Source: Exiguobacterium sp. Leaf196
Lineage (GTDB): Bacteria > Bacillota > Bacilli > Exiguobacteriales > Exiguobacteriaceae
Assembly: GCF_001423965.1 (NCBI RefSeq)
Contig: NZ_LMPV01000009.1
Coordinates: 62,001-126,000 of the forward strand
DNA length: 64,000 nt
Reading direction: 5' to 3'
Part shown: positions 1 through 64,000 of the stretch, piece by piece
Layout of the letters: every line of letters starts with the position of its first letter
Numbering within the stretch: position 1 is the stretch's first letter
Program-made: the position numbers and the translations under genes
Notes under the pieces: generated by a model
The model's database searches: none
Told to the model about the DNA's origin: nothing
Seen by the model: the letters and a program-made list of their open reading frames with translations, nothing else

Positions 1-405
1 ATCCGCTTGATAGCGTTTATTTTTAGCGATCCGCTTCGTTTGGATGTAGTTACTCGCTTGGCTCAGTTGATAGAAGTAATCTGTTGCCGCTACCGGTGAT
101 TCAGCGTACAGACGGCGGAATGCCGCCGTCACGTCAGATGGACGGGCAACGAAAATGTCCATCACATCTGCTGCGAACTGCTCTTTGTCTTCAAGACGCG
201 CCGGCAACTGCCCACTTACGATCAACACTTCAATCATGTCGTCCAAAATATTGGGAATTGGGCGAGATGGTACGTCTGCCTGTTCTTCAAAATCGGCTTG
301 ACCGATTCGCGCTAGAATCCGGTTCCGGGCGTAGATCGCATCTTCCGGTTCAATCAAGCGTTTCTGGATCGCTTGCGCTACTAACTGTTGGATGAGTTCA
401 TTCAT
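1..405 (-). CDS. galT: Galactose-1-phosphate uridylyltransferase, N-terminal part (cut by window edge)
   Basis: Only the first 135 residues are in the window; the gene continues beyond position 1. The enzyme exchanges uridylyl between UDP-glucose and galactose-1-phosphate in the Leloir pathway, in the cytoplasm. The start at 405 follows an AGGAGAG site. The piece contains the SNYIQTKRIAKN segment (about residues 117-128), which I recognise from the Firmicutes class-2 GalT family, unrelated in sequence to the E. coli HIT-type enzyme. It is the last gene seen of the galactoside operon and lies 30 bases after galE. The catalytic region is not in the window, so the call rests on the N-terminal similarity and the galK-galE-galT order. 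Confidence 0.88.
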   Translation of the reverse strand, partial: MNELIQQLVAQAIQKRLIEPEDAIYARNRILARIGQADFEEQADVPSRPIPNILDDMIEVLIVSGQLPARLEDKEQFAADVMDIFVARPSDVTAAFRRLYAESPVAATDYFYQLSQASNYIQTKRIAKNKRYQAD

Positions 406-435
406 CGCCGTCACTCTCCTCATTCTGTCTCTCTA

Positions 436-1434
436 TTAACGAACGCTCGTCCGGTACCCTTCTGGATTGTGCGCATGCCAATTCCAAGCATCACGGATGA
501 TCGTTTCGATGTCGGTACGTTGTGGTGTCCAGCCGAGAACTTCTTTTGCTTTGGCAGATCCGGCGATTAAGATACTCGGATCCCCTGCACGACGTTCAAT
601 GATCCGTTCTGGAATCGGATGTCCCGTCACGCGACGGGCTGCTTCAATGATTTCCCGAACTGAAAACCCTTGGCTTGAACCGAGGTTAAAGACCGTACTC
701 TCGTTTCCATCAGCCAAATAATCAAGTGCTCGCATATGGGCGTCGATCAAGTCCTCGACATGGATGTAATCACGAATACAGGTACCGTCAGGCGTTGGAT
801 AATCATCGCCATAGATCGAAATTTCTGACCGTTGTCGGTTGGCAACTTCGAGGACGAGCGGGATTAGATGGGTTTCCGGCGTATGATCTTCCCCGATTTC
901 TCCTGTTACGCGCGCACCGGCAACGTTGAAGTAACGTAATGCGACATAACGTAAGCCATATGCTTGTTCAGACCATCGCATCATCTTCTCCATCATCAAC
1001 TTCGTCTCACCATAGGCATTCGTCGGACACGTTTCTGCTGTTTCGAGAATCGGCATCTGCTCCTGTTCACCGTATGTGGCTGCCGTCGAAGAAAAGACGA
1101 TCTGTTTAATGTCATGGGCAATCATCGCTTCGAGCAACACTTGTGTCCCGTAAACGTTGTTATCAAAGTAGCGTAATGGTTCCGTCATCGACTCGCCAAC
1201 GAGTGAAAAAGCAGCGAAATGGATGACCTGCTCAATCGTCTCTTCCGTAAAGACGCGATCGAGAAAAGCACGATCGCGTATGTCTCCTTCATATAGACGT
1301 GCCCGCGGATGAACCGCTTCACGGTGACCGGACTGCAGATGGTCGATGACGACGACATCCTTTCCGGCATCAATCAATTGATAGACAGCATGGGAGCCGA
1401 TATAACCAGCTCCACCTACGACTAAAGTTGCCAT
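436..1434 (-). CDS. galE: UDP-glucose 4-epimerase
   Basis: Interconverts UDP-galactose and UDP-glucose using bound NAD, completing the Leloir pathway; it can also supply UDP-galactose for surface polysaccharides. The 332-residue protein is a complete extended short-chain dehydrogenase. The NAD-binding GGAGYIG motif is at residues 7-13, the SST element at 115-117, and the catalytic Tyr141-x3-Lys145 in YGETK. The start codon at 1434 directly abuts the TAA stop of galK (1437-1435), and its GGGAGG ribosome site lies inside the end of galK, which indicates translational coupling. Length matches the family. Confidence 0.97.
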   Translation of the reverse strand: MATLVVGGAGYIGSHAVYQLIDAGKDVVVIDHLQSGHREAVHPRARLYEGDIRDRAFLDRVFTEETIEQVIHFAAFSLVGESMTEPLRYFDNNVYGTQVLLEAMIAHDIKQIVFSSTAATYGEQEQMPILETAETCPTNAYGETKLMMEKMMRWSEQAYGLRYVALRYFNVAGARVTGEIGEDHTPETHLIPLVLEVANRQRSEISIYGDDYPTPDGTCIRDYIHVEDLIDAHMRALDYLADGNESTVFNLGSSQGFSVREIIEAARRVTGHPIPERIIERRAGDPSILIAGSAKAKEVLGWTPQRTDIETIIRDAWNWHAHNPEGYRTSVR

Positions 1435-2607
1435 TTAGATGACCTCCCGTTCGATTTCACGTGCTCCGTCACCGACCGTCGCCGTATAGAACGTCGCTGG
1501 GTAACCGATCCTTGCTTCATATTGTTCGCCGACAGCTTGTTTGAACGCGTCGACTGCCTCGTCTTCGACGATTGCAATCGCACAGCCACCAAAACCAGCA
1601 CCTGTCATCCGCGCGCCGAGCACGCCCGGTTGCTCCCAAGCGGCTTCGACGAGTGTATCGAGTTCAATCCCTGTCACTTCATAATCTTCGCGTAACGAGA
1701 CGTGTGACGCATTCATCAACTGACCGAATGTCTTCAGTTCTCCCGCTTCGAGTGCCGCTAGTGCCTGAAGCGTTCGTTCATTTTCTGAAATCGCGTGTCG
1801 GGCGCGACGCATCAAACGTTCGTCTTCCCATGCGACTTTCGTGAATTCTGACGTCGTCCATTGTCCAAGCGTTTCCCGTAATGTGAACTGATTGAGATAA
1901 GCGAGTGCTGCCTCACATTCCGCCCGGCGTTCATTATATTTCGAATCTGCCAGTTCACGGCGTTTGTTCGTATTCATGATGATGATCGTATATCCCGTCA
2001 AATCGAGTGGAGCATACGTATAGTCGAGCGTTTCACAATCGAGCAACAATCCCGCTCCCGCTTTCCCCATACCGATCGCAAATTGATCCATGATACCACT
2101 ATTGACGCCGATATAACGGTTTTCGACCTGTTGACCAAACCGAACGAGATCAAGACGTGGAATGTCTAATCCATACAATCGATCGAGCAAGACTCCGATG
2201 ACGAGTTCAAGTGAAGCGGATGATGAAAGACCGGCTCCGTTCGGGATGTCACCTTGAATCAAGATGTCGCATCCTGTATTGATCTGGTATCCTGCTTCCT
2301 GTAGGACTGAAACCATACCCTTCGCATAGTTCGCCCAACCGTGCGTCGCGTCATACGCCAGTTCTTCGAGTGCGACTTCGATGATGCCGTCCTGCTCAAA
2401 ATTCAGCGAGTAGAAGCGGAAACGTTGATCGTCTCGTTTTCGCGCGATCGCGTGTGTACCGAACGTTAACGCGCACGGAAAGACGTGACCGCCATTGTAA
2501 TCCGTATGCTCACCGATTAAATTGATCCGACCTGGGGCAAAAAAGCGATGCGTCGACGGTGAGCCAAACCGCTGTTCAAATTGTGCTTCTAACGTCTGGT
2601 CTGTCAT
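1435..2607 (-). CDS. galK: Galactokinase
   Basis: Phosphorylates galactose at C1 with ATP, the entry step of the Leloir pathway. The 390-residue GHMP kinase is complete: the galactokinase signature PGRINLIGEHTDYNGG is at residues 25-40, the ATP-binding GAGLSSSAS loop at 124-132, the catalytic Asp175 within GIMDQFA, and the C-terminal GHMP motif TGAGFGGC near residue 343. The start ATG overlaps the TGA stop of the upstream alpha-galactosidase by four bases (ATGA), so the two are probably coupled. In this operon it handles galactose released by the GH36 and GH42 enzymes. Confidence 0.97.
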   Translation of the reverse strand: MTDQTLEAQFEQRFGSPSTHRFFAPGRINLIGEHTDYNGGHVFPCALTFGTHAIARKRDDQRFRFYSLNFEQDGIIEVALEELAYDATHGWANYAKGMVSVLQEAGYQINTGCDILIQGDIPNGAGLSSSASLELVIGVLLDRLYGLDIPRLDLVRFGQQVENRYIGVNSGIMDQFAIGMGKAGAGLLLDCETLDYTYAPLDLTGYTIIIMNTNKRRELADSKYNERRAECEAALAYLNQFTLRETLGQWTTSEFTKVAWEDERLMRRARHAISENERTLQALAALEAGELKTFGQLMNASHVSLREDYEVTGIELDTLVEAAWEQPGVLGARMTGAGFGGCAIAIVEDEAVDAFKQAVGEQYEARIGYPATFYTATVGDGAREIEREVI

Positions 2608-4727
2608 ACGATCGTCTCCTTTGATTCGAGTAGTGAGAGCGCACGATGGACCGGCTGAATCCGCAGACAGCGGGCTTCATAATCCGTCGTGTATGAGAAC
2701 GTCAAGCCTTGTTGCATCAAGTAGGCACCGCTTAACGTCCGGTCCTCGACTTGGTAGCGCATTGTTGGGTCGAGTCCTTTTAGCTTGAAGTGATACTGAT
2801 GTATTCCGTATTGCCGAAGTGGCGCGATCGCGAGCAAGACTGTTTCTTCTTCCGATGTATACTGCATGACGCTTGGTGTCTGTTGTGTGAAGGATGAAAG
2901 ACGGTACTGGATGCCGCGTTGGATTGTCGGACGAATCGCTTGATAGGTCTCGATCCAGCCTTTTGCTTCCGCTAACTCATCCGTCGACCACTCGCTTAAG
3001 TTACCACCGATCCCGAGCGTTCCTTGCATCGAGGAGACGAAGCGTGTCGCAAGTGGCACGTTGCGTCCATTTAACCAGTTCGGTCCGTCCGTTACCCAGC
3101 AGCTCATCATCTTCGCGTTATAAGCGTAAGAGAAGTCATGCTGAATTTGTAAGCGATCGAGTGGATCCGTGTTATCACTTGTCCAGACTTGCTCCGTCCG
3201 TGCGAGGATCCCGAGATCAATTCGTCCGCCACCACCGGCACAGGCTTCGAAGTCGACCGCCGGATGCAAGCGACGCAATTCATCAAAGATCCGGTACAAT
3301 GCATCGACGTGACGTTTCCATAATTCCTGTTGGCGATCCGTCTGGTCTTTTGGAACACCCGGTTCCGAGAAGGCACGGTTCATGTCCCATTTGATGTAGT
3401 CGATCGCGTGACGCGTCAGCAAGTCATCCATCATCTCGAGAATGAATTGCTCAACTTCTGGTAATCCTAGATTTAAGACGTATTGATTCCGTGACGTCGT
3501 CCGAACCGCATCCCGTGCATGATAAATCCAATCCGGATGCGCCCGGTATAGATCAGAATCCGGATTGACCATCTCCGGTTCGACCCATAGCCCGAACTGT
3601 AACCCTTGTTGTTTCACATATGAGATCAAAGGCTCTAGACCGTTCGGAAACTTTTCCCGATTGACTTGCCAGTCCCCGAGTCCCGCTTGATCGGAATGGC
3701 GTTCACCGAACCAACCGTCATCGACGACAAACAGTTCACAGCCGATTCCTGCTGCAAGATCGACGAGTTCACGTTGACCAGATTCCGTCACATCGAAATA
3801 GGTCGCTTCCCATGAATTATAGAGAACTGGACGATCAGTCGCACGCGGCATGATGACATCACGTTGGAACGCATGCGCATGGGCGCTCATATCTGCGAAA
3901 CCGTCCGCATACCCGATGTAGAACGTCGGTGTCGTCAACTGTTGTTGATGTGATAGTTTCCAACTGAAATCAAACGGATTCATGCCACCCGATAGCTGAA
4001 CGAAACCAAACGCATCTTGTTCGACGTGAATCGCCCAGTTGCCCGAATAGGCAAAATGTCCGTAAACGACTTCACCGCCGTCTTCTGTCGCATCCTGCTC
4101 GAGTGCGAACCAAGGATTCGCTTGATGACTCGTCACCCCGCGCCGACTTTCAATCGTCTGGCGTCCTGGTGTCACCGGTGTGATTTGTTTCTTGAACTCA
4201 CCTGTCCACATCCCAGCGAAGTGATGCAGTTTTAAATTCGGTTGATGCCAACGTCCCATTGCGAAGGACTGGGCTGCTGTTAAACGAACAGGTAATCGTC
4301 CTGTATTTTCGACGACAATCGAACGACCAATGATGTCGTAATCGACAAACAGTTCATATTGCACTCCGACACGCATCTCCTGCAACGGATCAAAAAGCCA
4401 CAATGTCAGTTTCGTTTCTGTCTGCTCGGAGCGTTCAAACTGGAACTGGTGAATCCGTTGTCCGTCCTCTCGTTCCGATTTCAAAGTTGGCTCCGTGTAC
4501 AACATCTCGCCGAATGGTACGAAATCATACGTCGCAACGCCGTCTGGTGATTCAAACGAACTGTGTGCGACGACCGGACTCGGTAATGCTTCATAATCAT
4601 CCCGGTACGGTAACTTGGCACCGAAATAGGTGTGAATCAGCTTACCGTTCGCACCGACCGTCACGACGTGAGCGACCCGCTTCCCCTCGACGACGAAACG
4701 ACGTCCTGCTACTTCAAAGATTGCCAT
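2604..4727 (-). CDS. Alpha-galactosidase, GH36
   Basis: Releases terminal alpha-1,6-galactose from melibiose, raffinose and related oligosaccharides. There is no signal peptide, so it acts in the cytoplasm after uptake. The 707-residue protein has the family layout: N-terminal beta-sandwich, (beta/alpha)8 barrel, C-terminal sheet. The nucleophile is Asp448 in KWDMN and the acid/base is Asp518 in WTSDNTDPLDR. Their 70-residue spacing agrees with the GH36 enzymes of bacilli (AgaA/AgaN type). An AAGGAGG site nine bases before the ATG sits on the stop of the GH42 gene upstream. It could be named aga, agaN or melA depending on the species. Confidence 0.95.
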   Translation of the reverse strand: MAIFEVAGRRFVVEGKRVAHVVTVGANGKLIHTYFGAKLPYRDDYEALPSPVVAHSSFESPDGVATYDFVPFGEMLYTEPTLKSEREDGQRIHQFQFERSEQTETKLTLWLFDPLQEMRVGVQYELFVDYDIIGRSIVVENTGRLPVRLTAAQSFAMGRWHQPNLKLHHFAGMWTGEFKKQITPVTPGRQTIESRRGVTSHQANPWFALEQDATEDGGEVVYGHFAYSGNWAIHVEQDAFGFVQLSGGMNPFDFSWKLSHQQQLTTPTFYIGYADGFADMSAHAHAFQRDVIMPRATDRPVLYNSWEATYFDVTESGQRELVDLAAGIGCELFVVDDGWFGERHSDQAGLGDWQVNREKFPNGLEPLISYVKQQGLQFGLWVEPEMVNPDSDLYRAHPDWIYHARDAVRTTSRNQYVLNLGLPEVEQFILEMMDDLLTRHAIDYIKWDMNRAFSEPGVPKDQTDRQQELWKRHVDALYRIFDELRRLHPAVDFEACAGGGGRIDLGILARTEQVWTSDNTDPLDRLQIQHDFSYAYNAKMMSCWVTDGPNWLNGRNVPLATRFVSSMQGTLGIGGNLSEWSTDELAEAKGWIETYQAIRPTIQRGIQYRLSSFTQQTPSVMQYTSEEETVLLAIAPLRQYGIHQYHFKLKGLDPTMRYQVEDRTLSGAYLMQQGLTFSYTTDYEARCLRIQPVHRALSLLESKETIV

Positions 4728-4741
4728 GGTTCTCTTCCTCC

Positions 4742-6736
4742 TTACGTCGTCAGAATCAGTGTCTCGAGTGGTGCGAGTCGGACCGTTCCACGATATGTCT
4801 CTTCCTTTGTCAATGCTTGGTATGTTCCGTCGAGCGTGACGTCCCGTGCTTCTTTCGTGTCATGGTTCATCAAGAAGAGGAAATCGCGTTGTTCGCCGTG
4901 ACGACGAATGATTTCAACTTGATCCGGAGCATCGATCATCTCGATGCCAGCCTCAGTGAACGCTTGACGGTAAATTGTATCAATCATCGCATCATCAATC
5001 GATGAGCCGATGTAGGTAATCATTCCTTTATAGGCATTGCGCGTCACAGCCGCTACACCCTCGTAGAACGTATCTTCATAGACAGCAAGCGTCTCTGCTG
5101 TCGTTGGTGTGATCAAGTCACACCAGAGGCGCGCTGTTGAGGATTGTCCTGACATCTCGCCGATACCTGCCACCTTATGTTGCTGAACGGATTGAAGTGA
5201 CTCATATTCGTCGATTTCAATACCCGCATACGGTGCGAATTTACCCGGTAACGTTGTCGGTACGACATGATTTTGTGCATCTTTGACACCTGTCCGGTAC
5301 GTGAAGATGACGTGACCGCCTTGTTCCATGTACGCAATCAAGGCGTCATCGAACGTAGGATTCGTCAAGAAATAGAGTGGAACGATGATCAGTTTATAAC
5401 GAGATAAATCATCACCTGGGAAGACGATGTCGGTTGCGACTTGTTGACGAACCGCTCCGCCATAGAAGCGGACGAACTCCGTCCGAAAATCAAACGCATC
5501 ACTGTGCGGCTGATGCGTCCACGCCCAGACGTTTTCTTGATCGAAATAGACACCAACCTTCGCGTCGTAACGGCTCGCATTGATTTCATCGCCATACGTA
5601 TTCAGTTCCGTCATGATCTGTTTGACTTCTTCGAATTTCCGTTTCGGTTTTCCATCATGATCGATGATGCCGTGACAGAACTCCTCTGTTCCAAAATGAG
5701 CAGCCCGGAATCGGAAGTAGACGATCGCTTCTGCTCCCCGCGCGACTGCTTGATACGTCCAGAGACGAATATGCCCTGGTCGTGGCAAGTAACCGATTTT
5801 ACTCCAGCCTTGTGCGCCACTCAACTGTTCCATGACCCAGAAGCCTTTTCCTTGCTTCGAAGAGCGGCAAAGATCATGATCGCTTGCCATCTTCTCGAAC
5901 CGGTTCGGCTCCGGTAGTCCACCCCAGACCGGGTAGTTATCGAACGCGACGTAATCGAGATCTTGCGCCATTTGCTGTTGATTGACCGCCATGTCACTGT
6001 AGACGAGGTTGTGCGTGATGAAGACGTTCTCTGGGATGTAGCGACGTAAGACATCGACTTGTAATTTGTTGTAGTACGTATAGCCGTCGGCACAAAAACG
6101 ATCGAAGTCGACGAGCAGGGATGGGTTATGTTCCTGATAGACTTTACGCGGTACCGGGATTTGATCCCACGCCGTGTACGTCTGACTCCAGAAGACGGTT
6201 CCCCATGCTTCGTTCAAAGCATCAAGCGTTCCGTAACGGTTCTCTAACCAGCGCTGAAAAGCAGCGCGGTCGACATCACCGTAAGAACGATCCGATTTCT
6301 CATGCCCATATTCATTATCCGTTTGCCACCCGATAACACGAGGATGTTGACCGTATCGTTTCGCCATCTCTTCCGTGATCTTGACGGATAGTCGTTGGTA
6401 CGTTTCGCTGTGGACCGTATAATGGCGACGAGCACCAAAGCTGATCGTCACACCGTTCTCATCGACCGGTAAGATTTCTGGATACTTCGTACACAACCAC
6501 GCAGGTGGTGTCGCGGTTGGTGTCCCGAGTACGATATCGAATCCTTCCGCACTCAAACGTTCGATGACGTCATCCCAAAAACTAAAGTCATAGACGCCTT
6601 CTTCCGGCTCCATCATCGACCAAGCGAATTCTGCGAGACGAACGACGTTGACACCAAGTTCCTTCATCAGTCGGAAGTCTTCCTCCCATAGTGCTCGTGG
6701 TGTTTGTTCTGGATAATAATCGACTCCTAAATACAT
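4742..6736 (-). CDS. Beta-galactosidase, GH42
   Basis: Hydrolyses beta-linked galactose from lactose-like disaccharides or galacto-oligosaccharides in the cytoplasm. The 664-residue chain opens with the GH42 pattern GVDYYPEQ; the acid/base is Glu142 in GWQTDNEYG and the nucleophile Glu303 in VMEQLSG. A C-terminal glutamine-amidotransferase-like trimerisation domain and a small beta domain follow. The order binding protein, permease, permease, GH42 matches ganS-ganP-ganQ-ganA of Bacillus subtilis, which handles galactan-derived oligosaccharides. This suggests, but does not prove, the same substrate. The ribosome site is AAGGGGGAG. Confidence 0.95.
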   Translation of the reverse strand: MYLGVDYYPEQTPRALWEEDFRLMKELGVNVVRLAEFAWSMMEPEEGVYDFSFWDDVIERLSAEGFDIVLGTPTATPPAWLCTKYPEILPVDENGVTISFGARRHYTVHSETYQRLSVKITEEMAKRYGQHPRVIGWQTDNEYGHEKSDRSYGDVDRAAFQRWLENRYGTLDALNEAWGTVFWSQTYTAWDQIPVPRKVYQEHNPSLLVDFDRFCADGYTYYNKLQVDVLRRYIPENVFITHNLVYSDMAVNQQQMAQDLDYVAFDNYPVWGGLPEPNRFEKMASDHDLCRSSKQGKGFWVMEQLSGAQGWSKIGYLPRPGHIRLWTYQAVARGAEAIVYFRFRAAHFGTEEFCHGIIDHDGKPKRKFEEVKQIMTELNTYGDEINASRYDAKVGVYFDQENVWAWTHQPHSDAFDFRTEFVRFYGGAVRQQVATDIVFPGDDLSRYKLIIVPLYFLTNPTFDDALIAYMEQGGHVIFTYRTGVKDAQNHVVPTTLPGKFAPYAGIEIDEYESLQSVQQHKVAGIGEMSGQSSTARLWCDLITPTTAETLAVYEDTFYEGVAAVTRNAYKGMITYIGSSIDDAMIDTIYRQAFTEAGIEMIDAPDQVEIIRRHGEQRDFLFLMNHDTKEARDVTLDGTYQALTKEETYRGTVRLAPLETLILTT

Positions 6737-6761
6737 TGTGCTCCCCCTTACGCAAAAACAA

Positions 6762-7547
6762 TTATTTTACTGCACCCGCCGTCATCCCTTTTTGGAAGAA
6801 ACGTTGGAAGAAGATATAGAAGATCATCGTCGGTAAACTGATCAAAACAAGTGAAGCGTAGATTTTCCCTGGGTCCCCGCCAAGCGCATCCTTGAAGAAA
6901 CTTGGTGCCATCGTGACTGTCTGATAAGCAGGGTCGGTCATGAACGTAAGAACCATCAAGTACTCGTTCCATGAGTTAAGGAACGCATAGATTAAAGCTG
7001 TTGCGAGCGCTGGTTTTGCGAGCGGTAGCATGACTTTGAAGAAGACTTCAAGAATCGTCGCACCATCGATATACGCTGCTTCCATCAATTCGTTTGGCAA
7101 TTCATCAAAGTATCCTTTGATAAGCATCAGACCGAATGGTAAGAAGAAGGCAACTTCCGCTCCGATCAGTCCCCAGTGGTTGTTCAGCCCGTCAAATGAA
7201 CGAAGCGTGAAGAACAAGGGTACGATCATCGATGCAACAGGTAACATGAGTCCAGCAAGGACCATGTTGAACAAAAGACGTTTTCCAGCAAACTCAAGCT
7301 TCGAGAAAGCGAACGCTGCGAACGCCAAAATCGTGATCGAGATGATGATCATGAAGAAAGCGACAAAGAAACTGTTGAAGACGAATGTCGGGAAGTTCGG
7401 GTTTTGCAATGTCGCAATATAGTTATCGAATCCATTGACGCGAAGACTCTCTTTGAACATGACGAAAATTGGGAATAACCAGACGATTGACGCAAGCGCC
7501 AATACGAGGTTAATCATCCAGCGGCTTTTTTTAGATTCTACATCCAT
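6762..7547 (-). CDS. Sugar ABC transporter permease, MalG type
   Basis: Inner-membrane subunit of a carbohydrate (CUT1) ABC importer, paired with the next permease upstream. About six transmembrane segments are visible, with the EAA loop (EAAYIDGATILEVFFKVMLP) that contacts the ATPase. I chose the ATG at 7547 because AAGGAGG lies seven bases before it; the longer frame to 7586 would start inside the upstream gene without a site. The product is 261 residues. No ATPase gene is present in the operon, so it probably uses a shared MsmX-like ATPase encoded elsewhere (inference). Confidence 0.93.
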   Translation of the reverse strand: MDVESKKSRWMINLVLALASIVWLFPIFVMFKESLRVNGFDNYIATLQNPNFPTFVFNSFFVAFFMIIISITILAFAAFAFSKLEFAGKRLLFNMVLAGLMLPVASMIVPLFFTLRSFDGLNNHWGLIGAEVAFFLPFGLMLIKGYFDELPNELMEAAYIDGATILEVFFKVMLPLAKPALATALIYAFLNSWNEYLMVLTFMTDPAYQTVTMAPSFFKDALGGDPGKIYASLVLISLPTMIFYIFFQRFFQKGMTAGAVK

Positions 7548-7560
7548 GGGTCGTTCCTCC

Positions 7561-8523
7561 TTAGTTATCCATTTTCTTTTGTACACGCAATTGGAAGTAC
7601 GTGATCAGCAAGGCGATCGTCAGTAGGATGATAGCAACAGCACTCGAGAAACCAACTTCCTGTTGCAACATCGATTTTCGGAATAGGTATGTCGAAATGA
7701 ACTCCGTCGACGATCCTGGTCCACCAGCTGTCGTGATCCAGACTAAGTCAAACGTCTTCAGACCACCGATAACTCCGAGAATCGACAGAGTGAACGTCGT
7801 TCCTTTCAAGTTCGGGAAGACGATGCTCCACAGTGTCCGGAAGAATCCAGCTCCATCGATTTTTGCTGCTTCGAAGATTTCCTTCTCAATCGTCAACATT
7901 GCCATGTAGTACATGACCATCGAAGAACCCGTCCACTGGAAGATGTTAATCGCAATGACGGAATAAAGCGCGATGTCCGGATCACCAAGCCAGTTCTGCT
8001 CGAGGCTACCGAGACCAATCGCACGGAGGAACTCATTGATGTAACCAAACTGGAAATCATAAATTTGTGAGAATGCCGCACCGAGTACGACAGGACTCAA
8101 GACGACCGGAAAGAAGAAGACCGACTTCATCGCCGTCCGCAATGGTCCCGGTGTATGCAGGAAGTACGCCAAGACGAGACCGATACCAGCTTGAATCGAA
8201 ACGGTCAAAATCGTGAAGATGAATGTGTTCTTCAGCGAGAGATAGAAGTCCGGATCTTGGAACATCTCAGCATAGTTGTCGAGTCCGACGAATACTTTGT
8301 CAAACGAAATCCCGTCCCACGAGAAGAACGAGTTATAGGCATTATAGAAAATCCCATAATAGATGAAGCTGACGACGAACAAGACGATCGGAGCAACGAA
8401 GGCCCATCCGACCATGTTTCGCTTCATGTTCTTTTTCTTCTTCGGTGCGGGCGGGCGTGTCGCCACCGGCTGGAGCGGTTCTGCTTTTGGTTTAATCGGC
8501 AATTCCTGTCGCTCTGTCTGCAT
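7561..8523 (-). CDS. Sugar ABC transporter permease, MalF type
   Basis: Second membrane subunit of the galactoside importer, 320 residues. A charged, proline-rich cytoplasmic N-terminus (residues 1-30, with a run of five lysines) precedes six predicted transmembrane segments. The EAA loop is seen as EAAKIDGAGFFRTLWSIVFP. It is separated from the binding-protein gene by a 72-base gap holding a hairpin (8559-8584), and followed after 13 bases by the MalG-type permease. Family members bind oligosaccharides with help of the lipoprotein. Substrate is inferred from the neighbouring glycosidases. Confidence 0.93.
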   Translation of the reverse strand: MQTERQELPIKPKAEPLQPVATRPPAPKKKKNMKRNMVGWAFVAPIVLFVVSFIYYGIFYNAYNSFFSWDGISFDKVFVGLDNYAEMFQDPDFYLSLKNTFIFTILTVSIQAGIGLVLAYFLHTPGPLRTAMKSVFFFPVVLSPVVLGAAFSQIYDFQFGYINEFLRAIGLGSLEQNWLGDPDIALYSVIAINIFQWTGSSMVMYYMAMLTIEKEIFEAAKIDGAGFFRTLWSIVFPNLKGTTFTLSILGVIGGLKTFDLVWITTAGGPGSSTEFISTYLFRKSMLQQEVGFSSAVAIILLTIALLITYFQLRVQKKMDN

Positions 8524-8558
8524 ATCGATTCCCCACTTTCCTCAAGTCCAAAAATCAG

Positions 8559-8584
8559 GAAGTGGCACGCAGGCGTACCACTTC
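8559..8584 (-). terminator. Intercistronic hairpin after the binding-protein gene
   Basis: On the minus strand GAAGTGG pairs with CCACTTC around an ACGC/GCGT inner stem, followed by an ATTTTTGG stretch. It sits between the binding-protein gene and the first permease gene. Such hairpins commonly act as leaky terminators or as RNA-stabilising ends that keep binding protein in excess of permease. Confidence 0.6.
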
Positions 8585-8595
8585 ACTGTCGAGTC

Positions 8596-9906
8596 TTATT
8601 TCGCTGATTGATCCGCTGCGTCTTGAACGCGTTGTAATGATTCTTTCGGATCTTGTCCTGTCGCGATGTTTTGAAGTTCCTTACCGAGGATATCGTTTAA
8701 TTTCGTATCTCGGATACCACGGCTAGCAACCGCTTTTGCTAATGTGTCGTTTAACATCTTGTACGATTCTTTTTCGCCTTCAGATGTGAAGGCAGCGTCT
8801 GAATCGACTTTGACATCCTTGATACCAGGTGCCATTTCAAACTCACCCATGTAGACTTCTTGTCCTTTTCCTTGACTCATGAAGGCGATGAACTCTGCTG
8901 CACCTTCTTGTTGTTTCGACTCTTTATTGACACCAAGTGCCATATCGATCGATGCGATGACCGGTTGCTCTGTTCCACCTACTAAGTTCGGGAGTGGAAC
9001 GAATCCGAGTTCATCTTTGATTTTCCATTTGTCTTTTTTCTCAGCTGTTGTCATCGAGTGTGCTTCCCATGAACCGATGACCCACATCGCTGCTTTTTTA
9101 TCAAAGAATTGGTTCATCCCGTCATTGTATGTCGCTAGACCAAGCGCTCCTTCTTGGAAAACTTTATCTTTGAAGAGATCTTGCCAGACTTGTGCTGTTT
9201 TAACCATTTCGTCGTCTGTCCATTTTGCTTGACCCGAGAGGACTTTTTGAATGTAACCTGGTGCGACCTGGTGGCTGAGGACGTTGTAGACATCGATGTC
9301 AATCCATGCATCTTTTGCTCCGAGCATGAGTGGGATGACTTTATCGCCTGAGTCTTTAATCTTCTTGACTGCGCTGACTGTTTCTTTGTAGTTCTTCGGT
9401 GGTGTCACACCGTATTTATCAAGCATCGTCTTGTTGTACATCAAGTACGCTTGACCTGTGAAACCAATTGGAACTGCATATTGTTTGCCGTCAATCGTTG
9501 TTTGTTCGATTCCGAGCTCAACGAACTTATCTTTCCATCCTTTACCTGCTGCTTTATCCATGTACGAATCGACCGGTACGACGCGATCCTTGTACTGCTG
9601 AATCATCGGTTCTTTCAGACCGATGATGTCTGGACCTTTACCTGACAGCATCGCGACCTGTAATTGTTTTTCGTAGTCTTCACTGTATCGTTTGAATTGA
9701 ACGACGTATTTATCTTGTGATTTATTGAAAGCATCAACGACAGTTTTCCCCGCTTCTGGTTGCGGTGCCCAGCCCCACCATGTGACGATCGTCTTACCGT
9801 CTTTTGTTTTCGTTTGTTGCTCGTCTTCGCCACCACAAGCGGCGAGGAATGCGGATAATGTTAGGACTGATGCTGCAGCAACGAGTTTCGTTTTTTTGAA
9901 TTTCAT
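8596..9906 (-). CDS. Sugar-binding lipoprotein of the galactoside ABC importer
   Basis: Extracellular solute-binding protein, family 1, that captures the oligosaccharide and delivers it to the two permeases. The N-terminus is a lipoprotein signal peptide: basic residues, hydrophobic stretch, and lipobox LAAC with the lipidated Cys at residue 24. The mature 413 residues show the two-lobed family pattern, including GKTIVTWWGW near the start and an aromatic-rich region. The ribosome site is GGGGAG. It is the second gene of the operon and probably its most abundant product. Substrate (alpha- or beta-galactoside oligosaccharide) is inferred from the linked GH36 and GH42 enzymes. Confidence 0.94.
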   Translation of the reverse strand: MKFKKTKLVAAASVLTLSAFLAACGGEDEQQTKTKDGKTIVTWWGWAPQPEAGKTVVDAFNKSQDKYVVQFKRYSEDYEKQLQVAMLSGKGPDIIGLKEPMIQQYKDRVVPVDSYMDKAAGKGWKDKFVELGIEQTTIDGKQYAVPIGFTGQAYLMYNKTMLDKYGVTPPKNYKETVSAVKKIKDSGDKVIPLMLGAKDAWIDIDVYNVLSHQVAPGYIQKVLSGQAKWTDDEMVKTAQVWQDLFKDKVFQEGALGLATYNDGMNQFFDKKAAMWVIGSWEAHSMTTAEKKDKWKIKDELGFVPLPNLVGGTEQPVIASIDMALGVNKESKQQEGAAEFIAFMSQGKGQEVYMGEFEMAPGIKDVKVDSDAAFTSEGEKESYKMLNDTLAKAVASRGIRDTKLNDILGKELQNIATGQDPKESLQRVQDAADQSAK

Positions 9907-9935
9907 GTAAGAGCTCCCCTTTTATGTGTAAGTAG

Positions 9936-10418
9936 TCAAGCGTATCGTCTAGCGTGTTCCCCTTCGATTAGTGCCTGTCGGCACCATTCTTCGATCACCT
10001 TCGTCTGAATCGGCATTCCCTGTAGCTGAATCAATACACGGGCGATCAATCGAAGACGGTATGCCAGCGTATCGACGTCCGGTCGGACGAAGAGATATAA
10101 CTCTCCACCGAGCGTCAAACAACCGGCAGAGCGCATGTGTTGCATGAGTGCGCGTAATTCAATGTATCCGCTCTCATTTTTTCGAATGTGTAGCTCGGAT
10201 GAACGGATCGTCAGGACCCCTTGTACCGATGACATCCGGAATTGAAACACACCGTCACGTCGTGGTCGGACGAGCACAATATCCTGCTCGTCTGTCGGGA
10301 CATCGCCTGGACCCTGTTCTGTCATCTGTTGCGTTGACCGATGAAAATAAAAACCGCGGATTGCTCCGTAACGCCCGAAAGCTTCACGGTACGAAACCCA
10401 TGGATCGTGTGGTTCCAT
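9936..10418 (-). CDS. Unknown 160-aa protein, first gene of the galactoside operon
   Basis: I do not recognise this protein. It has no signal peptide and no membrane segment. It is rich in Arg, Gln and Glu; beta-like stretches (residues 45-80) are followed by a helical C-terminal third. A good AAAGGGAGG site precedes the ATG at 10418, the frame is free of stops and the gene is 30 bases from the binding-protein gene, so it is surely translated as the leader of the operon. Position suggests a link to galactoside use or its regulation, but nothing in the sequence shows a catalytic motif or a DNA-binding helix. Confidence 0.75.
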   Translation of the reverse strand: MEPHDPWVSYREAFGRYGAIRGFYFHRSTQQMTEQGPGDVPTDEQDIVLVRPRRDGVFQFRMSSVQGVLTIRSSELHIRKNESGYIELRALMQHMRSAGCLTLGGELYLFVRPDVDTLAYRLRLIARVLIQLQGMPIQTKVIEEWCRQALIEGEHARRYA

Positions 10419-10498
10419 TGCGCGATGCCTCCCTTTCCTGCTTCAGCTTGATTAGCCCCTGCTAACCTGCATCCACCTCCACTTAGTTGACCATGAAC

Positions 10499-10523
10499 TT
10501 AGTAAATTAAATTTATTATCTAA
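10499..10523. promoter_or_regulatory. Probable ROK (XylR/NagC-type) operator
   Basis: A 25-base imperfect palindrome of the form TTAG-N17-CTAA, with 9 of 12 positions matching between half-sites. Its near edge is about 11 bases downstream of the -10 box of the galactoside operon promoter. XylR-type ROK repressors bind TTAG...CTAA palindromes, and a ROK gene lies directly upstream, so this is the likely site at which it blocks transcription until an inducer binds. Confidence 0.6.
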
Positions 10524-10533
10524 CTTTATATCG

Positions 10534-10572
10534 ACTATAGCACATTGGTTTTTAACTTGTAAACGGTTTCAA
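10534..10572 (-). promoter_or_regulatory. Galactoside operon promoter with overlapping cre site
   Basis: On the minus strand a -35 TTTACA (10563-10558) and a -10 TATAGT (10539-10534) are 18 bases apart. The 15-base stretch 10572-10558 reads TTGAAACCGTTTACA, a full match to the WTGNAANCGNWNNCW consensus for CcpA. It covers the -35 box. CcpA with HPr-Ser-P should therefore repress the operon when glucose is present. Confidence 0.75.
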
Positions 10573-10594
10573 TAAATTATTTGTTGAATAACAA

Positions 10595-10638
10595 AACCGA
10601 TTCCGTGTCTTGCTAGTTTGCAAGACACGGAATCGGTT
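10595..10638 (-). terminator. Terminator of the ROK gene
   Basis: Two perfect 19-base inverted arms (10595-10613 and 10620-10638) with a six-base loop, followed on the minus strand by TTTTGTT. It starts three bases after the ROK stop codon and separates that gene from the operon promoter. Confidence 0.9.
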
Positions 10639-10640
10639 CA

Positions 10641-11801
10641 TTAAATCGTTTGAAATAAACTATTTGTCGCAAGGGCAGCCGCACTGAGTGCTCCTTGTTT
10701 TTCACCCCACGGGACCATCTTGACATCGGTTTCACGTGAAGCAGCGGTCAACGCCGTGTGCTCGACCCGTTCCTTGATTTGATCAACGATCGTGGGTGCG
10801 AGCTCAAACATCGGTCCCCCAAGTAAAATCCGGCGTGGATTCAGGAGATGAATCGTATTCAAGACACCGATTCCGATATATTCCCCCGCCCGTTCATATG
10901 TACGAACTGCTTGTTCATCGCGTTCGTTTAACCGTTTGCGCAAATCAGCAATCGTCATGACTTGCGGATCCACGACAGCATAATCTCGTAACAACGCTTT
11001 TTCGCCTGCTAATGCTTCTAGGCATCCTCTGTTCCCACACGAACAAATCGGTCCATCGAGATCAAGACGCATATGTCCGACCTCTCCCGTAATATGATGT
11101 TGTCCGTCGACAAGCTGTCCATCGAGCACATAAGCACCCCCGATGCCTTCCCCGGCATAGAGATAAAAGAATTGTTCGACCCCAACACCTTCACCGAATA
11201 ATAGCTCAAACGAAGCGAGTGCTCGAACATCGTTTTCGATGAAGACAGGATAGTCAAAGCGTGCTTCAAGTTGTACCTTCAACTCAACGTCATGCAGGTG
11301 GAAACGTGGTGCAAACAAGATGACACCTGTCTCCGGATTGACCATCCCGTGGACGGAGATCCCGATACCGTGAATCGTTCCCCGTCCTTGTGTCTGTGCA
11401 ATCAAGGTCTCGCATAATCGACCAATCGCTTCAATCAATTCTTCATTCGTCTCAAAACGTCCCACGGCTTCGGACTCATGAATCGTATTACCACTTAAAT
11501 CCGCGACGACTCCGATGAATTGGTGACTTGTCGCATCGATGCCGATGACGTATTGCTCTGTTGCGACGAGTTCGAGCATGATCGGTTTTCGTCCCCCATT
11601 TGATATCCCAAGCTCTCGCTCCGTCACGAGTTGTTCTGCAATCAATTCACTGACGATGTTCGATACCGTCGGCTTCGTTAAGTTCGTCCGTTGTGCTAAC
11701 TCAACCCGCGAAATCGGTTGATGCATCCGAATCAGTCGCAAGACGAGTGCCCGATTATAGGAACGCATCCATTTAGAATTACGCGGTGTTTCTTTCGCCA
11801 T
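10641..11801 (-). CDS. ROK-family transcriptional repressor (XylR/NagC type)
   Basis: Likely sugar-responsive repressor of the galactoside operon. The 386-residue form starting at 11801 has an N-terminal winged helix-turn-helix (about residues 15-65, with SRVELAQRTNLTKPTVSNIV), then a ROK sugar-binding domain: GIGISVHGMVNPETG, ENDVRALA, GEVGHM, and the zinc motif CSCGNRGCLE. A longer frame reaches 11915, but MAKE at 11801 gives the normal family length and has AAAGGGG upstream. Its gene ends just before the operon promoter that carries a TTAG-N17-CTAA palindrome. Inducer is not evident; galactose or an oligosaccharide is likely. Confidence 0.9.
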   Translation of the reverse strand: MAKETPRNSKWMRSYNRALVLRLIRMHQPISRVELAQRTNLTKPTVSNIVSELIAEQLVTERELGISNGGRKPIMLELVATEQYVIGIDATSHQFIGVVADLSGNTIHESEAVGRFETNEELIEAIGRLCETLIAQTQGRGTIHGIGISVHGMVNPETGVILFAPRFHLHDVELKVQLEARFDYPVFIENDVRALASFELLFGEGVGVEQFFYLYAGEGIGGAYVLDGQLVDGQHHITGEVGHMRLDLDGPICSCGNRGCLEALAGEKALLRDYAVVDPQVMTIADLRKRLNERDEQAVRTYERAGEYIGIGVLNTIHLLNPRRILLGGPMFELAPTIVDQIKERVEHTALTAASRETDVKMVPWGEKQGALSAAALATNSLFQTI

Positions 11802-11874
11802 GTCCCCATCAACCCCTTTGGTCTGTCTCTTTACTATCTTCGCATATTTTGTAAGGGATTTCACGGTCTCACTT

Positions 11875-11903
11875 AAAAACCGTTCATCTGCTGAACGGTT
11901 TTT
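11875..11903. terminator. Hairpin terminator
   Basis: AAAAACCGTTCA and its complement enclose a five-base loop; both outer ends are A/T runs, so it can work in either direction. It lies just after the stop of the 234-aa gene (11912-12616) and upstream of the ROK gene. Confidence 0.85.
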
Positions 11904-11911
11904 GTGCACTT

Positions 11912-12616
11912 TCATGCTTCGTCATATGGTTGTTCTAAAATCAGGACGCGTGAACCATCCGGATTCTCGGTCAGTTCGATCTCAACGATTGCCTGACCGA
12001 CGAGCAAAACGATTGGTAGAGAGGGATCATTCTCGCGAAAGAAACCGATTTTTCCATGGTGTGCGTCCATATAGTCCGCATATAAAAACGTTCCATTGAC
12101 GTGCAGCTCATCCTTCATTCGATTGAACGACAAGCGCGGGACACCATACCAGGCTTCCCCGTTCAAATAAAGCAAGGGACGCTCGCCGACCGATTCATTC
12201 GTCGCCCGCCGGACCTCGATTGCTCCCGTCGTATCGTAATACAATCGATCTTGACCACGTGTCGCGATGACGATCGGATGTTTCTGATACAAGACGACTT
12301 CTAAAATTTCATCCGCTTGTTCGACGAAATAACCAGTCTCATCCGACTGGGCAAAACTAATCGTATACAACTGCATCCAGGAAACGATATCCGTCACTTG
12401 AACCGGTTTATGAAAAAGCGCAGAAACAAGTAGTGTTTCTTCCGGGGTGACAAACAGATTGACGGAGATATCCGCTAAGCGGATCGTCCGGATTTGTGTC
12501 GAAGGATACGTATGGTCATAACTCGGTACAAGCATCGCTTCATAGTGATCATCCTTTTCGACCAATTCAATCGATGGCATGCGTCGATCAAAATCCGCAA
12601 TTTGAATTCGTTTCAT
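11912..12616 (-). CDS. Unknown 234-aa cytoplasmic protein
   Basis: Not recognised. The start at 12616 is set by AGAGGAG seven bases before the ATG; a frame running further to 12727 lacks a site and crosses a terminator. The product is beta-rich with many aromatic residues and no signal peptide or membrane segment. It is a single-gene unit between two terminators. The upstream gene (12724-12852) ends in a terminator, so this gene needs its own promoter. No motif points to a function. Confidence 0.7.
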   Translation of the reverse strand: MKRIQIADFDRRMPSIELVEKDDHYEAMLVPSYDHTYPSTQIRTIRLADISVNLFVTPEETLLVSALFHKPVQVTDIVSWMQLYTISFAQSDETGYFVEQADEILEVVLYQKHPIVIATRGQDRLYYDTTGAIEVRRATNESVGERPLLYLNGEAWYGVPRLSFNRMKDELHVNGTFLYADYMDAHHGKIGFFRENDPSLPIVLLVGQAIVEIELTENPDGSRVLILEQPYDEA

Positions 12617-12696
12617 CCGACATCTCCTCTCACTTTCACTAACAGTCTCACGCAAGTTATTACCCAATATCTGGTTTTCGTGCACTCCCCTGAATT

Positions 12697-12724
12697 CAAA
12701 AAATCGGAACGCATGCGTTCCGAT
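12697..12724 (-). terminator. Terminator of the 42-aa membrane protein gene
   Basis: A perfect 22-base palindrome (12703-12724, core GCATGC) followed on the minus strand by TTTTTT. It overlaps the last base of the small gene's stop codon. Confidence 0.85.
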
Positions 12725-12852
12725 CATTGTACGTACAGATCATATAGTAGATATAGAATGCCTCCAACGATAACCAAAAATGAAAAGATGCCCGCTTTTC
12801 CAAAAAAAACGCGATCGATGGTTTCATCCCGTTCGAATTTTGGCTTTGTCAT
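12724..12852 (-). CDS. Small single-pass membrane protein, 42 aa
   Basis: A short gene not usually called automatically. The ATG at 12852 has AAAGGGAG nine bases upstream, the frame stays open for 42 codons and ends in TGA exactly where a strong terminator begins. The product begins with a charged stretch (MTKPKFERDETIDR), followed by one hydrophobic helix (about residues 20-40, GIFSFLVIVGGILYLLY) and a short tail. The layout is that of a small membrane protein with a cytoplasmic N-terminus. Function is unknown. Confidence 0.7.
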   Translation of the reverse strand: MTKPKFERDETIDRVFFGKAGIFSFLVIVGGILYLLYDLYVQ

Positions 12853-12929
12853 ATAGTACCGCTCCCTTTAACAAGCTCGTAGTACTTTTTTATTTCGACG
12901 TCCTCCATTTTATCCCTTGTTACGATCTG

Positions 12930-13778
12930 TCATTTCACTCCATTTGCAAAATAGATCAATGTTTCGGTTTCGTCTTCCGTCAACGATCGTCCTGTCTCTT
13001 CTGCATATAAGATCCGCATATCCTTCAGTCGTCCTCCGGTCGCTTCCGTTACACGAATGGCTCGACGCAACATGTTGACCTCTTCTTCAAATTCAGACTT
13101 CGACATCGCTTCTCCATGCGACCAGACATAATAATCGGCTTCTAAACGATCGATTGCCGCTAATAAGCGCGTCGTCCGTTCGACCGTATAATTCCACTTC
13201 GATGAAAAGATATCAGCATACATCGCGTCTCCTAAGAACACGACGCGTTCTTCCGGAATGTAGACGAGTAGGCTACCAGGAGAATGATCATTTTCGACTT
13301 CAATCAGTTGGCACTGCACGCCACCTAAGTCAATTTCCAATTGTCCAGTAAAGCCAATCGTCGGTAAAACGACTTCAATATCGCGTGTCGTACCAAACTC
13401 GAGCTTGATCGCATCCGCACAAAACGGAATCTCGATCCCTTGATCCATTCGTTCTTGTAACGCTGCATCCGTCCAAGCGTATGGTTGCACCTCTTTCATG
13501 CGGGTGATTGTTTGCTGTGTTGCCATCGATGGCAGACGGAGATGTTTCATCCCAAAAATATGATCCCAGTGCCAGTGGGTCAGGGCCAATAAGTCAGGTG
13601 ATCCAAGATTGTGTTTTTTCATTTCTTCTAAAAACAAAGCGGCATGGGCTGATGAGTTTCCTGCGTCAATCATCAATTGATGCTTCTCCCCACGCACGAC
13701 GGCGAGAATCGGGCGATCCGTCTCGCTGACCGGTGTCTGATACCAAATCCGTGAAGTCAGTTGTTTGAAGTGTTGCAT
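12930..13778 (-). CDS. Metallo-beta-lactamase-fold hydrolase
   Basis: Cytoplasmic MBL-fold metal hydrolase of 282 residues. The zinc motif HWHWDH is at residues 68-73 and further ligands are plausible in DHSPGS and the FLGDAMY segment, as in glyoxalase-II-like enzymes. It starts at 13778 after AAGGAGG. The substrate cannot be told from the sequence; the family covers thioesters, lactones, phosphodiesters and others. It stands alone between a terminator (13821-13853) and the 42-aa gene. Confidence 0.85.
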   Translation of the reverse strand: MQHFKQLTSRIWYQTPVSETDRPILAVVRGEKHQLMIDAGNSSAHAALFLEEMKKHNLGSPDLLALTHWHWDHIFGMKHLRLPSMATQQTITRMKEVQPYAWTDAALQERMDQGIEIPFCADAIKLEFGTTRDIEVVLPTIGFTGQLEIDLGGVQCQLIEVENDHSPGSLLVYIPEERVVFLGDAMYADIFSSKWNYTVERTTRLLAAIDRLEADYYVWSHGEAMSKSEFEEEVNMLRRAIRVTEATGGRLKDMRILYAEETGRSLTEDETETLIYFANGVK

Positions 13779-13820
13779 GTTCTACCTCCTTATACTCTGC
13801 TCTTAGTATACGTCATGAAA

Positions 13821-13853
13821 AAACCGGATTCATCTAGAAGACGAATCCGGTTT
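13821..13853 (-). terminator. Terminator of the MMPL transporter gene
   Basis: Arms AAACCGGATTC and GAATCCGGTTT with an 11-base loop, followed on the minus strand by TTTTTT. Confidence 0.88.
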
Positions 13854-13862
13854 GATTAGTTC

Positions 13863-16529
13863 TTATTTTTTGGCATTTGATCGAAACGGCCACCAGACCC
13901 CTTTACCAAACGAAACTGTAATCGCTGGAATCAAGAGTGGTAAGACGATTAGTCCATACAAAAGTAGACCTGTGATGACAATCGTCGCGATTTGAACGAG
14001 ACTCAAGACACCAGACGGCATCATCGCTCCGAAGGTTCCTGCAAGAATGATCGCTGCCGTGATGATGACAGATCCCATCTTTTTCATCGACAGGAACATC
14101 GCTTCCTTCGTATCGAGTCCCTTGATCGTCTCTTCGCGGAAACGATCGAGTAGGAAGATCGAATAATCGATACCAAGGGCAATCAACATGACGAATCCGA
14201 AGAACGGAACAGCCCAACTGATGCCGTCATATCCGAGACCGTTGACGAAGATCAGCTCAGCGATCGACACCGACGTATAATACGTCAGCAATAACGAACC
14301 AATCATGAACAATGGCATGATCAACGAACGGAACATGATCGCTAAAATCACAAAGAGACTGATCAACATGACGGTCACTGTTCGTTTGAAATCGGCTTTC
14401 GACGTATCATTCAAGTCACTGTTGACGCTTGAAATCCCGCCATATGCGACAGTGCTGTCTTCAAACGGTGTCCCTTTAATCGTATTCGCTGTCGTCTTTT
14501 TGATTGCAGCGACGGTTTGAATCGCTTCTGGTGAATACGGATCATCTTCGAGAATGACTTCAAACTTCAATCCGGTTTGCTGATCAATCGCGTAACGGTC
14601 AATTGCTGGCTTAAAGGCCTTGTCCGATAACGTATCTTTTGGCACGAACACACCTGTCCCACGGATCGATGTCGCTTGTCCCATCTCGGTTAACAAATTC
14701 GAGATGTCATCTAGACCATTACTAATTTTCGCAAGCCCTGTGTTTGCTTGACCAACACCATCCGCAAGTTGTGTCAGCCCACTTCCAAGTTGACCGGCTT
14801 GTGCTCCTTGTGAGGCTATTCCACTTGCTGCTTGACTGATGCCAGCTTGAACTTGGCTCAATTGACCAGACAAGGCATTTAATGTCCCAATGGTTTGCGG
14901 GATATTTTGAGTCGATTGCAGACCTTGACCGACGAGCGTCAACTGTTGGTTGATCTGTCCAAGTCCGTCTGCTGCTTGTTGCAACTGACTTGCTCCTGCT
15001 GAAGCCGAGTCTCCTGCCGGTAGTTGTCCTGTAATACCGTTGAGATTGTCTTCAACTGTCGTCAGACCAGACTGAACGTCCGTAAGACCGGCGGTTGCTT
15101 TCTTCATGCCGGAAGCAACTTGTTTTAATTGACGATCGACGTAGAAGTCATTAATGATTTCGCCTGTCGGACGAGAAATCGAACGAACCGATTTGACCCC
15201 GTCGATTTTCACGAGCTCACGACTCAACTGTTCCGCATAAGGAACTGTCTTTTCTGTAATCAAATCTTTGTCGCTCTTAAGAATGACATTGACCGGGAGC
15301 GACTCACCTGCTCCAAATCCATCCGAGATCGCATTCAGTCCTTTGACCGTATCATACTTCGCACCAATCTCATCGACGGTATTAAACGAGAGGTCATCAT
15401 CGTACGTAAAGAGTGTCGGGACCGTGATGATCGCAACGATGATCATCGCAAGTAAAGGACGACGGATCGATAACCCACCATAATGTGACCACAGTTTGCT
15501 ATCTTGGTGACTCGCTGCCTTCTTTGACGGCCAGAATAATTTTTCTTTGAGTGTCGCCATGAAGAAGGGGACAAGTGTAAATAAGACGAGTAAGAGGACG
15601 GCAATCCCAACCGCAACAGCGACCGATGATTTGAAGATTGGGAAGTCCGCAAACCCAATCGCTGAGAAACCGACAAGAACAGCAAGACCACTGATTAGTA
15701 ACGTACGCCCTGCTGTCTTATACGTGTTGACGATCGCTGTCTCGACATCGTGTCCTGCCGTCAATTCTTCCTTATACCGGCTCAGTAGCAAGATACAGTA
15801 ATCCGTCCCAATCCCAAATAGGATGGCAACGAGGAAGATTTGCGTATAGTTCGATACCGGGAATCCGAACCAGTCGACGAAAAAGGCGACGAGTGATTGG
15901 CTGATCAGGTACGTAAAGCCCACTGCCACAAGTGGTACGAACGGTGTGACGATGGAACGGAAGACGAGCAGAAGTAGTCCGAAAATCAACCCGACGGTAA
16001 TCAGTTCCGTCCGCTTCAACCCTTCTTGTGAGCTTGTATTGACGTCATCGTTGATTAGCGCTTCACCCGTTAGATAAATCGTTTGATCCTTTGGCAAGAG
16101 ATCTGTCCGAATTTGTTTTGCCAGTTTGACGATTTCTTCTTGCGAACCGTCGACCGTGATCGGCACAAGGACTGTCTTTTGATCTTTTGAGACGAGCTGT
16201 CCTTCCGTCTCTTTGTTTTCAAACGGATTCAGCACATCCGTGACCGGACGATCGAGTGCTTCTAAATCTTTAACGATTTTCCCAATCGACTTTCGATCAG
16301 CATCGCTGACTTTGTCTTTGAGCGGAATAACAAGAGAGATCGTTTCTTCACTTGCTCCCGCTTTTTCTAAAATATCTGCTGCCCGCTGTGAGTCAGCGTT
16401 ATTCGCAAGCTGAATCGCCCCTGCGTCCTCTGCTTGTTTTGCCAAGTTTGGTGCCGTAAATAGTAAACCTACTGTGACGATGAGCAATAATGCAAGAATT
16501 GCCCAGCGCCATTTGACGATTTGTCGCAT
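13863..16529 (-). CDS. MMPL/RND-family membrane transporter
   Basis: An 888-residue exporter of the MMPL family (like B. subtilis YdfJ), predicted to move lipids or hydrophobic drugs out by proton motive force. It shows the two-fold family layout: TM1, a large extracellular loop, five TMs with the family stretch GTDYCILLLSRYKEE (near residue 240), then a second TM, a second loop, and five more TMs with LGIDYSIFLLDRFREE. The second loop (roughly residues 470-620) is a Gln/Ala/Gly-rich coiled-coil-like insert. It lies 31 bases after a MarR gene and shares its promoter, so it is probably induced by compounds that release the MarR protein. Confidence 0.92.
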   Translation of the reverse strand: MRQIVKWRWAILALLLIVTVGLLFTAPNLAKQAEDAGAIQLANNADSQRAADILEKAGASEETISLVIPLKDKVSDADRKSIGKIVKDLEALDRPVTDVLNPFENKETEGQLVSKDQKTVLVPITVDGSQEEIVKLAKQIRTDLLPKDQTIYLTGEALINDDVNTSSQEGLKRTELITVGLIFGLLLLVFRSIVTPFVPLVAVGFTYLISQSLVAFFVDWFGFPVSNYTQIFLVAILFGIGTDYCILLLSRYKEELTAGHDVETAIVNTYKTAGRTLLISGLAVLVGFSAIGFADFPIFKSSVAVAVGIAVLLLVLFTLVPFFMATLKEKLFWPSKKAASHQDSKLWSHYGGLSIRRPLLAMIIVAIITVPTLFTYDDDLSFNTVDEIGAKYDTVKGLNAISDGFGAGESLPVNVILKSDKDLITEKTVPYAEQLSRELVKIDGVKSVRSISRPTGEIINDFYVDRQLKQVASGMKKATAGLTDVQSGLTTVEDNLNGITGQLPAGDSASAGASQLQQAADGLGQINQQLTLVGQGLQSTQNIPQTIGTLNALSGQLSQVQAGISQAASGIASQGAQAGQLGSGLTQLADGVGQANTGLAKISNGLDDISNLLTEMGQATSIRGTGVFVPKDTLSDKAFKPAIDRYAIDQQTGLKFEVILEDDPYSPEAIQTVAAIKKTTANTIKGTPFEDSTVAYGGISSVNSDLNDTSKADFKRTVTVMLISLFVILAIMFRSLIMPLFMIGSLLLTYYTSVSIAELIFVNGLGYDGISWAVPFFGFVMLIALGIDYSIFLLDRFREETIKGLDTKEAMFLSMKKMGSVIITAAIILAGTFGAMMPSGVLSLVQIATIVITGLLLYGLIVLPLLIPAITVSFGKGVWWPFRSNAKK

Positions 16530-16560
16530 GTCTGATTCTCCTCTTCCTTCTATTCTGTCT

Positions 16561-17004
16561 TTAGACGTTCAACTGCAGAATCTCTTTGATTTTCTTAAAG
16601 GTTTCGATGAACTGGATGATTTCTTCTTCCTCGACCTTTCCTTCAATCAAACTTTCGAGATACGTATAGATTTCTTGCTCCGCCTCTGTCGCAACCAATC
16701 GTCCTGCTTCGGTCAACGAGATGTACTTCGTTCGGTGATCATCTTCTCGGCGTTCGACGATGACAAGTCCTTTTTCCGTCAACTTTTTCAGCCGATTGGA
16801 AATGGCGCTTTTATGTACGCCCTGTACTGCCGCGAGACGCCCCGATGAGATTGGTCCGTATTTTCCAACGAGCTTCAACACATGGAGTTGTTCCGGTGAA
16901 TACATTTGCCAAACAGGCGCTTCGACTGACTTCAGCACACGTTCAGTTCCATGGATCATGACTTCTTCGAACAGGAGGACTGCTTCACGTAAATTATCTT
17001 TCAT
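16561..17004 (-). CDS. MarR-family repressor of the MMPL exporter
   Basis: A 147-residue winged-helix regulator, first gene of the MarR-MMPL operon. The DNA-recognition region is SGRLAAVQGVHKSAISNRLKKL (residues about 54-75), followed by the wing ERREDDHRTKYISLTEAG. Two AGTTTA-N5-TMAACT palindromes lie directly upstream, one over the -10 box, so the gene is probably autorepressed. The ligand is unknown; by analogy it would be a substrate of the exporter. Confidence 0.92.
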   Translation of the reverse strand: MKDNLREAVLLFEEVMIHGTERVLKSVEAPVWQMYSPEQLHVLKLVGKYGPISSGRLAAVQGVHKSAISNRLKKLTEKGLVIVERREDDHRTKYISLTEAGRLVATEAEQEIYTYLESLIEGKVEEEEIIQFIETFKKIKEILQLNV

Positions 17005-17008
17005 TTTT

Positions 17009-17064
17009 AGTTTACCCCCTAAACTTATGAAGTTAGTTTAGCCCCTCAACTAGTACGTTGTCAA
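17009..17064 (-). promoter_or_regulatory. Promoter of the MarR-MMPL operon with two tandem operators
   Basis: On the minus strand TTGACA (17064-17059) and TAAACT (17040-17035) are 18 bases apart. Two inverted repeats of the same design, AGTTTA-CCCCC-TAAACT (17009-17025) and AGTTTA-GCCCC-TCAACT (17035-17051), have centres 26 bases apart. The second covers the -10 box and spacer. They are the probable sites for the MarR product. Confidence 0.72.
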
Positions 17065-17138
17065 CTTTAAACTGTCACAACTCACCACTGCAGAACATGA
17101 CCATTTTCTGTATGATAAAAGAAGAGAGGAGCATGCTT

Positions 17139-17330
17139 ATGTTGACTTTATTTTGGATCGCATTAGTCATTTGTCTCGTCGGACTCATCTTTACGTTGCG
17201 GATTGCTAAGCAACCAGCAGAAGAGCAGTACGATCACAAGACTTCGGCAAAAAATATGTCTTGGATGTATTTCATTTTTCTCCCGATCATTCTGATTTTA
17301 TTAGGCATTTTCTATTACTTTCTAACGTGA
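17139..17330 (+). CDS. Small two-pass membrane protein, 63 aa
   Basis: The ATG at 17139 has AGGAG seven bases upstream; longer in-frame starts lack a site. The product has two hydrophobic helices (about residues 3-20 and 42-61) joined by a polar loop with AKQPAEEQYDHK. No family is recognised. It is divergent from the MarR gene and convergent with the UspA gene, with which it shares a terminator that includes its own TGA stop. Confidence 0.75.
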   Translation: MLTLFWIALVICLVGLIFTLRIAKQPAEEQYDHKTSAKNMSWMYFIFLPIILILLGIFYYFLT

Positions 17331-17374
17331 CATAAAACAGCACACATCAGCCGATGTGTGCTGTTTTATGTCAC
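17327..17374. terminator. Bidirectional terminator containing both stop codons
   Basis: Perfect 22-base arms (17327-17348 and 17353-17374) around a four-base loop. The TGA of the plus-strand 63-aa gene (17328-17330) and the TGA of the minus-strand UspA gene (17373-17371) are both in the stem. AAAAC/GTTTT stretches in the stem give U-runs in both directions. Confidence 0.9.
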
Positions 17375-17823
17375 TTCAAGGTTTTCGGACGGACGATATA
17401 GATATCGCATTTTGCATAACGGGAAATGTTTTCAGAAACACTCCCAATCATGATTCGTTCCATCGCATTCATCCCGACTGCTCCGCAGACGATCAGACCC
17501 GCACCAACGCGTGGTGCGATGACCTTTGGAATCAGTGTTTTCGGAGAGCCATTTTCGATGATCAGCTCAACTGTCTCGACACCTGCTTCTCGTGCCCGCT
17601 TTTCGTAACGATCGAGCAATTCTTGTGCATATTCGGTAACGTTTTGATCAATGAAACGTTTATTGGCACGTACGTTAGCAAACGTCTGAATATCGATGAC
17701 ATGGGCGATGACGAGTTTAGCATGATCAAGTTTGGCAAATTTCACTGCCTTCTCAAATGCTAAATCTGCTGTCTCTGATCCGTCGACTGCTACCAAAATC
17801 GTATGATATTGGCTCTCCATCAA
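17371..17823 (-). CDS. Universal stress protein, UspA family
   Basis: A 150-residue single-domain Usp protein of the ATP-binding kind. The start TILVAVDGSE (residues 8-17) and the C-terminal nucleotide loop G-x2-G-x9-GS (CGAVGMNAMERIMIGSVSE) are both intact. Such proteins help cells survive starvation and stress. Its gene follows the 17M-like stress gene by 25 bases on the same strand, so the two probably form a stress operon. Confidence 0.92.
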   Translation of the reverse strand: MMESQYHTILVAVDGSETADLAFEKAVKFAKLDHAKLVIAHVIDIQTFANVRANKRFIDQNVTEYAQELLDRYEKRAREAGVETVELIIENGSPKTLIPKVIAPRVGAGLIVCGAVGMNAMERIMIGSVSENISRYAKCDIYIVRPKTLK

Positions 17824-17848
17824 GATTCATCCTTTCCGCACGACTCTC

Positions 17849-18298
17849 TTACAACATCCGATCATTTTCATTTTCAAGGGCACGGTTTTCGTGATCAAGT
17901 TTTCGTTCCGCTTCGATTCCCTCTGGCTCTGTTTCCAGAATACTTTTTGGTTCCGGCGCAGGACGAGAAGCCCCTGCTTCGTCTGCCAACAGGACATAAT
18001 CGCCTTGCTGGACACGTAAGACGTGTTGCCGAATATCTGCCTCCGGCAATCCAAGTTCCGTAAAAGCAGTTTGAATTTCCTCAGCCGAAGCTGGTTTGCC
18101 TGTAAACCGCTCAAACAGCGTCCGTTTTCCAGAGACGAGTTGCGCCGCCGATTGCCCACGTAACATCGCCATATCAGTCTTGTCTTGCAACACGATATAT
18201 AGATCCTCTTCTAGATAACCTGCAAAATGTAAATCCTCGATCTTACGAATTAAATCCGTTTCATTCTGATAGACACCAATCCATTGTTTTTTCCCCAT
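17849..18298 (-). CDS. General stress protein, 17M/YflT-like domain
   Basis: The 149-residue protein has the YflT/17M pattern in its first 110 residues (GVYQNETDLIRKIEDLHFAGY...DLYIVLQDK) and a charged disordered tail rich in Glu, Arg and Asp. In B. subtilis these proteins belong to the sigma-B stress regulon; their biochemical role is unknown. A GGGTAT element lies upstream near 18330 and could be a sigma-B -10 box, but the matching -35 box (GTTT) is not at a convincing distance. The ribosome site is GGGGGAGG. Confidence 0.8.
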   Translation of the reverse strand: MGKKQWIGVYQNETDLIRKIEDLHFAGYLEEDLYIVLQDKTDMAMLRGQSAAQLVSGKRTLFERFTGKPASAEEIQTAFTELGLPEADIRQHVLRVQQGDYVLLADEAGASRPAPEPKSILETEPEGIEAERKLDHENRALENENDRML

Positions 18299-18362
18299 GA
18301 TGCACGCCTCCCCCTTTTATAACAGCTATATGGGATATACCCCAAATTCACCTAAAACATAA

Positions 18363-19097
18363 CTAGGACGAAGAAGACTTAGGTGAATGCTGTCGAAAAA
18401 GACGTTGACGTTTCTGAAAGACGTAATAACATAGGAGTAAAACACACATTATGCCAATTCCCGCTACGATCTGTTGCAAGAGAACGAGACGTTCGTTAAA
18501 CAATAGCCCAGCTAAATACCAGATGAGTGCGAGACCAAATACCCAATCTGAATGGATTGCGATGAACAGGAGTCCACCGATAACAGCTAGTGCGAGCGCA
18601 CTCGTGCTCCATTGGCGTTCGGAAAGACTGAATAGAGAAGTGAACTGAAAATCCGATAAGATCCGAAATGGTAAAATCAATAGCATCGTACTGATCCAGG
18701 CAAGCAACACTGAAACTGGAGAGCGCATCCACGGCGAACGCCGGGGATGGTGTTGAATTTTCATATAGACTAAGCAAAGGCTGATGAAAGAAATCGTCGT
18801 CGAGACGAGTTCCCAAGGGGGGCCACTCATACTACTGATTCCAAGCGTCACGAGTGATAATGCAAGCCACCCTCCGATATCTTCAATCAGTTCTCGATCC
18901 GCAGGGAAGGCACGTACCGGTCGAATACACCAAATCAATAATGTCGTAAACACAACACCGGCAATGGCGTCAAAGAATGGTGCAGGAACAAGAGGTAACT
19001 TAAGAATGGTCATCGGCTGTTGCCAAACGACGCGTGCTAGCATTGCAAAGAGGAATGCTCCTACATTCATCAAGCGTAAAAATGTTAAATACTGCAC
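18363..19097 (-). CDS. Multi-pass membrane protein, unknown
   Basis: About 244 residues with seven or more hydrophobic segments and short charged loops; a basic, serine-rich tail (RQRLFRQHSPKSSSS). I do not recognise a family. The start is uncertain: a GTG at 19097 has AGGAGG eleven bases before it, whereas a GTG at 19109 would overlap that site. It lies next to the stress genes on the same strand but a 64-base gap holds a separate start region for the 17M-like gene. Confidence 0.7.
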   Translation of the reverse strand: MQYLTFLRLMNVGAFLFAMLARVVWQQPMTILKLPLVPAPFFDAIAGVVFTTLLIWCIRPVRAFPADRELIEDIGGWLALSLVTLGISSMSGPPWELVSTTISFISLCLVYMKIQHHPRRSPWMRSPVSVLLAWISTMLLILPFRILSDFQFTSLFSLSERQWSTSALALAVIGGLLFIAIHSDWVFGLALIWYLAGLLFNERLVLLQQIVAGIGIMCVLLLCYYVFQKRQRLFRQHSPKSSSS

Positions 19098-19220
19098 GTC
19101 CCTTTTCACCTCCTCGTTCAGTCTGTTATTTAATTCCCGCTGTAGGAGTCCGAAAAACTAAAATGTCGCTTTGTTCTGTTGCCAAATTCCGGTACGATGA
19201 AAGGAAAAGGAGGAACGAGA

Positions 19221-19859
19221 ATGGACGCATTTTTACTACCCCATCAATACAATTTCATTCGGAATCAAGTCGAGCTGCTGCAACATCAATTCGCAGCCGT
19301 TCATGACCCCGATGTTCGTGATGCTGTTCGGTACAGTGCCGCTGAAAAGATATTTGATCTATTGCCAGTACTTACACCGGAACAGGAAATCTTGTTGACG
19401 AACATTCGTGACGCTGAATCCGAACAGGATCTTCTCATGTATTTGACACGTGTGGAGCCGTTCGTCCAACCATTTCCGACCATCTCTGAATCACGAATCC
19501 GACAGCTCTTTAAAAAAACGAAAAAGCTACACGTTCCGCCACTTCACTCCTTTGAGTGGACACACACGACGTTTTTAAGCTGGAACGATACCGGAAATCG
19601 GAAAAAATATTTCGTCTATCCCTTGAATGGTGAATGGATTGGCGTAGAAGGTACCTATCTACCATCGATTCAAAAAGGGATTTGTGCGATTTGTCATACG
19701 TATAGTGATATTACACTCGTAACTGTCACGACACGCCGTTCGACTGAACAGCATCAAACGATTGGTCATTATATGTGTATCGATAGTGATGCTTGTAATC
19801 AAGCATTTACCAAGCCGGACGTTATTGAAACGTTCTTAGCCCGTTCGCAAAAGAAATGA
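19221..19859 (+). CDS. FusB/FusC-like elongation factor G-binding protein
   Basis: The 212-residue protein matches the FusB length and design: an N-terminal four-helix bundle (residues 1-80) and a C-terminal treble-clef zinc domain with Cys155, Cys158, Cys186 and Cys192 (CAIC ... CIDSDAC). FusB-type proteins bind EF-G and free ribosomes stalled by fusidic acid; chromosomal homologues occur widely in Firmicutes. The start at 19221 is fixed by AAGGAGG and the family length. Whether this copy gives resistance cannot be told from sequence. Confidence 0.85.
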   Translation: MDAFLLPHQYNFIRNQVELLQHQFAAVHDPDVRDAVRYSAAEKIFDLLPVLTPEQEILLTNIRDAESEQDLLMYLTRVEPFVQPFPTISESRIRQLFKKTKKLHVPPLHSFEWTHTTFLSWNDTGNRKKYFVYPLNGEWIGVEGTYLPSIQKGICAICHTYSDITLVTVTTRRSTEQHQTIGHYMCIDSDACNQAFTKPDVIETFLARSQKK

Positions 19860-19869
19860 TATGCATCAA

Positions 19870-19920
19870 AAAACACGTTCGTATGACTGGTCCGTTTGGA
19901 TCAGTATACGAGCGTGTTTT
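19870..19920. terminator. Bidirectional terminator
   Basis: Arms AAAACACGTTCGTAT and ATACGAGCGTGTTTT (one mismatch) with a second inner stem ACTGGTCC/GGATCAGT. It separates the convergent FusB-like and GGDEF genes. Confidence 0.88.
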
Positions 19921-19935
19921 AGTATATGATTTCAT

Positions 19936-21474
19936 TTATACCTTCGTCACCGTCGAATCATGCATACAAAATTGATTTTTCCCCCGACGTTTTGCTTCGT
20001 ACATTGCAAGATCTGCCTGCTCGATCAAGTCCGATCGAGAGGCTGCATGTGTAGGATAAATCGCGCCCCCAATACTTGCCGTCACAGGAAGTGGAATGAT
20101 GCCATGATGAAACGGCTGTCGAAACAAGGAAACCAGGTGTTCTCCACACTGCACGACTTCTGATTCTTGTTCAACGTCAAATAATAAGACGATGAATTCA
20201 TCCCCACCCTGTCTCGAAATGACCGTATTAGGCGGTAGTTTCTTTTGTAAGCGTGCCGTGACGTCGATGATGAGCTGATCTCCGACACGATGTCCGTACG
20301 TATCATTAATCTCTTTGAAGTGATCGATATCGATAAAGAATAATCCGACTTGTCCTTCACTCGCTTCCGCTCGGTACAAGGCATCTTGAAACAATCGTGC
20401 AAACAGATACCGATTCGGTAACCCTGTTAAAGCATCGTGATACGCCATGTGCCGCATCTCTTCCATGGCAGATGCTAGTGCTTCCGTTCGTTCCTCTACC
20501 TTCGCCTCAAGGTTTTCACGCAATCTTTGATTATCAACGACGATCCGAATTTGACGGGAAATTAATAACGGAATCGCAATCATCAGACCAATCGTCAAAC
20601 CATTCCAACTGATTGTTTGCCGTGCCATCGTCACGAATAGAATTAACAAGAATACGTATGGCGTAATCAAACGCAAGACATCGATCCATTTCCGAGCGAC
20701 ATCAAAGCTGACGAATGATTCCTCAGCATCAAAACGATAAGCTGCTAATCCGACGATCATGACAGTCGCTAACCATAACGGATCGAGCCAACTCGAAGGG
20801 ACGGGGTAATCAAATCGTTCTAGCACGACGTATAGAAGGTCGGCAATTAACTGAAAATGAAAAGCGAGTAAAATTAATAACAACGAGCCACCATTGCCAC
20901 GCTTCATCAAACCAAAAAACAAGACAATCATTCCACCGAGTAATAATAAATCGCCGATCGGATAACGGAGCCATAAAATCGTTTCGATCGTCAGCAAGGC
21001 ATTCGCTTTTAAATACGGCGTCACTAAATAGTGCCATGAGAGCGACCCTGCAACGACTAGAATGATGAACTCATCGAATAAAAAAACACGCAAGTTGACC
21101 TCGCGTCGTCGATTGCGAAGAAAATAGCCAAAAGCGATCAAATAAATCAAGATTTGAAGACTGAAGATCAAGTCGATCCAGTCAAACGGTTCCGTTCGCG
21201 TTCGTCCTTGTAGAAAATATAGAAGCTGTCCACATTCGCCTAATCCAAGCATGGCATTAGCGAACAATAAAAGAAGAAATAAACGATAGGTAAAAGGGCG
21301 TCTTGTCTGACGTCGTTGTGTCTGCCAAATCAAATAGAGGGAGATCATCACACCACCGATCGTGAACAGACTGTTGACGACTTGTCCGATAAATGTATCC
21401 GTTCCAACGCACGTCACCCAGCCGATATGAAAGAGTAACCAACCGATGACGACTCCCAACCATTTCTGATACAT
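19936..21474 (-). CDS. Membrane-bound diguanylate cyclase (GGDEF)
   Basis: Makes cyclic di-GMP from GTP. The 512-residue form starting at 21474 (AAAGGGGGG seven bases upstream) has about ten transmembrane segments in residues 1-300, a short coiled coil, and a GGDEF domain from about 345 (HDALTGLPNRYLFARL) with the intact active loop RQGGDEF. The RxxD inhibitory site expected five residues before GGDEF is replaced by PPNT, so product feedback inhibition is probably absent. No EAL or HD-GYP domain is fused. The N-terminal sensor region is of unknown ligand. Confidence 0.92.
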   Translation of the reverse strand: MYQKWLGVVIGWLLFHIGWVTCVGTDTFIGQVVNSLFTIGGVMISLYLIWQTQRRQTRRPFTYRLFLLLLFANAMLGLGECGQLLYFLQGRTRTEPFDWIDLIFSLQILIYLIAFGYFLRNRRREVNLRVFLFDEFIILVVAGSLSWHYLVTPYLKANALLTIETILWLRYPIGDLLLLGGMIVLFFGLMKRGNGGSLLLILLAFHFQLIADLLYVVLERFDYPVPSSWLDPLWLATVMIVGLAAYRFDAEESFVSFDVARKWIDVLRLITPYVFLLILFVTMARQTISWNGLTIGLMIAIPLLISRQIRIVVDNQRLRENLEAKVEERTEALASAMEEMRHMAYHDALTGLPNRYLFARLFQDALYRAEASEGQVGLFFIDIDHFKEINDTYGHRVGDQLIIDVTARLQKKLPPNTVISRQGGDEFIVLLFDVEQESEVVQCGEHLVSLFRQPFHHGIIPLPVTASIGGAIYPTHAASRSDLIEQADLAMYEAKRRGKNQFCMHDSTVTKV

Positions 21475-21612
21475 AACGAATCCCCCCTTTCCTTTTTTAA
21501 CCATAGTTCGTTTGTCCTATAGGTATATCGGTTCACGATTACTGTTTATTCACTCTTTTTTTATTTTATTAAAAATATTTTTGACAAGATTACTCTTTTT
21601 AAACGTAAGCAA

Positions 21613-21649
21613 AAACCGTGTTCACACCTAAGCGGTTTGAACACGGTTT
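21613..21649 (-). terminator. Terminator of the histidine kinase gene
   Basis: Arms AAACCGTGTTCA and TGAACACGGTTT with a 13-base loop, followed on the minus strand by TTTTT. Confidence 0.88.
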
Positions 21650-21672
21650 AACAGAAATACATCATGTTTTCT

Positions 21673-24243
21673 TTAACTAGAACGTCGATTCTCTTCTGTC
21701 GAATCGATCGATTCACTTAAACTGAGCGGTAAGACGATGATGAAGCGACTGCCTTTTCCGACTTCAGATTCGACGTGGATGACGCCTTCATGTTCTTTGA
21801 CGATTTCCTTACAAATCGATAAGCCGAGTCCCGTTCCACCGATTCGACGTGTATCGGAATTATCGACACGATAGAATTTATCAAATAAATGAGTAAATGC
21901 GTGGCGTGGAATCCCAATTCCTTCATCCTTCACTTCAATGATGGCTTGATCGTCTTTCGTATCGATCCAGACATCCACACGTCCGCCATCCGGAGAATAC
22001 TTGATTGCATTGTTGATCAAGTTGCTCATCAGCTGTTTGATCCGGTCCTCATCTCCTAAGATGAACGGACGGTCCGGACTGAGCAATTGCAAATGAAGAT
22101 CGTGTCGTTCACTTGAAGCGTCATACAGGGACATCACTTGTTCAGTTAGGCTGAGCAAATCAAGATGTGCCATTTGGTACAACTGTCCACCCGACTGCAT
22201 CCGTTGAACGTCTAAGAAGTCCGTGACGAGGTTCGATAATCGTTCTGTCTCATTATGGATCGTCGCTAGATACTTCTGCTGTTTTGAGTCATCGATCTTT
22301 CGATTTAGCATCAACTCTGTAAAACCGTAAATCGATGAGAGCGGCGTTCGCAATTCATGTGACACAGTCGAGACAAGTTCTGTTTTTAGACGATCGGCTT
22401 CTGTTTCCCGGGTAATATCCCGTAAGACGAGAATGATTCCCTTCCATCCCCCGACGACATCAATGCGTTCTGCGTAGACTTCTAGATGCGCCGTATTGTT
22501 TCGAACATCAAATCGGACTTTGTCCGGTGAAATCTTACCGGAACGAATTAAATCCAGATACGTATTAAAGGCTTCAACATCATCCACCAACTGACGCATC
22601 ACATCAATGACGTACTCACTCGAAGGTAACGTCCGATCTACTGTGAATTCCGTTTGAAGTTCTGGAATCAAGTCAAACAATGGACGGTTGACGTATAACT
22701 CTCCATTTCCATCCTCGAGATAAATGATCGCTTCTCGAATTGAGTCCAACACTTGCTCGGTCTTTTCTTTTTCCTGACGCATTCCTTCATAAGAACGCGT
22801 CCGTAGAAGTGAAAGCGTCATTTGTTGCGCAAACTCGCGAATATCCGTCAGCTGTTGTCCTTTATATGCAGATTTGTAGCGAACGAGATAGATGGCAGCA
22901 ATCAATTCATGCGTTTCTGGATCTTGAACCGGAATCGTCACCTCATACGTACTAAAGGAATACGGATGCTCTTTTTCACGTGTAACGCGCTTCTCCGATT
23001 GAACGAATTCCATCTTGCGAACAGATCGATTGATGACGGACATCTCATCTTTCAGGAGATCTTTTAAATAGTCCATCGTCATGCCGTTTGTGGTTGCACC
23101 CATAAACTGCCCTTCTTCATAAAGCAATAGAGCACCGTACTCTGAAGAAGTGATATCGATCATCTTTTGAACGATTGCTGGATACGATTCGACAGTTTCG
23201 CGAACGGCAAGTGCCTCTGTTAGTTCACTACGTAATCGCAACTTTTCCTCATTCTTTTTCGTCGTTTGATACGCTTCTTCGAGTTCCTCTTGTTGCGCCT
23301 GTAACTCTTCTTGTTGCGCGAGCAATTCCTCACTTTGCGCTTGCAATTCTTCATTTTTACCTTGCATCGCATCCGTATGAGCATTCGTCGTCACGACCAT
23401 CCGATTAAAGGAAGCACGTAATAATCCGATTTCGTCTGGACGTTTTTCTGTCTTCTTATCGATTTCAATCGGTTCCTTGCGAGCAAGTTTTTGATTATCG
23501 TCTACTAATCGTAACAACTGCCGCGTCATCCGGCGAAGGAACGGGTGAACGAATAAGAGAATGAATGCGACGAGCACAACGATACTTGAGATCCAAATCC
23601 ATTGTGATTTTGCAACTTCACTCCGCAATTCCCCGACAGCGGTTTCTTGCTGTTGACTTAAATTCGTCCGGTATTCGTCAAGCGCTGCAGATGCTTTTTC
23701 AATATCTGGTGTAATATCGATTGAACCGTCTGCGGTTGGCTTTAATCGTCCTTGTTCTACGAGACGTTTCGCGATTGGTAAGGAAAATAGACTGTCCCCT
23801 TGTAAAAAATCCTCGTTGATTCGATTCGCCTTTTTTTCATTGACGTAAGACTGGGTCAGCGGAAATAAGGCGTCATAGTACAGTTCATATAAATTCGTCA
23901 TTTGTGCCGCGAATTCTTCTTCTTCATCCGTTTTTGCGTTTCGCATGAACCAATCGGTCTCACTTTTAATATCTGTTCGAAGTGCTTGAACCTCGTCAAA
24001 CCGATCCTGGTCTCCAAAGATGACAAACCCTCGTAAACCAAACTGAACCGTTTGCCAATTGTCCCATAAATCGTTGGCTCGGCGATTTTGTTCACTGATC
24101 GTTTCTAAATTTTGTTTAGACGTTTCAATTCGCCCTTCCATGTAGTCATAGACAAAGAACGAAGTAATCGATACTACGATCAGTACCGCATAAAAAACCG
24201 TCAGCAACTGCCGACCGATTCGTCGCCGAATCCAATTCATCAT
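21673..24243 (-). CDS. Large sensor histidine kinase (CHASE-like, HAMP, GAF, PAS, HisKA, HATPase)
   Basis: An 856-residue membrane kinase. Order: TM1 (about residues 10-32), a helical extracellular sensor, TM2 (near 210), HAMP, a glutamine-rich coiled coil built of repeats (LQAQSEELLAQQEEL), a GAF-like domain, a PAS-like domain, HisKA with phospho-acceptor His in STVSHELRTPLSS, and HATPase with the N, G1 (DEGIGIP) and G2 (GGTGLGLSI) boxes. The start at 24243 has GAGGAGG eight bases before it. No receiver domain and no adjacent response regulator gene, so it is an orphan kinase. The signal is unknown. Confidence 0.92.
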   Translation of the reverse strand: MMNWIRRRIGRQLLTVFYAVLIVVSITSFFVYDYMEGRIETSKQNLETISEQNRRANDLWDNWQTVQFGLRGFVIFGDQDRFDEVQALRTDIKSETDWFMRNAKTDEEEEFAAQMTNLYELYYDALFPLTQSYVNEKKANRINEDFLQGDSLFSLPIAKRLVEQGRLKPTADGSIDITPDIEKASAALDEYRTNLSQQQETAVGELRSEVAKSQWIWISSIVVLVAFILLFVHPFLRRMTRQLLRLVDDNQKLARKEPIEIDKKTEKRPDEIGLLRASFNRMVVTTNAHTDAMQGKNEELQAQSEELLAQQEELQAQQEELEEAYQTTKKNEEKLRLRSELTEALAVRETVESYPAIVQKMIDITSSEYGALLLYEEGQFMGATTNGMTMDYLKDLLKDEMSVINRSVRKMEFVQSEKRVTREKEHPYSFSTYEVTIPVQDPETHELIAAIYLVRYKSAYKGQQLTDIREFAQQMTLSLLRTRSYEGMRQEKEKTEQVLDSIREAIIYLEDGNGELYVNRPLFDLIPELQTEFTVDRTLPSSEYVIDVMRQLVDDVEAFNTYLDLIRSGKISPDKVRFDVRNNTAHLEVYAERIDVVGGWKGIILVLRDITRETEADRLKTELVSTVSHELRTPLSSIYGFTELMLNRKIDDSKQQKYLATIHNETERLSNLVTDFLDVQRMQSGGQLYQMAHLDLLSLTEQVMSLYDASSERHDLHLQLLSPDRPFILGDEDRIKQLMSNLINNAIKYSPDGGRVDVWIDTKDDQAIIEVKDEGIGIPRHAFTHLFDKFYRVDNSDTRRIGGTGLGLSICKEIVKEHEGVIHVESEVGKGSRFIIVLPLSLSESIDSTEENRRSS

Positions 24244-24340
24244 GAATGTATCCTCCTCATCATTCATTGAATGATGCTTTTTCATTTGTTTCTTTTAATA
24301 TAATAGAAACGCTTTCGAAGCAACAGCTAAGATGTACAAA

Positions 24341-24381
24341 AAAAGACCTTTTATCGGAATGTACCCGAAAAAAGGTCTTTT
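24341..24381 (-). terminator. Terminator of the subtilisin-like protease gene
   Basis: Arms AAAAGACCTTTT and AAAAAGGTCTTTT plus an inner TCGG/CCGA stem; U-run on the minus strand. Confidence 0.85.
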
Positions 24382-24388
24382 CATGCTC

Positions 24389-27289
24389 TTATTTTTTCGC
24401 TTTTTTCACTGTCACAGACGTTACAGGACTCACTTGTCCGCGTGTATTCTTAACGTAAACCGACAGTTTCGCTTTCGCTTTTTGCTTCGGAATTTTGACG
24501 GAATAGTTTCCTTTAGAAGAAACCGTTCCTTTTCCGATGACTTTTTTCTTCGCATCTTTTACGTAGACGCTCAATTTCTTTTCAGCTGTTCCGGTTACTT
24601 TCGTTTGACCGGCATAGACTGATTTCACTTTTGGTGCCTTTGGCGCTGGTAAGACTTTTACGATCGTCGGTTTACTTGTTCGTTTTGCAATATCCGTCAC
24701 CGTAACGATCAAGCTTGAACCACCAACTTGCTTTGGCAATTTCGCGCTGAACTTACCTTTTGCATCGACTTTCGCTGTTGCAATTTTCTTTTGTTTCGCA
24801 TCTTTAACTGTAATCGTACCGCCCGCAAGAGCTGTACCTGTCATTTTTGTCGCACCGGCAAGAATCGCATTCACTTTTGGTGCTTTTGGTGCTTTTCCAG
24901 GAAGGACTTCTGTCCGTTCCGATGTGACGTCTAATCCATTCGCATAGCGAACCGTCAGAACTGTTTTTTGGTTTTGACGCGGAATCTTGACGCTGTATTT
25001 TCCTGCTTGTGCTGTTGTTGCAGCTAACTTTTTATTCGTTGTTGTTTCTTTGCCATTCTTATCTTTTGTTACGACAGCTGCCCACACTTCAACTTTCGTC
25101 CCTGTCTTAACTGTTCCAGAAACAACTAGTTGGTTATCGTAGACATCATTGACGTTCCCGTTCAAGTTCAACTGGGAGATCGCACGTGGAATACTAACTT
25201 TCCCGTAGCCAGCGACTGGACTGACATAAGCTGGGAACTCAGGCTCGATTTTCTCACCATCTTCGTCCTCATCTTCAAATTCATACCAGTCATTCGGATT
25301 TTCAAACGCAAGCGGTTCTGCACTCTTACGCAAGATTTGTTCGATTTGCGCTGGTGTCAGTTTCGAATTTAGTGATTTCAAGATACCCGCTACTGCGGCA
25401 ACATGTGGCGAAGCCATACTTGTTCCATCCATGTACACCGTGTTACCGTCTGGAATCAAACTAGCCACTTTTGATCCTGGCGCTACGACATCAAGTCCAA
25501 CACCATAGTTTGAATAATCCGCGACCATTCCGAGAGGGTTCGTCGCTCCGACAGAAATCGCGTATTCCGAGTTCGCTGGGTAACCGACCATCATGTCGTA
25601 GTCATTTCCTGAAGCAGCTACGACCGCAACACCATGATCTGCTGCATATTTCATCATATAAGCCATCGTCCGGCTCTCACCGCCACCAAGACTCATATTG
25701 ATGACTTTTGCATCATGATCAACTGCATATTTAATCCCGAGTGCGATGGCGTCTGTTTCCCCTTCACCGTTCGCATTCAAGACTTTAACCGGCAGGATTT
25801 GTGCCGATTGATGGATTCCCTGGATACCATAATCGTTGTTCATCGTTGCTGCGATGACGCCTGCCACGTGTGTCCCGTGACCGTTGTCATCAATTGCATC
25901 CCCGTCACCGTTGACGGAAACGTAGTTCTTTTCGTTTGCGATATCAACTTTGCCTTGTAAGTCCTTCAAACGATAATCAACACCTGTATCGATGACTGCA
26001 ATCTTAACAGGAGCTAATTTTTTCGTTCCAAAACGTTGTTGGAATGCTTCAAAGCCGATCCCAACGTTATCAAATTGCTCAAAAGCAGTCTTTTTATTGA
26101 CGGCCCACTGGTAGTCGAAGTTGATATCGCTTGTCGCACGGTACGTCTGAACTTTCTCAACGTACTCAACGGCTGAAGAACGATTGAGTGATTGTTTTAA
26201 TGCTGCCGCTGATTGACCTTTAACAGTTGGATCTTCCGTCACGATGACGAAGTCTCCCGCATTGCCAAGGGATAAACGTTCTACATCATTTGCCTGAACG
26301 CCCGCAATCTTCATCGAACGGTTCATCTTACCTGGTTTTAGTTTGACGATGTAACGTGTTGCTTCTTTTGATTGGATACTCATACCCATTGACTGGAATG
26401 TTTCGCTTAACGAACTACCACTTAATTTCGAGATATCCATTTTATTTGCATATCCATCAATCTCTTCAGCGATCACAGTAGGTGACGCTTCACGTGATAA
26501 TTTGTAAAGACGATCGACAGCTTGTTGATCAGCTTTCGTCAACGTGTATGACGTTCCACGCACGAGTGCTTCCATCGCTGGTTTCAATGTTTTTAAATCT
26601 TCGTATGCTTGTTGACGCTTATCTTTGTTAAATAAAAGTGTTTTGACGACATAAGGCGATGCTTTGTAGTAAAGCGATGTCAAAGCGCGTCCAGCATCCG
26701 ATTGGCTCAATACTTGTTTTTGAATCGAGTGCATGAGCGCAAGCATCGGTTTTTCTTCTTTTGTTTGTTTGAGCGCTTCTTCTGCCATACAGCTGATATC
26801 ATTAATCGGTTCATACTCAACCGGCAATTTGACGTTGTTATACGTTAGTTTAGCGTGCGCTGCTTTTGTCGTCTTCCCTTCTTCGATGTTCGGGTAATAT
26901 TCTACTTTGACATAATACGGTCCATCCCATGCGTATGGAACAGCTAGTTTTGTCGGTGTTTTTTCATTTGGCTCTGCTTCTGTCCGGTAACGATCAAACG
27001 TATCGTCTTCTGCAGCCATCGCTTCGCTCGGATAAGCTGTTACTTGAACAGGTTGATCCGTATCGATTGATAACTCGAAGTGAGAGGCAGTTTTTTCTAC
27101 ACCCGCTTCATGATTGACGCGGTACCAATATGTATTTTTTTCTTCCGTTCCTGTTTCAAGCGTCGTCTCTTGACCTGCTTTCAAAAGCGTTGCTTTAGCA
27201 AGGGCAGTCTCCGCCTTTGCTGTCGTAGGTCCTACTCCAAGCGTCAAAATCAGACAGCTCAGCATGACCCAAATCATCAGTTTCTTCAC
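24389..27289 (-). CDS. Secreted subtilisin-like serine protease with C-terminal Ig-like repeats
   Basis: A 966-residue pre-pro-protease of family S8. GTG at 27289 is the start: AAGGAGG precedes it and a signal peptide follows (cleavage near AKA-ET, residue 26). Residues about 30-150 form a beta domain, 305-385 an inhibitor-I9-like propeptide, and 425-690 the catalytic domain with Asp434 (VIDTGVD), His471 (HGTHVAG) and Ser624 (GTSMASP). The C-terminus has three related bacterial Ig-like repeats of about 80 residues (each opening near KAPKV), rich in Lys, which may bind the cell wall. It lacks an LPxTG signal. Confidence 0.93.
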   Translation of the reverse strand: MKKLMIWVMLSCLILTLGVGPTTAKAETALAKATLLKAGQETTLETGTEEKNTYWYRVNHEAGVEKTASHFELSIDTDQPVQVTAYPSEAMAAEDDTFDRYRTEAEPNEKTPTKLAVPYAWDGPYYVKVEYYPNIEEGKTTKAAHAKLTYNNVKLPVEYEPINDISCMAEEALKQTKEEKPMLALMHSIQKQVLSQSDAGRALTSLYYKASPYVVKTLLFNKDKRQQAYEDLKTLKPAMEALVRGTSYTLTKADQQAVDRLYKLSREASPTVIAEEIDGYANKMDISKLSGSSLSETFQSMGMSIQSKEATRYIVKLKPGKMNRSMKIAGVQANDVERLSLGNAGDFVIVTEDPTVKGQSAAALKQSLNRSSAVEYVEKVQTYRATSDINFDYQWAVNKKTAFEQFDNVGIGFEAFQQRFGTKKLAPVKIAVIDTGVDYRLKDLQGKVDIANEKNYVSVNGDGDAIDDNGHGTHVAGVIAATMNNDYGIQGIHQSAQILPVKVLNANGEGETDAIALGIKYAVDHDAKVINMSLGGGESRTMAYMMKYAADHGVAVVAASGNDYDMMVGYPANSEYAISVGATNPLGMVADYSNYGVGLDVVAPGSKVASLIPDGNTVYMDGTSMASPHVAAVAGILKSLNSKLTPAQIEQILRKSAEPLAFENPNDWYEFEDEDEDGEKIEPEFPAYVSPVAGYGKVSIPRAISQLNLNGNVNDVYDNQLVVSGTVKTGTKVEVWAAVVTKDKNGKETTTNKKLAATTAQAGKYSVKIPRQNQKTVLTVRYANGLDVTSERTEVLPGKAPKAPKVNAILAGATKMTGTALAGGTITVKDAKQKKIATAKVDAKGKFSAKLPKQVGGSSLIVTVTDIAKRTSKPTIVKVLPAPKAPKVKSVYAGQTKVTGTAEKKLSVYVKDAKKKVIGKGTVSSKGNYSVKIPKQKAKAKLSVYVKNTRGQVSPVTSVTVKKAKK

Positions 27290-27391
27290 AGATGTTCCTC
27301 CTTCAAAATGGACGTACTTTACCTTGATTATAAACAGGATATGGATAAAATGGATATTTATTTTATGGATGTATCTTACAATTTTGAAAGG

Positions 27392-27427
27392 AAAGGCACT
27401 CAATGCTCACACGCATTGAATGCCTTT
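27392..27427 (-). terminator. Terminator of the MsrAB gene
   Basis: Arms GGCACTCAATG and CATTGAATGCC (one wobble) with flanking AAA/TTTT. Confidence 0.85.
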
Positions 27428-27433
27428 TAATGA

Positions 27434-28534
27434 TTATTTAAAATCTGCTACATATTCGCTGTATCCTTCTTGTTTCAATTCCTCTTTCGGAATGAAACGT
27501 AAAGCAGCCGAGTTCATACAATACCGAAGTCCGATCGGTTTCGGACCATCCGAGAAGACGTGTCCGAGATGTGCATTCCCATGTCGGCTCCGGACTTCCA
27601 TCCGTTTCATCCCGATCAAGAAGTCACTTTTCTCAATGATATTCCCCGGCTCAAGTGGTTTCGTAAAACTTGGCCATCCTGTCTTCGAGTCATATTTATC
27701 GTTTGATGAAAACAGTGGTTCACCAGAAATCAGATCGACGTAGATCCCGTCTGCCTTTAAGTCATGATACGGATTATCAAATGCCGGCTCTGTCCCATCT
27801 TCTTGTGTCACCTTGTACTGGATTGCGGTTAGTTTCTTTTTAATTTCCGCGTCTGATAATTTTGGATACGTTGGAAGGTTAAGTTTTGGTTGATCGTTCC
27901 AGTAGCGATTGATAAAGTCATCGCGTCCAGAAGCTGCCCGATAAAACTTATATTTTTTCTCATTCGTTAAATAATAATCCTGATGGTATGCCTCCGCTTC
28001 GTAAAAAGGACCTGCTGCAATCAATGGTGTGACGATTTTATCATCAAAAACCTGTTGTTTCTCTACATCCTGTTTCGATTGCGTTGCAATTTCTTTTTGT
28101 TTTTCATTCGTGTAGAAAATCGCTGTCGTGTACGATTCCCCTTGGTCAACGAACTGACCGTTTGCATCTGTCGGGTCAATCTGACGCCAGTAGACATCGA
28201 GTAATTGTTTATATGAGATGACGTTTGGATCAAACGTGATTAACACCGCTTCCCGATGCCCTGTCGTCTCCGCCGATACTTGATTGTATGTCGGATTTTT
28301 AACATCACCGCCCGTGTAACCGGAAATGACCGATTTAACTCCTTTTAACTCCTCAAACGGTGGCTCCATACACCAGAAGCATCCTCCAGCTAAGATTGCC
28401 GTCTCTTCCGGTTGATAACTCAATTTCTTACTACCACTTGATTTTGCCTGCTGTTGCTGGAACACGAAGTATCCCCCGATCATGACGACGATGAGACCAA
28501 TGACGGATAAAACTGTCCACATTCGTTTCTTCAT
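27434..28534 (-). CDS. msrAB: Membrane-anchored MsrA-MsrB fusion, methionine sulfoxide reductase
   Basis: Repairs oxidised methionine of both stereoforms in exported or surface proteins. Residues 7-26 are an uncleaved signal-anchor; MsrA follows with the active GGCFWC motif (Cys52), and MsrB occupies the C-terminal 140 residues with active Cys339 in [11 protein letters not shown]. The MsrB part lacks the two CxxC zinc pairs found in many homologues. Fused MsrAB proteins are common in streptococci and some bacilli. The start has AAGGAGG nine bases upstream. Extracytoplasmic location is inferred from the N-terminal anchor. Confidence 0.94.
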
Positions 28535-28695
28535 CTCCCTTCGCCTCCTTTATTTAGCTTACGTCGCGTGACGTTTATTGGATGTTATTTTATTTAACTG
28601 TAACGCGCTGATGCTGGCTTGTCGTAGCATGTGCTTAAATGAAGCACATTCATTTATCTCTTCCTATGATCCTACTAAGATATATGTTTTTAATA

Positions 28696-28726
28696 AAAAG
28701 CAGCTGACACATCGTCAGCTGCTTTT
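28696..28726 (-). terminator. Terminator of the YihY-like gene
   Basis: Perfect 13-base arms AAAAGCAGCTGAC and GTCAGCTGCTTTT around a five-base loop. Confidence 0.9.
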
Positions 28727-28741
28727 GTGTGTTCAAAATGA

Positions 28742-29599
28742 TTAACGCACGCTTTCTTCTTTGATTTTTTGCGGCTTCATGATTTTTGCTTCTTTTTTCT
28801 GACGCATGCGTTCCGCATTCATCAGTCCCCCTAACATCAAAACAACAGCCGATAAATAGAACCATGTCATCAAGACGATGATTCCGGCAAGCTGACCGTA
28901 AAGACGGTCGTAACTCCCAAATTCAGCGTAGTAAGAGAAGAATTCCGAAACGACTTGCCAAGCAATCGTCGCGAAAATTGCCCCGGGAAGTACCTGACGA
29001 ACCGTCAAATGGACACTCGGTAAGATCCGATATAATAAAATGAAAAAGACAAGTAAGAACAATGTCCCGAGTCCCCAGCGGAATAAGAACCAAATCCATG
29101 AGTAGTTCGTTACGAAATCAGCAACGATTGAAAAATGATTGATGAAACGTCGTGTTAGTTTCTCTGAAATCGGAACAATCAATGAAATCGGTAAGATGAT
29201 CATCATCCCGATTGTAAAGGCGAAGTCTTGCAACAGCCCGCGCCAAAACGGTGCTTTCCGTGTCACTTCGAGCGCATCATTTAGCGAGCGGACAAGTGAC
29301 TGGACCGACATCGAAGCAAGCCAAAAAGCGGCGATGAAACTGATCGAGGCAAGCTTAAAGCCGCCTTGATCAAAGATTCCGACGACGTTCCGCTGAATCA
29401 AGTCGTACGTTTCTGCTGGAGCAAATGGTCGAATCAAATCCAGCACGTTTTCCGACGTAAACGGTAAGAACGAGACGATCCCAACCACAAATAATAAGAA
29501 TGGGAATAAGGACAACATCAGATAATAGGCGAGCTGAGCCGATTTATCAAAAAAGGCTTCACCAAAAAAACGGGCAAATACAGGTTTGATTAAAGACAT
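28742..29599 (-). CDS. YihY/BrkB-family membrane protein
   Basis: A 285-residue integral membrane protein with six hydrophobic segments. The family N-terminus (SAQLAYYLMLSLFPFLLF), the internal FWLASMSVQSLVRSLNDA stretch and the end pattern YGQLAGIIVLMTWFYLSAVVLMLG are clear. It was once called ribonuclease BN by mistake. The family function is unsettled, possibly in envelope lipid handling. The C-terminal tail is short and basic. Ribosome site GTGAGGA. Confidence 0.9.
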   Translation of the reverse strand: MSLIKPVFARFFGEAFFDKSAQLAYYLMLSLFPFLLFVVGIVSFLPFTSENVLDLIRPFAPAETYDLIQRNVVGIFDQGGFKLASISFIAAFWLASMSVQSLVRSLNDALEVTRKAPFWRGLLQDFAFTIGMMIILPISLIVPISEKLTRRFINHFSIVADFVTNYSWIWFLFRWGLGTLFLLVFFILLYRILPSVHLTVRQVLPGAIFATIAWQVVSEFFSYYAEFGSYDRLYGQLAGIIVLMTWFYLSAVVLMLGGLMNAERMRQKKEAKIMKPQKIKEESVR

Positions 29600-29786
29600 A
29601 CAAATTTCCTCACTTTCAACTCATTCTCTACACTATCCCCCATTTCATAACTTCTTTAAACTTTTGGGAGTCTTTTGAACTTATAACAACCTTATACATC
29701 ATTCAAGTTTGGCGCTTCGTTTCTTCGCGGGGTACACTAGGAACAGAGATTGTATCGTGCTTGTTTTTCAGAAAGGATTTCGATTC

Positions 29787-30881
29787 GTGGACCCATTCAT
29801 TCAATCCGAAGCAGAACGCTTCTTTACTTCTTATATAGAGCAATACCCCGAAATGTCCGGACGTCAGCAAGAAGTCATCCGTTCGATTCAAACGACAGGA
29901 ACATATGAACAGACGGCTTCCGAGCTCGCGTTCGGTGCTAAGCTCGCTTGGCGCAACAGTAACCGATGTGTGGGACGCCTCTTTTGGGAGCAACTTCATG
30001 TCTTTGACGCGCGGGATGCGTTGACCGTCGAAGCGGTCCGCGACGCGTTATTTGAGCATATCCAGTTCGCGACGAATGAAGGGCGAATTCGCTCGACGAT
30101 CACGATTTTTCATCCGACACGTGTGCGGCTGCATAATCACCAACTGATTCGCTACGCTGGTTATGAGACTGCAACAGGAATCATCGGCGATCCGGCTTCT
30201 GTCCAACTGACACGACAATGTGAAGCACTTGGCTGGACAGGGGCAAAAACACCGTTTGACATCCTTCCTCTCTTGATTGAACTCGATGGACAACGTAGTC
30301 TGCATCCGATTCCAGACGAGCTCGTGCTCGAAGTCAGCATCACACATCCTGACTATGACCTGTTTGATGGTCGCGAAGTCCGCTGGTATGCCGTACCGAT
30401 GATTGCTGATATGCAGCTTGAGATTGGCGGTATTGTTTATCCGTGTGCCCCGTTCAACGGTTGGTATATGGGAACAGAAATCGGCGCTCGTAACCTCGCC
30501 GATACGGATCGTTACGATCTGTTGCCGCTCGTCGCGACGCAACTCGGTCTAAACACATCGCGTGAACGTTCACTCTGGAAAGACCGAGCGCTCGTCGAAC
30601 TGAACGTCGCCGTACTCGAATCTTTTGAACGCGCTGGTGTTACGATCGTCGATCACCATACCGCTGCGAAACAGTTCGCTCGTTTCGAAAAAAATGAAGC
30701 GGCATGCGGTCGTGATGTCACCGGAGAATGGTCCTGGCTCGTACCACCGATGAGTGGTGCAACGACGCATATGTTCCATAAAGATTACGACCCAGAAATC
30801 AAACGACCAAACTTCTTTCCAAAACCAACACAGACAGCGCCTGTGACAGGTTGTCCGTTTCACCAAGGAGTATTGAAATGA
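29787..30881 (+). CDS. nos: Bacterial nitric-oxide synthase oxygenase
   Basis: Oxidises arginine to citrulline and NO with heme and tetrahydrofolate or biopterin, using cell reductases because no reductase domain is attached. The GTG at 29787 (AAAGGA nine bases before) gives 364 residues, the size of the B. subtilis enzyme. The heme Cys61 lies in WRNSNRCVGRLFW and the arginine-binding Glu in GWYMGTEIGARNLAD. In bacilli NO helps against oxidative stress and antibiotics. The stop overlaps the NUDIX start by four bases (ATGA). Confidence 0.96.
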   Translation: MDPFIQSEAERFFTSYIEQYPEMSGRQQEVIRSIQTTGTYEQTASELAFGAKLAWRNSNRCVGRLFWEQLHVFDARDALTVEAVRDALFEHIQFATNEGRIRSTITIFHPTRVRLHNHQLIRYAGYETATGIIGDPASVQLTRQCEALGWTGAKTPFDILPLLIELDGQRSLHPIPDELVLEVSITHPDYDLFDGREVRWYAVPMIADMQLEIGGIVYPCAPFNGWYMGTEIGARNLADTDRYDLLPLVATQLGLNTSRERSLWKDRALVELNVAVLESFERAGVTIVDHHTAAKQFARFEKNEAACGRDVTGEWSWLVPPMSGATTHMFHKDYDPEIKRPNFFPKPTQTAPVTGCPFHQGVLK

Positions 30882-31324
30882 ATTATGTCGAACAGTTACG
30901 TCGAAAAATCGGTCACGATCCGGTCATTCTCGTCGGTTCCGTTGTCCTCGTCGTGCAACATGAACACATTCTGCTGGAACAACGGAACGAAGCACAAGCT
31001 CGCTTCGGTTTGCCTGGTGGATTAATGGAATGGGCGGAATCACCGGAAGAGACCGCTCGTCGGGAACTCCTCGAAGAGACTGGACTGGAAGTCGAACGAT
31101 TGACGTTACTCGATGTCTACTCCGGTCCGCAATACGTGACGACCTTAGCGAACGGAGACGTCTTTCAAAGCGTCACTCTCGCCTATATCGGTGAACATCC
31201 GATCGGAACGTTAAAGCAAAGTGACGAAAGCATCAAACTTCAGTTCGTTTCGCTAGACGACTTACCCGATCACTTGGTCGGTTCTCACGCTCGAATGATT
31301 GAAGACTACAAAAAACGCCGCTGA
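30878..31324 (+). CDS. NUDIX hydrolase
   Basis: A 148-residue pyrophosphohydrolase. The Nudix box is intact (GG at residues 47-48, REL-LEETG at 62-69). It starts with the ATG overlapping the stop of nos; AAGGAG seven bases before lies within nos, so translation is coupled. The substrate is unknown; Nudix enzymes of this short type cleave oxidised nucleotides, ADP-ribose or cofactor derivatives. The link with NO formation could be a repair function (inference). Confidence 0.92.
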   Translation: MNYVEQLRRKIGHDPVILVGSVVLVVQHEHILLEQRNEAQARFGLPGGLMEWAESPEETARRELLEETGLEVERLTLLDVYSGPQYVTTLANGDVFQSVTLAYIGEHPIGTLKQSDESIKLQFVSLDDLPDHLVGSHARMIEDYKKRR

Positions 31325-31341
31325 AGGATAGCGGCGTTTTT
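31311..31341. terminator. Bidirectional terminator at the NUDIX/GNAT convergence
   Basis: Perfect 12-base arms AAAAACGCCGCT and AGCGGCGTTTTT with a seven-base loop. The TGA stop of the NUDIX gene begins within the left arm. Confidence 0.9.
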
Positions 31342-31342
31342 C

Positions 31343-32122
31343 TTATAGTGACTGACGCATGATGTATTGCTGCAAATCCCGTTGTATCCATCCTTCAGAA
31401 CGTAATGCTTCCCACACTTGTACATCTGTCGATTGATAATGATAGGTCGTTCCCGGTAAATGGCGGACGACTTCTGTCGCATGCCTTGCTTTATGTTCTG
31501 TTGGACCGACGATCGACAATAAAGTAGCCTCCGCTACAGCGACGACACTTTCCTCGAGTTGATAATAATTCGCCTGCAAATATTGCATGACATGAGGATC
31601 TTGTTGCCAGATGTATTCTCCTTGTCCACGATACTGTTTTAAGAACTCTGTTTCTTCGATCGCTGGCAAAGCGGATTTTTGATGTTCATCGGTTAAATGA
31701 AAATATCCAATTTCTCCAACAATCTTGTAGTGAAGCGATTGATACAATCGAATCGCCGGATCGTTCCCTTGAATGACTTCAAGCATCAGTTCATCCATTC
31801 CGATTTCCTTAGCGTGGCTCAGTTGCGCTTGGTACAAGGCTTTTGCAATGCCAAGTCGTCGATACTGCGGTGAAATGCCCAGCCCTCCACATCGCATGAT
31901 GCGTTGACCATCGATTTCCTTCCAACCGTTCAGCCAAAGACCAACCGGTTTTTCTCCATGATAGGCAATAAACGAATGTTCCAACTGGTTTCCGTCTCGC
32001 TCGAGAATTCGCTTCTGAAACTCTGCTTCTGATAAGTGCAGCGGAATCAGATAATCTTGAAATCCATCCTGCATCGTTTGATATGCTGTTTTTAAGTCAG
32101 GCGCGCGTTGAATATGAATCAT
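31343..32122 (-). CDS. GNAT-family N-acetyltransferase
   Basis: A 259-residue acetyl-CoA-dependent acetyltransferase. The start at 32122 follows AAGGAGG. The acetyl-CoA site is seen in LGISPQYRRLGIAKALYQ (near residue 100), then LEVIQGNDPAIRLYQSLHYKIVG typical of GNAT motif B. A C-terminal 100 residues form a partial second GNAT-like fold. The acceptor substrate is unknown. Confidence 0.9.
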   Translation of the reverse strand: MIHIQRAPDLKTAYQTMQDGFQDYLIPLHLSEAEFQKRILERDGNQLEHSFIAYHGEKPVGLWLNGWKEIDGQRIMRCGGLGISPQYRRLGIAKALYQAQLSHAKEIGMDELMLEVIQGNDPAIRLYQSLHYKIVGEIGYFHLTDEHQKSALPAIEETEFLKQYRGQGEYIWQQDPHVMQYLQANYYQLEESVVAVAEATLLSIVGPTEHKARHATEVVRHLPGTTYHYQSTDVQVWEALRSEGWIQRDLQQYIMRQSL

Positions 32123-32181
32123 CGAAAAACCTCCTTTTCCACTGAGCAGTTTCGCTATCTTTCTTGCGATTTCCTGCACAC

Positions 32182-32206
32182 AAAAACACCCTTGTCGCCA
32201 AGGGTG
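32182..32206 (-). terminator. Terminator of the amino acid permease gene
   Basis: CACCCTTG and CAAGGGTG arms followed on the minus strand by TTTTTG. Confidence 0.85.
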
Positions 32207-32212
32207 CCCTAC

Positions 32213-33598
32213 TTATTGAATTTTAGAACGGCTACGTCCGTAACCAAAGTAAACAAGCAGTCCGATTGCTGTCCAAACGAAGAAGGCAATCCATGTGAAT
32301 TTCTGTAAGTTGACCATCAACATGATACAAGCGAGAACTGATAGAATCGGTAAGACTGGTACGAACGGAACTTTAAAGGCACGCTTCAAATCAGGACGCG
32401 TCCGGCGCAGAATGATGACTGCGATTGAGATGAGCGCGAATGCTGCTAGTGTTCCGATGTTGATCAATTCAGCAAGTGTACCGAGTGGCACGAATCCAGC
32501 AATCAAACCAGCGATTGTTCCGAGAATCCATGTCGCTTTGACCGGTGTGTGTGATTTTTCATTAACATCCGAGAAGACTTTCGGTAAAAGTCCGTCACGG
32601 CTCATCGCGAACAAGAGACGAATAAGACCAAATGTCATAACAAGGATGACCGTCGTCATACCAACGATGGCACCCAAGTCAACAAATCCAGCAACCCAGT
32701 CTTGACCTGCGACTTTTAACGCAAGCGATACGGGACTATCGACACCCTCGAACTGTTTGAATGGAACGATTCCGACCATGATAGCCGAAACGACGACGTA
32801 TAGAACGGTAACGATCGCAAGCGATCCCAAGATTCCGATTGGTAAGTTACGTCCTGGGTTTTTGACTTCTTCTGCCGCTGATGTGACCGCATCGAACCCA
32901 AGGTACGCAAAGAAGGCAATCGCCGAAGCTTGTAAGATCCCACTCATACCAAACGGAGCAAATGGTTTATAGTTGCCTGGTTCGACATACCAAATCCCGA
33001 CGACGATGAAAAGAACAACGACGGCAACTTTGACGAGTACCATGACATTGTTGACGCGTTTTGTTTCTTTAATGCCAAGCGAAAGCAAGAGCGTGATGAC
33101 CATTAAAATCAAGAATGCCGGTAAGTTAAAGAATGTCTCGCTTCCCGGTACAGCTCCTGGTGCAGCTGTTAAAGCCGTCGGTAAATGGACGCCGAAACCT
33201 GCTAAGAGCGACTGGAAATATCCTGACCAGCCAGTTGCAACGGCACTTGAAGCGAGTCCATATTCTAAGATCAAACACCACCCGATGATCCAGGCGACAA
33301 GTTCCCCGATCGTTGCGTATGTATACGTATATACACTACCTGAAACAGGAATCATCGACGAGAATTCAGCATAACAAAGGGCTGCGAGTGCACAGACGAC
33401 TGCAGAAATAATGAATGAGATCGGTAAAGCTGGTCCAGCATAAAGAGCACCCGTTCCTGTTAGAACGAAAATTCCGGTTCCAATGATGGCACCGATTCCA
33501 AGTAAAATAAGGTCAAACCCTGATAAATGACGTGCCAGTTTGGAATGTTGTTTCATATCCATCATTACACTGACATCTTTCTTGCGAAGCAAACTCAT
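32213..33598 (-). CDS. Amino acid permease, APC superfamily
   Basis: A 461-residue, twelve-TM transporter. TM1 has the substrate-binding break GIGAIIGTGIFVLTG, and TM6 the FFAYLGFDAVTSAAEEVKNP motif of cationic amino acid transporters (YfnA/CAT-like). It is monocistronic: a 217-base gap upstream holds an unexplained hairpin (33711-33742), and a terminator follows. The substrate (basic or branched amino acids) cannot be fixed from sequence. The start ATG has GGAGGATG upstream. Confidence 0.92.
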   Translation of the reverse strand: MSLLRKKDVSVMMDMKQHSKLARHLSGFDLILLGIGAIIGTGIFVLTGTGALYAGPALPISFIISAVVCALAALCYAEFSSMIPVSGSVYTYTYATIGELVAWIIGWCLILEYGLASSAVATGWSGYFQSLLAGFGVHLPTALTAAPGAVPGSETFFNLPAFLILMVITLLLSLGIKETKRVNNVMVLVKVAVVVLFIVVGIWYVEPGNYKPFAPFGMSGILQASAIAFFAYLGFDAVTSAAEEVKNPGRNLPIGILGSLAIVTVLYVVVSAIMVGIVPFKQFEGVDSPVSLALKVAGQDWVAGFVDLGAIVGMTTVILVMTFGLIRLLFAMSRDGLLPKVFSDVNEKSHTPVKATWILGTIAGLIAGFVPLGTLAELINIGTLAAFALISIAVIILRRTRPDLKRAFKVPFVPVLPILSVLACIMLMVNLQKFTWIAFFVWTAIGLLVYFGYGRSRSKIQ

Positions 33599-33710
33599 GT
33601 TTCATCCTCCGAACTTTTCTCTTTTTTCTGAATATTCAAATCATTGAGGTAATTGACTTTCTAATCATAACAAACGATGTCAGGTTCGATAAGTCTTTTT
33701 TTCTGTATTT

Positions 33711-33742
33711 TTTCACAAAGTGGTCAAACCACTTTTGTGAAA
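33711..33742. repeat. Hairpin upstream of the amino acid permease gene
   Basis: TTTCACAAAGTGGT and ACCACTTTTGTGAAA form a stem with one bulged base and a three-base loop, about 115 bases before the permease start. On the minus strand it is preceded by ATTTT and followed by an A-run, so it does not look like a terminator. It may be an operator or a leader-RNA element. Confidence 0.5.
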
Positions 33743-33774
33743 ATACGACAACGCTTTGATGCATCAACGCAAAA

Positions 33775-33808
33775 ACGCCCTTTCCCCTAAAGTTAGAGGA
33801 AAGGGCGT
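33775..33808 (-). terminator. Terminator of the mechanosensitive-channel-like gene
   Basis: Arms ACGCCCTTTCC and GGAAAGGGCGT around a 12-base loop, then TTTTTG on the minus strand. Confidence 0.87.
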
Positions 33809-33815
33809 ACTCTCA

Positions 33816-35639
33816 TTACGGACGATCATTAGGGTGATCGAGGTTTGGACGATTGTTAGGATGATCGAGGTTTGGCCCTTTATGATCATTTGGGTCAATC
33901 GGATAATCATCTTGTTGTGCTAAATCATTTTCTGGCAACGCACCTTTTGGTGTACCATGTGTCGTTTCATCTGTTGAAGATGAACGCGCTGAACGTGGTG
34001 CACGATCTGGTGTGACATCATCCGCTGCTTGTGACGCAGCACCTTTTGCTGCATCTTTCAAGCTTGGTGAAGAAGAAGTCGATGCAGACTTACTTGGAAG
34101 ATTCGATGTGTCGACTTCCGTGTTCTCTGCTTTCTTTTGCAAACGATCGAGGTAACGCGATGCATTATCACGTCCACCGAGACCAAAGGCAAGACCGAAA
34201 GCAAGCGCAAGTGCTCCAAGGATCAAGATGAAGGCTGAGTTGACGATTGTATCCGCAACACCCAATTGATCAAGTGCCATGAAGACAGCAAGTGCAAGAA
34301 TCGCATACTTCGCAACGATTGAGAGGACTTTCAGTTCAGAGTTACCGAACAGGCTGTCCATCGTACGTTTGACAAGGTTGCTGACGATGATACCGATCGC
34401 GAGAATGATGATCGCTGTCAAGACGCTTGGCAAGAAAGCAAGGACGGCACGACCGAGGTCGACCATGAAATCAAGACCAATCAAGTTGAAGGCTTCGACG
34501 ACGAAGAGAACGACGATGACGATCTCAACGAGTGCACCAACGATGGAAGCTGGTGATGTAGACGCTTGGTTCGCATCCCACGTCCCGATTTTCAAGTGAC
34601 GTGTTAGGTTGTTGAATCCAAGACGTGACAGGAGATCCGTAACGAATTTCTTGATGAAACGTCCGACATAAAGACCGACAAGAATCAGAACGACACCGAC
34701 AATGATATTCGGAATCATACCTAGGACATCGTTCAACATGTTGATCGCTGGTCCTGTAATTCCTTTAATATTTAATTGATCAAGTGCTGAAATCGTGATT
34801 GGAATCAGAATCAAGATGAAGACGACTGTTCCAAGAATCGACGACAGTGATTTCGAATCTTTTTGATCATTTGACCCAAGATTGAAGCGAGATGCAAATT
34901 TATCCGTTCCAACAGCATGAAGGAAATTCGTCACGATATCGCGGACGATTTTCGCTACGAGGAAGCCAACGAAGAAGATGGCTGCCGCAGCAATCAAGCG
35001 TGGAATGAATCCAAGGAATGACGATAACAATTGGCTAAACGGTTGTGAGACACTCTCAATGTTCAACGCACCAAGTACACCTGGTAGGAACAGAAGCAAG
35101 ACGAGGTAGAAGACGATCTCCCCTGCGATTTTTGGATAAGTTGAAAGATCTGTCTGACCTTGAAGCATCTTGTTCGAACGTACTTTGTCGTTCGCCATCA
35201 GCTTCGTACCTGCTTTGACGATGATCATGCGGAGAACGACCGCAATGACATATGCCAAGAGGAGAATAAGGGCTGCTTTCAGGATATTTGGGATTGCCGC
35301 GAGCAATGTACTCATCGTATCCGCAAGTGGTCCCGCAATGATGTTCAGATTAAGGATATTGAAGACCAAGATTAGGACGAAGACCATGAGAACCCAAAAG
35401 ACGACAGTCCCGATAATTTTTTCAGGTGTCCACTTTTTCTTCTTTGGTGGCGCCCCTTCTTTTTGAGGCGATAACTTGTTGACGACTCCAGATTTCTCTA
35501 ACGCTTTTTGAATCCCGTTCGCAATCAGCTTAGCAATGAGCCATCCAATTAAAAAGACGATGATCGCTCCAAGCAAGTTGCCGAGTGATCCGAGAATGCC
35601 GTTCAAGTTCAACGACGTTCCGTTCCAAATGTTATTCAT
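33816..35639 (-). CDS. Mechanosensitive-channel-like protein with repeated conserved TM helices
   Basis: A 607-residue membrane protein. At least four copies of a conserved TM-helix unit occur, each with a P-x-I/L, an alternating hydrophobic run and a basic end: near PNILKAALILLLAYVIAVVL, PRLIAAAAIFFVGFLVAKIV, PNIIVGVVLILVGLYVGRFI and PSVLTAIIILAIGIIVSNLV. A small-residue segment (LILGALALAFGLAFGLGG) recalls the MscS pore helix. The last 110 residues are disordered, Ser/Asp/Pro-rich, and end in two copies of a PNLDHPN unit. It probably acts in membrane tension or osmotic release. The start has AAGGAG nine bases before it. Confidence 0.82.
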   Translation of the reverse strand: MNNIWNGTSLNLNGILGSLGNLLGAIIVFLIGWLIAKLIANGIQKALEKSGVVNKLSPQKEGAPPKKKKWTPEKIIGTVVFWVLMVFVLILVFNILNLNIIAGPLADTMSTLLAAIPNILKAALILLLAYVIAVVLRMIIVKAGTKLMANDKVRSNKMLQGQTDLSTYPKIAGEIVFYLVLLLFLPGVLGALNIESVSQPFSQLLSSFLGFIPRLIAAAAIFFVGFLVAKIVRDIVTNFLHAVGTDKFASRFNLGSNDQKDSKSLSSILGTVVFILILIPITISALDQLNIKGITGPAINMLNDVLGMIPNIIVGVVLILVGLYVGRFIKKFVTDLLSRLGFNNLTRHLKIGTWDANQASTSPASIVGALVEIVIVVLFVVEAFNLIGLDFMVDLGRAVLAFLPSVLTAIIILAIGIIVSNLVKRTMDSLFGNSELKVLSIVAKYAILALAVFMALDQLGVADTIVNSAFILILGALALAFGLAFGLGGRDNASRYLDRLQKKAENTEVDTSNLPSKSASTSSSPSLKDAAKGAASQAADDVTPDRAPRSARSSSTDETTHGTPKGALPENDLAQQDDYPIDPNDHKGPNLDHPNNRPNLDHPNDRP

Positions 35640-35823
35640 CCTTTCACACTCCTTCACCTAAGATAAAATTATATGTTTCTGACACTTCTTTAATTTCCCC
35701 AGCTAAAGGATTTGTTAAACCCTTACCTGTACCAGAATGTGGCGTTTCTTGTTTTTCCTACAAGAAATTGGATAACTGCGGTATGTGAAAATACACATTT
35801 GTAATAATCATTTCTAAAAAAAA

Positions 35824-35850
35824 GCAGCATCGTCTACATGACGACACTGC
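35824..35850 (-). terminator. Terminator of the ABC exporter operon
   Basis: GCAGCATCGTC and GACGACACTGC arms (two wobble positions) followed on the minus strand by eight T. Confidence 0.83.
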
Positions 35851-35856
35851 CTTATA

Positions 35857-37713
35857 TCATACGACTTCTTTTTCAGAGAATTGGCTGTTATACAGATCCG
35901 CATAAAATCCATCTGCCTCGAGTAATTCCTCATGAGTACCTTGTTCGATGACACGCCCTTGATTCATGACGAGAATCAAATCAGCGTCTTTGATCGTCGA
36001 CAGACGGTGAGCAATGACGAAACTCGTCCGCCCTTCCATCAACCGTCGCATCGCTTGCTGGATGAAGACCTCCGTCCGTGTATCCACACTAGAAGTCGCT
36101 TCATCAAGGATCATGATCGGAGGATCGGCAAGAACGGCTCGAGCAATCGTCAACAACTGTTTCTGACCTTGCGAGATGTTCGAAGCTTCCTCATTCAGGA
36201 CGGTATCATACCCGTCCGGCAATGTCCGGATGAAGTGATCAGCATGTGCGGTCTTCGCTGCCGCGATAACCTCTTCTTCGGTTGCTCCATTTTTACCGTA
36301 AGCAAGATTGTCTCGGATCGTACCGTTGAAGAGCCACGTATCTTGTAAGACCATACCGAACGTCGTCCGTAAGTCTTCGCGTGACATCTCACGGGTATCG
36401 ATACCGTCAATTCGAATCGTCCCGCCGTTTAATTCATAAAAGCGCATCAATAGATTGATCATCGTCGTCTTACCGGCACCCGTCGGTCCAACGATCGCGA
36501 CGGTTTGTCCCGGTGCGACATCAATGTGCATATCCTCGATCAAGAGATCGTTTCCGTAACCAAAATCAACGTGTTCGAATGCAACGGCTCCTTCAGCCTG
36601 CGCAAGACGATGCGTCGTCACTTCCTTGATCTCTTCTTCTTCGTCCAGTAATTCGAAGACACGTTCCGCTGCTGCGACCGTCGATTGGACGATGTTCGCG
36701 ATGTTCGCTGTCTGTGTGATTGGTTGCGTGAACTGACGTGTATAGGTGATGAACGCTTGAATATCCCCGATCGAGATGGCCCGTTGCGTGACGAGAATCC
36801 CACCGACGATACTGATCAGGACGTAACTGATATTCCCGATGAACATCATCATCGGCATGATGATCCCGGAGATGAACTGCGCTTTGCGCCCTGCTTCATA
36901 CAACTCCTCGTTGACGGCATCGAACTGCTCGACCGCTTTGCGTTCATGTCCGAACGCCTTGACGACAGAGTGTCCGGTATACATCTCTTCGACGTGTCCG
37001 TTCAACTGACCAAGTGTCCGTTGTTGATCGGCAAAGTATTTTTGGGATCGTTTCAAAATCGGACGAATCGCAAAAATCGAGACCGGCAACGAGACAAGTG
37101 AAATCAGTGTTAACAATGGACTAATCGTCAGCATCATGATTAAAATCCCGACGATTGTCACGATCGACGTGATGAATGAAGTCACACTTTGTTGTAACGT
37201 ACTCCCGATCGTATCGATGTCGTTCGTCACACGGCTGAGTGTCTCCCCGTTCGGACGACCATCATAGTATTTTAATGGCAAGCGTTCGAGTTTATGATTG
37301 ACGTCCTCACGTAAATCGTAGACTGTTTTTTGAGCGATACCCGACATTAAATACTGTTGCAAGTAATTGAATAGACTACTGACGACATACAGTCCGGCGA
37401 GCCAGAGCAGGATCTGTCCGATTTTCGTGAAATCGATCGCTGCTCCCGGCACACCTTGGAACTTCGCATATGCCCCTTCAAACAATTCTGTGATTGCCGT
37501 TCCCATGATTTTCGGACCGGCAATCATGAAGACCGTACTGAGAATGGCTGCAAGGAAAACACCAATGAGTGCCGTCCGACGCGGACGCAGATATCGAAGC
37601 AGACGACGGAACGTTGCTTTGAAATCCTTTGGTTTTTCTCCGAGCATCATCATATTTCCGCCACCAGGACCACCAGGCGGAGGACCGCCGGCAGGTCGTT
37701 TTTTCTCACTCAT
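35857..37713 (-). CDS. ABC multidrug exporter subunit with the canonical ATP site
   Basis: A 618-residue half-transporter: a Gly/Pro-rich, basic N-terminus (residues 1-25), six TM helices, and a nucleotide domain. Walker A is GPTGAGKTT and Walker B ends in the catalytic Glu (IMILDEATSSVD). The signature reads NISQGQ rather than LSGGQ. The start overlaps the stop of the partner by four bases. Together they match the heterodimeric exporters of the YfiB-YfiC or BmrC-BmrD type (BmrD/YheH-like here). Substrates are likely drugs or lipids. Confidence 0.92.
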   Translation of the reverse strand: MSEKKRPAGGPPPGGPGGGNMMMLGEKPKDFKATFRRLLRYLRPRRTALIGVFLAAILSTVFMIAGPKIMGTAITELFEGAYAKFQGVPGAAIDFTKIGQILLWLAGLYVVSSLFNYLQQYLMSGIAQKTVYDLREDVNHKLERLPLKYYDGRPNGETLSRVTNDIDTIGSTLQQSVTSFITSIVTIVGILIMMLTISPLLTLISLVSLPVSIFAIRPILKRSQKYFADQQRTLGQLNGHVEEMYTGHSVVKAFGHERKAVEQFDAVNEELYEAGRKAQFISGIIMPMMMFIGNISYVLISIVGGILVTQRAISIGDIQAFITYTRQFTQPITQTANIANIVQSTVAAAERVFELLDEEEEIKEVTTHRLAQAEGAVAFEHVDFGYGNDLLIEDMHIDVAPGQTVAIVGPTGAGKTTMINLLMRFYELNGGTIRIDGIDTREMSREDLRTTFGMVLQDTWLFNGTIRDNLAYGKNGATEEEVIAAAKTAHADHFIRTLPDGYDTVLNEEASNISQGQKQLLTIARAVLADPPIMILDEATSSVDTRTEVFIQQAMRRLMEGRTSFVIAHRLSTIKDADLILVMNQGRVIEQGTHEELLEADGFYADLYNSQFSEKEVV

Positions 37714-39434
37714 GCGATTTCCTCCTCTGATAGTTGTGACTTCACGATTTCCTGATAGACGGCATTGTCAACAAACAATTCATCGTGTGTCCCGATTCCA
37801 GCGACTTTCCCTTCATCAAGGACGATGATTTGATCGGCATCAATGACCGTGCTGACACGCTGAGCGACGATCAAGACGGTTGCTTCGCGCGTTTCTTCTC
37901 GTAACGCTTTTCGAAGTGCAGCATCAGTTTTAAAGTCGAGCGCTGAAAAACTGTCATCAAAGACGTATAGATCTGGTCGACGAACAAGTGCTCGAGCAAT
38001 CGACAACCGTTGTTTTTGCCCACCAGAGACGTTCGATCCGCCTTGTTCGATCCGCGCATCGTAACCGTCCGGCATCCGTTCGATGAAGTCCGTCGCTTGC
38101 GCAATTTGTGCTGCATGCGCGACCTCTTCATCTGTCGCGTCCTCTTTCCCGAAACGAATGTTTTCGGCGATCGTACCCGTGAACAGTAACGCCTTTTGGG
38201 GAACGAAGCCGATTTTCGACCGCAGTTCCTCTTGCGGGACATCCTGGCTATCAACGCCATTGACGCGAATGCTCCCTTCCGTTACGTCATAAAAACGGGG
38301 AATCAAATTGACGAGCGTTGATTTACCAGAACCGGTCCCACCGATCACAGCCGTCACTTCACCTGGTCGTGCCGTAAAACTAATATCGGATAAAACGGGT
38401 GTCTCAGCTCCTGGGTAACGGAACGTGACACGATCAAAGACGAGCGTTCCTTTTTCACGGTCAGCGGTTTGTGTTCCCTCATCTGTCATTGTTGGTGTCA
38501 TCTCGAGGACTTCATTGATCCGTTTCGCCGAGACGGCTGCCCGCGGAATCATGACGAACATGACTGAAGCCATGACGAGAGCGAACATGATTTGCATGAC
38601 GTACTGGATGAACGCCATCAAGTCCCCAATCTGCATACCACCATTATCGATCCGGATGCCCCCGAACCAAATGACACCGACGACCGTCAAGTTCATGACG
38701 AGCATCATCACTGGCATCAAGAACGCCATGATTTTATTGACCTTGATCGAGACTTCTGTCAAATCCGCGTTCGCTTTTGTCAATCGCACTTGTTCATCAC
38801 GTTCCCGGTTAAAGGCACGGATGACACGGATCCCGGTCAAGTTCTCCCGCAAGACGAGGTTCAGACGGTCGAGTCGCTTTTGAACTTTCCCAAACAACGG
38901 AACCCCTTTCCACAAAATCAACAGGATTGAAATCACAAGGACCGGCATCGCCGCGACGATGACGAGTGAGAGTTTGGCATCTTTTGAGACGGCCATGATC
39001 AATCCACCGATGAACATGATCGGTGCACTGACGACCATCCGTAACATCATGATGACGACTTGTTGAACTTGTGTGATATCGTTCGTCGTCCGTGTAATCA
39101 ATGACGCCGTTCCGACTTGATCGAACTCTTGCAGGGAAAATCGTTCAACATGGTTGAAGACTTGGCGACGGATATCCCGTCCGAGTCCCATTGACGCCTT
39201 CGACGAATAATAACTAGCGGCAACTGCGGCTAACGCCCCGATGCCGGTAATTCCGAGCATGACGGCACCAATCTTCCAAATGTAGGCGGTATCGCCAGTG
39301 ACGACCCCTTTATCAATGATGTCTGCCATCAGTGTCGGCAAATAGAGATCAGACATTGATTGTGCGAAAACCAAGACGAGCACCGCGAGTACTGCCCATT
39401 TATAGACCGTCAATCGTTTGAGTAACTTAATCAT
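37710..39434 (-). CDS. ABC multidrug exporter subunit with a degenerate ATP site
   Basis: A 574-residue half-transporter with six TMs, Walker A GGTGSGKST and signature NVSGGQKQRLSIARA. After Walker B the catalytic Glu is Asp (LYVFDDSFSALD), the known mark of the non-hydrolytic site in heterodimeric exporters. It starts inside the end of the MarR gene (8-base overlap) and is followed, with a 4-base overlap, by its partner. This makes a tightly coupled regulator-exporter operon. Confidence 0.93.
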   Translation of the reverse strand: MIKLLKRLTVYKWAVLAVLVLVFAQSMSDLYLPTLMADIIDKGVVTGDTAYIWKIGAVMLGITGIGALAAVAASYYSSKASMGLGRDIRRQVFNHVERFSLQEFDQVGTASLITRTTNDITQVQQVVIMMLRMVVSAPIMFIGGLIMAVSKDAKLSLVIVAAMPVLVISILLILWKGVPLFGKVQKRLDRLNLVLRENLTGIRVIRAFNRERDEQVRLTKANADLTEVSIKVNKIMAFLMPVMMLVMNLTVVGVIWFGGIRIDNGGMQIGDLMAFIQYVMQIMFALVMASVMFVMIPRAAVSAKRINEVLEMTPTMTDEGTQTADREKGTLVFDRVTFRYPGAETPVLSDISFTARPGEVTAVIGGTGSGKSTLVNLIPRFYDVTEGSIRVNGVDSQDVPQEELRSKIGFVPQKALLFTGTIAENIRFGKEDATDEEVAHAAQIAQATDFIERMPDGYDARIEQGGSNVSGGQKQRLSIARALVRRPDLYVFDDSFSALDFKTDAALRKALREETREATVLIVAQRVSTVIDADQIIVLDEGKVAGIGTHDELFVDNAVYQEIVKSQLSEEEIA

Positions 39435-39912
39435 CCGAGCATCCTCCTTTCATTTCTGGCTGTAAGATACGTCCGATGCCTTCTGCAATCTGAGCATGCG
39501 TCGCAAGCATCTGTTCGAATACCTCTTGATCAATCGTCTCTAGGACCTGTTCGAGTTGACGTTGCATCCCCTTCTCTTGTTCTTGAATCTCCGTCACGAA
39601 TTGTTGTCCTTGATCACTAAGCGATAGGACGACTTCTCGTCGATTTTCAGGATTCGTCTCCCGAATGACCCAACCGGACTGAACGAGGCCCTCAATCGAC
39701 TGACTCAGTGTGCTCTTTGGTAAATGCGTATGTGTCGCGAGTGCTTTTTGCGAAATCGGTCCACGTGGCGCAATCGTCATCAAGCTATGAAATTGAGGTA
39801 AACTGAGTCCGTTTTCCTGCGCCGTCTGGTGTGCTGCTCGAACGAGATGTCGTTGTACATTCCAAAACGACTGCATCATCGCCGTTGAACGAACCGTTTC
39901 CGTTTGCTCCAT
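39427..39912 (-). CDS. MarR-family repressor of the ABC exporter
   Basis: A 161-residue winged-helix regulator, first in the operon. The recognition helix region is SQKALATHTHLPKSTLSQSIEGL, with the wing ETNPENRREVVLSLSDQG. A GTTCC-AAAA-GGAAC palindrome (39944-39957) lies between its promoter and start codon, so autoregulation is likely. It probably releases DNA when a substrate of the exporter binds. Confidence 0.92.
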   Translation of the reverse strand: MEQTETVRSTAMMQSFWNVQRHLVRAAHQTAQENGLSLPQFHSLMTIAPRGPISQKALATHTHLPKSTLSQSIEGLVQSGWVIRETNPENRREVVLSLSDQGQQFVTEIQEQEKGMQRQLEQVLETIDQEVFEQMLATHAQIAEGIGRILQPEMKGGCSDD

Positions 39913-39943
39913 CCTGTTTCGCCTCCTTGTTCCATTTCAAATC

Positions 39944-40003
39944 GTTCCAAAAGGAACAATTACTTATATGAATTAAAATACGCTGATTATTTCTAGTTGT
40001 CAA
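39944..40003 (-). promoter_or_regulatory. Promoter and operator of the MarR-ABC exporter operon
   Basis: Minus strand: TTGACA (40003-39998), 17-base spacer, TATTTT (39980-39975). The perfect inverted repeat GTTCCAAAAGGAAC (39944-39957) follows, about 20 bases after the -10 box, where a repressor would block initiation. Confidence 0.65.
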
Positions 40004-40067
40004 CGAAAAGGCAGTGTGAAAAATCACATAGTTTTGTTATGCTTTTGTAGAGAAGGAGTGGAGATAG

Positions 40068-40409
40068 ATGAGACATGAGATGGGATTATATGAAGTACCG
40101 TTTCGTTCGATTGAACAACGGCTGAGAACGGTCGAAATTCGACTCAATGATCTGAAACGCCAACAAGTACAAGTCGGTGATCAGATTCAGTTCACGCATA
40201 CGGAGACGAACGAGACGCTACTCGTCCAGGTGACGAAACGGGAGACATTTCAAGATTTTCAAGCACTGTATGAACACGTATCACAGGAATCCATCGACTG
40301 CGTCGGTTGGTCGATCGATGAACTCGTAACATCTACGTATACGATCTATTCACCAGAAGCCGAGCAACAGTACGGAGCACTGGCTCTTCATATCGAGTTA
40401 TTGCCATAA
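40068..40409 (+). CDS. ASCH-domain protein
   Basis: A 113-residue protein with the ASCH/PUA-like fold pattern: a basic turn RTVEIRLND near residue 24, VGDQIQF and a beta-rich remainder. ASCH domains are thought to bind RNA; some have nuclease activity. The ATG follows GAAGGAG. It is divergent from the MarR-ABC exporter operon and convergent with the CDF gene. The precise role is unknown. Confidence 0.82.
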   Translation: MRHEMGLYEVPFRSIEQRLRTVEIRLNDLKRQQVQVGDQIQFTHTETNETLLVQVTKRETFQDFQALYEHVSQESIDCVGWSIDELVTSTYTIYSPEAEQQYGALALHIELLP

Positions 40410-40449
40410 AAAACGTCTTTTCTACAGTCAGCGTAGAAAAGACGTTTTT
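40409..40449. terminator. Bidirectional terminator
   Basis: Perfect 17-base arms (40409-40425, 40433-40449) with T-runs in both directions, between the convergent ASCH and CDF genes. The left arm starts at the last base of the ASCH stop codon. Confidence 0.9.
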
Positions 40450-40453
40450 GAAT

Positions 40454-41323
40454 TCATTCGGGTTCGACGTGAACATGGATATCATAAACTCCGTATTCTT
40501 CCGTCAGCGTATCCTCAACACGTGTCGCAATATCGTGCGCTTGATGGATATTCAAGGTGGAGTTGACGAGGATGACGACATCGACGACTTCATTGTTGCC
40601 GTAGTTACGTCCTTTGATTGACTTGATGCCTTTGACACCTTCGAGATCGAAAATGACATCTTCGTACATCTTCAGTTTCTTCTCATCAAAGCCATCTGTC
40701 AGTTCGTGTGACGCTTCCGTGAAGATATCCCACGCTGTCTTACAGATCAAGAAGCCGACGATGATCGCTGTCACGACATCAAGCCAGGGCATGCCGAACT
40801 GTGATCCGACGATCCCGATTGTCGTCCCGACACTGACCCAAGCATCGGATAGATTATCTTTCGCTGCCGCCATGACGGCTTTGCTTTCAATCTCCTCGGA
40901 TAACTTCTTATTGTAACGATAGACGAAGTACATCACGAGAGCTGAACCAATTCCGACGTACGCTGCAAGAACATCAGGCGATTCCTGCTTGCCTTCGAAT
41001 AACGTCGAGATCGTATCGATCAAGACTTGGAGACCGACTGCCATCATGATGAAGGAAGCTACGAGCGAGGCAATCGTCTCACTTTTCCAGTGTCCGTACT
41101 TGTGATCGTCATCTGCAGGACGTTGTGAGATCCGTAAGCCGATTAAGACGGCAATCGACGCGATGATGTCCGTCGCGTTGTTCAAACCGTCCGCCCGGAG
41201 TGCGGCGGAATCTGCTGTATAACCAATAATTAATTTTAAAGATGATAACAAGATATAGGCTGCGATACTGATCATCGCACCGCGTTCGCCGCGTTTTAGA
41301 TTATCGTATTTTTGTTGTTCCAT
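40454..41323 (-). CDS. Cation diffusion facilitator, probably Mn(II) exporter
   Basis: About 289 residues with six TMs and a C-terminal cytoplasmic metal domain. The TM2 site is ADGLNNATD and the TM5 site is KDNLSDAW, both of DxxxD type instead of the HxxxD usual for zinc. This pattern, and the GLRISQRPADDDHKYGHWKSET stretch, recall the bacillar Mn exporters MneP/MneS. I place the start at the ATG near 41323, preceded by GTGGGGG; a TTG at 41356 is the alternative. A divergent thioredoxin gene lies upstream. Confidence 0.88.
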   Translation of the reverse strand: MEQQKYDNLKRGERGAMISIAAYILLSSLKLIIGYTADSAALRADGLNNATDIIASIAVLIGLRISQRPADDDHKYGHWKSETIASLVASFIMMAVGLQVLIDTISTLFEGKQESPDVLAAYVGIGSALVMYFVYRYNKKLSEEIESKAVMAAAKDNLSDAWVSVGTTIGIVGSQFGMPWLDVVTAIIVGFLICKTAWDIFTEASHELTDGFDEKKLKMYEDVIFDLEGVKGIKSIKGRNYGNNEVVDVVILVNSTLNIHQAHDIATRVEDTLTEEYGVYDIHVHVEPE

Positions 41324-41622
41324 TCTCGTCGCCCCCACTTTCTCTGCGATTAGCAAACCTCATCGTACCAGTCGGAAATCGAGTGGGTCTAGAGAAATCA
41401 TTTTGTTTCGAACTAGGTAATTAACAAAAGCGCAATAATGTTTCCCTATACCAAACTGAATTTGATTGAGTCATGTGGCTCTTTTAAAGAAAATCGGTAG
41501 CATTATCTTAAAGAGCAACCAACTTTTTTGACTTGTCAGACTCTTTGACGAACATAATTCGTGCAAGTTCTGAAGGGAATCGGTAGACTAAAGGTACAAC
41601 ACCAAGAGGAGGAGTTCTCACA

Positions 41623-41946
41623 ATGGCAGAATTCATTAAGAGTGAAGAAACATTCAAGGAATTGATTTCAAGTGATGCACCGGTCATCATCAAGTTCGAA
41701 GCAGACTGGTGCCCGGACTGCAAACGGATGGACTATTTCATGCCGGACGTCGAGTCCCAGTTCGACCACTTACCAATCCACACGATCGACAAGGATGAGT
41801 TCCCTGAAATCGCATCGAACCACGATGTCATGGGAATCCCAAGCTTGCTCGTCTTTAAAAACAATGAAAAACTAGCGCATTTGCACAGTGCAAATGCGAA
41901 AACACCAGAAGAAGTTACAGCATTCTTAAAGCAAAACTTCAACTAA
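41623..41946 (+). CDS. Thioredoxin-like protein
   Basis: A 107-residue thioredoxin fold with the active site WCPDC (in EADWCPDCKRMD, residues about 27-38) and the cis-Pro loop GIPSLLVF. The CPDC active site differs from the CGPC of the main thioredoxin, so it probably serves a special partner. The ribosome site is AGGAGGAG. It forms a single-gene unit ending in a strong terminator. Confidence 0.92.
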   Translation: MAEFIKSEETFKELISSDAPVIIKFEADWCPDCKRMDYFMPDVESQFDHLPIHTIDKDEFPEIASNHDVMGIPSLLVFKNNEKLAHLHSANAKTPEEVTAFLKQNFN

Positions 41947-41949
41947 GCA

Positions 41950-41983
41950 AAAATAACCTGACGCCGCAGCGTCAGGTTATTTT
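41950..41983. terminator. Bidirectional terminator
   Basis: AAATAACCTGACG and CGTCAGGTTATTT arms, followed by a T-run on the plus strand. Confidence 0.9.
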
Positions 41984-42023
41984 TTATGTACCGATCTGAT
42001 TTGGAGTGCTACTTCAATCCTTC

Positions 42024-42203
42024 TCAGCTTTTCTTAAAAAAGATGCGAGTGAACAGATTCGTAATCGTTCCAGCTATCGCTGCTTCGATCAGAGCGACGA
42101 CCACAATCGATAAAACATCCTGCATACCTAGAGTTCCTAAGAAATTAATGAGATTCAGAATGAAAAAAAGAATAAAGAAAATCAGATAATCTCGTTTTCG
42201 CAT
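42024..42203 (-). CDS. Small two-pass membrane protein, 59 aa
   Basis: The start at 42203 is preceded by TAGGAGG; longer frames have no site. The product has two hydrophobic helices (about residues 6-24 and 26-50) and basic ends (MRKRD, FFKKS). No family recognised. A possible promoter on the minus strand (TTGGAA, 18 bases, TGTTAT) lies about 40-70 bases upstream. Confidence 0.7.
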   Translation of the reverse strand: MRKRDYLIFFILFFILNLINFLGTLGMQDVLSIVVVALIEAAIAGTITNLFTRIFFKKS

Positions 42204-42314
42204 CGTAGTCCTCCTACTCAATACGTCTTTGTCGTCTTTCATCGCTATAACACTACCATACATCAGGATTTTCCAAGGATTACATAATTGAAAGGAACAA
42301 CGAACATCTACAAA

Positions 42315-42353
42315 AAAGTAGTCTTTCTCTCGCTCGAGAAAGACTACTTTTAC
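42315..42353 (-). terminator. Terminator of the Excalibur protein gene
   Basis: Perfect 15-base arms AAAGTAGTCTTTCTC and GAGAAAGACTACTTT with a six-base loop, six A on the left giving a U-run on the minus strand. Confidence 0.88.
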
Positions 42354-42357
42354 TTTT

Positions 42358-42654
42358 TTAACGTTCACACGCGATGCCGTCTTTATCCCGGTCTCTTTTC
42401 GTGTTTAAGTTATACGTCGCAAGACTCACGTATGCCTTGTACTTTGTTGCTTTGTAGATCGGTTTTCCATTCTTGTCATACCCGGTCCGATTCTTTAGAC
42501 CCGCTTTTTTCGCGACACCGCCTTTATACGTCTTTTGCATTTCTGCACAACTGGAAAAGGCTTTTGCTTTCGTTGCCGCTTCACTGGTTTCTGGAACATG
42601 GATCAAGGCAAGACTGACGACACCCGCTAGTACGAGCCGACTCCATTTTTTCAT
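42358..42654 (-). CDS. Secreted Excalibur calcium-binding domain protein
   Basis: A 98-residue exported protein. The ATG at 42654 has AGGAGG seven bases before it. A signal peptide (MKKWSRLVLAGVVSLALIHV) ends near SEA-AT. The remaining 70 residues are one Excalibur domain: SSCAEMQKTYKGGVAK at the start and the calcium loop DRDKDGIACE at the end, with two Cys likely disulfide-bonded. Excalibur domains are often joined to surface nucleases; here the domain stands alone. Confidence 0.88.
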   Translation of the reverse strand: MKKWSRLVLAGVVSLALIHVPETSEAATKAKAFSSCAEMQKTYKGGVAKKAGLKNRTGYDKNGKPIYKATKYKAYVSLATYNLNTKRDRDKDGIACER

Positions 42655-42768
42655 AGGGATCCCTCCTTTTTTCAAAAAACAACAATTCGTCTTTTGATTA
42701 TAAGAAGTCATTTTTAGAAATTGTTCCCTTTTTTCATTTTTACGTCAATGATTTTTAAAATCTGACAA

Positions 42769-43623
42769 TCAACGAATATAGGATGAGCTGACGAGGTCGC
42801 CTTTTAAGATTGAAGTCGGGATCTTAAATTCAACGATGCCCATATATCCTGGAGCGATGCTGTATTCATCAAACGACAGGACTAATTTGTGGTCTGTTGT
42901 AATATAGAAATTTTGCTTCGCGGAAATGCGCTTGAACTGTTCGCTCTCCGGTACATCTGGTGTTCCTTCGACAAAGTAGACTTTCCCTTCATCTGCCTTC
43001 ATTTGCCGACGCATCTCTTCCTTTAGATAATCACTGATCGTCGTGATATATCTGTCATTCTTGAACAAGGATGGTAACGTCAGGACAAGCTGTTGCTTCT
43101 TATCAATCGTATCGTACTGGACGCTTTCCGATGCACTTGCCCGTGTCTCGGTGACGATTCGACCAATCGACAACAGGTCGTCCGTATCCGTCTTGATGTC
43201 GTAGCGGCTATCGATCGCAAATACTCCCTCTTGTCCGTGCGTCTCTTGTTTGAACTTTTCATATAACGCTTGTCCTTCCGCGATATACTTTTCATTCAGC
43301 TGTTGCTCGAGCGCTTTGTCCGGTAACGTCACTTGGGGTGCTTTAATATCAGCCGACTGTTGTGTCTTCGTCTCTTTCCAGTCGATCGTCACGATCTCAG
43401 TCAGTTGACCGAAGACCGGCACCTTCGCCATCGCGTCCGCAAACGACGCATTACTATTTAATCCACCGACGAATAACGTGATGGCGGCCGCTGTAATCAA
43501 CACGGATTGCTTCGTCCGCGAAGGACGAGTTCGACGCTCAACTCGGGCAATCATTTCATCGAGTTCTTTTGGGACCGGTGGTTGTTGGTAAGCCTGTTTC
43601 AGATCATCAAGTTTGTTTGACAT
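42769..43623 (-). CDS. Anti-sigma factor, RsiV-like (DUF4179 / DUF3298)
   Basis: A 284-residue single-pass membrane protein. A short cytoplasmic part (residues 1-38) should hold the sigma factor, a TM lies at about 39-58 (SVLITAAAITLFVGGLN), and the outer domain ends in a DUF3298-like fold (PGYMGIVEFKIPTS). RsiV of B. subtilis binds lysozyme through this domain and is then cleaved. Its start lies inside the end of the sigma gene (17-base overlap), which indicates coupled synthesis. Ligand and exact family assignment are inferred. Confidence 0.8.
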   Translation of the reverse strand: MSNKLDDLKQAYQQPPVPKELDEMIARVERRTRPSRTKQSVLITAAAITLFVGGLNSNASFADAMAKVPVFGQLTEIVTIDWKETKTQQSADIKAPQVTLPDKALEQQLNEKYIAEGQALYEKFKQETHGQEGVFAIDSRYDIKTDTDDLLSIGRIVTETRASASESVQYDTIDKKQQLVLTLPSLFKNDRYITTISDYLKEEMRRQMKADEGKVYFVEGTPDVPESEQFKRISAKQNFYITTDHKLVLSFDEYSIAPGYMGIVEFKIPTSILKGDLVSSSYIR

Positions 43624-44125
43624 CTAGATCATCTCCATTCAATTTCATTTTCAGTAAGGTCAACCCTTTATAGAGGCGAGACTTGGTCGTACTTAGATTC
43701 AGCTCTAAAATCGTCGCGACATCTTTTAAGATCAAGTCCTCGAAATAGTGTAAGATGACGACTTCCCGGTACATGACCGGGAGCTCCTCGAGCGCCTGTC
43801 GTAAATCGGAATCCGGGTATGTATCTTCTTTCGTCGCGACAAGTTCGATCAGTCGCTCCGTGTCGTAACTGATACTATGCTGACGTTTCCGGATCGCATC
43901 GATCGCTGTTCGTGTCAAAATCTGATAGAACCAGGCTTTCATCCGTTCATCATCCTCGAGTCGGTCGAGTGATTGTAACGCTTTTTGGATGCTGTCCTGA
44001 ATGACATCCAGACTATCCTGTTCATTTTTCATATAACTGTAGGCTAACCAGTAGAGATTCGGTTTGTATTGCTTTAAAAAACGGACGAATGCTTTTTCCC
44101 GTTTTCTGATTTGGCGAGAGGTCAT
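43607..44125 (-). CDS. ECF-type RNA polymerase sigma factor, SigV-like
   Basis: A 172-residue sigma-70 family member. The start at 44125 follows AAGGAG. Region 2 is visible as YSYMKNEQDSLDVIQDSIQKA, and region 4 as LPVMYREVVILHYFEDLILKDVATIL with LSTTKSRLYKGL as recognition helix. No region 1 or 3. It probably answers cell-envelope stress and is held by the overlapping anti-sigma gene. An ECF-like promoter just upstream suggests autoregulation. Confidence 0.9.
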   Translation of the reverse strand: MTSRQIRKREKAFVRFLKQYKPNLYWLAYSYMKNEQDSLDVIQDSIQKALQSLDRLEDDERMKAWFYQILTRTAIDAIRKRQHSISYDTERLIELVATKEDTYPDSDLRQALEELPVMYREVVILHYFEDLILKDVATILELNLSTTKSRLYKGLTLLKMKLNGDDLDVKQT

Positions 44126-44172
44126 AGGCCGCGGCTCCTTTTTTCGATATCGTTCTGTGTATACATCATTAA

Positions 44173-44199
44173 GACGGGCGAGTCGAGAAAAAAGTTGAC
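44173..44199 (-). promoter_or_regulatory. Possible ECF sigma autoregulatory promoter
   Basis: Minus strand: GTCAAC (44199-44194), a 17-base spacer starting with T-rich sequence, and CGTC (44176-44173). ECF promoters of bacilli have an AAC motif at -35 and CGTC at -10 at this spacing. It lies about 48 bases before the sigma gene start. Confidence 0.45.
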
Positions 44200-44209
44200 G
44201 ACACAACAA

Positions 44210-44236
44210 AAAAAGGCGACACAAGGTCACCTTTTT
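44210..44236 (-). terminator. Terminator of the 157-aa membrane protein gene
   Basis: AAAAAGGCGAC and GTCACCTTTTT arms (one mismatch) with a five-base loop, just after the stop at 44240. Confidence 0.65.
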
Positions 44237-44239
44237 GAA

Positions 44240-44713
44240 TCAATAATCTAAATGCCGTGATGCATCATTCCAGACTTTTACGTGAAGCGTGATCAAGGCG
44301 ATACCGTACAGAACACTCATGTATAACGAAAACTCACCAAACAGAACATCCGTCCAGGCATTTAATCCAAACAACGGGATGACGAACAGGAAATAGAATA
44401 TGAACTGAACACTCGCAAGCCCATCAAACCAAATCGTCTCAGAAAACGCGCCTTCAAGTAACGAAACACCGTAAATGAATAACGCCGCAACGAGACCAAT
44501 CCGGATATACCAGACTATAAGTCGAAGCGCTTTATCTTCTTTGATATAGAATATAGACCCGACTAAACCAATAAGCCAGGCGACGGAGGCAATGCTTTGC
44601 CATCCGTTAATCGTTCCGTCCGGATAGAGCATAGCGGACCATCCGTTGATTCCGATCATGACAAGTAAACTTAAAATGAAGATGAACCGATACGGTAAGT
44701 CCCTCTGACGCAT
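44240..44713 (-). CDS. Membrane protein of 157 aa, unknown
   Basis: Five hydrophobic segments with short loops; first TM near residues 9-28, last near 130-150. No family is recognised and there is no conserved charged residue in the membrane that would suggest transport. It lies upstream of the sigma gene but is separated by a terminator. Confidence 0.7.
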   Translation of the reverse strand: MRQRDLPYRFIFILSLLVMIGINGWSAMLYPDGTINGWQSIASVAWLIGLVGSIFYIKEDKALRLIVWYIRIGLVAALFIYGVSLLEGAFSETIWFDGLASVQFIFYFLFVIPLFGLNAWTDVLFGEFSLYMSVLYGIALITLHVKVWNDASRHLDY

Positions 44714-44842
44714 GACGTTTCCTCCCCTGAAAACGAATAGAAGTCACTTCTATCCTTTACATTCCATATGATGGGTTTTAATCCTTTTTCTTTTACACAT
44801 TTTTTCACCCCATCTCTATTGATTTTTTTATTTAATCCGGGC

Positions 44843-44878
44843 AAAAAGGCAAGGACAATGAGTCGTCCTTGCCTTTTT
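44843..44878 (-). terminator. Terminator of the beta-glucoside operon
   Basis: Perfect 14-base arms AAAAAGGCAAGGAC and GTCCTTGCCTTTTT with an eight-base loop, just downstream of the GH1 stop. Confidence 0.9.
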
Positions 44879-44880
44879 CC

Positions 44881-46227
44881 TTATACGCTTTGGGGAAGCG
44901 TAGCTTTATGTCGCTTAATCACGTTCGCATACCAATGAGCACTGTCTTTCCAAATTCGTTCCTGTGTCTCGAAATCGACATACAGGATTCCGAAGCGTTT
45001 TTCGTAACCGAAGCTCCACTCGAAGTTGTCAAGAAGCGACCATAAGTAGTAGCCATCAATATTCATGCCTTCTTCGTTTAAATCCGAGATTGCTTGCAAG
45101 TGTTGCGCAACATAATCGATTCGGTTTTGGTCGGCGACCCGTCCTTCGATCAGCTCATCGTCAAATGCGGCTCCGTTTTCTGTAATATAGATCGGTAAAT
45201 CTGTATATTCCGCCCGCAATCGGCGAATTAAGTCCTTGAATGCGTTCGGTGCAATGTCCCATCCCATCGCGGTTCTGTCGTAGTCAGAATACGCAGCTTT
45301 TTGTAGAAAATCATTTGCTGCGCTGAATTCGACAAGGTTACGGCTATAGAAATTAATCCCGAGGAAGTCACACGGTACAGCAATCGTTTCCATATCCCCT
45401 TCCTGGATGAAAGCAAACGAATGGACATATTTTGAGAAAAGATTCATCATGTCGACCGGATAATGTCCCTTAAAGACCGGATCAAGGAACCAACGATTCG
45501 CATAGCCGTCTGCATTATTCATCGCTAACCGATCATTGACCGAATCTGTCTTTGCATATTTAGGCGCCAGATTGAGTGTAATGCCGATCGGTGTCGTTGA
45601 TTTCATCTCTTCCTTCAGCATCTCGACTGCTTTTCCGTGAGATAAGAGCAAATGATGCACCGCATGAACGGCTTCGTTCAGATCAGTATGACCGGGTGCA
45701 TGTTCCCCGATGTGATAGCTGAGGAACCCAGCACACCACGGCTCATTGTGCGTAATCCAAGAGTCGACGACTTCGTCAAGCTCCGTAAAACATGCCCGTG
45801 CAAAATCAAGGAACCAGTCGACCGATTCTCGGTTGACCCAGCCGCCTTCTTCGTACGCCCAGAGTGGCAAATCCCAATGATACAGTGTAACAGCCGGCTT
45901 AATGCCCTCTTCGCGCAAGCGTGTTGCAAGCTGCTTATAAAACGCCATGCCTTCGGGATTATAAATTCCTTTTTGCGGAAAAATCCGTGGCCAGGCAATC
46001 GAGAAGCGATACGTATCGACGCCAAGCTTCTTAATATGGGCGATGTCCTCTTCATAACGATGGTAATGATCACAAGCGACGTTACCGTTTTGCCAGTTGA
46101 AGACCTTGCCATCTTCTGCGCAAAACGCATCCCAGATGGAAGGCGTCCGTCCGCCTTCGTTGTAAGCGCCCTCGATTTGATACGACGATGTGGCCGTTCC
46201 GAATACAAAGTTTGGTGCAAATTTCAT
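44881..46227 (-). CDS. Beta-glucosidase, GH1
   Basis: Hydrolyses beta-glucosides such as cellobiose in the cytoplasm; family members may also cut beta-galactosides or beta-fucosides. The 448-residue chain starts with FVFGTATSSYQIEGA, has the acid/base Glu162 (ITHNEPW) and the nucleophile Glu350 (YITENGAAF). There is no 6-phospho-sugar-binding pattern, which agrees with uptake by ABC transport rather than PTS. The start at 46227 follows AAAGGAG; it is the last gene of the operon, 22 bases after the permease. Confidence 0.95.
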   Translation of the reverse strand: MKFAPNFVFGTATSSYQIEGAYNEGGRTPSIWDAFCAEDGKVFNWQNGNVACDHYHRYEEDIAHIKKLGVDTYRFSIAWPRIFPQKGIYNPEGMAFYKQLATRLREEGIKPAVTLYHWDLPLWAYEEGGWVNRESVDWFLDFARACFTELDEVVDSWITHNEPWCAGFLSYHIGEHAPGHTDLNEAVHAVHHLLLSHGKAVEMLKEEMKSTTPIGITLNLAPKYAKTDSVNDRLAMNNADGYANRWFLDPVFKGHYPVDMMNLFSKYVHSFAFIQEGDMETIAVPCDFLGINFYSRNLVEFSAANDFLQKAAYSDYDRTAMGWDIAPNAFKDLIRRLRAEYTDLPIYITENGAAFDDELIEGRVADQNRIDYVAQHLQAISDLNEEGMNIDGYYLWSLLDNFEWSFGYEKRFGILYVDFETQERIWKDSAHWYANVIKRHKATLPQSV

Positions 46228-46249
46228 GTATGTCATCTCCTTTGACGAA

Positions 46250-47173
46250 TTATTCTTTGACGGCACCAGCCGAGATACTGCTAACGATATACTTCGAGAG
46301 GAACAAGAAAGCGATCATGATCGGCACGACGGAAATCGCGATGCCGAGATACAGTGACCCTAAGTTCTCTGCGACTTGTGAACCTTTTAAGAATCCCATC
46401 AAGACCGGGAGCGTATACTTTTCTGGCGAGAAGAGTAAGACGAGCGGCATGATGTAGTTATTCCAAGAACCGATGAAGGTGAAGATCGACATCGTCGCGA
46501 TCGCGGGCATCATCATCGGTAAGGCGATCGTATGGAAAATCCGCCATTCGCTTGCTCCATCGATACGCGCTGCTTCAATCAAACTGGGATGGAGGACCGT
46601 CTGGACGTACTGCCGGATGAAGAACACGGTGAACGGGCTAGCAATAGCCGGTACGATGAGCGGAATGAAGCTATCGAGCAATCCTAAGTTTTTGCTGAGC
46701 TCATAAAAACCGATCAATCCGAGCTGTCCTGGAATCATCATCATGATCAGCATGAACACGAACAAGACATTTTTTCCTTTAAATTGATAGAATGCAAAAC
46801 CGAATGCGGTCAGGGCGGAAAAGTATCCCGACAAGACGGTCACGAGTACAGCAATGATCAAGCTGTTTTTAAAGCCGGACCAGATATTAACGTACGAACT
46901 CAACGCCGCGTAGTTGTCAGCAAGCGAGTTGCCCGGGATTAAAGAAAAGCCGGACAGGACTTCTTCATTCGAACGGGTTGCGTTGACGATCATCATCAAG
47001 AATGGAATGATGCAGGCAATCGTCAAAGCAATCAATGCGAGGTAAATGATCGTTTTTCCAAGCCATGGTTTTTTTCGTTTCGGAGGTGGCGTCAATCGAA
47101 GCGGATGCTCCGAGCGTTCTGGTTGTTCTTCCGTTTGCGGCACGAGCCGGCGTGCTTCTGCATTTCGTTCCAT
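46250..47173 (-). CDS. Sugar ABC transporter permease, MalG type
   Basis: A 307-residue CUT1 permease with a long polar, Arg/Pro-rich N-terminus (residues 1-37), six TMs and the EAA loop EAARIDGASEWRIFHTIALP. AAGGAG lies eight bases before the ATG and its stop-start distance from the partner gene is only three bases, so the two permeases are translated together. The likely cargo is a beta-glucoside oligosaccharide, given the linked GH1 enzyme. Confidence 0.94.
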   Translation of the reverse strand: MERNAEARRLVPQTEEQPERSEHPLRLTPPPKRKKPWLGKTIIYLALIALTIACIIPFLMMIVNATRSNEEVLSGFSLIPGNSLADNYAALSSYVNIWSGFKNSLIIAVLVTVLSGYFSALTAFGFAFYQFKGKNVLFVFMLIMMMIPGQLGLIGFYELSKNLGLLDSFIPLIVPAIASPFTVFFIRQYVQTVLHPSLIEAARIDGASEWRIFHTIALPMMMPAIATMSIFTFIGSWNNYIMPLVLLFSPEKYTLPVLMGFLKGSQVAENLGSLYLGIAISVVPIMIAFLFLSKYIVSSISAGAVKE

Positions 47174-47176
47174 CGG

Positions 47177-48073
47177 TCAGGCTCCTTTCGGTGAACGTTC
47201 TTTTCGGAACATCCCTTTGAAGACGATGATTGAAAAAACAAGCGTGATGGCAAACAACCCATAAGCGACCGCTGCAGCATAGCCATAGTTGTTGTATTTG
47301 AATGCCTGGTTATAGAGATACAGCACCATCGTATTCAGTGCCCCGTCCGGCGCCCCAATTCCATCTGTGATCAGCATCGGCAGGTCGAACAATTGCAAAC
47401 CACCGATCAGTGAGGTGATCATGATATACAATAAGATTGGCTTGAGCAGCGGCAAAGTGATTCGAGAAAAAATTTGCCATCGGGTCGCTCCGTCAATCAA
47501 GGCCGCTTCAAAATAATCTTTCGAGATGCCAGACACGCCTGCCATGACGACGATGAACGAGTGACCGAGCCACATCCATGTCAGGATGAGCGAGACAGAT
47601 ACTTGTGCCGTGACAGGTTGCGTCAACCAGTTGATTGGCTCTGAAATGATACCGATCTTCATCAACATCATGTTGAGCGAGCCATGTTGCCAGTCGAGCA
47701 AGATTCCAAACAGTAACGCCACGGAGCTGATCGTAATCAAGTTCGGCAGATAAAAGGTCGCTCGGAAGAACGCGAGCCCCTTCAATTTCAATTGGAGGTC
47801 GGAGAACAGCAATGCAAGCAACAATGCCCCGCCAATTTGTAAGGTAAAGTTGACAGCCCAAATCTTGATCGTGTTAAAGAACGCTTCGATGAAGTAACTG
47901 TCACTCAGTAGCCGAGTATAGTTCGCAAGACCAACGACTTGTTCCCCTTCAGCCCCCGTATAGTTCGTAAAGCTGTAATAGAATGTCAGGGCGACCGGAT
48001 AAATACTGAAGATCAGGAAGACGATCCAAAACGGTGCGATGAAGAGATACCCAGTGCGATCGATTTTTTTCAC
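47177..48073 (-). CDS. Sugar ABC transporter permease, MalF type
   Basis: A 298-residue CUT1 permease, six TMs, EAA loop as EAALIDGATRWQIFSRITLP. It begins MKKIDRTGYLFIAPFWIVF, a common start in this family. The ribosome site is AAAGGAG. A hairpin at 48102-48126 separates it from the binding-protein gene. No ATPase is encoded near, as in the galactoside cluster. Confidence 0.94.
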   Translation of the reverse strand: MKKIDRTGYLFIAPFWIVFLIFSIYPVALTFYYSFTNYTGAEGEQVVGLANYTRLLSDSYFIEAFFNTIKIWAVNFTLQIGGALLLALLFSDLQLKLKGLAFFRATFYLPNLITISSVALLFGILLDWQHGSLNMMLMKIGIISEPINWLTQPVTAQVSVSLILTWMWLGHSFIVVMAGVSGISKDYFEAALIDGATRWQIFSRITLPLLKPILLYIMITSLIGGLQLFDLPMLITDGIGAPDGALNTMVLYLYNQAFKYNNYGYAAAVAYGLFAITLVFSIIVFKGMFRKERSPKGA

Positions 48074-48101
48074 AGGTTAAGCTCCTTTCTTCCATGAGAA
48101 A

Positions 48102-48126
48102 AGGTGAGGCAGGATGCGCCCCACCT
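48102..48126 (-). terminator. Intercistronic hairpin after the second binding-protein gene
   Basis: AGGTGAGGC and GCCCCACCT arms (one wobble) with a seven-base loop, followed on the minus strand by TTTTC. It is in the same place as the hairpin at 8559-8584 in the galactoside operon. Confidence 0.6.
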
Positions 48127-48131
48127 GCTCG

Positions 48132-49439
48132 TTATTCGGGTACTTTTACATCAGGATATGCGTTTTTGACTTTTTTATAGAATTCCGTAAGAGCTTCATC
48201 CTTCGATTTTTTTCCGCGAACATACTCTGTTACGGCAGCTCCATAGAGCGTGTCAAGTTGTTGATCATACTTCGTAACGATGCCTGGTTTGATTTGGTCT
48301 GCTTGCTTTAAGAAAAATTCGTAGTTGTTCTGACCATCCAAGAAATCTTCTTTAAAGTTAGTCTTGATTTTATCCGTGACTGGCTTGAATGCTAAGACGT
48401 CACCCGTTTCCTTTGCCCAGTCTGTCAAGAATTCTTCGTCCTGCGTCATCATTTTGACGAAATCATAGGCGAGTTTTTGTTTTTTCGAATCTTTGTAGAC
48501 GCCTAACCATGTTCCGCCCCAGAAGTAAGGACTCGGTCCGCTCGTGACAGCCCAGTCTCCTGCGGATTTTTTCACGTTTTCCTTCAAGACGCTATGCAGT
48601 CCCCAAGTCGGTAACACATACGAGAAGACCTCTGTCTGGATTTCCTTGCCATTCTCTTTGACTTTGACTGGTTTATCCATGCCGGCGTACCACGATGGTG
48701 ACCATTCCGGTGCAAGGGCCGTATATTGTTTCGTACGGAGTTCTTTTGCGTAGTCCATATATTCTTTTCGCGCATCGGTCAAGACGAGCTCCTGCTTGTC
48801 GTTGACCCATGGTTGTGGATCATTGCCTTGAACGAACCAACGAATCGATCCTTCATCCGGGAACATTTTATAGCCTTTTTGCTTCATTTTATCGGCGACT
48901 TCAAATACCCCATCCATTGAATTCATCATGCCGCCGATTTTTTTCGGGTCGTCTGTTCCGAGTACTTTTTTCGCAATGCTTCGTTTGTAGTAAATGCCTC
49001 CTGGCGTCGTTTGCCAAGAGAGCGCACGCACGTTTCCTTCTTTATCTTTCCCCATGTCAAATACATACGGAATATAGTCTTTTGCGACGTCATCTGCATT
49101 AAACGGCTTTTCGGATAAATTGGCCCAGTAGCCAGCGTCGACCCATTGTTTCAAGAAGGCGATTTCACCCGTGAAGATATCTGGTGCTCCGACGCCACTT
49201 TCAAGAGCTGGTTTCAACTTCGTCGGATAGTCGGCCATTGGCACGATCGTCAATTCGACTTTGACACCATTCTTTTCTTCAAATTTTTTGATTGGTTTTT
49301 TTAATTCATCCGTAAACGACCAGATTTTTAAGACCTCTTTGCCACCACTTGTAGTGTCTTCGCCACTTCCCGTACATCCCGCTAAGACAGTTGCTATCAT
49401 GGCACCAATCGTCATTGCACTAATGAACGTCTTTTTCAT
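48132..49439 (-). CDS. Sugar-binding lipoprotein of the beta-glucoside ABC importer
   Basis: A 435-residue family-1 solute-binding protein. The signal peptide ends in the lipobox VLAGC (Cys22), followed by a Ser/Gly/Thr-rich linker. Mature sequence shows EVLKIWSFTDELKKPIKKFEEKN, and many tryptophans that may stack on sugars. It is the first structural gene after the LacI-controlled promoter region. Confidence 0.94.
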   Translation of the reverse strand: MKKTFISAMTIGAMIATVLAGCTGSGEDTTSGGKEVLKIWSFTDELKKPIKKFEEKNGVKVELTIVPMADYPTKLKPALESGVGAPDIFTGEIAFLKQWVDAGYWANLSEKPFNADDVAKDYIPYVFDMGKDKEGNVRALSWQTTPGGIYYKRSIAKKVLGTDDPKKIGGMMNSMDGVFEVADKMKQKGYKMFPDEGSIRWFVQGNDPQPWVNDKQELVLTDARKEYMDYAKELRTKQYTALAPEWSPSWYAGMDKPVKVKENGKEIQTEVFSYVLPTWGLHSVLKENVKKSAGDWAVTSGPSPYFWGGTWLGVYKDSKKQKLAYDFVKMMTQDEEFLTDWAKETGDVLAFKPVTDKIKTNFKEDFLDGQNNYEFFLKQADQIKPGIVTKYDQQLDTLYGAAVTEYVRGKKSKDEALTEFYKKVKNAYPDVKVPE

Positions 49440-49469
49440 TTCATCCCATCCTTTATCAAATAGTTTTTA

Positions 49470-49484
49470 AGTAAGCGGTTTCAA
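49470..49484 (-). promoter_or_regulatory. cre site upstream of the beta-glucoside operon
   Basis: Minus strand TTGAAACCGCTTACT, matching WTGNAANCGNWNNCW, 31 bases before the binding-protein start. It gives CcpA control in addition to the LacI repressor. Confidence 0.65.
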
Positions 49485-49497
49485 TTTAATCGTTTAA

Positions 49498-49515
49498 TTC
49501 GAAAGCGCTTTCGAA
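49498..49515. promoter_or_regulatory. LacI operator 1
   Basis: Perfect 18-base palindrome TTCGAAAGCGCTTTCGAA, with the central CG typical of LacI-family sites. On the minus strand it is preceded by TTGTCA, a possible -35 box, so the operator would lie over the promoter of the transporter operon. Confidence 0.8.
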
Positions 49516-49531
49516 AATGACAAGAGAATAC

Positions 49532-49547
49532 CCGAAAGCCCTTTCGG
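49532..49547. promoter_or_regulatory. LacI operator 2 (imperfect)
   Basis: CCGAAAG-CC-CTTTCGG, the same half-sites as operator 1 with a mismatch in the centre. Its centre is 33 bases from operator 1, near three helical turns, so two dimers could bind on one face. Confidence 0.6.
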
Positions 49548-49563
49548 AACTGCCGTAAAAATA

Positions 49564-49620
49564 ATTTCGGAATCGCTCTCGCGTTTTCTCCCTGACAACC
49601 AGCGAGAGCGATTCCGAAAT
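49564..49620 (-). terminator. Terminator of the lacI-type gene
   Basis: Perfect 19-base arms (49564-49582 and 49602-49620) with a 19-base loop, followed on the minus strand by ATTATTTTTA. It stands between the regulator gene and the operators of the transport operon. Confidence 0.85.
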
Positions 49621-49629
49621 CGTCGCACG

Positions 49630-50643
49630 TCATACAGGTACAGGACCTGTCGAATGACGAACGATCAACTCGACGGGAATGACGTCTTGTGTCGTCATCC
49701 GCTGTTTATCGACAATTTGTTCGATCAAGACTGAAGCCGCATGCTGACCAATCGTTTCCGTATCTTGCCGGACAGTCGTCAGCTTCGGTGTGATGTACTT
49801 CGCCATCTCGATATCATCGTAGCCTACGAGTGAGATATCTGTTGGAATCTGTAAGCCAGCTTCATGAATCGCTTCAATAGCGCCGATTGCCATTTGGTCC
49901 CCTGCCGCAAAGACAGCAGTCGGTCGATCCGGTAGCGCCAGCAACTCTTGCATCGCCCGTTTTCCTTCTTCTCCGGAAAACAACCCACCGTTTGCAATAT
50001 AGCCGTCCGGAATCGGCAGACCGAACTGGGTCATTGCTTGTTTATAACCTTCAATCCTTGCTGCACCAGCATCCGTCGTCGTATCGCCAGCGATATGCGC
50101 AATCCGGCGATGACCTAATTCATATAGATGCTCGACGGCTAGTCGCCCACCCGTAATATTGTCGGAATAGACGACGCTACAATCCGGACTGTACATATCA
50201 ACGACAACGATCGGAATCGTACTTTGAATCAATTCTTGAACGTGCAGATCCAACTGGTCCGAACAGATGACGACAATGCCATCAACCGCTCGGTGTCGAA
50301 AGTGCTCCAAGTAACTCATGTCCCGATTACGTAAATTTCGTGATGCAAAAATCAGATCGTAACCTTGTTGCTCTGTTGCTTTCCGGAAGCTTTCAATGAT
50401 CGCATTAAAGAACGGATGCATCATGCCAACACCATGTGCTTCTGAAAACATGACACCAATCGTCCACGAACGTTTTGTCGAGAGCGATTGAGCATGTGCA
50501 TTCGGCAAGTATCCCATCTCAGCTGCCGCCTGGACGATCTTCGCTTTCGTCTTTTCACTGACATCTGAATAATTATTTAAGGCTTTCGAGACCGTTGTGA
50601 TCGAAAAACCGGTCATCTTCGCTAAATCATAAATTGTTCCCAT
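49630..50643 (-). CDS. LacI-family transcriptional repressor
   Basis: A 337-residue regulator. The ATG at 50643 with GGAG eight bases before it places the helix-turn-helix at the very N-terminus (TIYDLAKMTGFSITTVSKALNN), as in the family. A periplasmic-binding-like ligand domain follows, with YLPNAHAQSL hinge and the conserved SLVGYDDIEMAKYITPKLTTV end. The CGAAAGCGCTTTCG palindrome occurs near its own promoter and twice before the transport operon, so it should control both. The inducer is probably a beta-glucoside. Confidence 0.93.
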   Translation of the reverse strand: MGTIYDLAKMTGFSITTVSKALNNYSDVSEKTKAKIVQAAAEMGYLPNAHAQSLSTKRSWTIGVMFSEAHGVGMMHPFFNAIIESFRKATEQQGYDLIFASRNLRNRDMSYLEHFRHRAVDGIVVICSDQLDLHVQELIQSTIPIVVVDMYSPDCSVVYSDNITGGRLAVEHLYELGHRRIAHIAGDTTTDAGAARIEGYKQAMTQFGLPIPDGYIANGGLFSGEEGKRAMQELLALPDRPTAVFAAGDQMAIGAIEAIHEAGLQIPTDISLVGYDDIEMAKYITPKLTTVRQDTETIGQHAASVLIEQIVDKQRMTTQDVIPVELIVRHSTGPVPV

Positions 50644-50662
50644 ACTACTCACTCCATTTCAC

Positions 50663-50713
50663 CGAAAGCGCTTTCGATAGATTTAGTATAAATGGGAATT
50701 GAAAAAGCTACAA
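50663..50713 (-). promoter_or_regulatory. Promoter and operator of the lacI-type gene
   Basis: Minus strand: TTGTAG (50713-50708), 17-base spacer, TATACT (50690-50685), then the operator CGAAAGCGCTTTCG (50676-50663) about eight bases after the -10 box. This is the classic place for autorepression. Confidence 0.75.
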
Positions 50714-50919
50714 CTGTTATTTTGATTTTTAAATAAATTGTTAAAATTATATAGTAAGACTGTGCAACTACGTATATGTTTCTCTACGTTTCTTTCAATA
50801 CTGTAAGATTACAATATTTTAGAATCACTTTTTTTTTTCACAATTTATGCTAATTTATTAAAGTAAAGTTTACTATACTTTGTGTTTTTCATTTATTACT
50901 AATTTGAGGAGGGGAAACA

Positions 50920-51141
50920 ATGAATAAATCTTTTATTACATCAGGAATTTTTTCGATTTTAATAGGAATTATTACTTTATTTACTATTAAATTATTTACA
51001 GCATATTTAGAACTTACAAAAAATGTAGGTATTGAAGATATTGAGACATATAATCTTAATACATATGCAACTTATTTTTTTGTCATTGGAGTAATTTTAA
51101 TTTTATCAGGATTGTTCATAAATAAATTAAAAAAATTCTAA
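50920..51141 (+). CDS. Small two-pass membrane protein, 73 aa
   Basis: A strong GAGGAGGGG site precedes the ATG. Two hydrophobic helices (about residues 7-28 and 50-68) are joined by a polar loop with ELTKNVGIEDIETYN and end in a basic tail NKLKKF. Codons are AT-rich. A TATACT -10-like box is at 50874-50879 next to a small AGTAAA/TTTACT palindrome. The size and the secreted neighbour would fit an immunity or accessory protein, but nothing proves this. Confidence 0.7.
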   Translation: MNKSFITSGIFSILIGIITLFTIKLFTAYLELTKNVGIEDIETYNLNTYATYFFVIGVILILSGLFINKLKKF

Positions 51142-51222
51142 CCGTTTGTGCATTGACCGCTTTTTTTACTATGTAAGCTTTAATTTTTAATGAAAAAATC
51201 TGAATTTTGGAGTGATTTTAAA

Positions 51223-51966
51223 TTGATTAATAATAAAAAACTCGCAACAATTATAGCTTCCTTATCTATATTGACTACGTTTTTAGGTAATGTACCAAAT
51301 GTCTCAGCAGCTGAAATTTCTGAGGATAAATCATTTTATTCAGAAGAATTTGGTAATTATGTAATCCCATTTTCAGAGAATGAAGATGGCGATGCTAAGG
51401 TACTATCTGAAAAAGAAATTGCTGATGAAAACTCTTTAAACACATTCAGTAGTCAATTAGATGATTCAGAATCTACTGAGGACGTAGATTCTATTAATTC
51501 AGAAGAAAGAGGTTCTACAAAAGCATCTTATCGTGAATACCTTAAATTTAAGCCTACAAAAACTACTAATTATGTAGGAGATCCCTTAAAAGTTGTTTCG
51601 GATATTGGCTGTACGACTAGCTCTTGTTCTATCGGACATGGTGTTACATATACAAAAACTATAACAGTAACTTACGGTGCAGCCTCTGATCTTGAAAAGT
51701 CATTAATAAAATCTTCTTTAAATATTGGCTATTCTTCAGCAAAAGCTAGCACAAGTTCTTATACTTTTAATTTGAAAAAGGGAGAATACGGTTATATCGC
51801 ATTCAAGCCTTATAAAGTTAAAAAAAGTGGCTATTTCTTAAACTGCGGAAATCAAGGAACAGGTTGTCATAAAACTAGTAAAACAGGGTATGTTAGATTA
51901 CCTAAAAAACTCTCTAATGGTAAAGCCGATGGAATTTTCTATTTTGTCTATACATCTAAAAAATAA
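51223..51966 (+). CDS. Secreted protein of unknown function, about 247 aa
   Basis: A signal peptide is clear (basic INNKK, hydrophobic core, cleavage near VSA-AE). I prefer the TTG at 51223, which has GGAG ten bases before it; an ATG at 51190 lacks a site. After an acidic, Ser/Glu-rich linker (about residues 30-100) comes a beta-rich C-terminal domain with four Cys (TTSSC, NCGNQGTGC) and alternating Thr/Ser/Lys strands. It is not recognised; the beta-rich, Thr/Ser-rich end is compatible with a toxin, bacteriocin or surface protein. Confidence 0.7.
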   Translation: MINNKKLATIIASLSILTTFLGNVPNVSAAEISEDKSFYSEEFGNYVIPFSENEDGDAKVLSEKEIADENSLNTFSSQLDDSESTEDVDSINSEERGSTKASYREYLKFKPTKTTNYVGDPLKVVSDIGCTTSSCSIGHGVTYTKTITVTYGAASDLEKSLIKSSLNIGYSSAKASTSSYTFNLKKGEYGYIAFKPYKVKKSGYFLNCGNQGTGCHKTSKTGYVRLPKKLSNGKADGIFYFVYTSKK

Positions 51967-52345
51967 TTAAAAGACCTTCCATTTTGTTAAGTAGTTTCAA
52001 TTAATTAATGGTTTAATCATTAACTGATGAAAAATTTTTACCATTTTACATTTAAAAAATCTATTTCTATGTAAATGCAAAAAGAGCGTTCCAGTTGGTA
52101 CGCATTTTTTGCATTTTTTTCATTTGTTTGATCAATAATTTTATTTTTTCTATGTATAAAGTTGTACATTATTTGTTTAAAAGACTACATGATTTTATAT
52201 TCAGTAACTAATTCACTAGCTATATAAAACTTTTAGCCATTTATACTTAATAAATTAGTAATAGACATACTTCTGTCTTTTTACAAGAACAAACGTTTGG
52301 TATGCTTAAAAGAAATACTGTGCCTCTTATGAAAGGAGCTTTTTC
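51967..52345. other. AT-rich intergenic stretch without a gene
   Basis: Of its 379 bases only one element is clear, the probable terminator at 52086-52110. The rest is A/T-rich with no frame that has a ribosome site, no repeat and no RNA gene that I can see. The promoter of the VOC gene should be near its right end. Confidence 0.6.
52086..52110 (+). terminator. Probable terminator of the secreted protein gene
   Basis: GCGTTCCA and TGGTACGC (one mismatch) with a two-base loop, then ATTTTTT and a second T-run. It is about 120 bases after the stop codon. Confidence 0.6.
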
Positions 52346-52768
52346 ATGCCAATTAACCCGTATCTTGTCTTTAATGGAAATACCCGTGAAGCGGTGACGT
52401 TCTACACTGAGGTGTTCGAGGTAGAGATGCCGGAAATCATGGAGTTCGGACCAGGTCCCGGACCAAATGGTCAACCGTATCCACCGGAGCAACAGTCTTT
52501 GATTTTACATGCACAACTCGTCGTCCATGGCACACGCCTCATGTTCTCAGACGCCATGCCGCAAGATCCCGTGACGTTCGGACAAAACATCACGCTAGCC
52601 CTCCACTTAGCCGATGTAGAGCTTTTGCATGAAACGTTCGCACGGCTCGCTGAAGGCGGCAAGATCATCATGCCGATTCAAGAGACGTTTTGGAGTGAAG
52701 CCTACGGCATTGTCGAAGATGCGTTTGGCGTGCAATGGCAGGTTAATCATGAAACGAGTATGGGCTAA
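52346..52768 (+). CDS. VOC-family protein (PhnB/glyoxalase-like)
   Basis: A 140-residue vicinal-oxygen-chelate fold with the PhnB-type start INPYLVFNGNTREAVTFYTEVF and end YGIVEDAFGVQWQVNHE. Such proteins bind a metal and act on varied small molecules; many are uncharacterised. AAAGGAG precedes the ATG. Composition returns to that of the main chromosome here. Single-gene unit with a strong terminator. Confidence 0.88.
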   Translation: MPINPYLVFNGNTREAVTFYTEVFEVEMPEIMEFGPGPGPNGQPYPPEQQSLILHAQLVVHGTRLMFSDAMPQDPVTFGQNITLALHLADVELLHETFARLAEGGKIIMPIQETFWSEAYGIVEDAFGVQWQVNHETSMG

Positions 52769-52770
52769 TA

Positions 52771-52806
52771 AATAATGATCCGGCTGTTAGAAGCCGGATC
52801 ATTATT
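52771..52806. terminator. Terminator of the VOC gene
   Basis: Perfect 15-base arms AATAATGATCCGGCT and AGCCGGATCATTATT with a six-base loop. Confidence 0.88.
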
Positions 52807-52856
52807 CATTCAAGAAACAAGTGTAGCGCATTATAAATTGAAGGGAGGGGTTCCTA

Positions 52857-53492
52857 TTGAATCACCAAGAGCTGTATACGATCTTTCCCCAGCTCGTCTT
52901 ATATCCGAACTTATTTTATCACAATGCGAACGGAATCCGCTTTGAGCTGGGCGATTCAACATTGCTCAAAAACGTTGGTCTAGATGATCCGAATTATCTA
53001 GAGTCCGCCTATCGAAAAGCCCTAACCTTATTCGAAGCCATCCATGCTCCCTCTGATCTTATCACATGGATCGTGCAGGTCAGTCCCTACAAAAGAACAA
53101 GCGGTTGGAAACCGGTCGTGCATAGTGGATTTGTGAAGTACTTGAAGTCCCCTTCTTTACGCTATCGCCTGCGATGCGATCGTACACCACAATATGTGGA
53201 AGAGCATCCCTATGCTACATACACATTGTCTTTGACCTGTACGCGGCAAGAGATTCATTATCCAGCTTTAATCCGTGATATTTGCAGTCATGATGTCACT
53301 TCTCGCCCTTCTTTTATCCATCGTACCTTTTTCTTTAATCCGAGACGAAAGAGTCTGTTTCACATCTATGATGACCGAGGCTGTGACCTGATCGGCGAAA
53401 CACCTGACGCTATCCGTGATCTCTACGATGATTATAAGCATTGGATATTGAACCATGATAAAAACACTATTGATCAGACATTCTCACTATAA
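52857..53492 (+). CDS. DUF3885-like protein
   Basis: A 211-residue cytoplasmic protein starting with TTG at 52857 after GGGAGGGG. The C-terminal part (HIYDDRGCDLIGETPDAIRDLY...WILNHD) matches what I know of DUF3885 proteins of bacilli. The family has no known function; several members lie near contact-dependent or polymorphic toxin genes as possible immunity proteins. No such toxin is adjacent here. Confidence 0.72.
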   Translation: MNHQELYTIFPQLVLYPNLFYHNANGIRFELGDSTLLKNVGLDDPNYLESAYRKALTLFEAIHAPSDLITWIVQVSPYKRTSGWKPVVHSGFVKYLKSPSLRYRLRCDRTPQYVEEHPYATYTLSLTCTRQEIHYPALIRDICSHDVTSRPSFIHRTFFFNPRRKSLFHIYDDRGCDLIGETPDAIRDLYDDYKHWILNHDKNTIDQTFSL

Positions 53493-53524
53493 AGAGGCGA
53501 TTCTTTGACTTAGAATCGCCTCTT
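53492..53524. terminator. Bidirectional terminator
   Basis: Perfect 13-base arms AAGAGGCGATTCT and AGAATCGCCTCTT with a seven-base loop, between convergent genes. The left arm includes the last base of the DUF3885-like stop codon. Confidence 0.9.
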
Positions 53525-53526
53525 AC

Positions 53527-54381
53527 TTAGCTCTCGCTTAAAGAAATCGAACGCACAGTCGACTGAATCAACTGCTTTAACCATTTTTGTCTCACATCTG
53601 TTGAAAAGTCTTCATTTCCAAATACTTCTACTCTAAAGGGAAGCGTTTTTAACAACTGATGTTCCAATGCTTTTCGTTCCCTTAAGATTGCAATCGTCCC
53701 TTCCACTCCTGATAACGAGCGATTCACACCATATGCTTGCTCCGTGTAATAGGATACGAATCCGTCCGCCCATTCTGGTGGACGCTCGTTTAATGCTCTA
53801 CGGAAGCTTCGTTCTACATCCGGTTGATCAACATAGACGAGAACTGGTTGCAATGGCGCGATGATCGTCGCTAAGCGATTAATATACGCTCGTAACGTCT
53901 CTTTCGGTAGATCGTATTTGATGAGTCCCATCGTCAACGGATTTTGCAAGAAACAGCACTCAAAAACATATGTTGTATCCGTCGTTAACGCTTGAGCGAC
54001 GAACGCTTCCCACTTTTTAAAGATCATTGACTGATATAACTCAAATGGTAGTTCATAGATATCTCTTGCTTGCAGAAACGCAAGTACTGCTTCAGGAACA
54101 TCCTGTTTTGACTGCCACTGACGATACGATATTAGCACGTAGTCATTGAACACCTCAGCAAATCGTAAGACATCGAGTGAAGCGTACTTGCTTTGAAAAT
54201 CCGTCCATTCATCCATCGTTAAGTAAGCGATACTCTCATAATCCGCAGGATGGTTGAGATCACCTTCGATATGAAGGCGTGTATTGATTTGTTGATTTTG
54301 TAGTACACGAGTTAATGCTTCAGCTGTTGTTGTTTTGCCTGAGCCTGGGAGTCCTTCAACTAAAAATAAGCTTGTCACCAT
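53527..54381 (-). CDS. P-loop kinase-like NTPase
   Basis: A 284-residue P-loop protein with Walker A GLPGSGKTT (residues 10-18) after a hydrophobic strand, like thymidylate or adenylate kinases and the HipA-unrelated zeta-type kinases. Segment YVFECCFLQNP and a later LVYVDQPDVERSFRRAL, with paired Arg as in lid regions, support nucleotide phosphotransfer. The acceptor is unknown. AGGAGG precedes the ATG. It lies at the left border of the defence island but on the opposite strand to its neighbours. Confidence 0.78.
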   Translation of the reverse strand: MVTSLFLVEGLPGSGKTTTAEALTRVLQNQQINTRLHIEGDLNHPADYESIAYLTMDEWTDFQSKYASLDVLRFAEVFNDYVLISYRQWQSKQDVPEAVLAFLQARDIYELPFELYQSMIFKKWEAFVAQALTTDTTYVFECCFLQNPLTMGLIKYDLPKETLRAYINRLATIIAPLQPVLVYVDQPDVERSFRRALNERPPEWADGFVSYYTEQAYGVNRSLSGVEGTIAILRERKALEHQLLKTLPFRVEVFGNEDFSTDVRQKWLKQLIQSTVRSISLSES

Positions 54382-54520
54382 TCTTTGTCCTCCTAAAAAA
54401 GCATGTTAAAAATTCATATGCTATATACATTACAATTTATAGTATTATTTAGTTATGTAAATTACATTATATTACAGGTTAGCCGAATCATTTATCATTA
54501 CCTTGAGAGGATTTCATACA

Positions 54521-56155
54521 GTGAAAAATCTCTACTTCGAGAAACGCAGATTTACTTATAGTGACGTAATCAATACGCAGTCGGATTTTATAGACGATTA
54601 TCCGATCGTTTACCTATTGTATAATTCAACTAAAGAACAAGCATATGTGGGGCAAACGGTTCAAAAAAATCAAAGATTAAAATCCCATTTAAAAGATTCT
54701 CGACGTAAACAACTTGATCAAACAATTTTAGTTGGACACGAGCAGTTTAACCAATCGGCCACTTATAACATAGAGTCTAATTTGATCAACTTTCTGATTG
54801 CTGACGGCAATTATAAGTTGCAGAACGTCAGTCAAACAGCCTCTCGCTATACTCATAATTATTATCAAAAGTCCTTTTTTAATGAGACGGTCTTCGAAAA
54901 CATTTGGCAACGATTGCGTGAAGAAAGCATTGCTAAAGGAACACTTGAACACCTACGCAATAAAGATGTTTATAAACTTTCTCCATATCGTGAATTGTCT
55001 GAGCAACAACTCGAAGTAAAACAAGCAATACTAGAATATTGCAAAATAAATATTACACAATCAGGACATCATGTATTTATTGTTGAAGGAGATGCCGGGA
55101 CAGGCAAAAGTGTTTTGCTTAGTTCTTTATTCAATACAATCCAGGACCTGTCGAAAGATACAAGTTCCGCTCTTTATCAAACAGACAATTACTTACTTGT
55201 TAATCATAGTGAAATGCTAAAAACGTATAAATCGATTGCGGGAAGCTTACCGAACCTGAAGAAAAAACAATTTCAAAAACCTACACCATTCATAAACACA
55301 TTGAGTAATCAAAACACAATGGTAGACATTGTACTAATTGATGAAGCACACCTACTCTTAACAAAAGAAGATACGTATAACAACTTTCATCAAAAAAATC
55401 AGCTGAACGAAATCATCACACGTAGTAAAGTCACTATTCTAATTTTTGATCCTAAACAAGTATTAAAAATCAAGAGCCACTGGGGACGTACTACTCTTCA
55501 GGAAATCGTTGGTCCTTTCGCAACGAAAACATTACGATTATCCAAGCAATTTCGAATGCAAGCTAGTCAAAAAACATTACATTGGATCAATCGTTTTGTA
55601 GAACGAGAGATTCTACCACTACCATCAGACTCTAACTATGACTTTCAAATCTTCGAAGATCCCGAAGCATTCAAACAAGCAATTTTTCAAAAAAATCAAA
55701 AATATGGACTTTCAAGAATGGTATCAACCTTTGATTATCTTCATAAAAAAGATGGTGCTGACTATTACGTAGACGAGGATGGCATCAACCTTCCCTGGAA
55801 TCGTAGTTATTCAAATATAACGTGGGCCGAACAACCCGAAACGATAAATGAAGTTGGATCAATCTATACAATTCAAGGATTTGATTTAAATTATGTAGGT
55901 GTTGTGCTTGGTCCTTCTATTCAATATGACGAAGAAACTCAGCGGCTAGTCATTGATCCTACGCAGTATAAGGATAAAGGTGCCTTTACTTCGCGTCAGG
56001 ACTTAAGTAAATCAGAAAATGAACAAGCAAAAGAGGACATCATTTTAAACTCATTAAATGTTTTGATGAAGCGAGGCGTAAAAGGACTTTATCTTTATGC
56101 TACGAATCTGCAATTGCGAAAATGTCTATTACAACTAAAGGAGAATGACTCATGA
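54521..56155 (+). CDS. GIY-YIG nuclease fused to a DUF2075 P-loop ATPase
   Basis: A 544-residue two-domain protein. The GTG at 54521 follows AGAGGA. Residues about 27-100 are a GIY-YIG nuclease: VYLLYN, YVG at 42-44, the catalytic Arg52 and metal-binding Glu85. The DUF2075 helicase-like ATPase follows from about 165: Walker A GDAGTGKSV (190-198), DEAH at 274-277, an FRM arginine-finger-like element, and a late YTIQGFDLNYVGVVLG motif. Such fusions occur in defence islands. The stop overlaps the MazG-like start by four bases (ATGA). Confidence 0.87.
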   Translation: MKNLYFEKRRFTYSDVINTQSDFIDDYPIVYLLYNSTKEQAYVGQTVQKNQRLKSHLKDSRRKQLDQTILVGHEQFNQSATYNIESNLINFLIADGNYKLQNVSQTASRYTHNYYQKSFFNETVFENIWQRLREESIAKGTLEHLRNKDVYKLSPYRELSEQQLEVKQAILEYCKINITQSGHHVFIVEGDAGTGKSVLLSSLFNTIQDLSKDTSSALYQTDNYLLVNHSEMLKTYKSIAGSLPNLKKKQFQKPTPFINTLSNQNTMVDIVLIDEAHLLLTKEDTYNNFHQKNQLNEIITRSKVTILIFDPKQVLKIKSHWGRTTLQEIVGPFATKTLRLSKQFRMQASQKTLHWINRFVEREILPLPSDSNYDFQIFEDPEAFKQAIFQKNQKYGLSRMVSTFDYLHKKDGADYYVDEDGINLPWNRSYSNITWAEQPETINEVGSIYTIQGFDLNYVGVVLGPSIQYDEETQRLVIDPTQYKDKGAFTSRQDLSKSENEQAKEDIILNSLNVLMKRGVKGLYLYATNLQLRKCLLQLKENDS

Positions 56156-56451
56156 ATGAAATTGAATCTTTAATAAAAAAAATCGATGACTTTCGGGATG
56201 AGCGGAATTGGAGACAATACCATAATGCTAAAGATTTAGCGATTTCTTTATCGATCGAAGCATCTGAATTACTAGAGGCTTTTCAGTGGAAGACAAGTGA
56301 AGAAGCTTGGGAAGAGAACAAAGAGAATATTAAAGAAGAGATTGCTGATGTTCTGATTTACGCGTTGACTTTATGTAGTGAATTGAATATCGATGTAGAA
56401 AAAATTGTAATAGATAAAATCCGGAAGAATGGGAGAAAATACAAAATTTAA
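56152..56451 (+). CDS. MazG-like nucleotide pyrophosphohydrolase
   Basis: A 99-residue all-alpha NTP pyrophosphatase. The metal motif is ExxE (Glu36, Glu39 in IEASELLEAFQW) and ExxD (Glu63, Asp66 in KEEIADVLIY), as in the dCTPase/RS21-C6 and MazG families. These enzymes split (d)NTPs to NMP and pyrophosphate. AAGGAG lies inside the end of the GIY-YIG-DUF2075 gene and the start codon overlaps its stop, so the two are made in fixed proportion. Nucleotide depletion during phage attack is a plausible role (inference). Confidence 0.9.
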   Translation: MNEIESLIKKIDDFRDERNWRQYHNAKDLAISLSIEASELLEAFQWKTSEEAWEENKENIKEEIADVLIYALTLCSELNIDVEKIVIDKIRKNGRKYKI

Positions 56452-56459
56452 TTTAAATT

Positions 56460-56502
56460 AGAAGGACAATTTCTGTATAGAAACTTCAGGAATTGTCCTT
56501 CT
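56460..56502. terminator. Terminator between the MazG-like and HNH genes
   Basis: AGAAGGACAATT and AATTGTCCTTCT arms with an inner CTG/CAG pair; serves the two convergent units. Confidence 0.78.
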
Positions 56503-56514
56503 TAGTGATTTACA

Positions 56515-57270
56515 TCACTGCTTATAGTAATCATATAATTCATCAATAGTTAAATCTATCCCACTAGAGTTGAGGCGAGCTTTTCTACTGTCAAATAATC
56601 TTTTAATCATATTTTGAATCTCTTCAAATGTACCATAATGAATTTTTCTATGGCACATTGGACAAATAGAAATGATATTAGCATGTGTATCTAAGCTATT
56701 CTTATATTTATTTTGAAACTGTATCGGAATGAGATGATGAGCTTCAACATAATTTTCTTCAGTAAATTTAGATACGAACAACTGATGCGTTCCATCCAAT
56801 TCGCATAAGTATCCAGCTCGTTCCAGTGCCTCTCTAGCATATCTCGGATTACGGAACCAGACCTCTCTTCCATGAACAATGATTTTTTTAGGTGTTGTTT
56901 TAGGAGCCTCTTCCATCCTGATTCCGTTATCAGAATCCGCTAGCAAATACTGGTGAAACTCACGCGTCTCATATGCGTACTCATCCTCTATTTCTCTAAC
57001 TTCAAGTTCTTGTTTCCATCTCAATAAATGATTCAATGCCGCACCATACATATTATTTCCACGTCTGTTCTTATCGATGAAATCTGGATGTTGCATAATT
57101 TTTCTAATCATTTCTTCAGACTCGATATCGAATAGCTCCTTTTCATTAGACAGCCCATATGAATCTAGCTCTCTAGAGACACTATCGATAGCAAAAGCAT
57201 ATTTCTTGATTGATTGTGACGAAACGGTCGATGTCTCTTGCATCCATATAATAAAATTCGATTTGCTCAT
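56515..57270 (-). CDS. HNH endonuclease with an N-terminal helical domain
   Basis: A 251-residue protein. Residues 1-90 are helical and resemble the SAM-like domain seen before HNH or recombinase domains. Residues 150-215 form an HNH nuclease of McrA type: zinc Cys156, Cys203 and Cys206, catalytic pair His178-His179, Asn198, and His207/His211 in CPMCHRKIHYG. It lies downstream of dptH and the 142-aa gene on the same strand, separated from the latter by a terminator. It may be a restriction enzyme or an accessory nuclease. The target DNA or its modification is unknown. Confidence 0.87.
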   Translation of the reverse strand: MSKSNFIIWMQETSTVSSQSIKKYAFAIDSVSRELDSYGLSNEKELFDIESEEMIRKIMQHPDFIDKNRRGNNMYGAALNHLLRWKQELEVREIEDEYAYETREFHQYLLADSDNGIRMEEAPKTTPKKIIVHGREVWFRNPRYAREALERAGYLCELDGTHQLFVSKFTEENYVEAHHLIPIQFQNKYKNSLDTHANIISICPMCHRKIHYGTFEEIQNMIKRLFDSRKARLNSSGIDLTIDELYDYYKQ

Positions 57271-57304
57271 CTCAGCTTCCCCTCTTTAATTTCTTGTTTA
57301 TGAA

Positions 57305-57342
57305 ATGAAGGCTAACTTCGCAAAAACGATGTTAGCCTTCAT
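57305..57342 (-). terminator. Terminator after the 142-aa gene of the dpt operon
   Basis: ATGAAGGCTAAC and GTTAGCCTTCAT arms with a 14-base loop, directly downstream of the 142-aa gene. Confidence 0.82.
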
Positions 57343-57354
57343 AACCATTACTTC

Positions 57355-57783
57355 TCAAACTGCTTGTATAGTCCTTACTATTTCTCCACTTACATAGAAT
57401 TTCTCGTCACTACCTCGCAACTTAATATGATTTTCCCAAATATAGAATCTCCATTTTGCATCATTTGAGTAATCAAGAGTAATTTCCTCCGTCATCAAGC
57501 GACGTAGATTTCTAAATTCAATATAATATACTTTTCCGCCTTCAACACGAATGGCCATAATCGAAATATCTGCTTGATCCAACTCATCTACTTGCTTTGT
57601 AGTTAAATCAAACCATCCATGCTCTTCTTTATATAACTTCGTCTCCGGTGTACAAAGTTTAATCGTTTTATTCTCGCTTGTTACCCCTTGATAAATAATA
57701 CGTTTTTGTCCAATCAAGGATAATGAGCAGTCGTAACGTTGTTCTATCGCCTCTAATACTATTTCTTTTAGTGGAACAGACAT
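57355..57783 (-). CDS. Unknown 142-aa protein following dptH
   Basis: Not recognised. The start at 57783 has AAGGAGG seven bases upstream, 34 bases after the dptH stop, and a terminator follows, so it is probably the last gene of the dptFGH operon. It is alpha/beta with a strand-turn region (ISIMAIRVEGGKVYYIEFRNL, slightly over 20 residues at about 73-93) and no membrane segment. The arrangement of an acidic residue before strand pairs recalls, weakly, small nuclease folds. Codon usage is like that of dptH. Confidence 0.72.
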   Translation of the reverse strand: MSVPLKEIVLEAIEQRYDCSLSLIGQKRIIYQGVTSENKTIKLCTPETKLYKEEHGWFDLTTKQVDELDQADISIMAIRVEGGKVYYIEFRNLRRLMTEEITLDYSNDAKWRFYIWENHIKLRGSDEKFYVSGEIVRTIQAV

Positions 57784-57817
57784 AATATTTCCTCCTTGAT
57801 TTTCAAAAAATGCTTGA

Positions 57818-60800
57818 TCACTTCTCATTCAATGCCGGTATATCTACAATATGCTGACCATTATATGAACGACCTTGCTCATCAAGGAAATGCCCTACAC
57901 TGAGGCACTGTCCTTTTCGCAATTGGCGTAAATCATCCGGATTCGCCATACCAATTCGACTCGCAAGAATTTTGAGTTCGCTTTCAGCAGGAGAAAAATA
58001 TATCTTCGTCCCAGCATTATCTAAAATTGATAATTCATCTTTTGCGAAGTTATTAAAAGTTTGAGTCGCAAACCATGCTGACCAACCAAATTTTCGACCC
58101 TCACGTAAAATTTTTGCTGCCGGCGAACCATCTGTAAATGATAAATTTTGTGCTTCGTCTAATACAACTGGAATGGGTTCATCCTTTGTTCCATCTTGTG
58201 TAAAGTACCATAAATCCCATAGAATGAATTCCGTCATTAATTTCTTAATATCATCTTGGTCGTAACCAGCGAGTTGAATGACGGTCACCTTTCCGCCTGG
58301 TCCAAAATATTCTTTCCATTTATCTTCTGCTTCATAGTCGAATGGATCCATATCAACAAATTGTGTCAATCTACTTGTAATCGATGCGATTACGCTTGAA
58401 GTAGCTATATCCAACTCCTTGATTTCCTTCAATAAATGCTCCATTCTCATATGGTCGCCATGTTTGATGATTCCACGTTTCGTCGCTTCATAAAGCGCAC
58501 TCTTCTGTTGTGGACCGAATGTCTTGTAGACAGCTTGGAATACATCCGCGACACGTGTCGCCACTTCATTAGGCTTTTCTTTCTCAATCCGTCCCACAAC
58601 TTCTTTATCACGACGACGGAATGGATTCAACGGGAATCCTTCATGATAAACAATGCGTTCCGTCAGCTTCCCTTCCATTCGCTTTAAAAAAACTTCATCC
58701 AGTTGTGTTAACGTATAACTACTTGAATAATCTATCACAAGTGCCGATTGTCCACTGTTAGCTAAGTCAAGCAAAATTGATTGAATAAAATAAGTCTTCC
58801 CTTGACCTGATCTTCCACCGATTAGCAAATGACGATTCGATAAATTTTTATCCATGAACTCCCAATGAACTGCTTTACCTAAGCTTCTCCCAATCCAAGG
58901 ACGTATCTCTTTATCAGGCGGTGTCACTACTGGCGATGTCACTACTGGCGATGTCACTACTGGCGGTGTCACTACTGGCGGTGTCACTACTGGCAGCTTC
59001 GGTGGCGATTTAATCACCACACCCTCCGAAAGCTCTTTCATTGAATATGCAAGAGTAGCATAGCCTTCATATTCTGGATATTCAAGCACCACTACACCGT
59101 CTCGTCTTTGACTCGTTGATGCTTCTGCTGCTTTACGGAAAGAGACGACAAAACCTGCACCGAATTCTTTTTCAAGCTCATTCGTAATATCAAAATCGTC
59201 ATTCAAGAGTCCGTCGATTTCTTCACCTGATACTGTATAATCGCGTTCTGGCCAAACCTCATTATGCTTTATCTTGTCAAGATTATTGAGATAGATTCGA
59301 GCAAAATAATTTCTCAGGAACCGCGCATCGAAACCTTCGTCTGCAACAAGATAATCATGCAAGCGTTGCTTTAATTCTTTGACCTGCGAAATTCCTTTAT
59401 CAATGATAGGTGTTTCATTTAAACCAATTTTAACCTCGACCGGATAAAGATGTAATTTAAGTCGACCACCCACTTGTTCAAGACCCATCAACATTAAATC
59501 ATCACTACAATTCCCACGTCTACCAATCGTTTTGCCTGAGAACAATCCATCTTTTCTACTAAGTCCTACGCTCCCAGTCACCCTTACAATTTCCTCCATC
59601 GCAACAGGTACCCATCGAATATTTGGATGGTCAACATGTAGTAAGATTCTTTTTATCGCTGAGACCAGACTCATCTTTTCACGCTTATCATGGCTACGAT
59701 TTTGGACAGCCCGTAACAACCATTCTCCATTAAAAGTATTGAATGCAAGAATGACGTTCTGAATCGCCTCTTTCGTCATCTCTACCTGCTGACTCTGCAT
59801 GATTTCTTCGATGACATTGAAGTAAAGGTTCGATTTATCAGTTACTGTGATTGCATCGTAACTACTCGATGAGGACAGTTGGTCACTGTAATGAACAATG
59901 ACGAGATGGTCGGAAGATTCTTGGAAATATTTCAAATCTACCGACGGATCAATGAATGTCACCCAATGTGCGCTTTCATAGAGAGATTTTAAGAAACGTT
60001 CACTCTCGGTACGCACGTGCATTGCGAGCGCAATACCTTTAGTGTATGCATCATGTCCGCCTCCTTGCATATTGGCGATAAGTTCGTTCATCTGATAACC
60101 AAAACGTGTCAGTTGCGTTCTTCTCGTGTCACTTTCACCGATTCCATACCCTGAACGATATCCACTACTGTCTGTTCGTGAAGAGACACTCGTCGTGAAT
60201 AGTCCATTAAGATTCATACTACTCGGTAAACTCGTCATTAATTGACGTGATATGTTCTCTTCGTTTCGCATCTTATAAAAAGTTACATGCGCATACTCCA
60301 TCGTTTCTTCAAAATCCTTTTTCATATAATGAATCGCAGACTGGAAAGCGACCATCACCTCATCCGCTTCAAAATCTTTTGTCGCGAAATCTATACCGGT
60401 TCGTTCTTTGAAAATTGATGCCGAACTCGCTTCGTTCAGTTCATCGAAGAAACTGGACGTTTTTTCATCTAGTTTATAAGAAGTCACCTCAATGTGGCGT
60501 AATGCATCCAAGTGACCTGACTGACGCACTTGACCTTTAAGCCAATCCACGATACCACGAAGAACTTCACGATCATTCGCAATATTTACGACGTTGATAC
60601 GAAGTGCAGCTTTTTCATCAATAGAGAATAGATATTCATAATGATCAACGAATTGTGTCATCTTCTCTGAAACGATTTTAGCTAAATAACTGCTTGTTTC
60701 TCCTACAGACGCCTCTTCACTCGGCCGATATAAGTGCCACTCTGCCATTCGACTTTCATCAATCGGCATGTATAAATCATCTTGCATCTTTAGATAGGGT

Positions 60801-62881
60801 ACAACATACATTGCTTTCAAACGCCGCAATATATTTGCATCAACTTGTTCTTCAGCTAATTCTGCCGATACCTGCAGCTGATAGGCGACATTTAATGGAG
60901 CGAAAGGTGAGAAATATACGGATTTCCCTTCCCGAATCATTCCCAGACGGAAAAGATTTCGTTCTGCGTCTATCATGACTTGTGAACTTTCTATTTGTTC
61001 GATGCTATCGAGATATGCATCGACATATCGTGTTCCCACCGTAATCATTTCTTCATCATAGTGAATCAAGGAAGGCATTCCGCCTTTTCGCTCGATAGTT
61101 TGTAAAAATTCCATGTATATCTCTTCAAGTGTGTGTGGAAGCTCTAATTCAACTTCCTCCAGTTCATCCAAACGAATTGCAGCAGACCGCATTTTTGTAT
61201 TCGTCCAGTTTTTCTCCATCATCAAATAACGGCGGTCATTCTCATAAATCGTGTAAGGTAGATTATCAATTTCGACACGCTTTCCATCTTCAAGCATTTT
61301 AAAAGAAGAACGAGATTGACGTTTCTTTTCCCATAACTTCGAACCTTCCAATGGAATCGAACGGATTGCAATATCTTTAACGACGATTGGCATCGAAGTT
61401 CGCCCATCCGAGATTCGGAATCGAAACTCATCCTGCTCCTCGATTTGTTCACCTTTAAAAAGTAAGATAGCTCCTTCATCGATAGTTACCGTCTCATCAT
61501 CTACTAGAACAGGAATTTCTGTTTCTCCTTCGCCGATCCGAACACCTCTTCCATCAAAATTCAACCGGATTGCCTGTTTGCTTTTAGGTGTCGTATCGAC
61601 TTGGAAAGAAGAAAAATGAGGTACTAACCATTCCTTCGGACAACGTAAGATGGCAATATTAAATTTATACGTACTCGCCGCTTTATTCTCGTGTTTGTAA
61701 ACCACTCGCTCGAACAACGTTTCACCTGATGAAGCATCAATGTTAACTCGAATTGAGTGTCCGCTCGATACAGCATTTCCTGTCGAGATGAACCGATTAC
61801 TAACGTGACGGTCAAATGGTAACTTTAGTTCGATAGTCGAAACATGTGAAGGAGCAAATAACAATAGATTCCATTCGCGTCGTCCGGCTGTTGTATCTGC
61901 CTTAGGTCGTTTCTCGAGATGGACTTCCTCGATTGGTGTTATATCATCCGTTGATACTTGAATGCCGTTTGCCTCGAAATGAATTACTTTCTTCTCGGAA
62001 GCGACCTCCTCCCACTCAAGAATCTTATTGAAATCCTGTACATACCACTTTTCATCATCACTTAAGGTCGAAGCCCCTTTGTCATACAATTCCTCTAAAC
62101 GATCTCTTGCATTCCCCATCTCGACTAACCGACCTATTTCTTCATGCTTTCGAGTATTCACGTCAAGACGTCGGTCGATTTCTCGTTCACGTTTCATCCA
62201 TTCTCTTGAGTTCACTTCATACCGTGCTTGCTCTTCTAATAAGATACCAAGCCCACTATCTTGGAAGTAATGAAGCGCACGATAATCCGCTTGTTCTAAG
62301 TTCCCCTTTTCTAGTAAAGCAAGCGTCTCCTCGAAATCAAGGAAGGATGTATTTTGCATACGCGTTGTTTGTTCACGATTCTTTAGATAATGCATGAAGG
62401 CGGCTTGTTCTACCTTCGAAAATCGACTGACCTCTAGCAACTCATCCATACTCTTGACCATTTGACTGACGTGTAGTGGAAGTCCCTCACTCATGAGATT
62501 CCGTCCACCGCCACGAATTGAGTCATTAAGCGTGTCGGAAAGAAGGACAAGAGAAGTTCCCTTCCAAATTCCTTTTTGTTCACTCATCTCATTTCGAAGT
62601 GTAACTAAGAAGTCGATACTCGTATCAATCCCTGTTGCAGCAATAACGAATTTTTGACTGCCGTATTCTAAGGAAATTGTCTCATACGTTCGTGTTCCAG
62701 ATGGATGACGGTACTGAAATGGTTTACTCGTCGATAAATTGGAGAGTGCATTATACATTTCTACGACGTGTTTCCTAGAGGGCAAGTGAACATAATATCG
62801 ATCCGTTTGTTGATTTAGTGCCTCTTGCTGAAAGAAGCGATTCAATTGTTGACTAATATGATTAAAGAATGGATTTGACAT
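57818..62881 (-). CDS. dptH: DNA phosphorothioation-dependent restriction protein DptH
   Basis: A very large protein of about 1687 residues. Its C-terminal 350 residues are a HerA/FtsK-like ATPase: Walker A GGRSGQGKT near 1357, Walker B PVVLDEAQNL near 1574, and an ATQTF sensor. The long N-terminal part is beta- and helix-rich without motifs I know, and a Pro/Val/Thr repeat linker (about residues 1295-1320) joins the two. Size, ATPase and the preceding dptG match DptH (DndH) of the Dnd restriction complex, which cuts DNA lacking phosphorothioate marks. The start is taken as ATG 62881; GTG 62896 is possible. It overlaps dptG. Confidence 0.85.
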   Translation of the reverse strand: MSNPFFNHISQQLNRFFQQEALNQQTDRYYVHLPSRKHVVEMYNALSNLSTSKPFQYRHPSGTRTYETISLEYGSQKFVIAATGIDTSIDFLVTLRNEMSEQKGIWKGTSLVLLSDTLNDSIRGGGRNLMSEGLPLHVSQMVKSMDELLEVSRFSKVEQAAFMHYLKNREQTTRMQNTSFLDFEETLALLEKGNLEQADYRALHYFQDSGLGILLEEQARYEVNSREWMKREREIDRRLDVNTRKHEEIGRLVEMGNARDRLEELYDKGASTLSDDEKWYVQDFNKILEWEEVASEKKVIHFEANGIQVSTDDITPIEEVHLEKRPKADTTAGRREWNLLLFAPSHVSTIELKLPFDRHVSNRFISTGNAVSSGHSIRVNIDASSGETLFERVVYKHENKAASTYKFNIAILRCPKEWLVPHFSSFQVDTTPKSKQAIRLNFDGRGVRIGEGETEIPVLVDDETVTIDEGAILLFKGEQIEEQDEFRFRISDGRTSMPIVVKDIAIRSIPLEGSKLWEKKRQSRSSFKMLEDGKRVEIDNLPYTIYENDRRYLMMEKNWTNTKMRSAAIRLDELEEVELELPHTLEEIYMEFLQTIERKGGMPSLIHYDEEMITVGTRYVDAYLDSIEQIESSQVMIDAERNLFRLGMIREGKSVYFSPFAPLNVAYQLQVSAELAEEQVDANILRRLKAMYVVPYLKMQDDLYMPIDESRMAEWHLYRPSEEASVGETSSYLAKIVSEKMTQFVDHYEYLFSIDEKAALRINVVNIANDREVLRGIVDWLKGQVRQSGHLDALRHIEVTSYKLDEKTSSFFDELNEASSASIFKERTGIDFATKDFEADEVMVAFQSAIHYMKKDFEETMEYAHVTFYKMRNEENISRQLMTSLPSSMNLNGLFTTSVSSRTDSSGYRSGYGIGESDTRRTQLTRFGYQMNELIANMQGGGHDAYTKGIALAMHVRTESERFLKSLYESAHWVTFIDPSVDLKYFQESSDHLVIVHYSDQLSSSSSYDAITVTDKSNLYFNVIEEIMQSQQVEMTKEAIQNVILAFNTFNGEWLLRAVQNRSHDKREKMSLVSAIKRILLHVDHPNIRWVPVAMEEIVRVTGSVGLSRKDGLFSGKTIGRRGNCSDDLMLMGLEQVGGRLKLHLYPVEVKIGLNETPIIDKGISQVKELKQRLHDYLVADEGFDARFLRNYFARIYLNNLDKIKHNEVWPERDYTVSGEEIDGLLNDDFDITNELEKEFGAGFVVSFRKAAEASTSQRRDGVVVLEYPEYEGYATLAYSMKELSEGVVIKSPPKLPVVTPPVVTPPVVTSPVVTSPVVTPPDKEIRPWIGRSLGKAVHWEFMDKNLSNRHLLIGGRSGQGKTYFIQSILLDLANSGQSALVIDYSSSYTLTQLDEVFLKRMEGKLTERIVYHEGFPLNPFRRRDKEVVGRIEKEKPNEVATRVADVFQAVYKTFGPQQKSALYEATKRGIIKHGDHMRMEHLLKEIKELDIATSSVIASITSRLTQFVDMDPFDYEAEDKWKEYFGPGGKVTVIQLAGYDQDDIKKLMTEFILWDLWYFTQDGTKDEPIPVVLDEAQNLSFTDGSPAAKILREGRKFGWSAWFATQTFNNFAKDELSILDNAGTKIYFSPAESELKILASRIGMANPDDLRQLRKGQCLSVGHFLDEQGRSYNGQHIVDIPALNEK
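58921..58995. repeat. Five tandem 15-base repeats within dptH
   Basis: The unit GTGTCACTACTGGCG occurs five times in a row, with A/G at the first base and one terminal change. On the coding strand it gives a repeated five-residue P-V-V-T-P/S unit. It is a flexible linker and, because units are whole codons, copy number could vary without breaking the frame. Confidence 0.92.
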
Positions 62882-64000
62882 ATTGAGCATCCCCACTATC
62901 GCTTTTCTTTTCCAAATAATTCAATTTATCAAGTAGTTTAACGACTTCTTCTTTCGAATTATAGTCGAACCAAACACCTCGTTCTTCGAGCCGCTTCCAT
63001 AGCTCACGTAGTTCGATTCGCTCCTCTTTTACTGATACTGCAACCAGCATCAATAACTGTTCTTGTGACAAGGATAATAACGTTCCAAGTGAACCACCAT
63101 TTTTCCGATAGAATTGTTTTACAAGCATTTCAAGTGTCTTCGGATATCGGGAATTCAATTCTTTCGATACTCCCATCCGAATCGTTCGATGTAAATCTTC
63201 GAAGGCATCCCGCAATGTTTTTCCTTCTAAATTGTGTGGTACATCCTGTTTCGTCCAAGTAGCATATTCTTCTTCTAACCATTCATAAATCGATGATATG
63301 AATGGTTGTCTCCCTTCTGGTTTTTCAGCGAAAAACTCGAAGTAGTCATGGTATAGACGGTTCTTATCATGACCAATAAAATCGTTCATCGATAAAATAT
63401 TCAATGCATGCTCATGCGCATAGAAATGTTCCAGTCCGTACTTAATCAATCTGTATCCACTCTCATAATTTTCACGCCATTTTGCTCCCTTTTCCCATCG
63501 AAGAAGAAAGTATAAAGGTTGAAGATGGTGCGCCTCAAAATGCCCAATTTTGTTCACTTTGAAGATAGTTTGTGTAATCGATGTGAATGCATAATGAACA
63601 AGTAATGCTGACAGATTCTCGATTAGAAATTTTGGATTACGCCGCATATGTGCTACGTCCTCTTGAAAACGTTCCTCAAGTCCAGGAAATAATGAGCGAT
63701 ATGTCTCTTCTCCTTGATCGTAGCGCGCTACTGGAGATAATTGCTCCATGAGTACTGTAGTGATGATATCCATTTCCTCAGTCGTCTGGAAGTGGTCATG
63801 TAAGACAGTTCGGTTTTCTCTCGCATATGTGTCATATAGATACCGAGCAAAGTCGATTTCCCCTACTTGTTCTCGTTCATTTTCCGAAAGAGGTACCCGC
63901 TCTAATTGCTCAATTTTATCGATTCGCTGACTTGTTACGTCATGATTTGATTCTTCTAGATAGTACTCAAACAGTTGCTTAGACTCATCATCGTCGAATT
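62862..64000 (-). CDS. dptG: DNA phosphorothioation-dependent restriction protein DptG, partial
   Basis: The frame is open from 62862 to the right edge, giving at least 379 residues of the C-terminal part; the start lies outside the window. It is a soluble helical protein with family-type stretches such as FEAHHLQPLYFLLRWEKG and YGLEHFYAHEHALNILSMNDF. It overlaps dptH by 20 to 35 bases, as expected for coupled dptG-dptH. DptG is a required part of the DndFGH restriction complex; its biochemical role is not well known. An internal ATG at 63773 is not the true start, because coding continues upstream of it. Confidence 0.8.
   Translation of the reverse strand, partial: FDDDESKQLFEYYLEESNHDVTSQRIDKIEQLERVPLSENEREQVGEIDFARYLYDTYARENRTVLHDHFQTTEEMDIITTVLMEQLSPVARYDQGEETYRSLFPGLEERFQEDVAHMRRNPKFLIENLSALLVHYAFTSITQTIFKVNKIGHFEAHHLQPLYFLLRWEKGAKWRENYESGYRLIKYGLEHFYAHEHALNILSMNDFIGHDKNRLYHDYFEFFAEKPEGRQPFISSIYEWLEEEYATWTKQDVPHNLEGKTLRDAFEDLHRTIRMGVSKELNSRYPKTLEMLVKQFYRKNGGSLGTLLSLSQEQLLMLVAVSVKEERIELRELWKRLEERGVWFDYNSKEEVVKLLDKLNYLEKKSDSGDAQYVKSIL

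What the first reader, a model, noticed from the sequence alone, without database searches (positions are those of the whole stretch)
54521..64000. Composite defence island: dptG-dptH plus four accessory genes
Seen: dptG, dptH and a 142-aa gene on the minus strand, then an HNH nuclease, and convergently a GIY-YIG-DUF2075 gene coupled to a MazG-like gene. Known: DptF, DptG and DptH form the restriction part of the Dnd phosphorothioation system. Inferred: the remaining genes are either accessory to Dnd or separate antiphage units in the same island. I do not recall this exact set as a described system.
Basis: partly seen in the sequence, partly recalled or inferred. Interest (0 to 1): 0.8.

Follow-up and report, generated by a model that had tools for sequence, protein, structure and literature searches.

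The report
Defence hotspot with solitary DptFGH
This stretch is a chromosomal slot where related bacteria keep swapping antivirus systems; here it holds a DNA-cutting complex (DptFGH) that usually relies on sulphur-marked DNA to spare the host, yet the key sulphur-marking gene was not found in this genome, so the complex probably recognises 'self' in some other way.

Summary
The genes are real. dptG and dptH are confirmed, and dptF lies just past the window's edge. But no dnd modification genes follow, and DndC was not found in the genome. So this is standalone DptFGH, a known kind (PMC10853773), not the restriction half of a phosphorothioation system. The co-localisation is explained by a defence hotspot (lacI-VOC to PLD-helicase-MazG-RidA): in 7 of 10 relatives scanned it holds other known systems (BREX, Tmn, type I RM and more). 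GIY-YIG-SLFN/MazG and the 142-aa gene occur in the slot without DptFGH, so they are separate modules. The HNH gene looks ordinary; the 142-aa protein probably has a PD-(D/E)XK fold. New here: (1) DptFGH without DndC forms two stable clades. (2) Half of those genomes (15 of 30, this one included) carry a Sau3AI-type cytosine-methylating RM system, in several flanking DptFGH, against 0 of 20 genomes with Dnd. This suggests, but does not show, cytosine methylation as a replacement self-mark. (3) Two unrelated nuclease-helicases, GIY-YIG-SLFN and PLD-SF2, each recur in a pair with a MazG whose metal-binding residues are intact.

The parts
49630..52768 (.). Left flank of the hotspot: lacI-type regulator (49630-50652 -) and VOC-family-like gene (52346-52768 +; both names by eye, not scanned)
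   Evidence: Found beside the slot in 9 of 13 other genus-g1 genomes examined; in 4 of 13 it was not seen in the fetched DNA
52857..54381 (.). DUF3885 gene (52857-53492 +) and P-loop kinase-like gene (53527-54381 -; only weak Pfam matches), slot edge
   Evidence: Pfam; both also in G030 (same species) and G035, kinase also in G020
54521..56155 (+). GIY-YIG nuclease fused to SLFN-g3 helicase (first gene of a pair)
   Evidence: Pfam; Y31,Y42,G44,R52,H56,E85 and Walker K196,D274,E275 invariant in 29 of 29 homologues aligned, Y34 and N87 vary; GC 35% against 46-49% for flanks
56152..56451 (+). MazG-like pyrophosphohydrolase (MazG1), overlaps the previous gene by 4 bp
   Evidence: PF12643; adjacent in 22 of 30 loci, 8 of the 16 outside the family; E36,E39,E42,E63,D66 invariant in 24 of 24
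56460..56502 (.). 16-bp inverted repeat separating MazG1 from the HNH gene (terminator-like, but the terminator scan did not list it)
56515..57270 (-). HNH endonuclease, probably a separate unit
   Evidence: PF01844; among listed plasmid relatives, annotations are mainly HNH endonuclease, restriction endonuclease or DUF3578 protein
57305..57342 (.). 16-bp inverted repeat downstream of the 142-aa gene (terminator-like, not listed by the terminator scan)
57355..57783 (-). 142-aa protein (p142), probable PD-(D/E)XK fold, function unknown
   Evidence: AF2 pLDDT 77; VIA best matches Hjc, RecU, NhoI, PvuII and other REase-fold chains, Z 5-7; Foldseek alone not significant; beside PLD-helicase in G028, G037, G024 without DptFGH
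57818..62896 (-). dptH, 1692 aa: N-terminal Dpt region, REase motif (S1131-D-D...E1154-x-K1156), C-terminal HerA/FtsK-type ATPase
   Evidence: TIGR03237, PADLOC DndH, PF01935; REase residues invariant in 15 of 15 clade-A homologues
62862..64000 (-). dptG (457 aa, continues to 64235 outside the window), overlaps dptH by 35 bp; dptF, PLD-helicase, MazG2 and RidA follow outside the window (64236-69656 on the window's scale)
   Evidence: TIGR03236, PADLOC DndG; L002 ORFs

Best explanation
A chromosomal defence hotspot of an Exiguobacterium-type genome. Shown: the slot lies between a lacI/VOC flank and a widely conserved MazG-PLD/SF2-helicase pair plus RidA, and its interior is swapped between relatives. 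In this genome it holds at least three units that can occur apart or differ in composition: (a) a standalone DptFGH complex, (b) a GIY-YIG-SLFN helicase/MazG pair, (c) an HNH nuclease; plus p142, a small protein of probable REase fold found in the slot with different cargo. Inferred mechanism: DptF (nucleotide-binding), DptG (DNA-binding) and DptH (target recognition, REase, HerA-type translocase) assemble on incoming DNA, translocate and nick it. Since phosphorothioate synthesis seems absent, self DNA must be spared by something else. The GIY-YIG-SLFN and PLD-SF2 proteins are predicted nuclease-helicases that attack invader DNA or replication intermediates, with MazG destroying or sensing (modified) dNTPs. 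No activity was measured.
For: dptF/G/H confirmed, no dnd genes beside them, no DndC match genome-wide. Same slot in relatives with other cargo: BREX, Tmn + type II RM, Mza-like (left flank not seen), SspF/SspH-like in part + DruA-like, DruE-like + type I RM (left flank not seen), type IIG, DUF262-type. GIY-YIG-SLFN, MazG1 and p142 present in G028 at the same place without DptFGH or HNH. The PLD-helicase is full length in 30 of 38 family genomes, 26 of which lack DptH. GC steps: GIY/MazG1/HNH/p142 32-35%, dptFGH 39-41%, outer flanks and PLD/MazG2/RidA 46-49%. Tree: the rows without DndC need only 3 changes, against a shuffled mean of 24. PADLOC matches around GIY-YIG-SLFN elsewhere: 66 models (at least 11 proteins of 101) against 5 models (at most 5 proteins of 101) in control stretches.
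Against: In L068 (Psychrobacillus insolitus) GIY-YIG-SLFN, DptFGH and PLD-helicase-MazG2 again lie together, and L098 has DptFGH next to GIY-YIG-SLFN-MazG1. PLD/SF2-helicase relatives lie in 9 of 30 standalone DptFGH loci (4 of them Exiguobacterium) against 1 of 47 Dnd+ loci (Fisher 6e-4). So some functional linkage is not excluded. p142 starts about 35 bp past dptH's stop and may be co-transcribed with it. The genome is 13 contigs (100% complete by the tool), so a plasmid-borne dndC could be missing. Only DndC, not DndB/D/E, was searched genome-wide. No phage assay was seen for any gene here. For 3 of 10 scanned slots PADLOC named no established system. 5 of the 18 other genus-g1 genomes lack the full-length PLD-helicase and their slot was not examined.
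Confidence: 0.8

Rival explanations
1. Methylation-gated DptFGH: in standalone lineages DptFGH spares DNA carrying GATC cytosine methylation made by a Sau3AI-type methylase, in place of phosphorothioate. In this genome the methylase would act in trans from contig C12. (Can hold together with the best explanation.)
For: C5-MTase of one subfamily (48-100% identical to the L026 gene) together with a Sau3AI homologue in 15 of 30 standalone genomes (clade A 11 of 16, clade B 4 of 14, own genome included) against 0 of 20 Dnd+ genomes, all of whose PF00145 matches were looked at; Fisher 8e-5. Linked to dptFGH in both clades: methylase within the fetched locus in L022, L023, L025, L026, L037, L046, L060, about 10 kb away in L024 and about 14 kb in L098; L046 reads sau3AI-dptF-G-H-MTase-vsr on one strand. 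None in 76 other slots, module neighbourhoods and control stretches. The own-genome REase is a full-length Sau3AI homologue (4pxg, 1.4e-70). PT-coupled DptFGH harms its host without its mark (passages of PMC11662687).
Against: 15 of 30 standalone genomes lack this full-length methylase, 5 of them in clade A, so it cannot be obligatory. In the own genome it is on another contig. Genomes are related, so the Fisher value is too small. Base rate tested only against 20 Dnd+ genomes (of 47 Dnd+ loci). Both may simply be RM genes that cluster. GATC specificity is taken from Sau3AI (recalled), not tested.
Confidence: 0.2
2. All island genes (DptFGH, p142, HNH, GIY-YIG-SLFN/MazG) form one new composite system.
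For: Close packing; p142 about 35 bp from dptH; GIY-YIG-SLFN near DptFGH in L068 and L098.
Against: GIY-YIG-SLFN/MazG1 and p142 occur without DptFGH. Of 80 DptF loci only 3 have GIY-YIG-SLFN within about 10 kb, one of them the helicase part only. Inverted repeats separate MazG1, HNH and p142. GC differs between units.
Confidence: 0.06
3. Decayed Dnd system: dndBCDE was recently lost, leaving a dead or silent DptFGH.
For: No dndC match in the genome.
Against: ORFs open; REase, Walker A and B motifs present; rows without DndC form two clades and one single row, not scattered tips.
Confidence: 0.04
4. DptFGH here uses PT made by an unlinked Ssp-type or divergent modification system.
For: Sequence searches miss divergent enzymes; the SspB search (PF13182) rang nowhere, so it says nothing.
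Against: The DndC model picks up remote relatives in 5 of 14 control genomes but nothing at E <= 0.001 in this genome.
Confidence: 0.06

Closest known systems
Standalone DndFGH/DptFGH (Rakesh, Aravind, Krishnan 2024, PMC10853773)
   Same: DptF-G-H operon, REase and HerA/FtsK-type domain in DptH, no modification genes
   Different: The sections read do not describe this hotspot; the words Sau3AI, MutH, Vsr and GATC do not occur in its main text, so the Sau3AI-type RM association seems new; the supplements were not read
DndABCDE-DndFGH phosphorothioation restriction system
   Same: DptF, DptG, DptH
   Different: No dndBCDE next to it, no DndC match in the genome
HKD(PLD)-SF2 helicase nucleases near Dnd modification genes (PMC10853773 section 17); PADLOC mREase_IV
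   Same: PLD + SF2 helicase; PADLOC mREase_IV 3.5e-87; solved relative 7clg
   Different: Here a gene present in most genomes of the family, in a 4-bp-overlap pair with MazG, not next to dnd modification genes
MazG as predicted defence domain (DefensePredictor, PMC13092281)
   Same: MazG named among predicted, unvalidated defence domains
   Different: Pairing with GIY-YIG-SLFN or PLD-SF2 helicase is not mentioned in the section read
Chromosomal defence hotspots (e.g. Pseudomonas core hotspots, PMC10250203, listing only)
   Same: Conserved flanks, swapped defence cargo
   Different: This one lies at MazG-PLD helicase-RidA in Exiguobacterium-type genomes

Membership tests
Dnd phosphorothioation restriction-modification system | DptF, DptG and DptH together | tested here: met
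Dnd phosphorothioation restriction-modification system | DndC (PT synthesis) in the genome | tested here: not met
   TIGR03183 no match at E <= 0.001 in G000
Dnd phosphorothioation restriction-modification system | dndBCDE next to dptFGH | tested here: not met
   to the right: PLD-helicase, MazG, RidA by family scan; to the left: the accessory genes and flank
Dnd phosphorothioation restriction-modification system | PT-modified DNA | not testable with these tools
   needs mass spectrometry
Standalone DptFGH | open DptFGH genes without modification module | tested here: met
   tree places it in a 16-row clade, 15 rows without DndC match and one with a weak DndC-like match
Standalone DptFGH | REase and HerA/FtsK ATPase residues intact | tested here: met
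   REase residues invariant in 15 of 15 homologues; HerA Walker motifs present in this DptH, not counted in others
PD-(D/E)XK superfamily (p142) | fold | tested here: inconclusive
   VIA Z up to 7.2 to Hjc with most top rows REase-like; Foldseek E > 0.2
PD-(D/E)XK superfamily (p142) | catalytic (D/E)xK motif | tested here: inconclusive
   P46 and K49 invariant, E47 in 5 of 7 sequences; no structure-based residue alignment was available
MazG pyrophosphohydrolase | conserved acidic metal-binding residues (motif recalled) | tested here: met
   invariant acidic residues in 24 of 24 MazG1 and 22 of 22 MazG2 homologues aligned
Sau3AI-type RM (contig C12, own genome) | full-length Sau3AI homologue plus C5-MTase | tested here: met
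   4pxg 1.4e-70, PF02976, PF00145, Vsr between them
Sau3AI-type RM (contig C12, own genome) | GATC specificity | not tested
   inferred from the Sau3AI name; recalled

The most novel reading that the evidence does not exclude
In its PT-independent lineages DptFGH has swapped its self-mark: it is gated by GATC cytosine methylation from a Sau3AI-type methylase (linked or in trans) instead of phosphorothioate, making a translocating DptFGH restriction complex that reads a base modification. Sau3AI, DptFGH and methylase would then be one two-nuclease, one-mark system, as the collinear sau3AI-dptFGH-MTase-vsr order in L046 suggests.
Probability: 0.2. Interest if true: 0.85.

Novelty: new variant of a known kind. 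Interest (0 to 1): 0.6.

Why it matters
PT-coupled DptFGH damages its own host when the PT mark is removed (PMC11662687, passages), so how standalone DptFGH avoids suicide is an open question. Two PT-free clades, with a recurrent cytosine RM partner in half of their genomes, turn that question into a simple test. The hotspot gives a map of where Exiguobacterium-type genomes keep defence genes. The two MazG-coupled nuclease-helicase pairs are defence candidates for which the paper searches made here showed no description.

Tried and rejected
Rejected: one integrated Dnd system (no DndC match). Rejected as obligate partner: PLD-helicase/MazG2. It adjoins DptFGH in 4 of 4 solitary loci of the family, but is full length in 26 family genomes without DptH, and among 13 DptH genomes outside the family in a 398-genome sample none has it within 10 kb at E <= 1e-120; G180 has it 32 kb away. 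Against this rejection: relatives of it lie in 9 of 30 standalone loci against 1 of 47 Dnd+ loci. Rejected as obligate partner: GIY-YIG-SLFN. It is in 41 of 398 genomes at E <= 1e-60; of the 13 outside-family DptH genomes only G447 has it, about 130 kb away; inside the family G032 has it about 9 kb from a Dnd-type dptH. Rejected: long DptH as marker of standalone systems; DptH of about 1700 aa is common with Dnd too. Rejected: DptF N-terminal extension as marker; most DptF have one. Rejected as obligatory: C5 methylation (no PF00145 match over the cut-off in 10 of 30 standalone genomes).

Led nowhere: base-exact insertion points (junctions too diverged); first p142 model (pLDDT 57); PF13182 for SspB in 34 genomes (nothing rang in controls either); p142 in plasmids and phages (no match); PDB sequence searches for p142, DptH and GIY-YIG-SLFN (no match). 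tRNA-splicing endonucleases and MepB also appear among p142's structural rows, and sliding clamps and a monooxygenase among its non-significant Foldseek rows. A crude pattern scan for N6/N4-type methyltransferase motifs in the flanks of 15 standalone loci without the Sau3AI-type methylase found none.

Corrections: some notebook entries are off. Recounted here: MazG1 22 of 30 loci; MazG2 16 immediate plus 1 with an ORF between, of 19; control set for one search was 8 stretches, not 10. The methylase count left some matches of G457 and G047 unseen at first; they were fetched and compared and did not change it. G062 (clade B) has a short piece 53% identical to the L026 methylase at the end of L057 and is counted as lacking it.
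Full report
WHAT IS THERE. The window is G000:C9:62001-126000 of a 2.98 Mb, 13-contig genome. Extending right gives dptF at once, then a 774-aa PLD + SF2 helicase (PADLOC mREase_IV 3.5e-87), a 107-aa MazG-like gene (MazG2) and RidA. No dnd modification gene follows.

NO PHOSPHOROTHIOATION FOUND. The DndC model finds nothing in the genome at E <= 0.001, although the same model picks up remote relatives in 5 of 14 control genomes. In the family (38 genomes) 7 have DptH. Three of them (G001, G026, G032) have DndC about 3.6-5.7 kb from it, and four (G000, G003, G006, G013) have no match anywhere. PMC10853773 (abstract and sections 12, 17, 20, 21, 22, 25 read; passages by search) already describes DndFGH as commonly decoupled and standalone, so the kind is known.

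STABLE PT-FREE LINEAGES. A scan of named genomes with the DptF alignment gave 100 relatives, of which the best 80 were kept. DndC was then sought in 50 whole genomes, chosen from 58 whose flank showed none: 18 had a match, 17 over the cut-off. A tree of 78 DptH N-terminal parts (quick method, SH-aLRT support) puts the 30 rows without DndC into clade A (16 rows: this window, 14 others, and L023 whose genome has a weak DndC-like match), clade B (14 rows) and one single row (L069). Three changes suffice, against a shuffled mean of 24. DptH of about 1700 aa also occurs with Dnd, so length is not a marker.

A DEFENCE HOTSPOT. In 13 of the 18 other genus-g1 genomes, those with a full-length PLD-helicase, the surroundings of PLD-helicase-MazG2-RidA were read over 34-38 kb (26 kb in one). 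In 9 of 13 the lacI/VOC left flank of the window is on the other side; in 4 it was not seen in the fetched DNA. The interior differs. PADLOC (10 genomes scanned) names BREX (G024), Tmn plus type II RM (G030, the same species), MzaB/C/E plus a methylase (G025, left flank not seen), SspF/SspH-like (SspH match only over the C-terminal ATPase part) plus DruA-like (G034), DruE-like plus type I RM (G027, left flank not seen), type IIG (G033), a DUF262-type Orf5/HEC-06 protein (G020), a TnpB/Cas12f-like protein (G029), a helicase only (G036), and nothing in three scanned proteins of G035. G028 shows the window's arrangement without DptFGH and HNH: lacI-VOC-GIY-YIG-SLFN-MazG1-p142-PLD-helicase-MazG2-RidA. 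G020 has GIY-YIG-SLFN-MazG1, and G024 and G037 have p142 next to PLD-helicase. None of these has DptH. GC steps agree with separate arrivals. In genus g2 dptFGH sits on the other side of the PLD-helicase-MazG2 pair and diverges from it, so DptFGH may have reached this pair more than once; the tree does not settle that.

ASSOCIATION TESTS. GIY-YIG-SLFN: 41 of 398 Bacilli genomes at E <= 1e-60. PLD-helicase: 82 of 398 at E <= 1e-120. DptH: 20 of 398. Outside the family none of the 13 DptH genomes has either within 10 kb at those limits. Among the 80 DptF loci, GIY-YIG-SLFN lies within about 10 kb in 3 (L068, L098, and L088 with the helicase part only), and PLD-helicase at 44% identity or more over most of its length in 6 (3 of them Exiguobacterium; L055 cut by the locus end). 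With a more distant query, SF2/PLD-helicase relatives lie in 9 of 30 standalone loci (4 Exiguobacterium) against 1 of 47 Dnd+ loci, so an island-level association is real, an obligate one is not. Around GIY-YIG-SLFN in 10 loci outside the family (7 genus codes), 101 neighbouring proteins hit 66 PADLOC models at 1e-30; the 25 shown include PtuA and PtuB (2 proteins each), ThsA and ThsB (2 each), HamA, HamB and PDC-M39, i.e. at least 11 proteins. 101 control proteins from 8 stretches hit 5 models, one protein each. GIY-YIG-SLFN is therefore a defence-island gene in its own right.

TWO MAZG-COUPLED NUCLEASE-HELICASES. In this genome both pairs overlap by 4 bp: GIY-YIG-SLFN then MazG1, and MazG2 then PLD-helicase. 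MazG1 follows GIY-YIG-SLFN in 22 of 30 loci, 9 genus codes; 8 of the 16 loci outside the family have it, and the 8 loci without a BLAST match showed no other ORF with the MazG-type motif. MazG2 directly precedes PLD-helicase in 16 of 19 loci outside the family, with one more where an ORF lies between (19 of the 52 matching genomes there). The nuclease, helicase and MazG residues named are invariant in the homologues aligned, except Y34 and N87 of the GIY-YIG part. PMC13092281 (section 8) lists MazG among predicted, unvalidated defence domains. The searches 'MazG GIY-YIG defense helicase' (1 paper), 'DUF2075 GIY-YIG' (0), 'MazG antiphage nuclease operon pyrophosphohydrolase' (2) and three of 'MazG, phospholipase D, helicase, phage defense' (18, 12 listed) showed no description of either pair; apart from PMC13092281 (section 8) and passages of PMC12839542, I judged these papers from the listing only. 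Inferred role: MazG removes or senses unusual dNTPs while the helicase-nuclease attacks DNA.

p142 AND HNH. p142 occurs in 7 of 398 genomes. In G363 it lies between hsdM-S-R-like and McrB-McrC-like genes (names from ORF sizes and sequence by eye). With 7 sequences AF2 gives pLDDT 77. The structural second look is dominated by PD-(D/E)XK proteins (Hjc Z 7.2, RecU, NhoI, PvuII, SPARDA, DpnI), but Foldseek alone is not significant and Z under 8 can be a common arrangement. The HNH gene has many plasmid relatives (1388 records, 1 covering 80% of it), the listed ones matching mostly its C-terminal half and annotated mainly HNH endonuclease or DUF3578 proteins. Inverted repeats at 56460-56502 and 57305-57342 bound it; the terminator scan did not list them.

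A CANDIDATE SELF-MARK. Clustering all neighbours of 29 standalone loci showed, besides DptF/G/H, a C5-cytosine methylase, a Sau3AI-like endonuclease and Vsr in several genera of both clades. Within the loci (30 standalone, the window's L002 included, against 47 Dnd+, 6 of these presumed from other dnd genes): methylase 8 against 0, Sau3AI-like 8 against 0, Vsr 5 against 0. One of the 8 methylase hits (L088) is only 28% identical. Dnd+ flanks are partly filled by dnd genes, which biases this comparison, so I searched whole genomes with PF00145: 20 of 30 standalone (a weak 20-bit match in G085 not counted) against 5 of 20 Dnd+ (Fisher 0.009). The methylase of one subfamily (at least 48% identical to the L026 gene), in each case with a Sau3AI homologue, is in 15 of 30 standalone genomes and 0 of 20 Dnd+ genomes (Fisher 8e-5; relatedness not corrected). 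The own genome has it: C5-MTase 73% identical, Vsr, and a full-length Sau3AI homologue (4pxg 1.4e-70) at C12:100621-103882. The methylase lies beside dptFGH in seven loci of both clades, and in L046 the order sau3AI-dptF-dptG-dptH-methylase-vsr is collinear with gaps of 131 and 271 bp by ORF limits. It is in none of 76 other slots, module neighbourhoods and control stretches (one unrelated 26% methylase match in G030). Against this: half of the standalone genomes lack it, and 10 of 30 have no C5-methylase match over the cut-off. PT-coupled DptFGH and DndI are harmful without the PT mark (PMC11662687, passages), which is why a replacement mark is expected. The main text of PMC10853773 does not hold Sau3AI, MutH, Vsr or GATC; a search for Sau3AI with DndFGH gave two papers, one read in passages and unrelated, the other seen only in the listing.

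VERDICT. The locus itself is a new example of known kinds: defence hotspot and standalone DptFGH. The two clades, the Sau3AI-type partner and the MazG-coupled nuclease-helicases are the parts worth an experiment.

Noticed in passing
L018:10311-12110, L135:15511-17310: DUF262-type genes: one (named by eye) directly follows the short, Dnd-linked dptH of G001, another (PADLOC Orf5/HEC-06) sits in the slot of G020; PMC11662687 (passages) describes DndI as such a protein.
   Followed up: partly
L018, L019, L020 (dptH): The Dnd-linked DptH of this family are only 1340-1361 aa and show no match to the C-terminal HerA/FtsK ATPase; so do four other Dnd+ loci of 1326-1329 aa (L062, L071, L073, L074). 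DptFGH without its own HerA domain may need another translocase.
   Followed up: partly
L139 and L152 (G034 slot): SspF/SspH-like genes with a DruA-like gene occupy the same hotspot in a relative; whether a modification module exists in that genome was not tested beyond DndC (a weak match only).
   Followed up: no
L230:9658-10104: p142 homologue between type I RM-like and McrBC-like genes in another family: p142 seems to follow restriction systems of different kinds.
   Followed up: partly
L210:7459-9747: Another SLFN-type helicase without GIY-YIG match sits beside a MazG1-type gene and close to a PLD-helicase.
   Followed up: no
window:51190-51966: DUF6060 protein at the hotspot's left edge (PF19535); its N-terminus looks like a secretion signal by eye.
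   Followed up: no
L003:1772-2299: NUMOD4-domain gene (PF07463) about 14 kb right of RidA.
   Followed up: no
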